DNA from: Cliona cf. orientalis
Taxonomy: Eukaryota > Porifera > Demospongiae > Clionaida > Clionaidae
Reading direction: 5' to 3'
Assembly: GCA_963930775.1 (NCBI GenBank)
Contig: OZ005695.1
Location: 6,510,001 to 6,574,000, forward strand
Length of the DNA: 64,000 bases
Part shown: piece by piece, positions 1-64,000 of the stretch
Layout: each line of letters starts with the position of its first letter
How positions within the stretch are numbered: position 1 is the stretch's first letter
The notes under the pieces: generated by a model
Databases searched by the model: none
Told to the model about the DNA's origin: nothing
Seen by the model: only the letters and a program-made list of their open reading frames with translations
Translations under genes and position numbers: made by a program

Positions 1-55
1 ACATTTGGGGACAGACTAAATTTCGGAGCTCTCATTATTCATCATATCTTCACAG

Positions 56-1786
56 CTACCAGAAACTGTTTGTACCTTCAGTGAGCTGAATTACACCTTA
101 GTTATTGAAAATAATGAAGGATATATCAAAGAAGAGGTTGATACCTTTCCTGATGTTGATTCCAGTGTGATAAAGGAAATCATCAGGTTAGGCCTGAAAG
201 AAAATCAGGTGTACTCTTTGAAACTTCGAGTACAGGCTCAGTCACAAACAGTGACTTCACAAAAACATATATTCAGTAAGTTGCAGTATAAAGCTTCATT
301 TACTCCCTACTCACAGCATAGAAACCTTCCGTTATGTAATTATTGAACATGAACAAGCACTAAAAAATAGTATTTACAATTTGAAAGTTTACCATTGTAT
401 ACCTTAGTTTGAAAAAAACCCAGCGATTCATACAAAACCTAATTTGGTTTGACTGATAAAGTTAGAGAGCTTTTATGAACACTCTCATTACTTCATCCCT
501 CCAGTGGCTAACCTACCTAGTGAAAATTGGGCCCAGTATTATCAAAGTTTTGGTCAAAAGAGCTGCCTCTATTTATTGTTTCTGAATTATGAATTAATAT
601 ACCAGTAGCTGTTACAATAATATGGTATTATTATAATATTGTATTATCATGATTGTGGTGATTCTGCATGCTCACTTTGCTCAGTATATATAGCAAACAT
701 GTAAAGTGTATATGCACATTGTATACACACCTTGCTCAGTTGTGACACACTGTTTCATGTTTAGGTACACATCTTCTTAATGATTCAAGCTGCAATATTT
801 GCGACTCTCCAAAGAGTAAAACTTGTTTGTGGAAACTAGATTTGTTTGTTTTCAATATCTTTTACTTTTTTCCGCAGCAGTTACTGTAATGAGTTACTCT
901 GCACTTCTATATATGTTGCTGAGTGGGATCTTTGGAGCCTTGATATTGGTGCTGCTTGTGGCTTTTCTAGTCACGATTGTGTGTTTAATATGTATTCATC
1001 ACAGAAAACGAAGGATAGGTAATAAGTGCATTGGAATTCATGTTTTGATCATAATAAATAGCAAGTGTAGTTTGTTAGCCTCATTCCCAAGCCCTCTCCA
1101 ACTTCAGGCGGAACAATTTTTTCAGTGGTACAATCTGAATGACAAGCTGGGTCTGGGGACGATAGTACAGTTTGTAAGGCTTCCGATTGGTATTAGTCTA
1201 GATATCTTAACAAGATCTTTGTGTGTAACTTAATATCAAGAGATAACGAGTATGTTACATAAGCAAGTTTACTATACATTTTTTAAACACTTTTTCATAC
1301 ATAGAGATAAAGTTGAACAAATCAAAAAACAGAGTCTGCAATCTCATGGTACACAATCCAATATATGATGGAGATGGACCAGTGTATGAGAGCGTACAAA
1401 ATCAACGTGAAATAAACAATGAAAGTGAATCACAGTCTGAAAACACAAGAGTTCGACAATACGACAATCTCCGACTAAGTTGGAGTGACACAGCTCGATA
1501 TGTCGATCCCCCTATTCACTTGCAGTATCTCTCTATGAATGCAGCCTCCAACGCCAGTGATTCAGTGAACTCACCTATCAACAAGTCTGACAGTGCTGCA
1601 CCAAGGGTGATGGAAAATGGACAAGAGAGAAATAAGCTTCACCTCACTCTATCCCTTGATGGGAAAGGTTCCTCTGACAATCACACAAGCGCTGTTGCTC
1701 CGAATTCTATGTCTCAAGTGCATGCTGTAGCTCCAGAGGATGTGGATGAGCCTTATACTGTTATGAGCCCAGCTGGTGTACATTGA
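56..1786 (+). CDS. Type I membrane protein, 3' end (FN3-like ectodomain, one TM, tyrosine-motif tail)
   Basis: Three exons join in frame: 56-275, 878-1018 and 1305-1786 (281 codons including the stop). The 5' part lies outside the window. Exon one has a beta-strand pattern with a VYSLKLRVQA stretch typical of the end of a fibronectin type III domain (family-level inference). Exon two encodes a hydrophobic helix of about 25 residues followed by the stop-transfer cluster HHRKRR. The last exon is the cytoplasmic tail. It contains NPIY (NPxY, PTB-type), YDNL, and two YxxM motifs (YLSM, and YTVM near the C-terminus), which in other receptors recruit SH2 proteins such as PI3K. Both joins are phase 1 with GT/AG ends. 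It could be a receptor or adhesion protein; the ligand is unknown. Confidence 0.72.
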
Positions 1787-2990
1787 CAATTTTCATCTTA
1801 AACACATAATTACACATTGAACACTGAACAATAGCACAGCAATTTCAACAGTTTGCCAGCCTTTACATAATTTTATCAGAATGTGCAGAATATTAATTAG
1901 CATGCATATGCATACATGTGGTTTTGGACCATTATAATAATATACTCTAATTTTTTTCCTCATTAATGTTACTAACAAAAGATTCAAATCTCTCCCTTAG
2001 GACTCAGAATTTGGGAGAGTTAAACATACTGGTATTTTACAGCTTTGCAATGGGAGCTAGGTATACACAAAATCAATAATATTATTATTATTATGATATT
2101 GTTTAGAGTAGTAATAAAAAATTAATTGGAAGCCTTTGTTTTTATAGTCTATTCCTACACAATATCCAGCAGGTTTCATTTATAGTACTATAGTACAACC
2201 ATGTTATATGATTCCAAAGAACACATGCTGCATGTGTACATATTATTGTAAACATGTTATTGATTGTGCATGTTTGAAGTAGTGGGTTATCTTATATATG
2301 TATGCTTATCAGACACCCAGCCTGATTGAAATTCAGATTCAATGAGGAAAAGGGGACGGACTAGGGCACATACTTAATAACACACTGATCTGTAAGTTAG
2401 TCTAGTCTCGAGAACCAGATTGGTACCACTCCTTTTAGCCTCGAACCCAGGCTCACTTTCGGGGCTACACTCCTTTATATAGTGCTGGATGTATTGCATC
2501 ACTAGTTGGATTCACCAGCATGCAAAAATGTGAGTCTGGCCAATGGGGCACAGTTTTATGTGAAAGATCAAGTTTGGAGTTTTGATATTATGACTAATCG
2601 CATATATCATTGCCAAGAAAGATCATCATCCTTGATTTACCACACCTATTGTCATGGAGGGTATTGACATGGACATCAGGGATTCCATATCAGGAGGCAT
2701 AATGTTATAGACAGAAAATTTTGGTTGGTCAAACATTCCACCCCCCACAAACACAATATCATACAGATTTACTTGTGACTATAATTGTATACCTTTATTA
2801 CTTTCAAAGCATAAATATTTGTCTCACTTAGTTGTTCAGCTAGTATACTGTATACCTCCATGCATTCTGTACATAAACTGAAAGAGAAACTTTTAGCCTG
2901 TGTAGCCTAGCTAGTTTACGTTGCTGTAAGGTAAGCCTCAAAGTTTATTTATTCCAATATGATAATTATTATATGTAACAAGTATAAAAA
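1787..2990. other. Intergenic, no gene seen
   Basis: AT-rich sequence downstream of the membrane-protein gene. I see short ATT/AAT microsatellite patches near 2075-2120 and nothing with coding character on either strand. Confidence 0.5.
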
Positions 2991-2996
2991 AATAAA

Positions 2997-3373
2997 GGAT
3001 GAAGTAGGGATGGGAGGTCCAAAAAGTACACAAATAAGATTTGTAGGGATAATCGAATCCACTATACATCCCTATGCTTGCTTGCTTGTCTCATTGACAA
3101 TAATATTACTATTATCATACGTTATCAATATAATTATCATGTTAGTCACTAGGTGGTCTAGAAGCAAGCGTAGGGAATTTGTCCCACGCACTTCTGATTC
3201 AGTATGTAAGTGTCGCTATACTGTGATCTTGACTCTATGCATGTGGGAGAAATCCAAGGGTAGTCAGTGTTGATTATCTAGATGGATCATATTAGGTCAC
3301 CGTGATACATGTAGTCTCATGCCACTGCATGATATGGAGAAAAGCAAGCACAGGGATGTATAGTGGATGTGAT
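2997..3373. mobile_element. MITE with GGATGAAGTAGGGATG ends, copy 1
   Basis: The left end reads GGATGAAGTAGGGATG and runs through a block ending in CCCTATGCTTGCTTG. The right end has the inverse AAAAGCAAGCACAGGGATGTATAGTGG (split here: AAAAGCAAGCAC, then AGGGATGTATAGTGG). Further copies lie at 14531-14862, 50763-50852 (one end only) and 56037-56190 (one end plus some interior). A 104-codon open frame inside is an artefact of the repeat. Confidence 0.6.
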
Positions 3374-4430
3374 ACATACGTTATCAAAATTAATCTTGTA
3401 ATACATTCTTTCTACATCTATTGAACACTTTTTAGACTAGTTATCAACTAAAATTAATATTGGCCTATAACCTTTGGTGCATATTTTATGTGCCAGTAAT
3501 TCATTAAGCATGCCATCTAGCTACTTAATTTCACAGATGATCCTCTCTTATGGATTTTACGTCAAACATATGATGGTCTAGTCAATACAACTCAATGACA
3601 ATAGTATATGGTCAGATTATAAACTTTTTGTGTTCACCAAGGAGGGGATGCTTTTGGCTACCTTTGGAAGTGAGGGACATGATATGAAGAAGGTCAGTTT
3701 CAGTTTCCCAGTGGATCAGTTGTTACATGACGCTGATGGATATTTATAGCTATGTTTGTGATAAATGGAATCACCGGCTACAGCTCTTCTAATTGTAATT
3801 GATTTTCTCAGTCAGAAATGTTCCCTATTATGTTTCCCGTGATCTTTTACTATTTTCAAACCGTCGCAATACTTATTGGGGTATTAGCTAGTGTGGAAAG
3901 ACGTGGGGTCTATTTTCCTGCGGGAAGAAGACTGTGATCACCAAAGTGATATTGAATGTTGGACATATACATGTAGCTACAGTAGATCTGTTGTGAGAAT
4001 GCTGCAAATAAAGTAGGGGCTTAAAAATCCTAATCTAGGAACTTGGAAAAGTAGCTGGCATGTCATTAGCTTGCTTACTGGGGAACAGTGGGCCTTGATT
4101 AAATGAACTTTAAATATATAGCTATATAGTATGGTGTTTCATACTGGGAGTTGGGGTCACGGAAAGAAGAAAAAAGCAAGTTAGCTAAGTGGCTGTCAGT
4201 TTGCAATAAGACTCAAAAGTATAGAACCTATAAGAAAGAGTCAAGAGCTATCTAGCGACTGCACGAACACCCAGGATTCATGCATGATCCATGATCAATG
4301 AATCATGAGTTAGCCCTGGGCCCACGAACCTGAGAATTAGTGCTATACTGAAGATCTTAGCTATTACCCTGAATGTATGTGAAATTGTGGTCATGTATGC
4401 ATGCTATCAGTATCTGTTAATTAGCCACCA
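3374..4430. other. Intergenic, no gene seen
   Basis: AT-rich sequence without a long open frame or a recognisable repeat. Nothing supportable found. Confidence 0.45.
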
Positions 4431-4912
4431 AAAGTGGCATGGGTAGAGGGGAGTATAGATTCAATGGAACGTGGAACGGTGGAATGGAATAGTGGAACGA
4501 TGGAATGGAATAGTGGAATGGTGGAACGGTGGAATACTGGAATGGCGATTAACGACCCTGTGCCGTTTTTACGGACCAATTATTGGGCATGCGCACTAGC
4601 AATTGACATTGGGATGGAGGCTACCTACAAGTTGAAAGATGTTTTAAAGCTGTATGAAAAGGAGCCTATGCATATGTTGTTGTATTACTCATAGCTATAG
4701 CTATCTGATCGGCAAATTTAATTATTCTATGATAGTTAGCTACTGAAGCATTGATCAACTCATCAGCCACCATTGGACCCTGGCTGAAGGAGGAAGGTAG
4801 AGGACCACATTCAGGGAGATCGAAGTATGTTATATATACGGTGAAGAATTATTAAAGGAACTATGCACACACATACACACAGTCACTGTACTGTCATACA
4901 CTCACATAAATT

Positions 4913-5226
4913 AGGCCACTATTTGTTGAATAATAGTTTCTCATCAGGGACATTCCCAGAATTGTATGCGGGCGGGCGGTACATTACCATTATGCCATTA
5001 TTTAATTACATTAGTGCACTCCAGGAAATGTGCTATGTAAACACTTCTTGATCCTTAAAATAACAAAATGTACACACAAAGAAGCAGTACTAGCGTGGTC
5101 AGATAGCTCGCGAGGCAGATCTGCGCATGCGTAGTAGAATATAATGGCATAATGACGAGATTGAAGCGGGGGCAAAATTCCATGCGGGCGGGGGATGAGA
5201 AACTAATCTTCAACCAATAGTGGCCT
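4913..5226. mobile_element. MITE with AGGCCACT...AGTTTCTCATC inverted ends
   Basis: A terminal inverted repeat of about 33 bp starts AGGCCACTAT and ends in TAGTTTCTCATC; the inverse is at 5190-5226. Both halves contain ATGCGGGCGGGCGG-like segments. A related element lies at 40186-40438. TTA-like flanks sit on both sides, but a target-site duplication is uncertain. Confidence 0.6.
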
Positions 5227-5313
5227 TATTAGGACTAGTCGGTAGTGAATATTAATAAACAACAATATTATAATAATATTATATCAAATACAATGCACAA
5301 GTGGTACTATAAT

Positions 5314-5361
5314 CATAGATAGTAGAAAGGGTAAGGTATTTTACCCTTTCTACTATCTATG
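5314..5361. repeat. Perfect 21-bp hairpin
   Basis: Arms 5314-5334 and 5341-5361 are exact inverse complements (CATAGATAGTAG...) around a six-base GGTATT loop. It lies inside the 4431-5925 element. It is probably the collapsed remnant of a palindromic element; a small-RNA precursor is possible but unsupported. Confidence 0.8.
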
Positions 5362-5925
5362 CTATAATATTATAGCTACTTCATGAATATCTGATTGACT
5401 ATGGCATCCAGCCGAGTGTCACAGGTGATGATTGCCACCCAGGCCGGAACTAGTATTCTGATAGCTTCTATTATATTTTAACTTGATGTAATGGGCATCG
5501 TGACCAATAGAACTACCCACACCTTGGTCCCAGGCAGTACCAGAGATATAGCATTCAAGGCCATAACATGGCATGGCAACAGGCTGAGCAACAAATTAAA
5601 TAGGCACCACACTACGGCAGATATTCTAAGACTACCTGTGCTGGAAGTAGGAGTAGATCTAGATCTATAGCTAGATTATCAGCATTGTGCTCTGTGCTTT
5701 TGCCTCTCTGAGTCTCTGAGTCTACATCCCTGACCTATTCTTCTCTGTCACCTTTCTGACTCTGCTCAAGCTGAACTGCATAGTGTCACGCTCGAATAAG
5801 TTGGTGTGGTACAGGGTCGTCCATTCCACTATTCCACAGTTCCACCATTCCACTATTCCATTCCACCATTCCACTGTTCCATTCCACCGTTCCACGTTCC
5901 AGTGAATCTAGACCACGGGCCCTGG

Positions 5926-6233
5926 GTAGGGAAGAGTGAGTTCCTGCAGGACCAAAGAGCTTAAGCTTTAGCCATCCCTAGCTAGTCTTTAGGCTAGGCA
6001 TCTATGTATCTCTGCCTTTTGCTGGGATTAAGTTGGCCATGAGCCCCTTTTATTATAGGTTTAGGATGAACTAGCAGTACTCATTTTATATAATTATGGA
6101 GGTAGTTGTCAAGGATGTTTGGAATTCCCACGAATAGAAAATAGCTATCTAGATAGCTAATAGATTTATTAAATTAAAGCTGTTTAGGCAATGACTCTCA
6201 TTGTTAATTTAACGCACTTTAATGCACTTTAAT
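5926..6233. other. Spacer, no gene seen
   Basis: Short AT-rich stretch between two repeat blocks, ending in the duplicated words CACTTTAATG. No coding signal. Confidence 0.4.
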
Positions 6234-6599
6234 GCGGTGTGGCAGAACGGCCTCCAAGTGTTTGTGTGTGTTTTGGCCTTGAGGAAGCTGTGTGTTTTAA
6301 TTGGGATTGATTGTGGGCTTCCGGTGGACATCCGGTGGTTAGTAGGCACTTGATTGAGAATGGTGGTCCTTGGGGAACAGGGTGGGGCTGTTTTGGGCGT
6401 GGCCTGGCCCCTCCCTTCCGGCTCGGCTTCCGGTCCATGGAGGATATTAAATGAACACTTCCGGCTCTAGCAGCCACACCCCTGAGACCTGTGCAATTAA
6501 AAGGGCGTGGTTACACAACATGCACCTCACTAATGACTTTGATGTGGTTTAGGTGTCATATCCCCCACCTCACGCCCACGCAATTTAATGGTACCTTAA
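6234..6599. mobile_element. TTAA-flanked transposon, truncated copy A
   Basis: This stretch matches 8874-9239 base for base as far as I can read (about 366 bp). It ends GGTACC followed by TTAA (6596-6599). The left half of the element is missing. The identity implies a very recent insertion or duplication. Confidence 0.75.
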
Positions 6600-7235
6600 G
6601 GCCACCATTACCAAGTACAACCTTTGAACTATTGCTCCTGCAAATTTGAAGTCTCTAGCCCGTGTAGTCAGTCATGGAGATACGAGCCAAAATGTACCCG
6701 GATCACCCGTAATAAAAATGTGCAGCAAGCTCAATGAAACATTGCTATGTACGTTGCATGCGGAAGTCCGTATACTCGCCGTTTATGCAAAATACGTGGC
6801 CACGCCCACTAAGTCAAAGAGCCAGATGGTGACCAAAACGTTGGAAAGAAAGCAGCAGCCGGCGTTTTGATGGAAAGGAACGAAAAGATAAGCGTATCTA
6901 TAGATCGTTAGTACACAAAATTGAAGAAAGAAGTGTCTGGAGAGGTTTTTCTATGCAGCTGCTTTGCTTGCCTAGCTGCAACTATGGCAACGGCTCCGTA
7001 TCATGGACGGTCAATGTTAGCTACACGGCTGACTTCTTCGAGCCATAACTCAGTAAGTATAGCGTTCTAGAAGCTACGAAGCAGATTTTTGTGTAGATGA
7101 ATGATTCCTCTATCGATCTATGCCAAAAAGTGAAAAATGATAATTATCACCTTGGGCAACTAAATAGGCCTCAGTATATCTCAGATTGATATCAGTCCAG
7201 CACAATATGGTTGGTTTTGTCGTGGACGGTCACAA

Positions 7236-7267
<32 letters not shown>

Positions 7268-7714
7268 GTATAGAGTAGGGTAGGGTATTATCGGACGGAG
7301 GCAGTTACTGGACGCCTCGCACATAATTGCGTTTATACGGCCAACGGTATTACGTAATCTTTCACCATTTGCCATGAGGTAGGGGCCATGTAAGTACTAC
7401 CTATATCTCATTTCTTGTGGTGTGCATCCACACAGAAGCTGCACAATGCTGCTCTAAACAGTTGCAACTTTTTCGTATTTCTTTCAAGAAGCTGGTTTTT
7501 CATGGTAGCTAAGATTTATGCATATTATTACTATGGTACAGCAGCATCAATTTTTGATGAATTATTTTTTCATTTGGTATGTGCATACTAGAATGTATGG
7601 AGAATTTTTAGAATTTTTGCCGGAATTTTTTGACCTTATTGTAAGCATAAACCAGATATTTTTTTGTAAAGAACTTTCAGAGGTAGTTTCTGGACAATGC
7701 ATATATTGCATTAC
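6600..7714. other. Repeat-rich spacer between transposon copies
   Basis: Includes a pure ATT microsatellite at 7238-7267. No convincing gene on either strand; the open frames at 6646 and 7518 have no recognisable domain and no splice context. Confidence 0.5.
7238..7267. repeat. (ATT)n microsatellite
   Basis: About ten uninterrupted TTA/ATT units. Confidence 0.95.
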
Positions 7715-8586
7715 TTAAGGTACCATTAAATTGCGTGGGCGTGAGGTGGGGGATATGACACCTAAACCACATCAAAGTCATTAGTGAGGTGCATGTTGTG
7801 TAATCACGCCCTTTTAATTGCACAGGTCTCAGGGGTGTGGCTGCTAGAGCCGGAAGTGTTCATTTAATATCCTCCATGGACCGGAAGCCGAGCCGGAAGG
7901 GAGGGGCCAGGCCACGCCCAAAACAGCCCCACCCTGTTCCCCAAGGACCACCATTCTCAATCAAGTGCCTAACCACCGGATGTCCACCGGAAGCCCACAA
8001 TCAATCGCAATTAAAACACACAGCTTCCTCAAGGCCAACACACACACAAACACTTGGAGGCCGTTCTGCCACACCGCCCACGCAAGAGCTCACCTCATTT
8101 CCTGTGTGGGCGGAGTAACAACACGTCATCGCAACCACATCCGCTTCAAACCATCGTCAGCTTCCGTCCAGCCGTACAGGCCCTCGATCGCACCGCCGTA
8201 CAGTGCCTCATTAACAGACATGGCCTCACCTTTGACCTCCTGCCACGCCCCCAAAGCCTCCTGGACGGGTTCAAAGGTCACCACCGCATCCGGGATACGC
8301 CCACCTATCGCCGCAGCCAAGTCCCCGGCCCCGATGTCCAAGCACTGGCCTGTGAAGCCACGCCCAATCGGAAGCAATAAAACTTGCATTAACGCACACG
8401 CACACACTCCACACAGTGCCAGGAACACGCCCACATGCTTAATTAGGCCTAATTAGCTTTTTTTTTTTTTTTTTTGTCGTTGCGGTTAATAGTTAAGCAA
8501 GAATGCTTTGATCTTGCTTTGATGTGGGCAATTACCGGCCTTTTCTTCAGGGGCCACTTCCGGTCGCTAATTAAATGGTACCTTAA
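7715..8586. mobile_element. TTAA-flanked transposon, copy B
   Basis: TTAA (7715-7718) precedes GGTACCATTAAATTGCGTGG. The right end is GGTACC at 8577-8582 followed by TTAA at 8583-8586. The left 400 bp are the inverse of copies A and C. The middle (about 8195-8540) is not in copy C and holds a GC-richer open frame on the minus strand (8126-8434) starting with a hydrophobic segment, perhaps a captured gene fragment. A poly-T run lies at 8459-8475. TTAA target sites suggest a piggyBac-like non-autonomous element (inference). Confidence 0.7.
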
Positions 8587-9239
8587 GGTACCATTTAATT
8601 GCGTGGGCGTGAGCGTCAGGAATGGCTAATTCAATTAGCGAATCGTGAAGGGGCGTGGCCGAAGAGGCCATACGAGTGCTTTTGGTCGAAGGTGGGCGTG
8701 TCCAGAATCGGCCAGGGATGATTATGCGCGTGTAATTAGCGACCGGAAGTGGCCCCTGCGATCGAGGGGCCTGTACGGCTGGACGGAAGCTGACGATGGT
8801 TTTTAAGCGGATGTGGTTGCGATGACGTGTTGTTACTCCGCCCACACAGGAAATGAGGTGAGCTCTTGCGTGGGCGGTGTGGCAGAACGGCCTCCAAGTG
8901 TTTGTGTGTGTTTTGGCCTTGAGGAAGCTGTGTGTTTTAATTGGGATTGATTGTGGGCTTCCGGTGGACATCCGGTGGTTAGTAGGCACTTGATTGAGAA
9001 TGGTGGTCCTTGGGGAACAGGGTGGGGCTGTTTTGGGCGTGGCCTGGCCCCTCCCTTCCGGCTCGGCTTCCGGTCCATGGAGGATATTAAATGAACACTT
9101 CCGGCTCTAGCAGCCACACCCCTGAGACCTGTGCAATTAAAAGGGCGTGGTTACACAACATGCACCTCACTAATGACTTTGATGTGGTTTAGGTGTCATA
9201 TCCCCCACCTCACGCCCACGCAATTTAATGGTACCTTAA
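8583..9239. mobile_element. TTAA-flanked transposon, copy C
   Basis: The element runs from GGTACCATTTAATTGCGTGG (8587) to GGTACC (ending 9235), with TTAA on both sides. Its inverted ends match over about 27 bp. It abuts copy B, sharing one TTAA, so the junction forms a palindrome at about 8571-8602. Confidence 0.75.
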
Positions 9240-10378
9240 TGTATTAATGAATTATTTCACAATTTTTGGATGAATCTTCAAATCTAAAGGCAGGATGTAA
9301 GAAGGATATTGTTCGTGATGCATTTGATGCCATTTATGTGTCATATATTGATAACCGCAGCCGCGATTTTTATGTATTTTCTTTCACCTTTGTTCGGTAA
9401 TGGTCGACACTGTCCGCTCTCTACCTCCAGAACCAGCGGTACTTTGTGCGCACGCCCTGCACGAACGGAAGTAGGTGGGGCCATGGTTAAGGGCTCGTTT
9501 AGTAGGTGGTGTTTGGGCCTATCTGTGGTTGCATAGTCGCGATCTAGTGCTGCTCGTTTGTCTGTGATATAACGCTGTCTTTTCTTAGCTGTCCGAAATA
9601 TGCCAACCCTACTCTACATCAGTAGAAAGCAAACTGGCCATTATCATGATAAAATTGGTTTTGTTTCATACTACCATGAATGGTCCCATTTCTTAGAGCA
9701 GATCACAATAATTGATGGGCAATAGATGTTTGCATTAAAATTTGCATTGCATGTATTATGTTTTGTTCGTTCTCTGCAATACACGCTGATCAAGCTAGCT
9801 CTTTCTGGTAGTTTCTGCGAGCTAAGAATTGGATACAAATTTCCAATAATATTTTCCTGGTCACCTGTTCCGGTCGAGGAACAGAACGGTGTCAACACTG
9901 GAGTTTGTGGGACCTGACTCTTCCCAGTATAAGGTGCTGATACCACCTCCATCATACCCGGCTTGAAATCTTTCACCTCATACACTTTTAATGTCAGTGT
10001 ATAATAATTATAACAACCAATTAAAGCAGGCTGTGGACTAGCTGCAACCATCTCCTCCAAAACTCCCAAAGGTCAATTCCCTAATAATATTTTATTATTG
10101 CAGATGCATTCATAGTAATAACTAGAGTTCTCTAGAGCCCTCAGCGCGTTGCATGGCATTTGTTGCACAAGCTGGCAATGATAACTACATTGATTAATTT
10201 TCTGAGTGCCCACATGCTTCTCAAGTTCAAGTTGATGAATTTGAGGGATGTCGTACCAATTTGGGGGTGGAGTAAGGTATCAACTCCTTATCTCATCTCT
10301 AGTCTGGTGACTAGACTAAGCTGTATCCTGTGTAGGCTTGCTTTTGTGCTTTTCTGGTACTATCTTTCACTAGCCTCA
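9240..10378. other. No confident gene
   Basis: Contains a 132-codon minus-strand open frame (9671-10069) with no recognised domain and no matching splice sites that I could confirm, and hydrophobic open frames on the plus strand. Nothing supportable is called. Confidence 0.4.
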
Positions 10379-11226
10379 ATGCAATCTCATCTGCTTATTC
10401 TGATACTCTCTGTTGGTGCACTGCTATTGCTATTCTCTTGCTTTAATTTCCCAGTGGAGTAAACTAGGTTTGCTCTAACAAAAGGACCACACACACACAG
10501 ATTTCTACCATGGAACAATAATATTGAGGAAGCTACTTGTGGACTGAAGGCATGATTAGCATCTTAAATCAAATCAATATTAATAACTTCACAGGAAGTG
10601 AACTGGATGGTTGAGAACCAAAGGTGTTATCCTTGTACCCTCAAAGGGCCCGGGTACAAGGCTGTCAAGCATAATAAATTATTATTTATATTAGTATTAA
10701 ACGTCCTCACCAGCTGCTGGGCATGCAGCCTTTCAAATGAAAAACAGCTGGCCAGAGTTTAGACATGTGCTTTTATAGAGTGTGCAGTACAATGTATACA
10801 GTATCATGATTAATTTTGCGTGTAAATAGAGACTAGTGCATTGGGTATGCATATGGCTTACAGGAAAGTCAAGAAGCTAATACTTTACTGATTATTGGCA
10901 GACAGGCAGTAGCTAGCTTTACAGGAGTTGTAGCTGGAACTACTTATTTTTTATCTTGAAAAAAGTCTGTTGTTCAGTGTTCATTGTGTCCATCAAAAAG
11001 CTGCCAGGGTGCGTGGAAGGATGGATCTATGGTGGAAGGTAGCTGGATCCTGAGTAAATGTGAATGTCGCCATGCAGAACTGCAGATGAAACTTTGTCAC
11101 TTGTTCAAAATCATTAAAAATATGACGGAGTTTCCAGATGCTCCAATCGCTGCAAAGAGGACTCCATACCAAAACAGATCAATTAATAACAACTCCCTTA
11201 CAATCCCATGGCAAGAACTTCAGTAG
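10379..11226 (+). CDS. Possible small secreted cysteine-rich protein (two exons)
   Basis: Exon 1 (10379-10453) would encode MQSHLLILILSVGALLLL and a few more residues, a textbook signal-peptide pattern. Exon 2 (10978-11226) starts after a TTCAG acceptor and encodes about 82 residues. Its cysteines lie early, around CSLCPSKSC, KCECRH and MKLC. The join is phase 0 with GT...AG and gives about 107 residues. Exon 2 alone looks coding, because its cysteine spacing and charged tail are unlike the surrounding sequence. The donor (GTGGAG) is weak, so exon 1 is the less certain part. No family recognised. Confidence 0.35.
10631..10661. repeat. Hairpin CCTTGTACCC / GGGTACAAGG
   Basis: A perfect 10-bp stem around an 11-base spacer, in the putative intron of the small secreted-protein gene. 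Confidence 0.7.
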
Positions 11227-11333
11227 TTATAGTTTATGTGTGTGTATTTCTACATAATTATTATACACAAAAAGATTACTAATAATATTATATTATAGCC
11301 GTGATAATGCATGGTGCACTAAAATTAATCAAG

Positions 11334-14300
11334 CTAACTTTGATGTTTCTGAGTGTATGAGGCTGCAATTACTGCAACTGTGGTCGGTAGACCTTGAAGT
11401 GCTGTGATTCCAGCATTGTTCTTTAAGAAGATATCAGCACCACTTCTGATAAGGAAACATGCCAGCACAGCATGTGGAGTGACACCTTCAAAACACTCCA
11501 GTTCCTGTTTAATCTGTGTAAAATTAATGGTAGCGGGGCATTGTCTGTAAATTATGGATATTGCATAAGAGTTAACATGTAGCTACAGGAGCCTTGGGCA
11601 CCTGAAGTTGGAAAAACAGGTAGTACATGCGAAGGCTATCAAATCCAGCCCCATCACTATAATTATCATGCATAGAGTGGATAATTTTTGCGGAAGGGAT
11701 GGACCAATCTTCAAACGTTTAGATAATAATTTATAGATACTACAAAAAAGGTTTGCGATTACTGTAGTTTCCCAGGTAAGTGCCCAAGGGTGCTCAAACA
11801 TACGTAACTCGCAATTTTGGCCATCATGGCCGCTTACCCGGAATCAAAATTCCATACGTTTGTATAGAAGCTAAATGTGGTACATGGGCGCTTACCCAGA
11901 AGTGGGCACACTTGCCCGGGACACTACAGTATGCCCATTGTACATGTGAGTCTAATTTTTGTGGACAGTATGTATTAATATATTATTATCTAGTCTGTCT
12001 GTATGGTGGCTGGGAGGATCACTATGAAATTTTGTGTACATTCCAATTTCCGCATTCAGCAAGATCGGATTCCGGATCCCGGGATTGATAGCTGATAATT
12101 ATGTATATTTGCACGTGAGTGTATAATCCTGGTCTCCGAACGGACTCCGAGTACCGACTCCAGACTCCACATTCAACAATATTGGCCTCCGAGGTTGAAA
12201 TCCTGGACTCTAGATTATACAATACCAAACTTCGGGCCGTGAAATCACATACATGTAGCTAATAGACGTGGCTTATAGTCCTCTCACAAAGGGTATGAGG
12301 GTATTGGAGCTATATATTGTAGACCATAGATCTTAGGTGTCCAGAATTGCTATATATCGTTCACTCATGTCTGTGTACATGTACCTCCATCATCTGTGGG
12401 GATTGATCAGTCACTTCCTCTTCAGCCTTGGAGTGTCTAATCAGGTGCAGAGGTGAGTCTCCATCTTTATCCTGTGCACTGACATTGGCTCCAAGTCCCA
12501 CCAGCTTCTCAATGGTCTTTAGATCGCCAGATATGATAGCACCATGAAGAGCGGTGTGACCATTCAATGACTTAATATTCAAGTCACAATCCTGTAGGAG
12601 GTACATGTACATGTAAATCCACCTTTTTTAAATATCGCAACATCTTAATATACTTTTGGCCATGCTCTGTACATGTACATAATCATGGGAAAGAGAGGGA
12701 GCCACTTTCATGACTTAACCTACAATCATGTACATGTACTATAATAATACATTTAAAAAACGTGGTGTACTATTCTCTCAAATAATTATGTACATGCTAT
12801 CGTCACAGTGGTGTGCTTTACTTTACTCACATATTTTAAGAGACATGTTACAATGCTAGAGTGGTTATTCAAGGCAGCAAGATGAAGAGGAGTGCACCCT
12901 TCTTTATTCTTTAAGTGAATCAAGTTGGGATTTTGTTTCAACATAACCTCTACGGCTCTGTGAGTGAGGTGAGAGAGATACATGTGTACATAATTTTATG
13001 CACGAGTGTGGGATACAAGCATACATGTAAAAACGTACGCAGTGAATCCTATGGCACAGGCGAGGTGTATTGGTGAGAGTTGCCTGCTGTTTTCTAGGCC
13101 AGGGTTGGCTCCAGCAAATACTAGTGGGCGAACAGCCATATGCCAGTTGCCATACACTGCACAATGAAGAGCTGTGTCTCCTTCCTTATCCTGGAAAATA
13201 TATGATAATAATATTATAATACTATTGATATTAATAGAAGATCTCAATAATACTCTCGTCTACATCTCCCTCACCCACACCCCCACTCCCAATACTGCTT
13301 CAGTGTTTATCAAGAACCTTGTTTCTACCCTGCTGAGGTAAGCACCACTTTTGATCCACAATACAATGTCAAAAACATCTACTTTGGCACACTACATGAT
13401 GATAGTTTGGCTTGACTTGTGACATGATCTTGGAGAGCAGATGCTCGCTTGTCTACTGTATGTTGCTGTTGATTACCCACCGACCTGAGCATCAAGATTA
13501 GTCCTTGAGCAATCCACAAGGGCATCAACTGTTCTGTTGCTCTTTCTATATGCAGCAAGAATTAGTGGAGTCCGGCCGAGCTGGTCTGCAATGTTGGGAT
13601 CAGCCCCACCTGCCAGTAAAGCTTTTGCTGACTCAGGTTCATCCCTGGAGTTTATGTGTACAATCATATCCATAAAATATACAATGTTACGTACATGTAG
13701 TATAGTAGCAGTGTAAATGTACTACGTACACAGGTAGAAAGCCTACACCCGAATACGCATATGTACTGATACTGCATGTAGAACAAATGTAGCAGATTTA
13801 CAATACCCTGTATCCACGTGTGATGTGGGTGGAAAAACCCTCACACAAGTGTATACTGTTATCCATGTTATCATACATGTAGAGTCGGTAGACTCTACAA
13901 GTAGAGATGGCCCGGATATGTAATACATGTACATTATAAACATGTTAATAACTTAAATTTTAAGATTTTTAACTTTCATATTCGTGATCTACATGATATT
14001 GTGTACATGTACCCCAGAATACCTACCTATCAAGCCCCCACACATCCGTACAGTGTATTTTACAAGTGGGAGTGTCTGATTTGCCATTTTGTTATACACA
14101 TGTATAATGCGCATGCTCATAATTGGTTGCCATGGTGAAGTCATGTGACAGGAGTCTGTATTGTGACATTGCGGCGTGCTACCTCTCAATCGTGTGCATG
14201 CTAGTGGCGTGGCATTGGCTGAGCAAGACCATGGAAAAACTTCTATTTAGGGAGAGAATCTTGTTGTTGGTAGTAGCTTCTCTGGGCCTGGGAATGAGGA

Positions 14301-17300
14301 CAGTCACTGAGCTACTAGAGGATAGGGACCGCGCCTATGTGTGTGGCTGTGGTATATGGTACAATGAACTAATGAGGGGCATGGCTAACAGCTTTGCGCG
14401 CTCGTCATCCTGGATATGTATACTATTGTTGTGCTACTGCAACATTGAGAATGAATTTAAGAGTTAGTGGGAAAATCATGTACTAAGATGAAAGTGGAAT
14501 AAAAAAGAACAGAAACAGCAATGAAATTGAGGATGAAGTAGGGATGGCAGAACCAAAAAGTACACAACAAGATTTGTATATATACAAGGGATAATCACGC
14601 CCACTATATATCCCTACGCTTGCTTTTTGAGTAGTTGCAGGATTAAATCTGGCTAACTGATCAAAGCTAATTATCCACCCCCCTCACCCATAGAAGCTGA
14701 CAACATGAATTTCTCCCACATGCATAGAAGACTCAATTCAAATTAAAGATAGCACCAATGGGTCACCATCAACAATCGAGAAAAGCAAATGTAGGGATGT
14801 ATAGTGGACATGATTGTCCCTATTGTTTGTGCACTTCTTGGCCCTGCCATTTCTACTTCATCCATTGCTTTTTACACTTGTATTGTGGCAGGGTGTACTT
14901 GTGGCACACTTATTGTGTACCATTACTATAACACTTGGCAATGCCTGTGTTATTACCATTATGCTACGATGGCTGCTACTATACATGTACATGTGTATAT
15001 ATGAACACTGCAATTTAGTGTGTATACATATGTACAAATTTAATGTACTAATATGTATGTACCTGAATGCACAAAAGTGAAGCGCAGTTAGGCCATTACT
15101 GTCCTGCACAAAATAACATTATTTTCATGTGATAAAAGTGATGATTCAGTTAGTATACATGTACATTGTATGTAGGGTTGCAGTCAGTGTATATGGGTTT
15201 TAAAGTGCAGCATCTATTGCAGATCAGCAAGAAACTACATGATCCATGAAACATGCATTGCGCTAAATACCAGTGCAGAAGTTGATCACATCTCATGCAT
15301 ATGTCATTGGATGGATATGCATGCCCATGGAGTCATGGCCAATCAAGATCATGACAGACTTGGCTCACTACAAAATTAATGGTAACCTGGAAGAAGACAG
15401 GAACTTCTGCTTGATATAAACAAGCAGCATATTACATCACATACATGTACATGTGTAATACGGACGGCATAGATAGTTTAAACCCGCACTGACATGTATA
15501 TGTACGGTATACTCACAGTAATATCTTTGTCTGCTCCAAACTCAAGAAGTGTTTTAATGACGTCTGTGTGCCCAGAAAAGGCTGCATGATGTAAAGCTGT
15601 TTTCCCATCAAACTCTCTATCTACCTGTTCAAAATGTCATACATCGTATCAATGTTTGAATCTCTGAACAAACTTACTTCATTCCTGAATTTCTTTAGGA
15701 ACTCCCTAATGACCGTTTCATCACCTATCTGGGCAGCTCGACAGAGAACCAGAGAATCATTCTGCTCAAAGAGAGTTTGCACCTCTGCTTCAAGCTCACT
15801 ACTGTTCCTCTGATGGAATGAAACATCTGTACAGGACATATTTAAAAAAATTACATGTGCAGAGAGAGAGAGGGAGGGAGAAGAGAGGCTATTTCTGTCA
15901 CACCCACATTATACCCAGTATAATATCATACACAGTATGTATTAAATATACCTTCAATATTTACTTCAATCTTTTCATCTGGAGTTCTAACAAGGCATTT
16001 ATGGTTGAAGATGTACAGTGTCTTGTCAATAGACACTACGACATCACCGCTATAGTTTTGACCCAAGGCCACTCCAAGCTGACCAATCGTCTATTAAAAA
16101 CAGAAACAGATTTTTAATAACGCATGACATTGTACAAGTACAGGTGCATAATAGTAATACTATAATAGTGTAATACAGGGCCTGTAGTGGGGCAAGCCTG
16201 AGCTCAAGCTCGGAGATAGAGTAGATAGTAGCTAGTTTAGCAGATAAGAAAAAAAAACAAAACTTGTGGATTCTTTTCTACAGTATTTCATACAACAAAG
16301 TGCATGGAGGCGCTAACTGGAACTTCCATCTTAAACTCTACATTCCGCTTCATTTATTGTTTTTCAGTTGAAAACGAAAAATCGTTGGCTCTTTATACAC
16401 ATGCAACTACTATGGTATTAGCAAAAGAATTGGTGATTTTCTCTGCTCAGTGTGTGGCTTACGCAGCCCATATCATCATTCCATCCACCATGACCACTCT
16501 GGAGCTTCATCACTTCAGCCATGTCATCAATGATACGAACCGATTCTCCACTCTCAAACATGGGAATATCAGCCTAGGAGTAGCGTGTGCATGTGACAGT
16601 ACATATATGAAACTGTGAGTGTATACGTGCATGTATGTGTGTGCTTGTGCCTGGGTTCCAGGCTTGGTTGACCCATCGATGCCAATCAAGGTCTTACAAC
16701 TGTTTTGGTGGCCCATGACCACCTGCATCATTGTCCAAAAATCTATAATAATTATTGTTCTACGACCCTGTGATCACCCACACCACTCTGGTGGTTTACT
16801 TATATACATGAACATGTACACGTGTACGATATGTGCATGTACTTCAGTTGCAGATGATGACCAACAATAATATAATCTTATTATATTGTATGCATATACA
16901 TGTATAATGTACATGTGCATGTTTAATTTAACATTGTTGAACAAATTCATGCATACATGCATGTACCTTTGTGAGCTGTTGTGGTTGGAGCTTCCTCTCA
17001 CTGTTCCTACCGAATTTGACCATAGCTTCACCATTGTCCAGGATGTTGTATATCATGCCTATCTGATCTGACTCCTAGGAGAGGTTACAAGGTCAATTAA
17101 GAGGGAAAACAATAATGATCACGGGATAATCCCAATTTACTTTACTTGCTCTAATTAACTGAATGGCCAAAAATAATTAATATTGTTGTCTGGTGTTAAT
17201 TTAAAATAGGATGTAAATTTAATACTGAATTCGGCCAATGGCTTATTTGAGGAGTGTAAATGGAATGGATCCGGTGAAAAAAATGGAGAAAGCACGAAAC

Positions 17301-20300
17301 TGCTGGCCGTTCGATTGATTAGAACGGGTGAGAAAATTTGAAATTTAAGATGTTCGATGAATTAGGAAGGAAATAAATTACTTAAACTTGCTGTTCAGGC
17401 TATTAGAATGTTTGAATAATTAGAATGAGTACGGTAGTGGGAAACTTTGGTGAGCTTTTGATGTGGTGAATTTTTTCAAAGGATACCAAATTTCCATTTG
17501 AAACTTGCATGCAATACGTACGTTGTATATATGCGCCTATGACACTGAATATTCAGACAACCAAATTACAATACAAGTCTCTGTGGCTCTCACCATACAT
17601 GGCACTGGCTATAGTAGATTATCTGCATGGGAAAGTATATCCATTTCACTTGGGAGCTTTGTCTAAACCTCATTCACTGTCCTTTATTAATTAGCACAAT
17701 AATGGAAAGCTTAACTCCCCAGACTTAGTTAGTAGTGTGGCACTGGGCCTACAAGTGTTTTTGATCATTGTTCCCATAATATAATATGGGAACAAATTAT
17801 GATTTAATTCCGGGAAAAGGTGATCAAAAGCAGGTGCAGAGCCTGAGAGCCATTGTATGCTAATTATCGGCGTATAATGCCATATTAGTAGCTACAGTGA
17901 GATTGGAGAGTGTGGTGTGTCATGGCTATAAATAGGGAAGGAGAGCGCTCAGCCTGTACATTCTACTCTCTGTCAGTATTCTTTGATCAGTCAAGAGTCA
18001 AGCTAACCAAGGATAAAGGATGCAGGGATATTGTTTGTTGTTCCTGACGCTGGTCTTTGTTGGAACCTGCACTGGTCATGGACATGTGCAGTGGGCTAGG
18101 CCTCGACCATCTCTTGAGTCTTCACCATTTGCATCAGTCTCCTCTACTAATGGCTCTTCCTTTGAAGAAATCCTAAAGGAATTGGATGTTCAGTATGTTA
18201 TTGTTGGGTAATCATTGTGTATTGTTCCAATTTCAATCGGCTTTAATGTGCTTGCAGATTGCGTATACAGGCTTCTGGCTGTCACTTTTCTGCTGGTACT
18301 TTTGGAGGTGGCGGTGGTGGATCGTTCAATGAACTTCCAGATAGCTGTGGAGCAGTAGTCCGAAGGATCGTACTCCGATCTGGAAGTCTTATTGATGCTA
18401 TCCAAGTCACCTATAGACTCTCGAATGGTCAAGATTCCACTGGTTCTAACTATGGTGGAACTGGAGGAGGAAAGCACACGATTGACATCGATGTTGCCGG
18501 AGGAGAGAGGCTCATTGGTGTGTTTGGAAAGAGTGGCAGCAGAGTTGATCAGCTGGGATTTGTCACAAACCAGGGGAAAATCTTCGGCCCTTATGGAGGA
18601 TGTGGTGGGGGACCCTTCACTGTCAGCAGCTGTCTTGTTCGAGGAATATTTGGAAGATCTGGCTCGGGAATTGACAGCATCGGTTTCCATTGCAGTAATC
18701 CATAGCTTTGAGAAAACTGGATCTTGATTTTTTTGATGTTTATATTGGTTTTTTTGATGTTTATATTGGTTGGACACTAATTCTTTTTGTGTAAAATTTG
18801 AAACGGAAATGAATATTAATTATTATTAGTGGTATGAACATGGCAGGTTGAGTAACGCCACTATGTAGATCTGATTTGCATAATTCCACAAATGTGCAGC
18901 TGCTGTTAGCTTCCATTGGTAATTCCTACTAATTACTGACTAGTCAAAATATAGAGCCCTCACAAAATCTGTTCATAGTTGGTCCCGTATAGGAGCTCAC
19001 CTTATAATTCCAAGTTTTCAATAAAAAGTATGTTTGATGTCCCAGTCATGGTATAATAATCGCATATTATGTATCTCCCTAGCTGTATGTCGACCGTTAG
19101 TACTTGTGTAATATTATTATTACTGTCATGCAGGGCCTGTAGTGGGGCAAGCCCGAGATCAAGCTTGGAGAAGAGTAGGTTGTAGCTAGTTCAGCAGATA
19201 ATGACTGGAAGTTCCATTTTAAACTCCACATTCCGCTTCATTTATTGGTTTTCAGTTAAAAATAAACAAATCAGAAGAATTGGTGATTTTCTCTACTCAG
19301 TGTGTGGCTAACGCAGCCCATATCATCCCATTCCTTCCCCATGATCACTTTGAAGCTTCATGATTTCAGCCATGTCATCGATGATACGAACCGACTCTCC
19401 ACTCTCAAACATGGGAATGTCAGCCTAGGAGTAGCCATACTGCGTGGCCATTAGGTTGATTAGAGTGGGTGAGAAAACTTGAAATTCAAGATGTTCGATA
19501 CTTAAACTTGCTGTTCCGGCTATTAGAATATTCTAATAATTAGAGTGAGTATGGTAGTGGGAAACTTTGGTGAGCTTTTGATTTGGTGAATCTTTTCAAA
19601 GGATACCAAATGTGGCTGTCACTGTATATGGCACTGGCTATACAGTAGATTATGTGCACAGAAAGTACGTATATCTTGGGAGCTTTGTCTAAATCTCATT
19701 CACTGTCCTCTGTGAATTAGCACAATAATGGAAAGCTCCCAGACTTAGTTTATGAGCCTCCAGTGTTTCTGATCATTGTTCCCATTGTTCCCACAGCATA
19801 TGGGAACAAATTATGATTTAATTCCGGGAAACGATGATCAAAACACTGGAATAGTTTTGATATCAACCATAGAATACTCATGCAGTCTGGGGATGAGTTG
19901 TAACCTCTTCATTATTATGCTGCATCATTTAATTTATATAGGAGCCTCAAATGAGTACGTGTATCTCTTCCTGTGCAGATAGTCTACTGCATGAACACGA
20001 GTATTATCTTGCAGGTGCAGAGACTGAGAGCCATTGTATGCTAATTAACAGCTTACAATACCATATTAGTAGCTACAGTGAGAAATTAGAGAGGAGAGTG
20101 TGGTGTGTCATGGCTATAAATAGGGAAGGAGAGCGTGCAGCCTGTACATTCTACTCTCAGTCAGTATTCTTTGATCAATCAAGAGTCAAGCTAACCGAGG
20201 ATAAAGGATGCAGGGATATTGTTTGTTGTTCCTGACACTGGTCTTTGTTGGAACCTGCACTGGTCGTGGACATGTGCAGTGGGCTAGGCCTCGACCATCT

Positions 20301-23300
20301 CTTGAGTCTTCACCATTTGCATCAGTCTCCTCTACCAATGGCTCTTCCTTTGAAGAAATCCTAAAGGAATTGGATGTTCAGTATGTGTTTGTTGGATAAT
20401 TGTTGTGTATTGTTCCAGTTTCACTTTGCTTTAATGTGCCTAGATCGCGTATACAGGCTTCTGGCTGTCACTTTTCTGCTGGTACTTTTGGAGGTGGTGG
20501 TGGTGGATCGTTCAATGAACTTCCAGATAACTGTGGAGCAGTAGTCCGAAGGATTGTGCTCCGATCTGGAAGTCTTATTGATGCTATCCAAGTCACCTAC
20601 AGACTCTAATGGTCAAGATTCCACTGGTTCTAACTATGGTGGAACTGGAGGAGGGAAGCACACGATTGACATTGATGTTGCCGGAGGAGAGAGGCTCATT
20701 GGTGTGTTTGGAAAGAGTGGCAGCAGAGTTGATCAGCTGGGATTTGTCACAAACCAGGGGAAAATCTTTGGCCCTTATGGAGGATGTGGTGGGGGACCCT
20801 TCACTGTCAGCAGCTGTCTCGTTCGAGGAATATTTGGAAGATCTGGCTCTGGAATCGACAGCATCGGTTTCCATTGCAGTAATCCATAGCTTTGAGAAAA
20901 CTGGATTTTTTTTTCGAGATTTATATTGGTTGGACACTTTAGATGCATTCTTTTTGTGTTGAAATTTGAAACTGAAAATATTAATTATTATTAGTGGTAT
21001 GAACACGGCAGGTTGAGTAATGCCACTATGTAGATTTGATTTGCATAGTTCCATAAATATGCAGCTGCTGTTAGCTGCTGTTAGCTGCCATAGGTAATTC
21101 CTACTAATTACTGATTGGTCAAAATATAGAGCCCTCACAAAATCTGTTCATAGTCAGTCCGGTATACATGTAGGAGCTTGCCTTATAATTCCAAGTTTTC
21201 AATAATCAGTATGTTTGATGTCCCAGTCATGGAACTAATATGCAGAGTTATAATAAACTCGTATGCTCTGAGAAATCAAAACCGTATCATCTCCCTAGCT
21301 ATATGTCAACCGTTCGTACTTGTGTGCACATGCAGCAGCACGAACTTTGAACCTATTTGAGTGAGACAGGAAACAGCTTTAATATACTTGTATGTTTGTG
21401 GGGTGAGGGTAGAGTTAAATTTTGAATGCTGAATTGGTGGTCATGTACACGCTCCCTATTATGCATGCACCTGTCAAGATTATGCTCCACTACCCGATGC
21501 ACAGCCTTAGGTGGGGGAATATATCGAAAATATTGCCCCCATAGGGGGGCATTCAATTTTAGAAAAAGATAAATCCCCTGTCAGTCCCACCCTTGCCCGT
21601 ACAGGGGATAGTGGGGCATAATATTGATAGGTGCATTAGCCCTGCACGTGATCTGAATGGCAACGTACGAGGCTTTGGCATGAAACCGGAAAGGTGAGTG
21701 CTGGACTACTCTGGCAAGGCTCAGGTCCATAAGTAACATCACTGGTAGATCTACTTCCCTGAGCATAAAGGTGACTGCACGGAGGCCTATCCTCTGGATA
21801 CAGGTATATACAGTGTACATGTCATAATGGTCATGGTAGGTAGCACTATTAAGTATACATGTAGGTGATCAACATCATTGGACCACTAGTAGTACTTTCA
21901 CCCTCATGGTAGCTTCAACTGACCATAGATAGTAGTATCAGCCCCATGCCATTGTGCTTTCAAAGAAATCTTACGACTTTTGCGAAGGCTCACTCCGCAC
22001 GGATGATTTTCATCACTACTATATAGCAGTATTACTTCATAGACCACATCCCTTGATGCAGGTCAACAGCAGCTGCTCGAACTCACCACAGCAATGGTGA
22101 TGTTCTTGCTCTGCTAGAACATCGAATCTACCACCAGATTATGGCAAAGAACAGACCTTGTCTCTCGTTTTGCTCGAGGCTCGGTGGCATGTGGCCTGCT
22201 CAGTAGGGCCTCTCGAAATGCCTGGCACTTTGCGCCGTTCGTTCAAGAATGCATCTCTATGGCCACCCTTGTTTGTGCACACGGCACTGCAATTCTGACC
22301 AATCATGAGGCTTCTGAACTTGTAATAGAGCTCATTTTTTATGCCGTCCAGGTTAGGACACGGATTATATAAGAAAACGTATCGCCTGAAAATATTTTTG
22401 TTGTATATAGTATAATGACATTGTCATTTCACCAAATTTTATGCTCACCCAGCTACCCACTCATCGTTGCAATAGCTCATACCAGGGCTAAGGTATCTTG
22501 ATTATCTGCCACAGTAACATCCTCCATGATTGTAACATAGTCCCCGGAACAGAAATCCCTTGGTCCAGGAGGACAGTGAGGGGCACCTGCATGGATTCAT
22601 GAACAAGAGCCATAGACATAATATTATTATGCATGTACATGTGTACATGTACTAGTGTAGCGGATAGACATGCATAGGTGCTTAAACATAATTCACTATT
22701 GTGGCCTACAGGTACATGGGCACTTATCTGGGACAGTGTACATGCAGTAAATTGCATAATTATATCAAATTTTATATGGAAGCTGCTATATATCATGAAG
22801 TGCGGAGCATGGAAGTGAACGCTTGCCCAATTATAAAAATTATGTAAATGTACATGTGCCAAATTTTAAGGAATTAATGATTCCGAAACTCACTCAAATT
22901 ATGCAATAATAATCCTTCCCAGGTAAGTGCCCATGCCGGCAAATATAGGTCAACTTCTGATACCGGTAAACAATGGACTCTTAAGTCACAAAACAACAGA
23001 ATAACAGAGATATACCAGCTTTGCTTCTTATTGGTCAGTACACGTATATCTACAACTGCATTGCAGCATGCATACCTAGGACTGGTAGGTGGTCTGGGTA
23101 GTAGTAGCCAGCAGGGGAGGGTGTGGTGTACTTGATATCAACCTGATATAGAATCAGTGTAATTATCACAAGCTAAAACCTCCATAGCATAAATTCACCT
23201 TTCCATCATGACCCAAACGACACTTGATGGTCTTGTCCGTAGCAGACCAGGTCACATCTATTGCACTCCTCTATGCCAAATTTGGGTTGTATACGTAACA

Positions 23301-26300
23301 CTATGTGATACCGTATAATGCACCACTTACAAAGCTCGACTCATTCCAGTCTTTAAGAATAACAGCCTTGCCTGTTTTACCTGCTCCACCTACACATACA
23401 TATAAATGTACATATTAATTTTTTACGTACATGTACTATATCATTATGAGTGCACCGTGCATGTAAATATCCAGGTACATAATTATTATTACAGGTACAG
23501 ATACATGTACACATGTACATGTATACTGTATCTGCATAATTTTACAAGGAATTAGTTTGTGCATGCACAGAAAGCGTACCATCATCATCTCCATAGTCCC
23601 AGTCAGTTGCCCTGGTGACTTCAGCTCTGGGGAATGCCCCTCTTGCCATCACCCTCCTAGCACTAGTCCGAGCTGGAATATAATGCCTAGAAGATTGTAA
23701 AGACCAAAATCTACAATCAGCGACTATATTAGTCTGGCGAACGAAACTGAAGTACAATGTATAGTGTGCATCAGCCAAGAAATTAGTTAATGTACATGTC
23801 CCAGGTAAGCGCCCATGGACGCTTAAACATATCTCACACTTTGGGCATTTATCCGGGATATAGATTATATACGTTTGTATGGATGTTGCTACATGTATAT
23901 GTACATTGAAAGTAGTACATGTACAGGAGTGCTTACCCAGGACAGCCTACGATAAACTTTTATGGTAAAGCTTGAAATGAATTGTTGAGGGTGAAAAGTT
24001 TAGACTACAACATGGTAGACTAAGTTGCTGACAATGATACTAATCGAGAGTGTTATGCTATTCTTTAGGGTAACTCACTTGAGCCCATGGCTCTTGTCAT
24101 ATCGGGTAAATTCATGATCAAGAATGTGTTTGCCAGCCATGTAGCAGATAGGGCAAAGGTCGTAGTCATAGCAGCGAGTGCATTTCCATCGCATTCCTGT
24201 CAGATTTTTCTTGTTACAGACGTCACACTGCACACCAGTATGGGCCACACCTATTGCAAAAAGTAAACAGCTTAGTCAGACACACGAAGATTGGGTATAC
24301 AGTGGAACCTCCACACTACGGACACCACTGGGATCCTACCAAACAGTTCTTACTATAGAGGTGTCCTTTGTTCGGAGGTTGCCTCCAAGAACAGGCAGTC
24401 TTGTAAGCCACACCCCCAATTATTGGCGCTCACCTGCATCACTAAAACTACTTAAAATGAGGCCTATTAGAGAGATAAACATCTATATCTGGCATTTTGA
24501 TCTTGCAAACAAACCATTTTCACAATAATCCACGTGGAATTGAAGCGCGATCATTTTTGGGGGCATGGCACTGACTGTTTGTGGAGGTCGTTAACTATGC
24601 AATGTGACCATTTGGGGCAGGACCATGTGTCCATAATACGGAATAGAGAGATGTCCTTAGTTCGGAGGTCAGACAAGTACACGTTTCTATGGATCATTGA
24701 TGTCCGTATAACGAAGGTGTCCTTAATTTGGAGGCCCGTAATAGAGAGGTTCAACTGTATACATGTATATAATATTATATTATACAAGGAGTGAGCTTGC
24801 TTCGCTCGCTCATGCACTCCTTTATCCCTGTACTATTATTGTGCATGTGTGGTCGACGACCTTTACCTACATATTTGTGCGCATGCGCAGAGAGCAAGCT
24901 AGCACACGTGCACATCCTGCCTAATCATGTGACTTTGTCAATCACCTAGCTAAAGAATTCGTTACTTGTCTTGCAGCTTCGCTCGCAGCAATCCCAAGAG
25001 AAGACGCTTAGAATAGAATCGCCTCCCTCTGGAAAGTACCTATGGGCAACATTGACTCCAGAATGTCACCCATTTGCATTCTCCAGGCCGCCATATGTAA
25101 GTGCACAGTTCAGTCTAATTCTGCCCTACCGTTTGTTTGAAACAGCTCACTTTAGTGGCTGCTGGGCCATAGCCAGCCGCCGTTAGTTGGCTGTCTACTG
25201 TATCGTCCCAAGTCCAGTGACGCCCAGAAAGAAAACTTTTTAGCTCGGATCAAATTGCTTCCGGTCACCTTCCACCGTGCGCATGGACGCATGCACGGAC
25301 AACTATAATCTTAGTATAACAATGTATGTAATTATGCATAGACACACATGTACTGTACAATGTCATAATTTTTATAGAATTCGAAAATGTACTCATTCAT
25401 AAGCCATCTACTCACTATTATCTGAAAGGTAATGAGCACAATGGCATAATAATGAGGAGGAGGGGAAGGAATGCAAATTATCCAAGCAAAGCAAGTTTCA
25501 AGGGATGAATAAAGTGACCACATCCATTACATCTTATCTCTGGGTCATATCATGGTGACTACCCCTTGCTACATGTGCTTGCTTTCAAATGGTAATCTGG
25601 GTACGTCATGCTCAGCAAAATTAATGCTATCAAATGGTAATCTGGGGTACGTCATGCTCAGCAAGGGGCTACACATACGTGCTGCCTAGATACATGTACT
25701 TCCACCCATAACTGGGGTCAATATCTTGACCCACCCAACTTAAGTGCTCGATCCCTTGAAAATTTGGCCTTGATATGATCCTGGTATTAGCCACGCCCGT
25801 TAAGTGCCTGAAGAGGATTCTAAGTAACGCCCAATTCCCTTCTTGATCATTCAATGTACCTTCAAATTTTACTTCTGCTTGATCTCACTTTGATCCGGTC
25901 ACAGGTGGGAGTATCATATTGCTTTATAGTCCCACCTTCCCCAATCCCCCCGCCCCCTTCGTCAGTCCATGATGCATATTATAGTATCTATGGTCAAATC
26001 GTGTGAGAGGGGTACCACTGACAAGTATAATATACTTTGATGTGTTTCTAAGTTATCACACCATAGACAGTACTAAGCATAAATACCTGTAGGAGCATTA
26101 TCTAACACTCTGAGATCGTACTTTCCCTCCAGTCCACACCTGTACTTGCACCTCTCGCCACAGTCCCACTGGACGACGACTGCTCTACCTCCATCACTGA
26201 CTGATGGCTCTCCTACCTCCACCACTGTCCCAACATGACCCTCTCCTCCATCCTGATCACCCCACTCCCAGTCACGACCACGAACAACACGAAGGCCAAC

Positions 26301-26312
26301 TTGAACCTCCAT
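11334..26312 (-). CDS. MIB2-like: Mind bomb 2-like protein without a RING finger, 18 exons
   Basis: The start ATG is at 26312, with an in-frame stop just upstream; the stop codon ends at 11334. Exons: 26087-26312, 24079-24250, 23580-23686, 23331-23389, 23199-23270, 23076-23142, 22483-22586, 16967-17074, 16463-16573, 15952-16090, 15678-15826, 15517-15624, 15063-15103, 13485-13644, 13039-13190, 12831-12957, 12385-12591, 11334-11513. All phases agree and give 762 residues. Order: MIB/HERC2 (1-75), ZZ zinc finger (about 80-130: CDVC, CTRC, CPIC, H...H), a second MIB/HERC2 with [12 protein letters not shown], two REP-like repeats (the second has [10 protein letters not shown]), then about seven ankyrin repeats. 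MIB proteins ubiquitinate Notch ligands through C-terminal RINGs. None is present here; the protein ends QKHQS after the last ankyrin unit, so it may be a regulatory or catalytically dead form. Confidence 0.88.
11761..11931. mobile_element. MITE with CCCAGGTAAGTGCCCA ends
   Basis: ACTGTAGTTTCCCAGGTAAG at the left and its inverse (CCCGGGACACTACAGT) at the right. It lies in the last intron of the MIB2-like gene. Relatives are near 22690-22940, 23797-23960 and 49035-49175. Confidence 0.65.
14531..14862. mobile_element. MITE with GGATGAAGTAGGGATG ends, copy 2 (complete)
   Basis: Inverted ends of about 85 bp: GGATGAAGTAGGGATGGC at the left and GCCATTTCTACTTCATCC at the right. It lies in intron 13 of the MIB2-like gene and is the best-preserved copy of the family. 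Confidence 0.75.
17927..17934 (+). promoter_or_regulatory. TATA box of jacalin gene 1
   Basis: TATAAATA within GGCTATAAATAGGGAAGG, 86 bp upstream of the lectin ATG. The same box and flanks are conserved ahead of the second copy (20115-20122). Confidence 0.7.
18020..18705 (+). CDS. Secreted jacalin-like lectin (intact copy)
   Basis: Exons 18020-18192 and 18258-18705 join in phase 2 across a 65-nt GT-AG intron and give 206 residues. The first 19 or so residues ([19 protein letters not shown]) are a signal peptide. A linker of about 40 residues follows, then a jacalin domain (beta-prism I). It shows the glycine-rich first strand ([13 protein letters not shown]), the [11 protein letters not shown] segment, and the final [17 protein letters not shown], where GSGIDSIGF corresponds to the usual carbohydrate-binding loop GxxxD. 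Jacalin domains bind mannose or galactose glycans; the ZG16-like secreted type is the nearest animal parallel. The gene lies inside intron 7 of the MIB2-like gene on the opposite strand, behind a TATA box. A 21-bp direct repeat follows the stop. Confidence 0.9.
18726..18767. repeat. 21-bp direct repeat after the lectin stop
   Basis: TTTTTTTGATGTTTATATTGG occurs twice in tandem just after the stop of jacalin copy 1; copy 2 has a single version. Confidence 0.85.
19313..19424 (-). pseudogene. Dead duplicate of MIB2-like exon 9
   Basis: Matches exon 9 (16463-16573) closely: [20 protein letters not shown] is readable from the acceptor. It is 112 bp instead of 111, so the HGGW region shifts frame to a stop, and the splice donor GTAAGC has become GTTAGC. 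It lies in intron 7, upstream of the real exon 8 in transcription order, and cannot be spliced in usefully. Confidence 0.85.
20115..20122 (+). promoter_or_regulatory. TATA box of jacalin copy 2
   Basis: TATAAATA in the same context as for copy 1, 93 bp upstream of the ATG. The promoter is therefore preserved although the reading frame is broken. Confidence 0.65.
20208..20889 (+). pseudogene. Jacalin-like lectin, frameshifted copy
   Basis: Same two-exon structure as copy 1 (20208-20380 and 20444-20889), with the same signal peptide and splice sites. Where copy 1 reads AGACTCTCGAATGG, this copy reads AGACTCTAATGG. The two-base loss makes an immediate TAA near 20607, about a third of the way into the lectin domain. 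The rest of the domain stays open in another frame to the stop at 20889 and keeps GSGIDSIGF, so the break is recent. It could be a sequencing error or a polymorphism; as given it encodes only a truncated lectin. Confidence 0.8.
24300..24757. mobile_element. Pogo/Tigger-like MITE with TA target site
   Basis: Ends CAGTGGAACCTCC and GAGAGGTTCAACTG, flanked by TA (TATA on both sides). The interior repeats the words GGTGTCCTT and GTTCGGAGG. It lies in intron 1 of the MIB2-like gene, just upstream of exon 2. The end sequence and TA site fit non-autonomous Tc1/mariner-pogo elements. Confidence 0.75.
25583..25665. repeat. Tandem repeat of about 40-45 bp
   Basis: The segment CAAATGGTAATCTGGG...GTCATGCTCAGCAA occurs twice in succession. 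Confidence 0.7.
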
Positions 26313-26580
26313 TCTATATGGCTAGTTTTGTGGGAGTGTCAGAGCAAGACTTGACCTTTGTCCTCAAGTGGGCTCTATTGCACATGCGCATGCGCAATGG
26401 TTCATAAACGGGGTGTGCCCATGCTGATTAATGCAGCAAAATTAATTAAATAATTATACAATAAAGCTGATTCTACTAGGTGGGTATGCTTCATGAAATT
26501 ATTTACACTAAACTAGACTATAAACCATCAATTTCTATTTACAATTAGCACAATTATTATTAAAGTTCAAGTGTGCAAGT
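26313..26580. promoter_or_regulatory. Short intergenic spacer, likely promoter of the MIB2-like gene
   Basis: Only 268 bp separate the stop of the Calx-beta gene from the ATG of the MIB2-like gene, both on the minus strand. The MIB2-like promoter and the Calx-beta polyadenylation site must share this space. I see no clear TATA box. Confidence 0.4.
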
Positions 26581-29354
26581 TCACTCTGGGTCTGTGCCTG
26601 GGGTCACCTCATTCTCTGCGGAGGGTGGCTTGAAGGAGCTACTGCAATAAGCATCGTTGTCTGTCAGCTCAAATTGAGTGGCAGTGCTGCAAGAGGTTGT
26701 CTTCACATCGTCATGTAAATCAACATTGAGCTTCGATGGTTTTGAAGAGGTTACAAGTGTGCCAGGTGGCTGCAAGACTGACTCATATACATGTTCTGGC
26801 AAATTTTGGATTATTCTCTCCTTTTTCTTCTTAAATACAAATATCACTATTATAAAAGCTGCCATCACAGTAAGAAATGCTAAAGTGGACAACAGCACCA
26901 CCATTAGCACTGTGCGGATGGTGCTACTGTTCTCTGTAGATTCAGTAGGGAGATCTGTACAGAATAACATTAATATAACAAATCAATTTAATACATAGCT
27001 CTATAATAGCACCATTTTCATTGATGATAGTGGCAGTGGCTTTGTCAGGTTGGAGAAGAACATTAGGTGAAATTACCACGTCATCAGCACTGCTCAACTG
27101 GCCCAGGAATGTCTCTGAAGGCTCGGAGATCCCATCATCAATGATTTGGATGAATACCATTTGTATAGAGTCTCCAGTGAAGTTCAGGAGCTTAGAGGTC
27201 CCAGTATAGTCCAAGCCAGCTACAAATGAACGAAAGATTTACACACTGTGTACCTTTATCACAGTTTTAGTGTATACCTTTTGCACTTGATGCTTCTGTT
27301 ATAAACAAAATGGTCACCATTGCATCTAAACATCCCTGCAAAACTCCAATGGTGAAGTTGACTTCACCTCCTTCAAAGGTGGTAAGATTTGTGTCGAGGA
27401 AACCAATCACAGCAACTGCCAGAATCAAGATTGATCTGTAATATGAATGCGATGCTAAAATCATTCATTCAAATTCAACTTACTGTTTTCATCTAAAATT
27501 GTGACAACTGCTATTCCAGGGTTCAGTATGATGCGAGCTCTTTCATCTTCTGAAAGATTCAGCATGATGCTTCTGTTGAGTAAGTTAACCTTGTCCAGTG
27601 TGATAGTGAACTCTTCACTGTTTTCAGTAGAGTTACTGGATATGATGGGAATGATCAGACTACTGACGCGATTTCCTGCAATAAAAGTGACCTCGGAAGA
27701 ATCTATGGCACCAAAATCATCCCCTTCTGTAGTATCATCACAAAAATAGATTATAATTGATTAGCTGCATTAAAAATTGCTAACTATGGCTAACCTATTG
27801 CTGTCCCATTGTGGATTGATATGGGAACTACTGGTTGGTAGTCTCCAGGATTTCCTCGAATGAAGAAGATTTCTACCCTGAAAGATCCATCACTCTCTTG
27901 AATCTCGTACTTTGAAGTCCTGAACCCAAATATGAGTTCTAAAATATAATAATATTATCATTACTACTCTTGGACATTGCGTCCGACATTCACATTACCA
28001 TCATCATCTAAAATGAACACTCTAATAAAGTTGTGAGACGTTGATCCTCCAATCACTGATAGGTTTATGTGAAAAGACTCAGTGTTCTCAAATACATCAT
28101 CATTTATTATTGGAATACTAATCTGAGTGCTTCTAGTGGAATCTAGTGTTAGTTCGAGTGATTGTGGCTGGTGGTAGTCTTCTCCAACTGTATACCGATA
28201 ATTGTTAATATTATTATGGCTAGCTATGATTTACCAAAAGCACTGAATTCAGTGATGAAGAATTTTATTATTACTTCCTTCTGTAGTGAGCCTGATAGCA
28301 CTCCCACTTGGATGTTGACATCACTATCACTTTCTCTCACAGTGAAGTGTGAGAAGATGAACCCAATATCGGCATCTGATATTCAAGATATAAAGCCAGT
28401 TATAATATCAGAAAAATTAATGGATAGCTATGGCATTTTCAAATTCCACCTCACCATCATCATCGAAAATTTGAATGACGGCAGTATTTGGCTGCAGTAA
28501 CACACTCTCCGGTGCTAAACCAGGAAAGGAGAGAGAAGCTGATATGACTTCCATATTTTCATCAGCGTCATCATCAAGAATCGTCAGGGGTACGACTTTG
28601 ACAATATTTGAGGAATTAAAGGTCAGATGGTAGTTGAGACCTACATAGTCCTCTCCAGCTGGAGTTGGCAAAGGTCATATCTGTGAAAATAATAAATTGA
28701 TGAAAATAAGTACCTGTAGCAGTTGAGTCATGAGTCGAGATGCTGATGATTATTTCTCTCTCTAGTGACCCTCCAGATACTACTATCTTGATGATTGTAG
28801 CTATAGTACTGTTCTCATTCACAGTGTACTGTGTACTTTGAAATCCAATTGTGATAACTGGAATCAGAAATTAAATTATGTATGCATGTACATACAGTAA
28901 TACTCAAAAAGCTGACAAATAACTATGTATGTGATACAGGCTCACTCTCATTGTCAGTGATGTTCACAGTAGCCAATTGAACACCAATGTGAAGTCTTGA
29001 AATAACATTGTTAGTAGAGAGAGCAGCAATGAAATTCTCGACATTATTTTCAAATCTATCATCATCAAGTATTTCAACATCGACTATGTGAGATCTCAAA
29101 TTGGGACCAAATGTTAGTGGCCGATTTAGAATGGCTAGGTAATCCAAGCCATCTAAAATTAATGATTAGCTACTAATCATCTGGCAGATATTATTTTGAC
29201 AAAATTATACCTATTGCAGATCCACTCTGTGTGGTGAGGTTCACTATCACCTCATATCCAAGCTACCCAGATATCAGCTGAACAGTAAGACTGGTAAACT
29301 GATCAACTCCCTCAACCACAGTGTAAGCAGGAGGTACAAAACCAATCACAACAT
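26581..29354 (-). CDS. Calx-beta repeat membrane protein, intact 3' part
   Basis: Exons (transcription order): 29211-29354, 28946-29152, 28714-28857, 28455-28658, 28235-28375, 27999-28187, 27795-27938, 27484-27726, 27278-27415, 27013-27219 and 26581-26954. Every intron is short and in phase 1. Each Calx-beta repeat is split into an A exon (starting near IGF) and a B exon (usually ending DDD). The last exon has a 25-residue transmembrane helix, a KKKKER stop-transfer and a tail of about 80 residues with HVYESV. Calx-beta domains bind calcium in Na/Ca exchangers, integrin beta-4 and sponge or echinoderm adhesion factors; an extracellular adhesion role is inferred. The first exon listed has an in-frame TAG (29263-29265); all others are clean. 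Confidence 0.82.
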
Positions 29355-32300
29355 CTGATAGAATAATATTATCACAGAAAAAATATTTAATGACTACATG
29401 TTGATTACCATCATCGTCAATGATAGTGATAGAAGCTGCAGCAGGCCGGGTTAAGCTGAACACGACCAAGATCAGTCTGATTCTCCAGTGAAAGAGATGC
29501 TGTAAATACTCTATCACTCTCCAAGAGTAGGTTATTTACTATTGATACATACACAGTTTGAGTTGTTGAAGAACTAGAGAATATTAGAACTTCTGAAATG
29601 GGAATGTAATCCAATGGAGCTATAAATAAGTAATAGGATACATATTATTATTATAGTGAATTTTTTCCTACCATGAGCTGAGTTATCAGCCGTAGTGATT
29701 CGGACTTGAACAGTGTTTCCTTCACCTATTGTCATAATATAATATTGAAGACACTTACAATCAGAGCCACAGTTCCATTGGACTCAGAAGAAGATAAAGA
29801 AGTACTATTAGGATTGAATCCAATCAATATCTCTGCATGTAAGAAGATATATAGCATGCAGGTATGATAATCTTGGTGGATCATTTCAACCAATACACAC
29901 ATATACTTTTATGATCATAATATAATAGTAGCAGTAGCGATAGTAGGCTCCAAATATAATATAGTCCCTGGAAGGATATCAGCAGCAATCAGCCGGCCCG
30001 TTAAAGGTCTCGGATCTTTCAAAAATATTGTCGTCAATGATACCAACAAAAACAGACTTCATTACTGACTGAGGAGTCATAGCCAGAGAGGTAGTAGTTG
30101 CATTGTAGTCTAGCCCAGCTAAATGCATTTATTTCAGGAGGAAAAAAAAGAGTATAGCTCATCGTAATCATGACTAAATTGGGTGTGCAACAAAAAATCT
30201 TGGGCAGAGTTGTCAATGGTACTGAAGTTTATGGACTCATTGACTCTTAACACTCTAGAAAGAACTGCAATACGAAATATTATACTCCTCCACTATCCTC
30301 TGATGCATTTAGAACTGTGCTTTGAAATCCAATGATTGCCACTATAGGGAACAAGATAGTTGTTATGAAATATCTTGTCTATAAGCTGATACCATCATCA
30401 TCCAGGATCTTAACAGTAGCAATCTTTGGGTTTATGATCAGACGATCTCTCTCCTGATTTGTTTGCTCAATAGCTGCTCCACCAGCAGTACCAGCAAGAA
30501 ATGCTGATGATAATACAACTGTGAAAGTCTCATATTATATCTCACTGTCAATGAGGTCATCTGATAGTATCTGAACTGTTAGATATTGAATTCTATTAGC
30601 ATTTGTAAAAAGATTGACCGATTAACCACAGAAGTGTAGTCAACACTGCCTGTGAATTGGAGTACAATGACACCCAATGCAATAATATGTTAATGAAGTA
30701 ATTTTACCAGTGGCTGTTCCATGAAAAGCGGATGCATTCACATGCGGCACAAAATGTCCAGCATTGCCACTTATGAAGAAGACGCCAAGGTCTACAGATC
30801 CTACACGTTCCCACATAGAGTACACAATTGGATCAAATCCAAATGTCAGAACTAAAATTAATATAGACAATGTCATAATTATTATAATAATATGTTGAAA
30901 GTATTGCATGCTTGCTGCTGGGTTGTACACAGATATTAATGTCGTTTAGCTTGGCTTAATATTATTGCAATGCCATGTGTATATACAATTATTGTATGTG
31001 TATTATACAATTATTGTATGTGTATATATGATAATATTATTAAGCCAAGCTAAATGACTACATACAATAATATTAAGCCAAGCAGCTAAATGATGTTAAT
31101 GTCTGTGTACAATCCAGCAGCAAACATGCAATACTTTCAACACTAACCATCATCATCCAGTATGGTGACTTGTGCAGTGTTTGGTGTCAAGGTTACCCTA
31201 GAAGACGGAGTGCCGGAGAAAGCAAGACTGGCACCAAACAGCTCTATTAGCTCAAAATTAATGTTGTATCATCTATGAGAGGAACTGAAGCATCGACTGT
31301 CCTGGTGACAGTAAACTCTATTGCAGCAAAGCCACTATAGTCACTGCTGTCTGCATGCATGTATGAGGAGAGATGCACGATTCTTTGTATTTATAGCTAG
31401 CTAGTTGAATGCATGGCAGATCAGTGCGATTTACCAGAAGCAGAAATAGCATTAGTTGAGAACTGGATCACCACTGATCTCTCCAGTGAGCCTTGGATCA
31501 CTCCAATCTGGATGATAGCTTCGCCATCATTCTCACTCACTGTGTAGGAAGTGTTCAGGAAACCAATTACAACAGCTGCAAAGTTTAAAATTGCTAATAC
31601 TCGTGGCAATTACATAACAAACGTGCTTCAGATCTCACTGTCATTGTCTAAGATTTTAATGGCAGAAACATTTGGATTGAGTATTATATTTGACTATTGA
31701 AATGAATAATAAAATCTCAGCTCTAATGTAAAATTTTCAACTTTATGCTCAAACAGTGGATCATCTACGATAGTCACATTGAATGAATATTGGCGATTTT
31801 TATTATCAAAGGTCAGGATTGCAAAAATCTCTTCATAGTCAATTCCTCCAGCTAACAAATTTGAAGATTATGTGTCAATACCTTGTGACACATTGGCTTA
31901 CTTGCTGATTTAGATACTGACTGAATGTAAAGATCTATAGATTCTGAAGCTGGTAGAGGCTGATTATCAGAAACATTGAGAACTTGGATGTCAACTTGCA
32001 GAGTTCTGATACTTCATCAACAGTGTAACTTGTATTGGTAAATCCAATGATAACTATTATAGCTAAATAAGAAGAAAACATAACATGATAAAGATTTAAT
32101 TACAATGAGTTTATAAACTTACAGTCATCATCTAAAATTGTAATAAAGATTTTGGATGATGAATATTCAGGATATAGAGAAATTGGAAAATTTTCCACCT
32201 CAATTTCTTCATGGAGATTATCTGCAAGTAACTCAAATGGAAAGGAATCCTCTGTTGAAGGGGGGGGGGGGGGGAAGAGGTTAGTGAACCTGTATGACCA

Positions 32301-32618
32301 GGTGAGAATCCAAAACGATAATCTTGATCAATAGTAGCTGATTGAATTATACCAGAATAAGCTGAATCTGCTACTCGAAAAGAAAAGAGAAAAGTCTGTT
32401 CTGAAATCATGTTTTCTTCTTTGATCAGAAAGATACTATTAGGTCCATTTTCTGGGTAGCTAACCAGTTGGTGACACATAAAATTCATCTATGATTTCAT
32501 CAAATGGTGGCTCTGTGTATGTGTAGCCCGGGAGCTCAAATCCAATTCTGATTGCTAAAGTGATATAGGTTACTATCATAGTAATACTATTAGCTACAAG
32601 CAGGGAGGCTCGTTTCAT
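29355..32618 (-). pseudogene. Calx-beta gene, decayed 5' part (six repeats and signal peptide)
   Basis: The same A/B exon pattern continues upstream to a probable start at 32618, where MKRASLLVANSITMIV is followed by RIGFELPGY. Six further Calx-beta repeats are readable, but most have damage. Frameshifts occur near 32465, 32010, 31260, 30600, 30290, 30000, 29735 and 29445, and stops in frame occur near 31695 and 30530. Intact exons remain in between (31435-31575, 30708-30851). A 15-G run at 32260-32274 lies in a short intron and would act as the polypyrimidine tract on the minus strand. Either the array is degenerating from its 5' end or this stretch has many indel errors; the neighbouring genes read cleanly, which favours decay. 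Confidence 0.7.
30894..31142. mobile_element. Palindromic MITE inside a Calx-beta intron
   Basis: Arms of about 80 bp (starting GTTGAAAGTATTGCATG) are inverse copies around an AT-rich centre with TATACAATTATTGTATGTG repeated. It explains the only long intron in this part of the gene. Confidence 0.75.
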
Positions 32619-32701
32619 TTGCCCCCTGCTGAACGTGATTGTTGTATTTTGGCATTTAGGACACACAAAAGTAGGGGATAGTAAGTACAACTGCATGTAC
32701 A

Positions 32702-32972
32702 CCAAGAGTATATAATAGAGACTCAGAGAGAGGAGAGTATCCTACTCCAGTATAGTTAATAGCTGTTAGGCAAGGTTATGACCATTATAATCATATTCAT
32801 GCCTGTGGGAAGCCATGCAGGGCGCTAGCGTGCACACTACACCATGATAGCAGACAGCTTGTGTAAACTGTTAGATATGAATATGATTATAAAGGTCATA
32901 ACCGCTGTTACACTGTACTATACTGGAGTAGGATACTCTCCCTCCCTCTCTATTATAATTATTATACTCTTG
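32702..32972. mobile_element. Palindromic MITE upstream of the Calx-beta gene
   Basis: About 100-bp inverted arms starting near AAGAGTATATAATAGAG and containing GAGTATCCTACTCCAGTATA; the right arm is the inverse. It sits within 100 bp of the presumed start codon, so it may have disturbed the promoter. Confidence 0.75.
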
Positions 32973-33588
32973 ATGTGCACGTAGAGTGGACTTGTCTGTG
33001 ATGAGGCCCCAGGGCCCAGTAGCTTTTGCATACATATAATATTATATACTGTGCCGCTACAGTAACTCTTTCTAAGGGTACATGGCCACAGACCAGAGTA
33101 CTAGTGTAACTTGCAACTGCAGATCAGCAAAGTGGCTGAAACTGCGTCATGCACAAGTTTACTTAAAGGATAGGAAAACTCCATATGGGGGTTATACATG
33201 GGATTGATTTAAATCAAGGATTCCATGGGTTACTCCATGTATTATTTATACATGGAATTGTTTTAAGTCAATCAACTTAAATTGCCGAGATCTATTAGCT
33301 AGCTATCAGGGAAGATTTTAAAAAGTGTATAAAATGCCAAAATTTGAATTTTGATTAAAAATAATAATAACATGTCTATAGGTAGACTTGATCTGGCCAC
33401 AAATTTACCGGTCCACTTGCAATAATTAATCATATAATTGCCACTCAAGTAGCTATAATTAAACTTTAATGTGCCACATGAAAGTATATGGTAACCACTA
33501 AATTTACACAGTAAATTTTGGAGCTATATAAATAATGATAGCTATAGCTAAATATTAAACAGCAGATTCTAATTCTATTGATTACGTA
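32973..33588. other. No gene seen
   Basis: AT-rich sequence upstream of the Calx-beta gene; no open frame or repeat I can name. Confidence 0.4.
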
Positions 33589-33799
33589 TACCGTATAGCG
33601 GGAAACTTTCGAGGGAGAAAACTTTCACGAATTTCTCGATTTTCCCGCCATCCGCGAAAGTTTTCTCCACGAAATTCTAGGCATGCCACACCCATTATGC
33701 GACCAGTTTTAACATTCCGCGAAAGTTTTCTCCGCGAAATGCTCCTTTCCTACCGATCCGCGAAAGTTTTCTCCTTCGAAAATTTCCCGCTATACGGTA
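33589..33799. mobile_element. MITE with TACCGTATAGCGGGAAA ends
   Basis: Perfect inverted ends of about 16 bp, with CGCGAAAGTTTTCTCC words repeated between them. A possible diverged end recurs near 63538 (TGTATAGCGGGTAATTTTCG). Confidence 0.75.
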
Positions 33800-35266
33800 A
33801 TACTTATTAGATAGTTCATGACAACGAGTACTGAGAATTATGAAATTATTCTTACGCTATTTAATAAAATGCGCAGAGTTTCGGCTATCGTATGGTTAGA
33901 TTATAGATTTTGCAGGGTAGGTAGGTAGGGTTGGGTTTCAGCTAGGCCATATAAAATAACTTACTTGATTCTCATCCCCGCCCGTCCCAATTTTTACGAG
34001 CGGCGTGTTATACCCGAAATCCGCTCCCAACTTAGAAAATTTCCAGAATATAAGTAGCGATTTCCAACCTCTAAAATTAGCTGTGTTTTAAGGACATTAG
34101 AATCTCAGATTAAATCGTGAGGTACCAGCTCCTCCAAGACCTTGCTTTAAAAGCGCGATGATAGGCGATCATTTTGGCGTTTGTTTTGCAAAAATCGGTC
34201 AGTAGTTTAGGAGTTTTTTTTTTTTTTTTTTTCCGAGGAGACCAGAACACTAAGCAGAAAAAAAAAATTGTCCGAAAACCACCACATAGTCGAGCTGGAT
34301 ACATAGTAGAGCCATACAATGCAAGCAGGCAGCCTATACATCAATTTTGACCAAAGTGGGTAATGGTCGTCACGTTGATGTGCACGCGTGACCCCACCCC
34401 TCACGTAGTGCGTGGGCGGAAAACATTGCAACTGCATGGCTTCCTATACAAACATATGGGAAAACTTCAAAGGGCCATAACTTTAATTCTAAGGCGTGAA
34501 TCAAAAATCTGTCCGGTCAAATCTCTAGTTTCGAACCATTCTGCGTGCCCATGTAAAAATTATCCCCCCAAGTGCTCCCAAACCCCCCATGAATTAGATT
34601 ATTTATTTAAATTTGCTTTTTCAAGCTACCGTGCACACTAAGCAGAAAAAAAAAAACTGCGGCACATAAGTATACATACCTGCATTGTATAGGTTCGCAC
34701 AAATTAATATGCACTTAGGCTTACTTTACATTGATTGTTTACCATGCACATACATACACTGCAATACTTTATGTACATTTGGTATATATTACTATGGTAA
34801 CAACAACTAATGTCACTAAAACCATTCTTCAGTAGAGTAGAGCATCCCGGAGATAGTCAAGTCATGTTCAAAACAGCTACCCTAGCCCACAATAATTTAA
34901 TCAATGTATAGTGCCTGTACGATTTAGCATTGGTATACCATAGTAACAATACCAAATACCTCAGGTGATTTCCACCCGCTCTAACTGCGCTGCAGGCGCA
35001 GTTAGAGCTTGCTGGAAATCATGTAAGGAAATCATCTAAGGACCTACCATGCACACTAAGCACAAAAAGTTGCACATAATTAGAAACATGCATGTATATA
35101 ATATTCATACGCTACAGTATAGTAATATTATAGTCATCTCGAGTATTACTATAAAAAAATTGTCCAGAAACCACCACATAGTTGAGCTGGATGCCCATAC
35201 AATCGGAAACAAGGCCATCTATGCTCCTAATAGAGCCTAGAAAACACAGAGTATATGATCAGTGTT

Positions 35267-35445
35267 GAGGTTCAGTACCAGTGGCCGCTGCAATACGTTA
35301 CTTCCTACTAGTACTCAAGATCACCACAGCTCACACACAAGGCTAGGGGAAGAGGTTCAGTACCTGTGGCCACTGTAACACGTTACTTTGTACTAGTACT
35401 CAAGATCACCACAGCACACACACAAGGCTAGGGGAGCACAAAACA
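35267..35445. repeat. Tandem duplication of about 90 bp
   Basis: GAGGTTCAGTACC...CACACACAAGGCTAGGGG occurs twice in a row, and once more in diverged form near 37455-37535. Confidence 0.75.
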
Positions 35446-36007
35446 ATTTTAGTTACTATGATGTTTCTAGAGCTCAATTAGATGTATTTTCCCACACACT
35501 GATCCACACATACAAAATGTAAAACTATAGCTGTATTACCCCACCTACCTCTCAGCAAAAACGGGAGAGTTACTGTTGTGACTGCTTCCTCATCCATTCA
35601 GCAAGTCTCTGGATACAATACCAGCTGCATGGTAGCCTATGCATGTACTGGACTAGCGATTTTCTAAATAACGCACACCGGGACTCAAAACATTGCAAAC
35701 ACATGGCTTCGCTGTACAAACATATGGGTAAACTTTAAAGGGCCGTAACTTTAATTCTAAGACATGAATCAAAATTCCCCAGGGTCAAATCTCTAGTTTC
35801 GACCCATTCTGCGTGCCCATATAAAAAGTATCTCCCCAGGTGCTCCCAGTTCCCCCACGAATTATTATATTTTCTTTTTTTCTACTTAGTGTGTAACAAG
35901 CTACCGTGCACACTAAGCAGAAAAAAAAGCGTCACATAATTAGAAACAAGCATGCATGTATAATAGTAGGTTCAATTAATATTCACACGAATAGTCATCC
36001 TGAGTAC

Positions 36008-36110
36008 AGTCTCGTGCCCAGGCCCCTTTCACGCACGCGGAGAGAAGGGGTCTGGCAATTGGCCAGACCCCTTCTCTCCGCGTGCGTGAAAGGGGGCTGG
36101 GCATGAGACT
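36008..36110. mobile_element. Near-perfect GC-rich hairpin MITE (AGTCTCG...GAGACT)
   Basis: Two arms of about 48 bp, AGTCTCGTGCCCAGGCCCC and the inverse, meet at a short CAATTG centre. The ends match other AGTCTCG-type elements in the window (45203-45247, 52931-53293). Confidence 0.85.
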
Positions 36111-38715
36111 AATTAAGTATTATAGTTATCAAGCACAATATATACAGTGCTACTGGGCAAGAGAGTAGATTTTTTTCTAACTTTGCATACAGACTTATTT
36201 TGACCTACTATTAATAGAAATAGTGCTTTTAGCTGCAGTGTGAATGTGTAAAGCATGAAAGAAAGACCGCTCCGTAACAGAAGCTATGACGAACAATGAC
36301 GTTGAACTAACATCACGTGCACCATACATAGCAATACAAGCGATCAAAAATCGGGAGATCAAAGGCTATAGATAAGATGAGGTAAGTTTCTGAAGGTGGA
36401 GAATCGCTCTCGTATGTCTAGTTCTACACAATATTATCGTAGGTAGCTAATACGAGCGACCGTCAGACCGCCTAGTGAAGCGGTAACTGTCAACCCCATA
36501 AAAATATTTCGGAGCTTTAAAAAGGCGTTTGGGCCGTCTATTGTTACTATCTTACCTCGCTTGGACGCCTTAGAAGCGAAGGGCTCCACGCGTTCAACGC
36601 TAAAACTCTGTTTTCGCTGCCTTCTCGTTCTAGATCGCCAGTGGGCGTGGTCAATGTAACATCACTATTGTGCACGTGCGCTTGGTACTACGTCATCAAG
36701 GAGGACTTCAACCCGTCTGAAGCAACCGGCGGAAATGTTTGCTTCCGGATTCGGCGCTCCCTGCAAAATATTCGCAGTTCCACAGATGCACTAGAATTAT
36801 TAATGCATTAGGATGCATAGAATACAATATTGACTCTTAACTATGATATTCATGCAAAATTCACAACCTAACGTAAATGTACCAAATTTTCACTAAAATT
36901 TGACTATTATGGTTAATATCTCCAAGGCAGTTTGTAGTTAAGGCATCAAATTTGGTACAGAGGTACAACTCAATGGTACCTACCAGCAGGCCAAATCAAG
37001 GTTCTTAACTACAAGTGAAACTCAAGAATCACAACCTAACATAAAAATGCACAATTTTCGGACATTTTCCTCTCTAGATCCCAGACGAAAGTTCATTACA
37101 CTCCATAATTAGACATGTAGATAGTCCAATCATTGACCTAACTGTGTACAAAATTGAAACCGAATACATGTAAGATTCACATGTAAAATCTGCAGAAACC
37201 ACACAGTGGTCAAAATCTACTCTCTTGCCTGGTAGCACTGTAGAGGCAAATGCGGCACTCTTGTTGACTATCATCAGGCCATTTTCTCAGTAGGAACAGG
37301 GGCCACTGGCCCCCAATACTTCAAAGGGGGGGCCCCTTGCTCCATGCAATTATCAGGCTTATTATATAACCCTCTGTACGTTTTCTTCCAACTCTCATCA
37401 CGTATCACATAAAATTGCTACATGTAAACATGATTAGTATTATTATTCATAATTGAGGTTCAGTACCAGCAACACGTGAATGCTTCCTACTCCACTGCAG
37501 TACTCAAGATCACCACAGCACACACACAAGGCTAGCACGAAATAATTTTAGTTTAAGATGTTTCTCAACTCCCTGTACTTTCCCACACATCCATGCATGC
37601 ATACACAATGTAAAACTATGGCTGTACTTGTACCCCACCTACCTCTCAGTAAAAAAGGGAGAGCTACTGTTGTTCATCCATTCAGCAAGCCTCTAGATAC
37701 AATACCAGCTGCATGGTAGCCTATACATGTACTTAGCTAGCGATTTTCTAAATAACGCACACCGGGACTCAAAACATTGCAAATGCTTGGCTTCCTATAC
37801 AAACATATGGGGAAACTTTAAAGTTCCGTAACTTTAATTCTATGGTGTTAATCAAAATTCCCCAAGGTCAAATCTCTAGTTTCGACCCATTCTGCGTGCC
37901 CATGTAAAAATTATCTCCCCAAGTGCTCCCAAACCCCCCGTGAATTTTTATTCTTTTTTTTTTTTCAAGGCGACCAGAACACTAAGCAGAAAAAAAAAAT
38001 TGTCCAAAACCACCATATAATCGAGCTGGATGCATAGTAGAACCATATAATGCAAGCAGGCAACCTAAATTGCAATTTTGTCAAAAACTTGGTAAAGGTC
38101 GTCACGTTTATATGCGTGCGTGGCCCCGCCCTTCACGTAGCGCGTGGGCGGAAACGTTGCAAACGCATGGCTTCCCTATACAAACATATGGGAAAACTTT
38201 AAAGGGCCGTAACTTTAATTCTAAGGTGTGAATCAAAATTCTTTCAGGTCAAATCTCTAGTTTCGACCCATTCTGCGTGCCCATGTAAAAATTATCCCGC
38301 CAAGTGCTCTCAAACCCCCCATGAATTAGATTATTTAATTATTTAAATTTGCTTTTTTTTTGTATAACAAGAAGCGGACACACTAAGCAGAAAAAAACAG
38401 TCCTGACCACCACATAGTTGAGCTGGATGCATACTAGACCCATACAATGCAAGCAGACAGCCTAAATTTCAATTTTGACAAAAGTGGGTAAAGATCGTCA
38501 CGTTACTGTGCGCGCGTGGCCACGCCCCTCACGTACCGCGTGGGCGGAAAACATTGCAAATGCATGGCTTCCTATACAAACATATGGGGATACTTCTAAG
38601 GGCCGTAACTTTAATTGTAAGGTGTGAATCAAAATTCCATCCGGTCAAACCTGTCAAATGCCACAGTAATTTGCATTGTGATAATTATTATGTGTTTTAA
38701 TAGTGCATAGCTATT

Positions 38716-39687
38716 CGGAAGTGGTCGTCAGTAGTAAAAACGCCGGCACATACATAATTATGGTCGTCAGTAGTAAAAACGCATAAATTCACTACACGCA
38801 CTTTAATACGCGCTTCTACTACTGACGACCGAAAAGTAATATATTAAAAGAGAGAAATACACAGTGTACACGTATTGGTGAAAGTAAAATAAAAAGAAAA
38901 ACTTCAGTGTACGTATACAGGGTTAGTTGCAAAAAATGTAGTTTCAGTGTTATATTTAGCCAGAGAGCCGACTCTCTGCAATTCCTAGTTCGAGGCTGGC
39001 ATTAGGTACTCGGTGAGATTTTGAGCGGCTGCCTCGAATGCACATCACTGCAGATCGCAGGAGGGAGAAGGAGAGGGTGCATCTCATCCAAGCCATAGTC
39101 TTGCTATACTTGATGTTCCTCTTCTCAGACAAATTGTCTGCCAGGCGCTTGTAGAATAGTGTGGCTTCCCGACCCATACCGCCTGTGGTGGAAAACACAA
39201 GTGGAGTGAAAGAGCCATTTTCAACCTCACGGATTCTATCTCCATACTCTCTCTTCTTTGCTTGCTCATGACGCCGGTACAGGCTTGAGATGCTGGAGTG
39301 ACGATAGCTCTGTGCGTTTGGGTGGAAAACCCTTACATCAAAAAATGCACTTTGCTGACGTCCCCAGAAGCCTGTTGCACGGATGTCTGCTCTTGCGTCA
39401 TCACGTCTGTTAGCCGAGATGGGCACGATGTTCTCTCCCGTGAGGGGTAATAATGGTGGTTCTCTCTCAACATTTCTACACACTTCACTTAGCCAATTTG
39501 CTGTGATGTCACAGATGTCATTGTGCCTGGTTATGGTCAGGCCTCCGTGCGAGCAGGTCATTGAGTGGTCAGTAGAAAAAACAGAACCACAGACACAGTG
39601 ACTGGGTAGATTCCTCAGTTGCCAACCATACCTCAGACACAATACATCCTGAAATTCCTGCTTGTTGACTACTGACGACCATTTCCG
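38716..39687. repeat. 20-bp inverted repeats bracketing the retrotransposon fragment
   Basis: CGGAAGTGGTCGTCAGTAGT at 38716 and its inverse at 39668-39687 differ at one base. The right copy lies inside the open frame (encoding RKWSSV). Extra GGTCGTCAGTAGT words lie near 38762 and, inverted, near 38820. Confidence 0.6.
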
Positions 39688-39723
39688 CGTCCGTGTACCA
39701 CATGCTTCTGAGTCAGCAGTTTT
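38956..39723 (-). pseudogene. Non-LTR retrotransposon fragment: zinc knuckle plus restriction-like endonuclease
   Basis: Open for 255 codons from a stop at 39724 to the stop at 38956. After KQEFQDVLCLRYGW comes CVCGSVFSTDHSMTC (C-x-C-x7-H-x3-C), like the knuckle downstream of the reverse transcriptase in R2-type elements. Next come a conserved ADIRATGFWG segment and FFDVRV, which may be the acidic core of a PD-(D/E)XK nuclease. The ending LSFSLLRSAVMCIRGSRS is typical of this family in marine invertebrates. The reverse transcriptase is missing, so this is a 5'-truncated copy. The call is from recalled family pattern. Confidence 0.65.
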
Positions 39724-39879
39724 TCACAAGGTTAGTAAAAATTAATTTCTAGCCAGCCGATTGTAGCTGGTGGCGTTGGAGTATATAGCGATTGGTCCAC
39801 ACTCTACAAAATTAATGAGAGTTTCAGGGTGGTAACAGTTATGCTTGTATGATTATTGTCGGCCGGTGTCATAGGTGGA

Positions 39880-40025
39880 AATGACTCCCCCTCAAAGTGA
39901 CTCCCCACTCATTCTAGCCTAGGCTCAAATGACCCCCCTTCATTTTAACCTAGGTAGAAATGAATCCCCAATCATTTCTACCTAAGGAATAAATGACTCC
40001 CTCCAGGATAAAATGACTCCCCTAC
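39880..40025. repeat. Irregular minisatellite (AAATGACTCCCC)
   Basis: Six or so diverged units of AAATGACTCCCC with TCATTTCTACCTAGG linkers. Confidence 0.6.
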
Positions 40026-40185
40026 AAAATTGATGTAACTATTATTATTGTCTGTCACTAGACTAATGTTATGTAGCTATCTCATGTTCTTCATAGTTTG
40101 AACAATATTATACCAATCATTCTGTGGTGCACGTTGACACATGCAAGGTGGCCATGGAACCATGGATGCTGTGATCACAGCCATC

Positions 40186-40438
40186 AGGCCAATCAAACTA
40201 CATTATTAGTTTCTCGTCCACCCGTTTTTATATTACTATGCGGGCGGGCGGTCATTATTCATTATTCATTATTCAATATTATGGCATTTTAAGGGTGTGG
40301 TTTCCTGGAACCGCCCAAATAATTAGCAAAAAAGAGGTATGGCTGGTGTTTCAAGGCAATAATGAAGGTAGAAGCGGTAGCCTAAGGTTGAAATATGCGG
40401 GAGGTGACGAGAAACTAACAATCAAGTTTGTGTGGCCT
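40186..40438. mobile_element. MITE related to 4913-5226
   Basis: AGGCCAATCAAACTAC...AGTTTCTCGTC at the left, with inverse GACGAGAAACTAAC...GTGTGGCCT at the right. The ATGCGGGCGGGCGG block is shared with the copy at 4913. Confidence 0.65.
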
Positions 40439-41639
40439 CACAGGCCACCATGTGTTTCGGAGTGTCTGGGCACTCACAAATGCACACTTTACGTCGAAAG
40501 TTTGCTTTTTCTCCAATGTAAAGGCTCTCTGGGTACCTTGCATTCTCGACTGCGGTTGACTCGATGACGGTTGAGCTAGCTACAGCCACACTACCTACAG
40601 CAAGCGAATGCTAGCTAGCCTTGAGTCCAGGCTCCAGAGAGCCCGAGTTTTAACTCTGGTTTTTTAATACAGCTACTAGGCGGCAGCCCATAATAGTGGT
40701 TGCAATCATAGGCTATGCATGCATGCATGTACATGTATGTATGCACGCGCCTTGCCATGACATGGCAGTTCATACATAACATAATTATTGTACATGTATG
40801 TTCACATACTGGTAGCTATAGTGTGCAGCAGTACATGCATGAACAATCACATCATGTTATGTGTATGTATGTGGTGAGTATAGTATTGCAGTGATGTCAC
40901 AGGGCATTCTTGAATGGCTTTGTGACATCATCAGCATATAAATAGCTATAAAAGCTAGCCGAGTTATATATCGAAAGTGAAATCCAAGTACTAGATACAG
41001 TCTGAGTCTCCCAACATCTGTGTATGCTTTGATCGTTGCGGGCTGATTCTGTCTTTAAATATGAGCTCCTCAAAATATACACGAATTAATGTAGCTCTTA
41101 TGGGAGACAGCGTCAAAACGTGGAATATCTCGACCTTGAGGTGAAAGTGAATGTTTCTGTATGATTGATTTATAGCCAATGTGGATAGTTACTAAATGAA
41201 AGAATGGTTGCTATTCAGTGACGCTGGTAACTAAGCAAACATTAGATTTTTGGAATTTTGTGTGAATTACATTATATTACATTCATGGTAGTATTTTTCT
41301 ACTTTGGATGTAACTACTTAGTGTTTAACAAGCAGACCACACACTAAGCAGTAAAAAATTGTCCGAAAATCACCACATAGTTGAGCTGGATGTATAGCAC
41401 AGCCATACAGTGCAAGCAGGCAGCCTATACATCAATTTGACCAAAGTGGGTAATGGTCGTCACGTTAATGTGCGCGCGTGGGCGGAAAACATTGTAAATG
41501 CATGGCTTCCTATACAAACGTATGGGATAACTTCAAAGGGTTGTAACTTTAATTCTAAGGTGTGAATCAAAATTCCCCCAGGTCAGATCCTTAATTTCGA
41601 CCCATTCTGCGTGCCCATATAAAAATTGTGGCATAATAT

Positions 41640-43192
41640 GCTGTATAAACCCCTAAGGATTTTCTTCTTCCCTATTCCTTTTTTCTTTTTTTCTACTTAG
41701 TGCTTAGTGTGTAATTTTCTATAATATTCCTGCATAATGCAGTAGATGCATGAAATAGCCATAGGCTAGTACGTGCATGCACCTATACAAAAATAAAATT
41801 CAACTAATGAGCACAAAATAGAGAATAAAAATAAATATAGATATAGATTAATTAATAGCTCTTTTAAAGCTAGCAAGTGAGGGAGAAGCTAGTACTTCTT
41901 CAGGTAAAGAATTCCACGTTGATATTGTCTTAGGAAAGAAGGAGTTCATATAGGCATTAGAATGACAACTAATTTATGCGCGCGTCAAATTTCATTCCGC
42001 GAAAATGCCATACAAAACATAATATTATGGGAATAAAATTCTTCCAAAAAATACATAGCGTTTGCAGCACCGCCCATATGACCACCTAAATTTAATTTCC
42101 GCGAGAGTGTAGGCTATGCTGGGGTTATTTGACCGATCCTGGGAAAATTGGAGGTGCTGATTTCGAATTTGATGATGGTTTTTGGCCAAAATGCACGTGT
42201 GTACCACTATGCGGGCTAAAACAAGAATAGAGATAGCAAAATAAGCTATAACCAACGCGTATTTACCTGCATCACAGGCGGGCGTTGTCTTAGGAGAGCA
42301 AAGTCAATCTGCTCATAGCAGTATTATTGTAATTAATGAGCTTCACAATTCCGGAAACATAATAGAAGAGTGTGGTGGTGGAATCATAGAGCAAATTTTT
42401 GATAGCCATATTTCGTGATCGTAGGCATTTATCGCAGCCGACCATTACCAGTTCAGCCGCAAGCAATCTGAAGGTCCCTTAGTAAGGATAAGAGCAGGTG
42501 TGTTTAAGATCACTGCTTGCAATGAGTAGGTTCAAAGAAGATATAGCTAGCTAGAGCCTAGGCTATAACTTAGGGCTAGCTAGTTCATCCATCTTTGGTA
42601 TGCTTGTATTTTAGCTACATACAACAAATTTGAATTTTAGTAAGCCGCCTCAGTCTTATTCTAATGAACTCACACCACATCTCCCTGGTTCCATATTATA
42701 CTTTTAATCAGCATTAAACCAAGTCAAGTCACCACTCAGACTAGGGTACTACAATATCATAATGATGTTCAACAGAATACAAGAAATGAGTCTTAATATT
42801 AAATATTCATGTGACTGCAATTTTAGTATTAATTTTCGGGACTTTCCACTGAGAATCAAGCCCTGCAGTAGTACATCCATGCACGCGTAACTGGCTACTT
42901 GTGATCATTAAAATAGCTGTAGCTATAATAATTATTGATGCTGTTTGAACATTGGATTAAATGTAAGTACTCCGTGTTGTACGAAGGGTAGAATATGATG
43001 TATGAAGCCATACAGTTTAATTATGTGACATCACTATTAGTAAATTGATCCTTTATTAGAGGTTTGGTGCAAGTTTCATCTTCATAGCTTGTTCTGAAGT
43101 GAAGTTATTGATAAAAGAAAAATACCATTTTTGCCCTAAATAGTCACGGTGCCATATGCCCTATGGAGAACGTGGAAAAACAAAATTCCACT
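41640..43192. other. No gene seen
   Basis: AT-rich intergenic stretch. No coding signal or named repeat. Confidence 0.4.
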
Positions 43193-43700
43193 TATTACAT
43201 CCCCAGTATAAATTTACTTTTTTGCGGTTATTAGGTAATTATGTTGTAATTATGATGTAACCTATGTCGTCATAGCGCTAAAATTCAGAGCCTTTACAGA
43301 ACACTTCTGAGACCTGAAAATCCACAGAATCATATATTAACTTACATACATATCCAGCGAATACATTAAAAGCTGAGTGCTACTTTCTCCGACAAGTAAT
43401 GTCGGCCAAACTTTATGCGTTCTCTTGGCTGACGTAATCCTGTGGATAAATAAAGCTAGCCTTGCGCTATTTATAGCACGCGTCATGCCACGACCGATCT
43501 GAAGTTCGGAAGCTGTACTGTGCTGTCGAGTTCATCTCCTTTGATTGAAGCATCGAAACTCGAAGTTGAAAGTTGATCTTAGACTCCATCTCTACGATTG
43601 AGGCCCCGGCATTGATGTGTGTATTGACGACCTTTACCACATGCACCATTAGAACTATGCAGCCACTGGGGATGTGGTCAAGGGTTCATTTAATCATAAC
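43193..43700. repeat. Dispersed repeat of about 500 bp, copy 1
   Basis: Collinear with 61255-61775: shared words include CTGAAGTTCGGAAG, GTGCTGTCGAGTTC, GATTGAAGCATCGAAAC, CCACATGCACCATTA and GTCAAGGGTTCATTT. No protein is apparent. Confidence 0.75.
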
Positions 43701-43825
43701 TTGGGTTTAGAATGAGATATAAATGTCAAACTTGCACCAATATGTATCTTTTGAGCTAAAGAAACTACCTGAGCACAATGGGTATTGTATTTGTATGGTT
43801 TCAATTTTGGTTGGAAATGGCTAGT

Positions 43826-44014
43826 ACCGTAAATCTGGAAATTTTCGTTGTAAAAATATTTTCGTAGTCGATGGCGGCTACGAAAATTAATCTTACGAAA
43901 ATTAGTATGCACTATTAACGCTACTGTGGTAAGGGGTCGTTCCTACGAAAATTATTTTACACGAAAATTTATCATACGAAAGTTTCTTTACACGAAAATT
44001 TCCAGATCTACGGT
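43826..44014. mobile_element. MITE with ACCGTAAATCTGGAAATTTT ends, copy 1
   Basis: About 189 bp. The inverted ends contain ACGAAAATTTCCAGAT.TACGGT. An inverted copy lies at 46446-46633, and both share the centre GTAAGGGGTCGTTCCTACG. Confidence 0.8.
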
Positions 44015-44019
44015 AGCTA

Positions 44020-44115
44020 TAAGGGGAAAAAAATCAATGAATAGAGCGAGGATCAAACTGGGGTCCATGACCCCATACACCAGAGCCCTAGCCACTACAC
44101 CACCGTGAATGCCGC
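44020..44115 (-). repeat. tRNA-like SINE or tRNA pseudogene
   Basis: On the minus strand TGGTGTAGTGGCTAGGGC resembles a Pol III A box, and AGTTTGATCCTCGC, about 45 nt downstream, resembles a B box. The anticodon stem does not pair, so it is not a working tRNA. It abuts the MITE at 43826-44014. Confidence 0.4.
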
Positions 44116-44677
44116 TGCCAGTTGCTCTTTTATCACGACTTTATAGATAATAGTACCGTAGTAACCCTTGTGTGTCAAACACTACCCTAAATTAAACCCA
44201 CCCCTACCTGCCTCAGCCGTTCATATAATATATTTATTATGCGATTTAGCCCAGCCCCCTACAGGGGTTCAGGCTGGGCCATGGGCCGTGCGCCTATGGC
44301 GCGCAGCGCGCGCGCATACACGTACACGTACATGTACGAACACGCGCACGCGCGCGCTCAGCCCGCATCCTGCATCTCTCCAACGTTTTAAGGAGCCTCA
44401 TGATCGGTGGAGATAGGCTCGGTGTATACCAGTCACAGTCACGAGCAGTGCATGCAGCACGTTTGGGCACGTTTTGCTGTCCGTTCGAGTATAGTGGTTT
44501 AACACCCTGTATTGTGGCCAGTCAACACCTGTCGCGGAATTTCTGCCTTCGGGACACTTCCGCCCTGGGTTATGTTCCAGACCCTCCCTCTCTCTTCTCA
44601 CGCACTGGAGGGTCTGGGGACGAGACTATACCAGTCATATATTCGTTCATGATAATATTGAGCAGAGACAACTGGAG

Positions 44678-45629
44678 ATGGACGCTGAAAAGCTTCCTAA
44701 GGTTGTTTTATTAGCAATTGAATCCGCACTTGCCAGTGGCAGGCAACTCTCCTGGAAAGTACAGGAGAACAATGTGGGTATGTTGGTCCAACTCGTTTGG
44801 AAATCCAGCGAGTCTAGGAACTTGGTTGGCTCTAATTCGAATAAGCTTAAGAAACAGCCTCCTTCAAGGCAGCGCAGGGATGGCAGTGATATGCGCTCCG
44901 TTTTCTCAAGTTTAATGCAGCAAAGGCTCCTCAACAGGGACATTCTTCTATCTTGGATATTGCTGAGAAATCCAGTGATACGCTGTCACAAGAGCTCAAT
45001 GTGCCTACTGCTGCTTCTACGTCTACTACTACTCGTTCTACTTTTCCAGAGCAGCAGCAGTCAGCTGATGGTCAGGCATCATTGCTTTCCCCGACAACAA
45101 CTGCTGATAATGTTGATACAAAGCCAGTAGTACTAGGAAAGGCATCTTCGGCTTTGAAAGGTGAAGAACTTACCGTGGCCAAAGCACATGTTCATCATGG
45201 ACTAGTCTCGCTAGCCACACCCTTGTGGGGTGTGGCTTGCGAGACTAATAATGGACCTCACTCAACTTCTGCTGATCCACCATCACTATTGTGTAGACCC
45301 TTACTCTCCCTCTTCTTAACTTGCCAGGTGGATTATCTAATGTTTCAAAGTATCATAGTGATTATTTTAGATGTGAAGATGGAGAGTCTGCAAGCATTAT
45401 AAGAACCTGTATGGAACAAGAGTGGTCTAGTGTTGTCAAGACTGGTCAGAAGGTGAAAGTCAAAATGAAGGGCGAATTTGTTGGTGTGGTGATAGAGAAA
45501 CCATTATTTCTGGCTAAATTGGCTTCTAATGGTGCCTACTATTATGTCACTGCAAAAGCAATTGTGAGACCTAGTGACAACAGTCCTAGTGAAGAAATTC
45601 AGTTTAGAGATTTACACTTATATTGCTGA
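44678..45629 (+). pseudogene. Uncharacterised ORF, broken by a frameshift and a hairpin insertion
   Basis: Three consecutive plus-strand segments read like one protein. First is MDAEKLPKVVLLAIESALAS with QLSWKVQENNVGMLVQLVW (44678 to about 44910). A low-complexity S/T/Q-rich part in a shifted frame follows (about 44920-45200). Last is a C-terminal part with VKTGQKVKVKMKGEFVGVV ending LYC (45330-45629). The frame changes near 44910. A 45-bp AGTCTCG-type hairpin at 45203-45247 has landed inside. No domain recognised. The layout looks like a mobile-element or retrocopied gene that is no longer functional. An AAT microsatellite follows at 45750-45789. Confidence 0.45.
45203..45247. mobile_element. 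45-bp hairpin element TAGTCTCG...CGAGACTA
   Basis: TAGTCTCGCTAGCCACACCC and its near-perfect inverse. It interrupts the ORF at 44678-45629. Confidence 0.75.
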
Positions 45630-45749
45630 CTTGCTGCAAACTTCACTGATTAGTAGTAATGTTTCTTTTTTGTCCTAAGATTTAGTTAACTAATAATAAT
45701 TTAATCTAATGTACCTTACTGCTGCACCTATTGTGGTGTGTAAATCAAA

Positions 45750-45789
45750 TCAATAATAATAATAATAGTAATAATAATAATAATAATAG
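45750..45789. repeat. (AAT)n microsatellite
   Basis: AATAATAAT repeats with two AGT interruptions, shortly after the broken ORF. Confidence 0.9.
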
Positions 45790-46445
45790 TCCCCGCGTGG
45801 AAGCGAAATCATTCACGCGTGTAGGTTTCGGGATTCCCGTGGGAAACACGCACGGGACGTTTACCTTTTACGTGAGCTGTACTGTAGCAGCATCAGCCCA
45901 TTATTGTAAATCACTGTCAGAATGCCTCAGAATCACCCTCAAAGAGTCTAAATTTCCAAAATTTTCTGGGGGAGCATGCCCCCAGACCCACCTAGGTGGG
46001 CTGTGGGCTAAAGCCCACTGCATACCTGTCTGAGCCACGCCCCCATGTAACCCCACTTTGAGAAAGGCTGCGTACGGGCCTGCATTGTATGGCCCTACTA
46101 AGCATCCAGCTCAACTATGTGGTGGTTTCCAGACAATTTTTTCTGCTTTGTGTGTGGTCTTCTTGAAAAAAAAAATTTCTGCAATAAAATAATGTTTGGG
46201 AGAATTGGGAGCACTTGGGGAGATAATTATTTTTACATGGGCACACAGAATGGGTCGAAATACGAGATTTGATGACAGATAATGTTGATTCACGCCTTAG
46301 AATTAAAGTTACGGCACTTTGAAGTTTCCCCATATGTTTGTATAGGGAAGCCATGCGTTTTCCGCCCACGTGCTACGTGAAAGGTGGGGCTACGCGCACG
46401 TAAATGTGACGACCTTTACCAGCATTGTGTGGCTCTACAGCATCT

Positions 46446-46633
46446 ACCGTAGATCTGTAAATTTTCGTGTCAGAAACTTTCGTATGATAAATTTTCGTGT
46501 AAAAAAATTTTCGTAGGAACGACCCCTTACCGCACTAGCGTTAATAGTGCATGCTGATTTTCGTAAGATTAATTTTCGTAGCCGCCATCGACTACGAAAA
46601 TATTTTTACAACGAAAATTTCCAGATTTACGGT
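46446..46633. mobile_element. MITE with ACCGTA...TTTTCG ends, copy 2 (inverted)
   Basis: Inverse of 43826-44014 with few differences; inserted in or beside a CTAAGCAGAAAAAA-type repeat. Confidence 0.8.
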
Positions 46634-46740
46634 GCATGTATGTATGTGGTGGTTTCCAGACAATTTTTTTCTGCTTAGCATGTGGTCTCCTTGAACAAAA
46701 AAAACCCAATAAACAACACAAATTAAAAATTAATGCAATG

Positions 46741-49700
46741 CTATTCACCAAATAAACGATGTTTTAATTCGACTTTAAGTTTTGCTGGAAGGGGAAGAGA
46801 GTCAATATCACTAGTACTCTTCAGCCAATTTGATAACTTTTCCAGGCACAGATTTTGAAGGTTGATATCTGTAGCAAAAACCAGCAATAATATTTATTCA
46901 GTTATTCAGTACCTGTACACATATACACATGAATGACACAGTACAGCACTAATTTTATTGCTATAGACTAGTGCTATATTATAATTAGTGTTCCAATGCA
47001 TACATTATCAATAGGCAAGCATCGAGACTTTCTGTTTACACATTCTCCATTCCTCGTATTACGTATACATTATAAGCAGAGGGCCGGGGCGAGCGCCCCT
47101 GCTAAACCTGATCATGATCACCCACAAAACGGATGATAGTTGTATAAGCATAAAAACAAAATTGAAGGATGTAGTAGCATGAACATGTATACGAGCGTCA
47201 CAAACAGTGCCCTCTTGTTGGATACCAGTTTTGGTTTCGCATTCTGTAGCCATGCCTATCAATACGATGCAAACAGGCCATGCACTGCACACAACTAACT
47301 GGTTAAAAGAAGAAACAATGTAGCTAAAAGGCTACCAATTCTCCCTTCACTCCTACAGCTGTGTGCACATGGCTCACCTTTGAGATACAATTTCTGAACT
47401 ACTTCCAGTGCTCTGAGTTCTCCTATCTGCCATAGGGCAAGAGCAACAGTGCTCCAAGAGGGAGACGGGTTATCAGTAAGGAAGATGGTTGAGTACACTC
47501 TGGGAAGTTGTCTCCTGTCATACTGATTCTTGAGTTCATCTTGCTTGGAACCTGGAATCTGAAGGTAATCACCAGCACCACCATAATCATCCAGGTGCTG
47601 AACACCGTCGAGGACACTGGACAGAGTATCTAATGTCAATGATGGCTCTGTATGCATGACATTGTGCATGTACATACAATCATGTATATGTGTGTATGTA
47701 TGTATGTGTAAGGAGATGAGGTCAGTGTGAACGTCAGTGTAATCAACAAGATTAATGCATTGCTACACATAGGTGTAGGAAGATATTGAAGGTTGGGGGG
47801 GGGGGCTGAATATCCAATTGCGAGCGAAGTGCGTGCAAAATTTTTACAACCACGCCCACTTTGTGTCAAACCACGCCCATTTTTTCACGATCGAGGCTGC
47901 TATCACAAGTTTTTCGGTGAAAAAATAAACTGTAGCTAAGTCAAGTGGAATAGATTTGGCAGCTATTGAAGCACATTTACTCATAATCAGGCCTGGTAAA
48001 TGTTTAGAAATCTGTGTTGCAACAATACTGGGCTGGAGAACAAAGGAGGGCTCTGCCCCCTTCCTAGAATATTGGGGGGGGGGGGGGGGGTGGGGGGCTA
48101 CAGCCCCCCCAGCCCCCCCCCCCCCCCCCCCCCCCCGGTTCCTACGCCTATGCTACATACATGCATAGGCGTAGAAAGATGCTACAGATTGTGGGGGCAG
48201 AATATAGGGTTGCGTGCATAGCGCGCAAATTTTTTGAGCACACCCACATTACTTTCTAACCACACCCATTGTTTTGCACCATCAGGGCTGTAGCTTGCAC
48301 CTAGGGGAGGCAGGCAAGTGTTTCTGACTGATATTCAGTGAGGAGTAAGCAGTATACAAGATAAGCAGAGCATACCTTATAGCGTACATTTGTTCATGAA
48401 TTTCATGTGGTGAACCAATTGCCAGGGCTAATACAACAAATACTGGATGGCTCTGGTTGTGGGGGCAACCCCCACTACTTGCAGCTTGTGGGGGCAAGTG
48501 CCCCCACTGCCCCCCCCCTCCCCCCGTTTCCTATGCCTATGCATGTTACATCACTGCAGGTATGAATTTGCTGTGTAATGTTCACACAATCATAAGCATC
48601 CTCTACATTCCAATACATACACATGCCACACCTACATATACCTGGAGCCCTCTGAATATAGGCTTTGGCTGTAGTTAGAGCATTCTCTTTTTCCTGGAGG
48701 TGCAGTTCTCCTCCTAGATACCCCCAGCCCCATAAGGCACAGGGAGAAGACTTCAGATAATAATGGAGACATTCGTTTCGCTGCTGCTCTTCATCTTTGC
48801 TGTGTTTACTGATCTTCTGCCACACACTGGGTGGTATATTAAGGCAGATCATCAGGTCATTCGTGACCACATTGTTTAGTACAGTGGACAGGTTGCTGTG
48901 AGTGAGTGTAATATCTGTGAGGGGAATGTGGACACATTAAAGAGTGCTCTATAGATGGTATACCCCTATAATTAGGACCTGGGATTAATGATCTTCTCAG
49001 TGATATGGCTTCCTATCAGCTAATGTGTGCATATCGTATAGCGTTCCAGGCAAGTGCCCACTGACTCAAGTACGGAACAAGCATCCATGTACCCAAGAGG
49101 CCACTATAGAACAAACATATGGAATTTTAATAGCGCCCATGGACACTTACCCAGGACACTACGATATTAAATAAAAACCCTTCACTGCATTCAAAGTTGA
49201 TGGCCAAGCACTAGTCAACTACCATAAAGTCTGGTTAATAAGCGCATGTGCTTATCACTCTCGGTGGTAAGGAAACATGTGCCTATTAGACGATGTGCGC
49301 TTAATAGATAGTGAGATTTTGGCCCCGCCTACTGCCAGCACATTCGAGCACTCAATCATAAAGCTAGCAAGTTATGAATACAGCGATTCTTGGAATAAGC
49401 TCTATAATAGTTCGTGGGAGTATGATCAGAAGCCATCGCTGGAAGAAAATCGTGGAAAAATAGCTGACTTCTTTGGCGAGACTCGCTTCAAAGTCAAGGT
49501 CAAGAGTCTGAATCCGTCTCAGTGGAACATCGCAGTGTTGAGTATAGTCGATCTCGTGCAGCTGGCTATCCGAAAATAGGTTGGTAGATTAGTTCTAGCC
49601 ATGTAGAGCATGGAACACTCTTGAACGAACAGTGAATACCACTGCCATTTTTATTGGGCGCATGCGCTTATTAGACAATGCTTAACAACAGGAAGGAAGC

Positions 49701-52700
49701 ATGCGCTTATTAAAAATATGCGCTTAATAAGCGTGTGCGCTTTTTAACCAGACTTTACGGTATTATATTATATATATATACATATGATATACAGAGCTTC
49801 GGTTGGACATTGGACATTTTCCGTGCATATTGCCCAAATGTCCGAGCATAGCAGCCTTTGTGTGGACATAATGTCCAGATATAGCCTAGAGCAATGCAGG
49901 GGTTATTCCGGGGGGGGGGGGGGGGGGGGGGGGGGATGGTGGATAGGGTGGCTAGCCATCCCCCTTCACCAATTCTTATATAGTATAGGAGAAGTTCACC
50001 ATTATTAACCAGCCACCCCCTTTGCACCAGTGTGATTTACTATGGGTAGCCACCCCGTCAGCCACCTTCCACGCAAATTTTCTGGATCAGCGCCTGCATT
50101 AGCTCAGCATTGTGGTTGCCTACAGCCACAATTGACTGTTCATAGTGCATATGGGGAATAACAATTTACATGCTACCTGTCAAACCACAGTCATGTTTGG
50201 TGGTCTGTGGAATCTGCCAAGTCTGCAGATAGTACTACGTAGTACAAACCGAAATGTAGCTTCAGCTCATGGTAGCTATGGCAGAACAGAATGTCTACAA
50301 AATTTGAAAATATCTAATAGTTAGTTAAGCCAGTGCGAGCCCGAGTGCTATACAGTGAACTAGCTATCAAGAGGCTAGCGGTGTGTGCAGCACTAGGATA
50401 ATTGAGATAGGATCCGGAGCGGCAACGTACCGTTCCTCGGGCGCAGCTCCTCAGCAGTCAGAATAACAGCCAGCTAATCGAGGGCGGCTTTTAATAATTT
50501 GGAGCGACACCTTGGTGATATTGACACAAAAGACTCGATTTTCATGATTGATTTTAAAATGTTTGAGATAGATGATCGATAAAATTAAGCAGCAGGACCA
50601 AGATGAGGACGTTTTCTGCCATGTTTTTGCCTCCAACTAACGATCTTGCGATCATGGCCACGCCCACTTAATTGTGTTCGCGCATGCGTGCGGCTACTTT
50701 TCGAGGGCGGCTACTAATCGGGGTGCGGCTTCTATTCGACTGTATAGCTATAATAATATTCAAAAAGCAAGCGTAGGAATGTATAGTGGATGGGATTATC
50801 CCTACAAATCTTGTTTGTGTACTTTTGATCCTACTTCATCCTTTTTTATACTTGTTTTTTTTTTATTGCTCTCAGTGTAGTTCATTAAATTATGTTATCT
50901 TACATGGTTTGCTCATTCAACTCTCAGTGTACTTCATTAATCTGTGGTAGAATATGGGAGGTGCCAAAATTCGCACGTGCGCTGAAAAGCCGTAGCCACG
51001 CCCCTCGCATTCCTATGCCTAGGCAGAACTAGAAGCTGACTAAACAGCGATGAAACTTCCGTTTAGTGGAAATTAAGTTTCGTTGGTAGTAGCTACTAGC
51101 CTCGTCCCCAGTCTCCCTCATGTTCTCAATGTTGCACGCAGAGAAAGGAGGGAGCCTGGTAAAATTTATCACGTGCGTGACGTAGGGGTAGAAGCAACTT
51201 GGAGCGCGGCGCGCGCAAATCATGACTCAGCACTTTTGATGGAGCCATGAACGCGTTAACGATCGACAATCTGAGCGTATCAGCGATCGCTTTTATGACT
51301 AGATCACCTGGGACCATCATTCGCTAAACGTATGACTCACCTTTGAGTGACGAATCGCTCTGGAAACTCGAGAACAATCATCGTTCAGAAAGTGCTGAGT
51401 CATGATTTGCGCGCGCCGCGCTCCAAGTTGCTTCTACCCCTACGTCACGCACGTGATAAATTTTACCAGGCTCCCTCCTTTCTCTGCGTGCAACATTGAG
51501 AACACGAGGGAGACTGGGGACGAGGCTAAGTAGCTACCATTTATCGACTATCTTTGTCACTGAGGTACTGAGCTGGATGACTGCTGAGGGGCCGCTCCTC
51601 GAACCTCCGTGTTCATGATCGATTCAGCACGCGCAGCACTTAGTAGTCTAGTGCTGCGCTCTGTAGCCTAGCCACCAGCGCTGTAGCCTGAGCTTAGCTA
51701 CGCGCACTGATCTTTATGGGGGGTGGATAGTGTCAAAAGTACAGTCAGTGTTTTGGAGGAGGGTGACTTCTCTGAGGAGGGGGGTGGTTTCAACTGGAGG
51801 GGGTACTTTTCTGTTGGAGGATACCAGTTTTTGTGGAGGAGTGCGTTTTGATCTCGAGGAGGGGGTCTAGCGCATCCGGAGTAGGGGGTCATACTTCGCT
51901 GGGGAGGGGTGCATTTGATCTCGAGGAGGGGGTCTACATCACCTGGAGTAGGGGGGGGGGTCACACACTTTTGCTGGAGGATCAAGGAGGGGTGTGTTTT
52001 GATCTCAAGGAGGGCTCTAGTTCATCTGAAGTAGGGGGTGATACTCTGGTTGGACGAGGATGCATTTGATATCGAGGAGCCGACTACCGAACAAAATATT
52101 GTGGGTGTGGCACATTTTTACGCATGCGCAAATCTGTTAACATTATTTTAGTCTTCGCGCTATGTGCTGGTACCATGATGGTGCGGAACGTGTTCTGGGA
52201 AGCAAGTCGCTTGGAAATGAGTTGTTTTGGACTACTATAAATGTGCTGGTGGTGTCTCCTGTCGTACAAAGGTTCAATAATTGTATGTGCTACGAACAAA
52301 TTATCAAATATCTGCGCTTCATTGAATAAATGTAGCACCTTTGTACAAGAGACACCAGTAGTACGTCTACAGCAGTCCAGAATCACGCCACTAGCTTCCC
52401 AGCCTATATCTATAGCCACGGCCAAATTCAAAGCACGCAGGCCATGCCACATGACGCGAAGATTTTTATGCGCATGCGCGAAATGTGCCACACCCACATA
52501 ATTATAATAGACACAAACGGCATCTATCGGCAACTGCTAGCTCCATTCCATTGCTTCAAATATGCCCCTCCTCCAGTGGAGGTAGCAGACCCCTCGAGAT
52601 CAAAATGTACCCCTTGTCCAGCGAAAGTATGATCCCCTCCTCGCGATCAAAATGCACCCCTCCTCCAGCGAACTATGACCCCTACTCCAGATGAGCTAGA

Positions 52701-55700
52701 CCCCCTCCTCGAGATCAAAACGCACCCCTCCTCCAGCGAACTATGACCCCTACTCCAGATGAGCTAGACCCCCTCCTCGAGATCAAAACGCACCCCTCCT
52801 CCACAAATAGTGGTATCCTCCAACTGAAAAGCACCCCCTCCAGTTGAAACCACCCCCCTCCTCAGTGAAGTCACCCTCCTCCAAAACAGTGACTATACTT
52901 TTGACACTATCCACCCCCCATAGATCTTAGCTAGCTAGTAGTCTCGCGCAGCCAGACTCTTTACATCTCGGGAGGGGGAGGGAGAGAGTCTGCTAAAGTG
53001 CTATACATCGAATTGTCCCAGCGCCTCGTATGAGGCGCGACCAATCAGATTGCATCTTTATGGTATTACATAGTTTGCGGTGGCGTATCCGACCGTGAAC
53101 GGACGAGATACTATTGCGCACGCGTGTTTATTTTCCGTTCACAATCGGATACGCCACCGCAAACTAAAGATGCCATCTGATTGGTCGCGCCTTATACGAG
53201 GCGCTGGGACAACTCGATGTATAGCACTTTACCAGACTCTCTCCCTCCCCCTCCCGAGGTATAAGAGTCTGGCTGCGCGAGACTAGCTAGCTAGTGCCTG
53301 GCTGGCCTGTAAAGCTCTAGTTAGCCCAGGCGCACACAGCTGACTTCAGTCACATGACTTTACTATGGCAACACCATATGAGCATGCGCATTACGTGACA
53401 AAATGGCGAATCAGACAAACCATACTTTATAATACGAAACAATTACAGTAGAACCCCGCTTAACGGACACCCCTCAACGGCGGACACCTGCGATATAACG
53501 GACAATTCTGAATGTCCGGATTGTATTTCCATAGACTACAATATATTCAAACCCCCTCAATAGCAGACACCCCGCTATTCCGTATAATGGATACTTATTT
53601 TGGTCCCGTTCGAGCCTGCGCAGTAGTGAACAACCTCGCATAACGGACAGTTGGACCACACCCACCATTAGCTATTATCGGTCAGATTCAGCGACCAGTA
53701 ACTACAGTAAAGCCTAAATATGTCTCAAACCGCTTAGGAGCTGTCAATTGACAAATCTTTCATCAATGCGGTCTTTTTCGTCGTCCACAGTAGTGCTTTA
53801 TCATAGCTGGCAGCGATTGTAGGGGGTGTGGTCAACCACTAACCCCTGAGCTAAGGACTCCTCGCTACAATGGATAAAACTTTTGGTCCCAATGGTGTCC
53901 GCTTTAGAGGGGTTCCACTGTACCACATCCCTAGTAGTTTCATTGTATATTATGGTAAAGGGTCACTTTGTATGTAAGTAGCATCCTTAAGTTATGCAAT
54001 GTTACATAATCGTCAAATGATTTAAATGAAAACAGATGACAAACTTTAAACTATTTCTAGAGTCACTTTCCATATTCACCTGTAGCTATCTGTGCCAAAT
54101 TTCACAATTTAATATCCTTACGATTCGATACCTTTACTGTTTCAGATAAGTAAATTGCTACTAGGGATGTAATATGATTACAGTTCCCCGTGCTCTATAT
54201 ATACAATCTATGGACACACCCACTTGCAAAACACGCTGTACACACCCACGATTAAATCGCTGTCCTGATAACATAAACCATAGACGTGCGCTATACAATA
54301 TGATTTATACTCCAATCAAGGTGAGTGATCAAGACAGTCTTGAGTTAGCAGTCTACACTAAGACCTCCCGTTTAATGGCAAAACGGAAATGATGTTTTGC
54401 TGCGTATGATTACGCACGCGCGCGTACGTATTACGCGGGTATACGCAATAATATCGTGTACGTCCGCATATCTATCCGTGTACCGCGCCCTACCCAGGAC
54501 AGAATGAATTTTTCTCGTTTTCGAAGGCTCGTTTCTCGAAGCGCCTCGAGCGGTTCTGTTCCACGCTACTGCTATACACTACCACTATGGTATAGACATC
54601 GAGGATGCCTCGTTTTTGGTTCTGGAATGAGAGTTACTGATTTGCCCCCAATTCAAAGTTCCATTCAGCCAGAAAAGATCGAAAAATGGACGAGCGAGTT
54701 GAAGTATCACGAAGAAAGTACTCAAGACGAAGAGTTGGTAGCTATAACCTAGCTAATTTAGTAGCTAAAGTTTAGTATTTTCTTTGGTTGACAGTCTAGT
54801 TAACTACTACTAAGAAAATAGAACAGACTAAAGTGATAAATTATTTTCGATCTTCAAAGAGCGCTCGTGGTGGCAGAGTGGTCCTGGAAGACTCAGGATT
54901 CAGCGGAATAACTGCTCTGGTACTTACCTACTTGTGGACCAAGTCCCCTAGCGCTGGTTTGATAGTTACTGATTTGCCCCCAATTCAAAGATGCCCTCAG
55001 CCATACGCAGCCGAAATCTCTGCCATCTCTACATCGGTCATCTCGGCACGCTTAGTCTTGTTCTTGGTATCAATGTGAAGCTCAGCTCTTCCTCTTTTCA
55101 ATGGTACTTGATATAGAACGATAGCTATCTCACACTAGAAGATACAGTTGTACATAGACATGCACTATTTTTGACCCCACATGCATGGCATGCATATCAT
55201 TAACCCCCATAGGCGCCATGCAAACCGCGCGTTGACATTAAAATGTATTGTACGTATATGGACTTCCGGTGGTCTTAGTGTAGACTGTAGCCCTGGAAAA
55301 CAAAAATGCACTTTTATTATATCCTAATTAATTATTATATTATCCTAATTATCCGGGGGAATAGAATGTACCGTGACACCGGTAGCGCATTGCACTGAAG
55401 GTTTTGCACAATTATAGCGCTTCATTTTGTTCAGTGAAAATTTCCATAGGATATTATTGTATGGAGTTACTAGCACAAGCTTACATGTATTCTAAGCAAT
55501 CACAGTTACTAGCTAGTAGTCCCTATCCATACGTATACATGTACATGGATAATGTTGTATCAAGCATTTTATGAAAAAGAACATACCAGTCAGCTCCTCA
55601 GCATAGTGACGTATCCTATCTGCAATATCACTGTAATGGCCATGGCCATAATCAGTCCACCAATCCAGTTGGAGTATGAGTTTCCTCCAACTGGCGAGTG

Positions 55701-57565
55701 GATCTCGTAGCAGCCAATACTGGAGTACTGCTGCTTCTTGTTCATCAGTAGAGTGGTGAGCAGACCGGAGTTCAGCAAGCTGTACATCAGGGATGCCAAG
55801 TATGGTTTGAGGATTTATGAAATCCTGAACTTCAAACAAGTCCACTCCTCTCAGCTCCTGTACTATGTTGTTGACAGTGAGGGCTATATAGCATTGGAGG
55901 AAGAAAAGAAACATACATGTAACATGTACGTCATCAATCAGATATAAAAATTAATGATTGCCTGTATACAGGTACACACATTATATTTAATCAGTGTAAT
56001 TTATTCACAAGTATAAAAGCAATTGAATAAAATTGAAAGATGAAGTAGGGATGGCAGGGTCAAAAAGGATAATCACATTCACTATACATCCCTACACTTG
56101 CTTTTCTCGATTATCATGCGATGTTGATTTGTTTGTGCTATCCTTCAGTGAGTGTTCTTGACTTGCATGTGGGAGAAAACATCCCCTATGGCTCAGGATT
56201 CAGTCGCATTACTTTTGCATCAGATACTCAAAAAGCAAGCATCTGAGTGATGCAAGAAACTAAAACTGTGTGTTCTGTATCAAAATTAATAGCTACTCCA
56301 TCAAACCTGCCATACCAATCATTCTCCTCTCCAGTTTTGCACACTGCCAGTCAGTAGCTAACTATTCGTAGTAAGAGTTTATTTTTATTATCAAGACCAA
56401 CCTGTTGCACTCAGTCATATGATTGCATACTCTTCTTTCGTCTCTCTGGAATAAGTTTCCTGAGTCTGTACTAAGTGCTCCTTCCTTTAAGTGTCTCTTA
56501 AGTCACTATAATATCTCATGTATCATAAGGGCTCATACAATCATGTATTAGCTTTGTAGCTACTTAGGTATGTGTCCTTGCATTATGCAGAAATAGCTAA
56601 TATTTGTTTGTAGCCATTTCTTGTATATAATATTACAATGGCTACAAACATAAAAGTGGAGTCGGATGATGGCCAGATATCATTTATTCTAGCATGTAAC
56701 CACAACCCTAGAGCTTGCATGATAATAATTGTGCTACAAAATTAGCTAATGGATAGCTACCATGCAGATTGAGTCATGTGCTGTCCCAGGCCCGCAAGTG
56801 TACTACTGTAACACAGGGGATCCCCATTTTTATAAGAGGGTCCCCAAAATCCTGTAAATATGGGGACCCAGAATAATGTTATGAAAATAGGGACCCGGGG
56901 TCCCCAATTTGGAGGTCCCTATTTTCATGTGATACCGAACTACCTTGTTTAGGCACAGATGGCAGAGTGCTGATGATTAATTAGAGAGAGTTACATGTAA
57001 CTTACTACACGAAATATCCCTCCAGCAATATGTTATTTAAAACAATGAAATTAATTAAGACACACCCATTTTCAGTGGATTACGATCATGATTATGGTCA
57101 AGGAAATGGACCACAAACAAAATTAATGTGATGTGCAATTAGATTCTGAAATTCAATGGTCTGGCCTTAATTCTATGAAACATGTGTTGATCAATAATAT
57201 TGTATATACGATACAATTAGCTATTGATCAACTTGATGTGATTTATAATTCATAAGTTATTATGAGACTGATTTCCACTCACCTAGTTTACATCCTTTAA
57301 TTATTTCTCCCTCAATTCTACTCCTCTCTTGTCTCGATAAACTGCTAAGGTAGCTCAAGTCAGAGTAGGAAATGCTATCAGATTCTGTATTTTTCCTTCT
57401 CCTTCCACTTCCTTGGGCCCCCTGGGGGCTGGCCCAGGGTGTAGAGGTTGCCCCCTCACTCTCAGAGTCAGACTGTTCCTCTTCTATTTCTGATTCATCA
57501 CTGTAAGTGTCTTGTGCACTGGATGTGTCAATACCACAACTCACATCTCGCTGCTCCATGGCCAT
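46741..57565 (-). CDS. Protein with three Death-like domains, five exons
   Basis: Exons: 57283-57565, 55587-55883, 48642-48914, 47378-47647 and 46741-46868. All joins are phase 1 with GT/AG, giving 416 residues. Exon 1 is an acidic, serine-rich leader (SDESEIEEEQSDSESEG) followed by a basic stretch. Exons 2, 3 and 4 each encode one helical module with the Death-domain signature seen in sponge genes. Exon 2 has LGIPDVQLAEL, LQYWLLRDPLASWRKLIL and IADRIRHYAEEL; exon 3 has LNIPPSVWQKI, and exon 4 has YLQIPGSKQDEL and SWSTVALALW. The last exon is a short helical tail ending HRLFGE. Death domains pair with one another in apoptosis and innate signalling, so a cytosolic adaptor is likely. One domain per phase-1 exon suggests growth by exon duplication. 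Introns 1 and 2 (1.4 and 6.7 kb) are full of repeats. Confidence 0.82.
48078..48136. repeat. Poly-G / poly-C inverted tracts
   Basis: A long G run interrupted by one T is followed, after a few bases, by a C run of over 20. On either strand this could form a G-quadruplex or a GC hairpin. It lies in intron 3 of the Death-domain gene. Confidence 0.85.
49035..49175. mobile_element. MITE with CCAGG.AAGTGCCCA ends
   Basis: Left CGTATAGCGTTCCAGGCAAG, right CTTACCCAGGACACTACGAT. Family shared with 11761-11931. Confidence 0.6.
49220..49762. mobile_element. MITE with TACCATAAAGTCTGGTTAA ends
   Basis: Inverted ends TACCATAAAGTCTGGTTAAT and the inverse of TACCGTAAAGTCTGGTTAAA. Both ends repeat the word TAAGCGCATG. 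The interior has a 100-codon plus-strand open frame (49277-49579) without a recognised domain. Confidence 0.75.
49909..49934. repeat. Poly-G tract
   Basis: An uninterrupted run of about 26 G in intron 2 of the Death-domain gene. Another of about 28 G lies at 61036-61063. Confidence 0.9.
51090..51536. mobile_element. MITE with about 150-bp inverted ends
   Basis: The left arm has TAGCTACTAGCCTCGTCCCC...TCATGACTCAGCACTTT, and the right arm (about 51385-51536) is its near-identical inverse. The centre of about 145 bp is unrelated. Confidence 0.85.
51709..52926. mobile_element. Element with about 370-bp minisatellite-built inverted ends
   Basis: Each end is an array of units such as GATCTCGAGGAGGGGGTCTA and GGAGTAGGGGGTCAT, inverse on the right (about 52555-52926). 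An inner inverted pair, GTGTGGCACATTTTTACGC, brackets about 400 bp with a 149-codon minus-strand open frame (52084-52533) that I do not recognise. Same architecture as 4431-5925 with unrelated sequence. Confidence 0.7.
52931..53293. mobile_element. MITE with about 150-bp AGTCTCG inverted ends
   Basis: CTAGCTAGTAGTCTCGCGCA at the left and its inverse at the right; arms contain GAGGCGCGACCAATCAGAT and GCGGTGGCGTATCCGA. It directly follows the element at 51709-52926. Confidence 0.85.
53446..53920. mobile_element. Pogo/Tigger-like MITE with TA target site, copy 2
   Basis: CAGTAGAACCCCGCTTAACG and GAGGGGTTCCACTG ends flanked by TA. The interior has CGGACACC words. Related to 24300-24757. Confidence 0.75.
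54345..55295. repeat. Region bracketed by CAGTCTACACTAAGACC inverted repeats
   Basis: A 17-bp inverted pair about 0.9 kb apart. Inside, TTACTGATTTGCCCCCAATT occurs twice in direct orientation (near 54635 and 54967). It may be a transposon; no transposase visible. Confidence 0.4.
56037..56190. mobile_element. MITE with GATGAAGTAGGGATG end, partial
   Basis: Left end and part of the interior of the family at 14531-14862 (CTTGCATGTGGGAGAAA also shared). Confidence 0.6.
56879..56927. repeat. Hairpin ATGAAAATAGGGACC / inverse
   Basis: A 15-bp perfect stem with a loop of about 18 nt, in a stretch rich in GGGGTCCC words. In intron 1 of the Death-domain gene. Confidence 0.7.
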
Positions 57566-58930
57566 CTCAATGATATAGATGCTTCTAGCTAATTAGCTAC
57601 TCTAGGTACAATACTAGTCTATGTAGCTATATTAATTATCTTATCGTTTCTAGTGTTCTTCCTTTCAGTGGGGCTGGACGTCAACTACGTGATGGCCTCG
57701 AGACGCAAAAGCCTCGAGGATACAGTCACTAGATGTTGCAACTCGTTTTGGGTGGGTGGGGCTGGTACGTACCGTTGATCGGGTTTTGAATGCGAGATTC
57801 TTTTGAGTGCAACTTGCGAGTTTCTTTTTTTTTTTTTTTACAAAACACAATCAAAAGAATACGCAATGAATAATATATAGTACACGTGACCACAACCTTT
57901 TGCTCGAGCGCGTGCTCGCGATCGCAAACATGCACGCGTTCTCGACCTCACGCGTGTTCAGCTATCGATCATCGAGAATGAGATTTCCTCGATTCTTCAA
58001 GCTGTCAACCTGCCAATGTCCAGTCAAACGAAACCCACTATCGCTCGAGTAGTATAATATTACGCTGTGCCGGTACCGGCACCGCAATTTAAGCGTTATA
58101 GTGCCGGTAAGTCCATACAAAATACTGTACTCTTATGTAGCCCTAGTCCCCGCCCCCTCCTGCATATGGCAATATAAATTTGTACATAAATTTGCCGGCA
58201 CTCTAGACACTGCGATAATTGGGGCGAGCCTGAGCGAGCCCCACATAAACGGTACAGCTATGCGCGAATTGTATATATATATGGTACGTCGGTCACGCGA
58301 AATATATACTCATCATGGCTCTATGGGCATAAGCGCGAAATATTCTATTGCGCATTCTCATGCCTGGGCTACGGGCCGTATATACGCCGTTCTAATTTAG
58401 CGACTTCCAAAGTTTACACTCGTGCCTGCATGATCAAGTAAGCTAGCTACCATCGGCATCAAGTTATACCGTACCCCGCCGGGCTCCAAAGGAGGAGAGA
58501 GCGAGACAGACTGAGCTCGTCGTCAGCTCAACACCGCAAGGACAAGCCAAGAACGCGATACTGAAAGATAGACGTGCTGCTAACCGTTGACTCTGATAAT
58601 AGAGGCAGCTAAAATTTCTTGCCAGAGTCGACTGTTGGCAGACACTATGTGGAGGGAACTATAATACAGCTGTATACTATGTCCTACACGGCGCTATGAG
58701 ACTGTCTGTCGTTGTCTGCTTGGATATGTGTCAGTGGTCTTAATGATCTATTGTGCTATGGCTTTGTTAAGCTTTCGAGTCTCTGCTACTGACAGAGGCT
58801 CAGCTCAGGCTCGCCCGAAACAGGCCATGCATGACACTAGTATTAAGGTTCCCGTTTAATAGATATATACAGGTCGAATGCCGCAAGGTCAAAGGTCAGT
58901 AGGTCCTTGCGCTTACTAGTGCGCATGTGT
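57566..58930. other. Upstream region of the Death-domain gene, no gene seen
   Basis: The likely promoter lies at 57566-57960. It has a poly-T run near 57825-57839 and CG-rich patches (GCTCGAGCGCGTGCTCGCG). No TATA box can be assigned. Nothing coding up to 58930. Confidence 0.4.
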
Positions 58931-58936
58931 AGTTTA

Positions 58937-58999
58937 GCGAGCTAGCCCCGCCTCTCCTTCGAGCGTACAAGAGGAGGGGAGAGGCTAGCTCGCTAGTGC
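58937..58999. repeat. Hairpin AGCGAGCTAGCCCCGCCTCT / inverse
   Basis: Two arms of about 22 bp with few mismatches around a CGAGCGTACAAG centre. Confidence 0.7.
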
Positions 59000-59082
59000 G
59001 GTGCATGCACGTGCGTATGTCTAAGTCTGGGTGCCAGCCCCTTCACAAGATATTTAATTGTACATCTTCACATTAATAATAG

Positions 59083-59134
59083 GTGAACTTAACAGCTGTC
59101 CTGGTAACTACCAGGACAGCTGCTTCACCTATAA
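59083..59134. repeat. Hairpin CAGCTGTCCTGGTA / inverse
   Basis: A perfect 14-bp stem with ACT loop, extended by ATAGGTGAA/TTCACCTAT arms. Confidence 0.75.
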
Positions 59135-59793
59135 TTCGGGGCGAGCCTGAGCGAGCCCAGAATAAACACGAGAGACAGGAAGCGGTTTTATATGTATACA
59201 TTATATATATATATTTATAATTATTATATTATTATATATAGTATGAAAACTTGACCGCATGCCCAGTAGCTCCGGGTTCATAATTATGGTAAAAGGTCGT
59301 CAATCATAGATTTTCATCATACATTACACTATAATTACCTCATAACCACAGAAAAGTAAATTGTTACTGGGCATGTAATGAAAAACTTAGCAGAGTATAT
59401 ACCTCATGCATGAAAGTATTACACCAAAGGACACATTGACAAACTGCGCATGCTCCGTATACGCGTATAATGGGGCGCGCGGCTTGAGCCGGTTGATCCG
59501 GACGTGACCTCCACCTGCCATGTGCTCGACTGAATAGGGAAATCCCGGGCCCCAGAGAGCGAGCTCGCTAAAGAAAGCGAACTGAGAGAATCGCCATATA
59601 GCTATCATCGATAGTCCACGATCTTCTCTACGCTAGGTTCGAATTCTGGGTCCCAATACCCTGTCATGTGAGCTAAACATTTTGAAGCAGTCTTCACCCC
59701 AATTTCATCATAGGTTTCATCATCATTTCATCATAATTACCTCATCGATCGGCCGAATCGATTTGTTGATTGGGACTCTGGACGTAACGTAAT

Positions 59794-59907
59794 ATAATTC
59801 GGGGCGAGCCTGAGCGAGCCCCGAATACACGAGGTACAGGAAGCGGTTTTATAATTCGGGGCGAGCCTGAGCGAGCCCCGAATACACGAGGTACAGGAAG
59901 CGGTTTA
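59794..59907. repeat. 57-bp tandem duplication with GGGGCGAGCC...GAGCCCC
   Basis: Two nearly identical 57-bp units containing GGGGCGAGCCTGAGCGAGCC, a quasi-palindrome. Single relatives at about 58216-58250 and 59137-59192. Confidence 0.85.
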
Positions 59908-59920
59908 TATGTATATATAT

Positions 59921-60504
59921 ATATAGGGTACATGTCCCAGTTATGAGACACTAAACTTGTGACTGCTTTTACACAATTGTTTTAGGAATAGTTAAAGTGG
60001 TATATTTTTTAAGGACTGCCTATGGCCTCTTATACATGGGTTACAAATATCAACTTCACTACTAAATGATGCAATTTTTTAAAAATTGTTTTGCTATCAT
60101 TAGTACTGAACATATTATGGGACACCGTCCCTATTATGAGACACCACCTTCCCACTGATAAAGGCAATTATCAGGATGTGTTTTAAGATGATGTCTTACC
60201 CAAGTTGGCATGCTTAAAGTGAGATTTGAGTGTTAACCTCAAAAAATAAATAGTTTGATGTACCAAATAAGCAAATTTGTAAAGATGATACACCAAAAAC
60301 CGAAAATCATTGTTTCACTACATTTTTAAGTAATGAAAGCGTAAACCCATATCAAAATAAGGTAGATAGCAAATTCAACTTAGCAAGTAATAGTTCTAGT
60401 TAGGTATAATACAATGACCTCCAAACCAGAAACTCCCATCTTTGTTAGTATGGATGTCCCATAATACCAACTGTCTCACAATACCTACATATACCCTATA
60501 TATG
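59921..60504. mobile_element. MITE with ATATAGGGTA.ATGT...TGAGACA ends
   Basis: Left ATATAGGGTACATGTCCCAG...TATGAGACA; right is the inverse of ATATAGGGTATATGTAGGTA...TGAGACA. The words ATTATGGGACA and TATTATGAGACACC recur inside. AT-rich with no gene. Confidence 0.65.
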
Positions 60505-61032
60505 TTTGGACCTAGAATTCTAACCTAGTGTAAAGAGATCACGGACTATCGATGATAATATTATGGCAATTCTCTCAGACGGCTTTCTTTGGCAAGTATG
60601 CACTCTAGGGGCAATTTCCCTATTCAGTCTAGCACATGGCAGGTGGAGGTCACGTCCGGGTCAACCGGCTCAAGCCGCGCGCCCCAATGTTGTGCGCGTA
60701 TACGGAGCATGCGCAGTTTGTCGATGTGTCCTGGTTCGAAGTTATGGCGGCGTATTCATGAGGGACTATGGACGTAGTCTCTAAGTTGTTCATTACATCC
60801 CGAGTCCCAATTCACAAAAAACAATTCGGCCGCGCGATGAGTAATTGATGAGTAATTGATGACGAAAGTAATGATGAAATGATGATGAAATTGCTGTGAA
60901 ACTGTTTCAAACTGTTTAGCGCGCATGAAAGGTTGTTGGGACCCAGAATTCGAACCTAGCGTAGAAGACATCGTGGACTATCGAGGAGATATGGCGATTT
61001 TCTCAGTTCGCTTTCTTTGGCGAGCTCGCACT

Positions 61033-61063
<31 letters not shown>

Positions 61064-61254
61064 ATTTCCCTGTTCAGTCTATATAGCATATGGCCGGTGG
61101 AGGTCACGTTCGGGTCAACCGGCTCAAGCCGCGCGCCCCAATATGCGCGTGTACGGAGCATGCGCAGTTTGTCGACGTGTCCTAGTTTGAATTTATGGCG
61201 GCTACTTTTCATGAGGGACTCGGGATGTAGTCTCTAACTTCTAAGTTGTTCATT

Positions 61255-61775
61255 ATCTCCCCAGTAGCAATTTACTTTTCTGTGGTTATGAGGTAATTGT
61301 GGTGTAATCTATGATGAAATTATGATGCAACCTATGAGGTAATTATGAAAAAACCAGGGCCTCGCTGGAGCCTTTCTGGGACTTGAAAGTCAGTAAATAT
61401 GTAGAGTATCTTACGCGTGTATCCAGCGAATAGATTACAAGCTGAGCGCTACTTTCTCTGAGAAGCACTGTTGGTTGAACTTCACGTGTTTTCTTGGCTT
61501 ACGTAATGCCGTGGATAGCCTTGTGCTATATAATTATAGCACGCATCATTGTCACAACCTGAAGTTCGGAAGGAATACTGTGCTGTCGAGTTCGTCTCTG
61601 TGATTGAAGCATCGAAACCTGTCGCTACCAAGGTTGAGAGTCGATCTTAGACGCCATCTCCATGATTTCTGGGGCCAGCATCGATCGATGTGTACGCATT
61701 CTATTGACGACCTTTTACCACATGCACCATTACACTGTGCAGCTACTGGGGAGATGGTCAAGGGTTCATTTCAAT
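61255..61775. repeat. Dispersed repeat of about 500 bp, copy 2
   Basis: Collinear with 43193-43700. Confidence 0.75.
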
Positions 61776-62206
61776 ACTAAGTCAACTGTACGACACTACA
61801 CATACTTTGCAGTCTTAGTAGACCAAATTACCATAAATGGCCATTAGGTATTACCAGCTCACTATGTAGTACTTTAAGTCAAGTTATTTTGTTATTATAC
61901 AACAATAATTATTATTATCATGCTACTCATACTCAGTCATGCCTAAGGGGTAGCTACTAGGTAAGTATTATACCGCCATAATTATTTTTGAACATAATAA
62001 TAGGTGTATAACGCAACCATGATAATATTGTTGAAAATGGTGGGCACATAATAACTGCTGTTGGAAATGGCAGAGCTGTATAATATTATTATCTTTCAGC
62101 TACACAATACTATCAATAAAATTAATGAATCATAATGCTGATAAATTGACTCTTGCTGTGACAATTTTCTGCAACAGAAAAAAAATACAACTAGTGTCAC
62201 TCATGA

Positions 62207-63959
62207 TTAAACGGCTAATCTACAATTATTATTCACCTTGCACTGGAGGCATTTCTTTGCCCTTTTGGAGCACATGAGACAGATGATCTCGTGGCCGCAG
62301 GGCAGTAGCCTCACCGTGGCAGGCTCATCACACAGTATACAAACCGGGCCATTAGAGCATGTAGGTGAACTATCAGATTCTATGCAATTCTTTTCAGTTT
62401 GACCAGCACTAGCAGCTGCTATATGATTGGAAGCTATCAAGTCTCTTTCAGTGTGTACAGTTTTTGAAGAAGGGTCTGTAGATTTTTGATGAATTTGATC
62501 ACACAGGGGCTGTTCGGGGAGTCCTCGTATTGTATCTGAAAGATTGAGTGGAGAGTCTAGGTGATGTGGTCCATGTTCTAGCTTAGATTTCACAGAGTTT
62601 GAAACTGTTGTTTCAGATTTCTCATCTTCTACCTTTTTCAGACTACCATGAAATTTACTGTCCCTACATGTGGTCATTGTGGTATCATGGCAATATTCTA
62701 TTGATTTTGTTTTCTCTCACCCTTTGTGTTCTCCCGCAAAGCCTGCCATTGTGACAGCCAATACTGGATCACATATCTCCAATGGAGATAGTCCAGCGTA
62801 GTTGTTAGTGTACATGTCAACTCCAACATGTATCAAAAAGCAACAAAGAACAGCTTGAGGATTAGCAGCGTCAAGGATTTGCTGCACCTATATGCATTAA
62901 CAATACCATGGTAACACATTTTGAGCGTCAGTCAGGCTATTGAAATAAGATGGACCCTGAGACAAATTAAAGAGTTATCACAAGACAGTCTATAGCTGTG
63001 TAATAAGAAAATTAATAGTGGCTTTCTGCTCATGTGCATGCAGGGTATACGTATGTGCTCTAGAGAGCGCTAGTTAGTTTCTGCTATGATGCTGACAGAT
63101 CCCTAAGAAGACTGCTTATCACAATATTTATTATTATGGCAAAACACTCAGTCTGGTAGCACCCAAGCAAAGCTATACTGTGTGTGGTGTGCACTCAAGG
63201 GTGATGCAAAAAATGTTTAACTTCCATAAAAAATACATGTGCAATATCACAACAGTTAGCTACTATAATACCTTCTTGATCTCTGGACATTCGTCAGTTG
63301 GTAGCTCATACTCGGTTGAGCTATTTCTGATCACCAGGTGGAGGGCATTGTCTCCATCCTCATCCACAGCACTGAGATCGGCTCCAAAACCAACCAACCG
63401 CTCCAGCACTTTCAGGCTACCACTTATAGCAGCAATTAGGAAAGGAGTGAGCAGACTACTGTTCCTAGCTTCCACATCACAACTGGACTACAAAAAGAAT
63501 ACAGCATTCTGTTTACTATAATATGCACTGTACATGTATAGCGGGTAATTTTCGAGGGATTCAATTTTCACGGGGAATTATCCTGGCCAGCATATTTTTT
63601 ATTGGATTCAGCAGGGATGTCCAGGATTACCAGATGTCCTGGTCCCCTAACCCTAATCCTAACCCTATCTCCATACCCACCCCCTAACCCCAGGATACCC
63701 TATGGCAATCCTGGATATGTGCCCCAGGGATGTCTAGCCAGGGACCAGGCATGTGGCCCACACTCAGTAAGAGAGGCAGGGCCAAGTGATGGGGATGAAA
63801 TAAAGTAACATTGAAGGCATATTATATACCTGCTTGAGTAGAAAATCAGCTACCTCAAGCTTATCACGTACAGCAGCAAAATGGAGCATGCTCAGGTTAA
63901 TCTCACCACCCTTTGTGTTGATTAGCTCAGGCTGGTGACGAAGAAACTCTTCAATCAAC
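62207..63959 (-). CDS. MIB2-like: Second MIB2-like protein, C-terminal part with ankyrin repeats and a RING
   Basis: Exons 63830-63959, 63272-63487, 62721-62887 and 62207-62663 join in frame; the 5' part is beyond the window. The first two encode ankyrin repeats (FLRHQPELINTKGGEINLS, LLTPFLIAAISGSLKVLE, VDEDGDNALHLV). The third matches the last ankyrin-like unit of the first MIB2-like gene (AVLCCFLIHVGVDMYTNN against [18 protein letters not shown]). The last exon adds a polar linker of about 95 residues and a C3HC4-type RING: CILC, PCGHE, CLMC, CLQC, close to the MIB2 penultimate RING. The protein stops about 10 residues later, so there is a single RING instead of the two of vertebrate MIB2. 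RING-type E3 activity is expected. Confidence 0.85.
63643..63675. repeat. Short telomere-like patch
   Basis: CCCCTAACCCTAATCCTAACCC-like (three to four imperfect CCCTAA units), in an intron of the second MIB2-like gene. Confidence 0.5.
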
Positions 63960-64000
63960 CTAAAAAGCAATGGTTCAGTATTAGCTAACTGTTTTTACAT

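Follow-up and report, generated by a model that had tools for sequence, protein, structure and literature searches.

The locus raises the question of how a gene that sits in an intron came to be duplicated together with exons of its host, and of what then became of both. In a 64,000-nucleotide window from the sponge Cliona cf. orientalis (contig OZ005695.1, positions 6,510,001 to 6,574,000; coordinates below are those of the window), we detected two jacalin lectin units on the plus strand within intron 7 of a MIB-like gene encoded on the minus strand, which agrees with the original prediction of opposite strands and an intron of about 5.4 kb. Host and lectin gene models were derived from sequence, not from transcripts:

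22483..22586, minus strand: host exon 7, by order the first half of SH3/REP repeat 1 (donor GTATGA; acceptor read by eye)
17075..22482, minus strand: host intron 7, 5408 bp, delimited by splice sites; contains both lectins and exon 9' (the copy of exon 9)
16967..17074, minus strand: host exon 8, 108 nt, phase 0-0, by order the second half of repeat 1
16463..16573, minus strand: host exon 9, 111 nt, phase 0-0, first half of repeat 2 (SH3_15, 36 bits)
15952..16090, minus strand: host exon 10, second half of repeat 2 (acceptor located, donor GTATAT by eye)
18020..18705, plus strand: lectin 1, exon 1 18020-18192, intron 18193-18257, exon 2 18258-18705; 206 aa, jacalin domain
20208..20889, plus strand: lectin 2, exon-intron layout as in lectin 1; 2-bp deletion, TAA ending at 20609 after 112 codons

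The host carries features of the Mind bomb family, namely SH3/REP repeats, ankyrin repeats, MIB_HERC2 and ZZ. Its MIB_HERC2 (89.3 bits) and ZZ (47.9 bits) matches are above cut-off, as are ankyrin matches in three pieces of the gene, and a second MIB_HERC2 piece scores 15.4 bits alone, under the cut-off. The peptide of exons 7 to 10 matches SH3_15 with 59.6 bits, repeat 2 being clear (exons 9 and 10 in their natural order, 49.4 bits) and repeat 1 sub-threshold (exons 7 and 8, 15.3 bits; cut-off 24). No RING domain was found in the host pieces scanned; the only C3HC4-like pattern of the whole window lies at 62240-62341, with none near the host 3' end, where the exon model is incomplete. The solved sequences matched by the host (4tse and 4xi6) are from MIB1 only, and "MIB-like" is the safe name for the gene, rather than MIB2 or MIB1. 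The half-repeat pieces of a MIB-like paralogue (L059) follow the order seen in the host, and none of the 32 jacalin matches in the genome falls within this paralogue. Lectin 1 lies wholly within the host intron and is in this sense a nested gene.

The predicted collinear tandem copies were borne out by repeat comparison and alignment:

16176 to about 19110, plus strand: tandem unit 1, with exon 9, exon 8, a MITE-like element and lectin 1
about 19131 to 21325, plus strand: tandem unit 2, with exon 9', an element remnant and lectin 2

The tandem duplication is confirmed. Among the repeats, the six longest families span 97-300 bases at 92-98% identity, which far exceeds chance, and the spacing between the units is 2955 at the left end and 2184-2188 across the lectins. 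The anatomy, the indels and the substitution counts reported here are direct observations. Outside coding sequence the units differ by about 8%. K80 is 0.06-0.12 in the six larger non-coding blocks, and two short blocks fall off this main range (a hairpin of 66 bases, 0.047, and the lectin intron of 63 bases, 0.18). Synonymous divergence between the lectins (dS 0.083) is similar to the non-coding K80, and a single duplication date therefore fits. Animal genomes can be highly heterozygous, and the large indels between the units would suit divergent alleles that an assembler had joined end to end. We nevertheless consider such a join of two haplotypes very improbable: the divergence of about 8% is found in non-coding sequence and at silent sites, a join normally doubles the flanks as well, no repeat covers exon 8 or exon 10 among the best 20 of 25 repeat families, and the assembly has only 149 contigs for 217 Mb.

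Relative to a tandem duplication, the units have since diverged in content:

16585-17298: 714 bp of today's unit 1 that are absent from unit 2, comprising exon 8 and the left part of the element; junction at 19435/19439
17134..17441: dispersed element bounded by inverted terminal repeats; this copy lacks the inner part, and the element occurs in at least 34 other places, with ends seen in 16 copies
19844..20010: 167-bp segment of unit 2, missing in unit 1 between 17829 and 17830

Exon 8 is gone from unit 2 as predicted, with 714 bp rather than the proposed 680 bp or so. The right part of the element is also present in unit 2 (19439-19561). The 167-bp segment was considered as an insertion in unit 2, which was rejected: positions 19913-19987 are 81% identical to the region upstream of a paralogous lectin (L032), and since this paralogue has part of the segment, the loss occurred in unit 1. 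Erosion is thus mutual, each unit having lost sequence that the other kept. The inner part of the element is gone from both units, with breakpoints only a few bases apart; unit 2 holds a few bases (about three) resembling the element middle, which bears on whether that loss predates the duplication.

Both lectins were predicted to be TATA-driven, and TATAAATA indeed sits upstream of lectin 1 and lectin 2 as well as of paralogue L029, with TATAAAAA as its counterpart in L032. Of the two predicted lectin units, only lectin 1 is intact (206 codons), whereas the frame of lectin 2 is broken. Lectin 1 matches PF01419 with 73.3 bits (cut-off 22) over positions 2-136 of 136. For the 112-residue product of lectin 2, a search up to E 1 yielded no PF01419 match, and the DNA past the break still scores 53.2 bits over positions 40-136. 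The C-terminal GSGID fits the GXXXD binding motif; a function as a secreted sugar-binding protein is predicted. In a tree of 20 rows (lectin 2 past the break together with 19 of the 20 retrieved jacalin loci, L023 being left out; a further 12 of the 32 matches, for which there was no locus, are outside the tree), the two window lectins pair with support 96/90. They join members at 7.57-7.60 Mb with lower support (83/87, 81/79), and these closest relatives found in the genome lie 1 Mb off on the same chromosome.

Closer comparison of the lectins showed a dN of 0.007, with three amino-acid differences in 462 sites. Two outgroup paralogues place all three on the lectin 1 branch, leaving lectin 2 with no amino-acid change against about 21 expected had it been neutral since the duplication. 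This distribution argues that lectin 2 was under selection until recently, and its reading frame appears to have been lost recently. Gene conversion, considered for the similarity of the lectin exons, was dropped because the lectin dS hardly departs from the non-coding values (mostly 0.06-0.12); purifying selection suffices. The same absence of amino-acid change, which extends over the 92 codons past the gap (no differences between lectins 1 and 2), would also be expected if lectin 2 were intact in the animal and the 2-bp gap reflected a rare allele or a mistake in sequencing or assembly. The gap, which like the exon 9' indel is read from one assembly, lies outside any homopolymer, and an assembly this contiguous is probably accurate at such sites; we regard an intact lectin 2 as unlikely.

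The copied host exon was found exactly where predicted:

19313..19424, minus strand: exon 9', 112 nt against 111 in exon 9; +2/-1 indel, internal TGA, donor GTTAGC

The single inserted base of the original prediction holds as a net change, which is in fact made up of two gained and one lost base and places the TGA within the exon. The donor, predicted to be lost, is weakened rather than lost: GT is kept and the only change is at +3 (GTAAGC to GTTAGC). Alone, exon 9' gives a weak SH3_15 match under the cut-off (16 bits, E 2.9). With acceptor AG and donor GT intact and with differences ahead of the indel biased to silent sites, it might be a live, regulated poison exon whose stop codon lowers host mRNA. 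However, GTTAGC pairs worse with U1 than GTAAGC, the sequence upstream of the acceptor has been replaced by element DNA (another AG lies 15 bases further upstream), and overall exon 9' has diverged from exon 9 (0.082) to a degree similar to its non-coding surroundings. A poison exon is on these grounds highly unlikely.

Whether exon 9' ever coded for host protein is a separate matter. In the 29 codons ahead of the indel, exons 9 and 9' differ by seven silent and two amino-acid changes. The silent changes (7 in about 17 sites) are well above the local divergence of about 8-9%, and seven silent changes among nine differences had a simulated P of 0.014 with a neutral 9' branch, in a simulation of few sites that took branch rates as equal and omitted the indel codons. 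These mostly silent differences are a hint that exon 9' may once have been used. The contrary reading, that exon 9' was never coding and evolved neutrally from the duplication onward, accords with the overall divergence of 0.082, which equals that of the surrounding non-coding DNA. MIB paralogues suggest that V21I is derived in exon 9'; the polarity of G27D is less clear, as paralogues carry G, N, S and once D. If the two codons flanking the indel are counted as aligned, the amino-acid changes rise to five. Set against the simulated excess of silent differences, these points leave a never-coding exon 9' evenly poised between true and false.

That the nested lectin was duplicated in tandem with host exons, and that exon 8' (the unit 2 copy of exon 8) was later lost, is well supported. 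Ancestrally, intron 7 of the MIB-like gene would have contained, in antisense orientation, a jacalin-type lectin driven by a TATA promoter of its own. A single tandem duplication spanning about 3 kb would then have copied exon 9, exon 8, the MITE-like element and the lectin, giving the host order 7-8'-9'-8-9-10. Exons 8 and 9 are both in phase 0, multiples of three (219 nt in total) and each about half of a Mind bomb SH3 repeat, and the duplication would therefore have given the host a complete third repeat without breaking the frame. Rather than a wreck, the earliest product would have been a protein still in frame and longer by one hybrid repeat (9'+8); joined, the peptides of exons 9 and 8 match a complete SH3_15 repeat with 53.9 bits, compared with 49.4 bits for exons 9 and 10 in their natural order. 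Unit 2 would later have lost exon 8' and all of the intron before exon 9' except 11 bases to a deletion, and with so little intron left this single event may have disabled both exons. An indel would have placed the stop within exon 9'. Deletion and stop together would have returned the host mRNA to 7-8-9-10. Purifying selection would have acted on both lectins for most of the time since the duplication, the frame of lectin 2 being lost only recently. The order of events and the splicing are inferred, and we consider this history as a whole very probably the best explanation. Of the predicted succession of tandem copy, exon 8 loss and exon 9' decay, the copy and the loss stand; decay alone may be an incomplete account, and the order is plausible, not proven. 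The introns split each repeat in half, so that a hybrid middle repeat is possible. That the host for a time produced a functional protein carrying three SH3/REP repeats, in which two old halves had combined into a hybrid middle repeat, and that a single deletion undid this gain while the nested lectin kept both copies, is a more speculative proposal that we hold to be distinctly unlikely.

Tandem duplication of phase-matched exons in frame adds a domain repeat; here, unlike in such cases, the extra exons were subsequently deleted or damaged, and the block also carried a separate gene. Lectin 1 matches the solved structures 1x1v (a "lectin", E 4.7e-14, which we take to be banana lectin) and ZG16 (3apa, E 1.5e-6). 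It shares their single jacalin domain but differs in a leader-like start and further residues that precede the domain, most of them in a separate first exon. LRRTM genes are nested on the opposite strand inside alpha-catenin genes, likewise a smaller gene antisense in an intron of an unrelated host, and such nests are able to duplicate or be lost (PMC3933685). In that case host and nested gene were duplicated as one structure, presumably through genome duplication (PMC3933685), whereas the tandem copy described here took in a 3-kb part of the host gene, two of its exons included, and stayed within that gene. The dunce intron of Drosophila holds the ng genes and Sgs4, and thus shares with this locus several secreted-protein genes clustered in one host intron; the passages on these genes make no mention of a copied host exon (PMC10835880). 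No case of a nested gene duplicated together with a host exon is described in the literature consulted on nested genes, jacalin and Mind bomb, mainly abstracts (PMC3933685, PMC2770060, PMC10835880).

The kinds of event are already known, and the locus is otherwise ordinary gene-family history. It indicates that an intronic gene can duplicate without wrecking its host, phase-matched exons keeping the host frame, and that one deletion would be able to restore the old host mRNA. The broken lectin copy is the one without amino-acid change, a warning against equating intactness with importance. If the three-repeat reading were true, the locus would have caught in the act a gain of a domain repeat that hitch-hiked on the duplication of a nested gene and was later reversed.

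We assigned the host gene on the minus strand to the Mind-bomb (MIB) family because a domain profile scan detected MIB_HERC2, ZZ, SH3_15 and ankyrin domains. An earlier study (PMC2770060) counts Mindbomb among nine animal-specific Notch-pathway genes and reports it as present in the sponge Amphimedon. The jacalin-type lectins lie on the opposite strand within host intron 7 (5408 bp), and the host junctions 7/8, 8/9 and 9/10 are each in phase 0. The host exons were placed from the sequence. The window corresponds to C7:6510001-6574000.

Features of the locus
ends at 22483, minus strand: host exon 7
17074-16967, minus strand: host exon 8 (108 nt)
16573-16463, minus strand: host exon 9 (111 nt)
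from 16090, minus strand: host exon 10
18020-18192 and 18258-18705, plus strand: the two exons of lectin 1 (206 codons)

The central observation of the original prediction, two collinear tandem lectin units carrying a copy of a host exon, stands: unit 1 (16176-19110) and unit 2 (19131-21325) align end to end. Their divergence (differences per aligned base) is 0.093 next to exon 9, 0.082 for exon 9 itself and 0.107 for a dispersed element; three successive blocks between the element and the start of the lectin have 0.076, 0.045 (66 bases only) and 0.058. The lectin exons differ at 0.017 and 0.027 and the lectin intron (63 bases) at 0.159, followed by 0.076 and 0.088 downstream of the lectins. 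Pooling the eight non-coding blocks yields a divergence of 8.4% (100 of 1193 bases). Sequence loss has been mutual, each unit being without pieces kept by the other. Unit 2 is missing 16585-17298 (714 bp including exon 8) and several smaller pieces, and unit 1 lacks the 167 bp at 19844-20010 of unit 2, within which 19913-19987 matches sequence upstream of a paralogous lectin (L032) at 81% identity. Hairpin-like sequence was also detected at 17752-17829 (unit 1, right arm cut) and 19760-19849 (unit 2, both arms present, CCAGTGTTTcTGATCAT / ATGATCAAAACACTGG).

The dispersed element, at 17134-17441, looks like a MITE from its sequence, and its right part was found in at least 34 other places in the genome. 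The right end, AGTACGGTA, is present in 15 of the 16 fetched copies, with one change in the copy L043, and its inverted counterpart occurs at the left end of 15 of 16 (not in L046), in some with a change. Identity is 89-93% to all 16 copies in the right part and 67-74% to 15 of 16 in the left part, where L046 has two short matching pieces. The unit 1 element is without about 185-231 inner bases found in other copies, and the breakpoint of the unit 2 deletion falls within a few bases of the edge of this missing part. Both units hold the right part together with its right flank; the insertion therefore predates the duplication.

The unit 2 copy of exon 9 (exon 9', 19313-19424, minus strand, 112 nt) had been described as a dead exon with one inserted base and a lost donor, and this account needs correction. 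Exon 9' keeps its acceptor AG and donor GT (GTTAGC versus GTAAGC in exon 9), and a +2/-1 indel created an internal TGA. The deletion in unit 2 left 11 bases of the old intron, AG included, before exon 9'; beyond them the sequence belongs to the element, which supplies a second AG 15 bases before the first. Across the 29 codons before the indel, exons 9 and 9' show nine differences, seven silent and two amino-acid (V21I and G27D), or six and three by an alternative counting; adding the two codons beside the indel gives seven and five. Repeat-2-like paralogue pieces have V at position 21, and position 27 varies among paralogues (G, N, S and, in one case, D), thus V21I looks derived in exon 9' and G27D could be read either way. 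With exon 9' neutral and exon 9 conserved, at least seven silent of nine were obtained in 1.4% of 3172 simulations, rising to 25% of 2934 with an omega of 0.3 on the 9' branch and 67% of 1693 with 0.1. This hints at, but does not prove, a period in which exon 9' was used after the duplication. The seven silent changes fall in about 17 silent sites, far above the 8-9% expected from the surroundings, so that something else may be at work.

Lectin 1 has a leader-like start followed by a jacalin domain (73.3 bits), and its best match among 38 matched solved sequences is 1x1v (E 4.7e-14), which we take to be banana lectin. The second lectin of the original prediction is present as a copy, but the gene is broken by a 2-bp deletion, with a stop after 112 codons. 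The two lectins differ by 12 silent and three amino-acid changes (dS 0.083, dN 0.007). Using two full-length paralogues as outgroups (C7:7.570 and 7.599 Mb, 207 codons each), all three amino-acid changes were placed on lectin 1, and the silent ones on lectin 2 (four) and lectin 1 (three), with five not assigned to a branch. A lectin 2 neutral since duplication would be expected to carry about 21 amino-acid changes (divergence 0.09) and carries none, so the loss of its frame is either a recent event, one that is not fixed, or an artefact of the assembly. A jacalin tree with 20 rows pairs the window lectins (support 96/90), and the members at 7.57-7.60 Mb join next with lower support. The latter region (L029-L032, C7:7.563-7.603 Mb) is a cluster of nested-lectin relatives that comprises the two full-length genes together with several partial copies, in both orientations.

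In the host, the exon 9+10 peptide forms one SH3_15 repeat (49.4 bits), and the exon 7+8 peptide a weak one (15.3 bits, under the cut-off of 24). At least seven other MIB-like loci in the assembly (217 Mb, 149 contigs) have SH3_15 as four ordered half-repeats (profile spans about 1-35, 33-67, 1-35 and 32-67), a reading taken from 47 genome matches, some under the cut-off; half-repeat pieces are thus common in the family. None of the 47 matches revealed a locus with a third repeat. In one of the seven loci, the paralogue L059, the pieces were labelled exon-7-, 8- and 9-like by order only, because the halves of one repeat can also be aligned with those of the other; about 640 bp separate its 7-like and 8-like pieces, and none of the genome's 32 jacalin matches falls there.

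MIB-like genes look greatly expanded genome-wide, about 34 of the SH3_15 matches being over the cut-off or nearly so and many being clustered, with two split repeats each (C8:7.25-7.41 Mb, C7:6.32-6.66 Mb, C12:2.454 Mb and C4:6.946 Mb). A C3HC4-like RING finger at the right window end (62240-62341, minus strand) is probably the 3' end of a neighbouring MIB-like gene continuing into L059, a link that we infer; none was detected at the host gene's own end. The gene directly upstream of the host (26584-32100, minus strand) has apparent repeated Calx-beta segments (31.8 bits in one scanned piece) and a hydrophobic stretch resembling a membrane span.

After duplication, the host order would have been 7-8'-9'-8-9-10 (8' being the lost copy of exon 8), gaining 219 nt in frame, and the extra 9'-8 joint would complete a full SH3_15 repeat, which may be how the host could tolerate the duplication. 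The exon 9 peptide joined to that of exon 8 reaches 53.9 bits, exceeding the natural 9+10 pair. A host mRNA with a third repeat is a prediction from present-day exons. Nested genes, tandem duplication and exon loss are already known as a type of event; the interest here lies in their combination with a phase-matched half-repeat exon pair.
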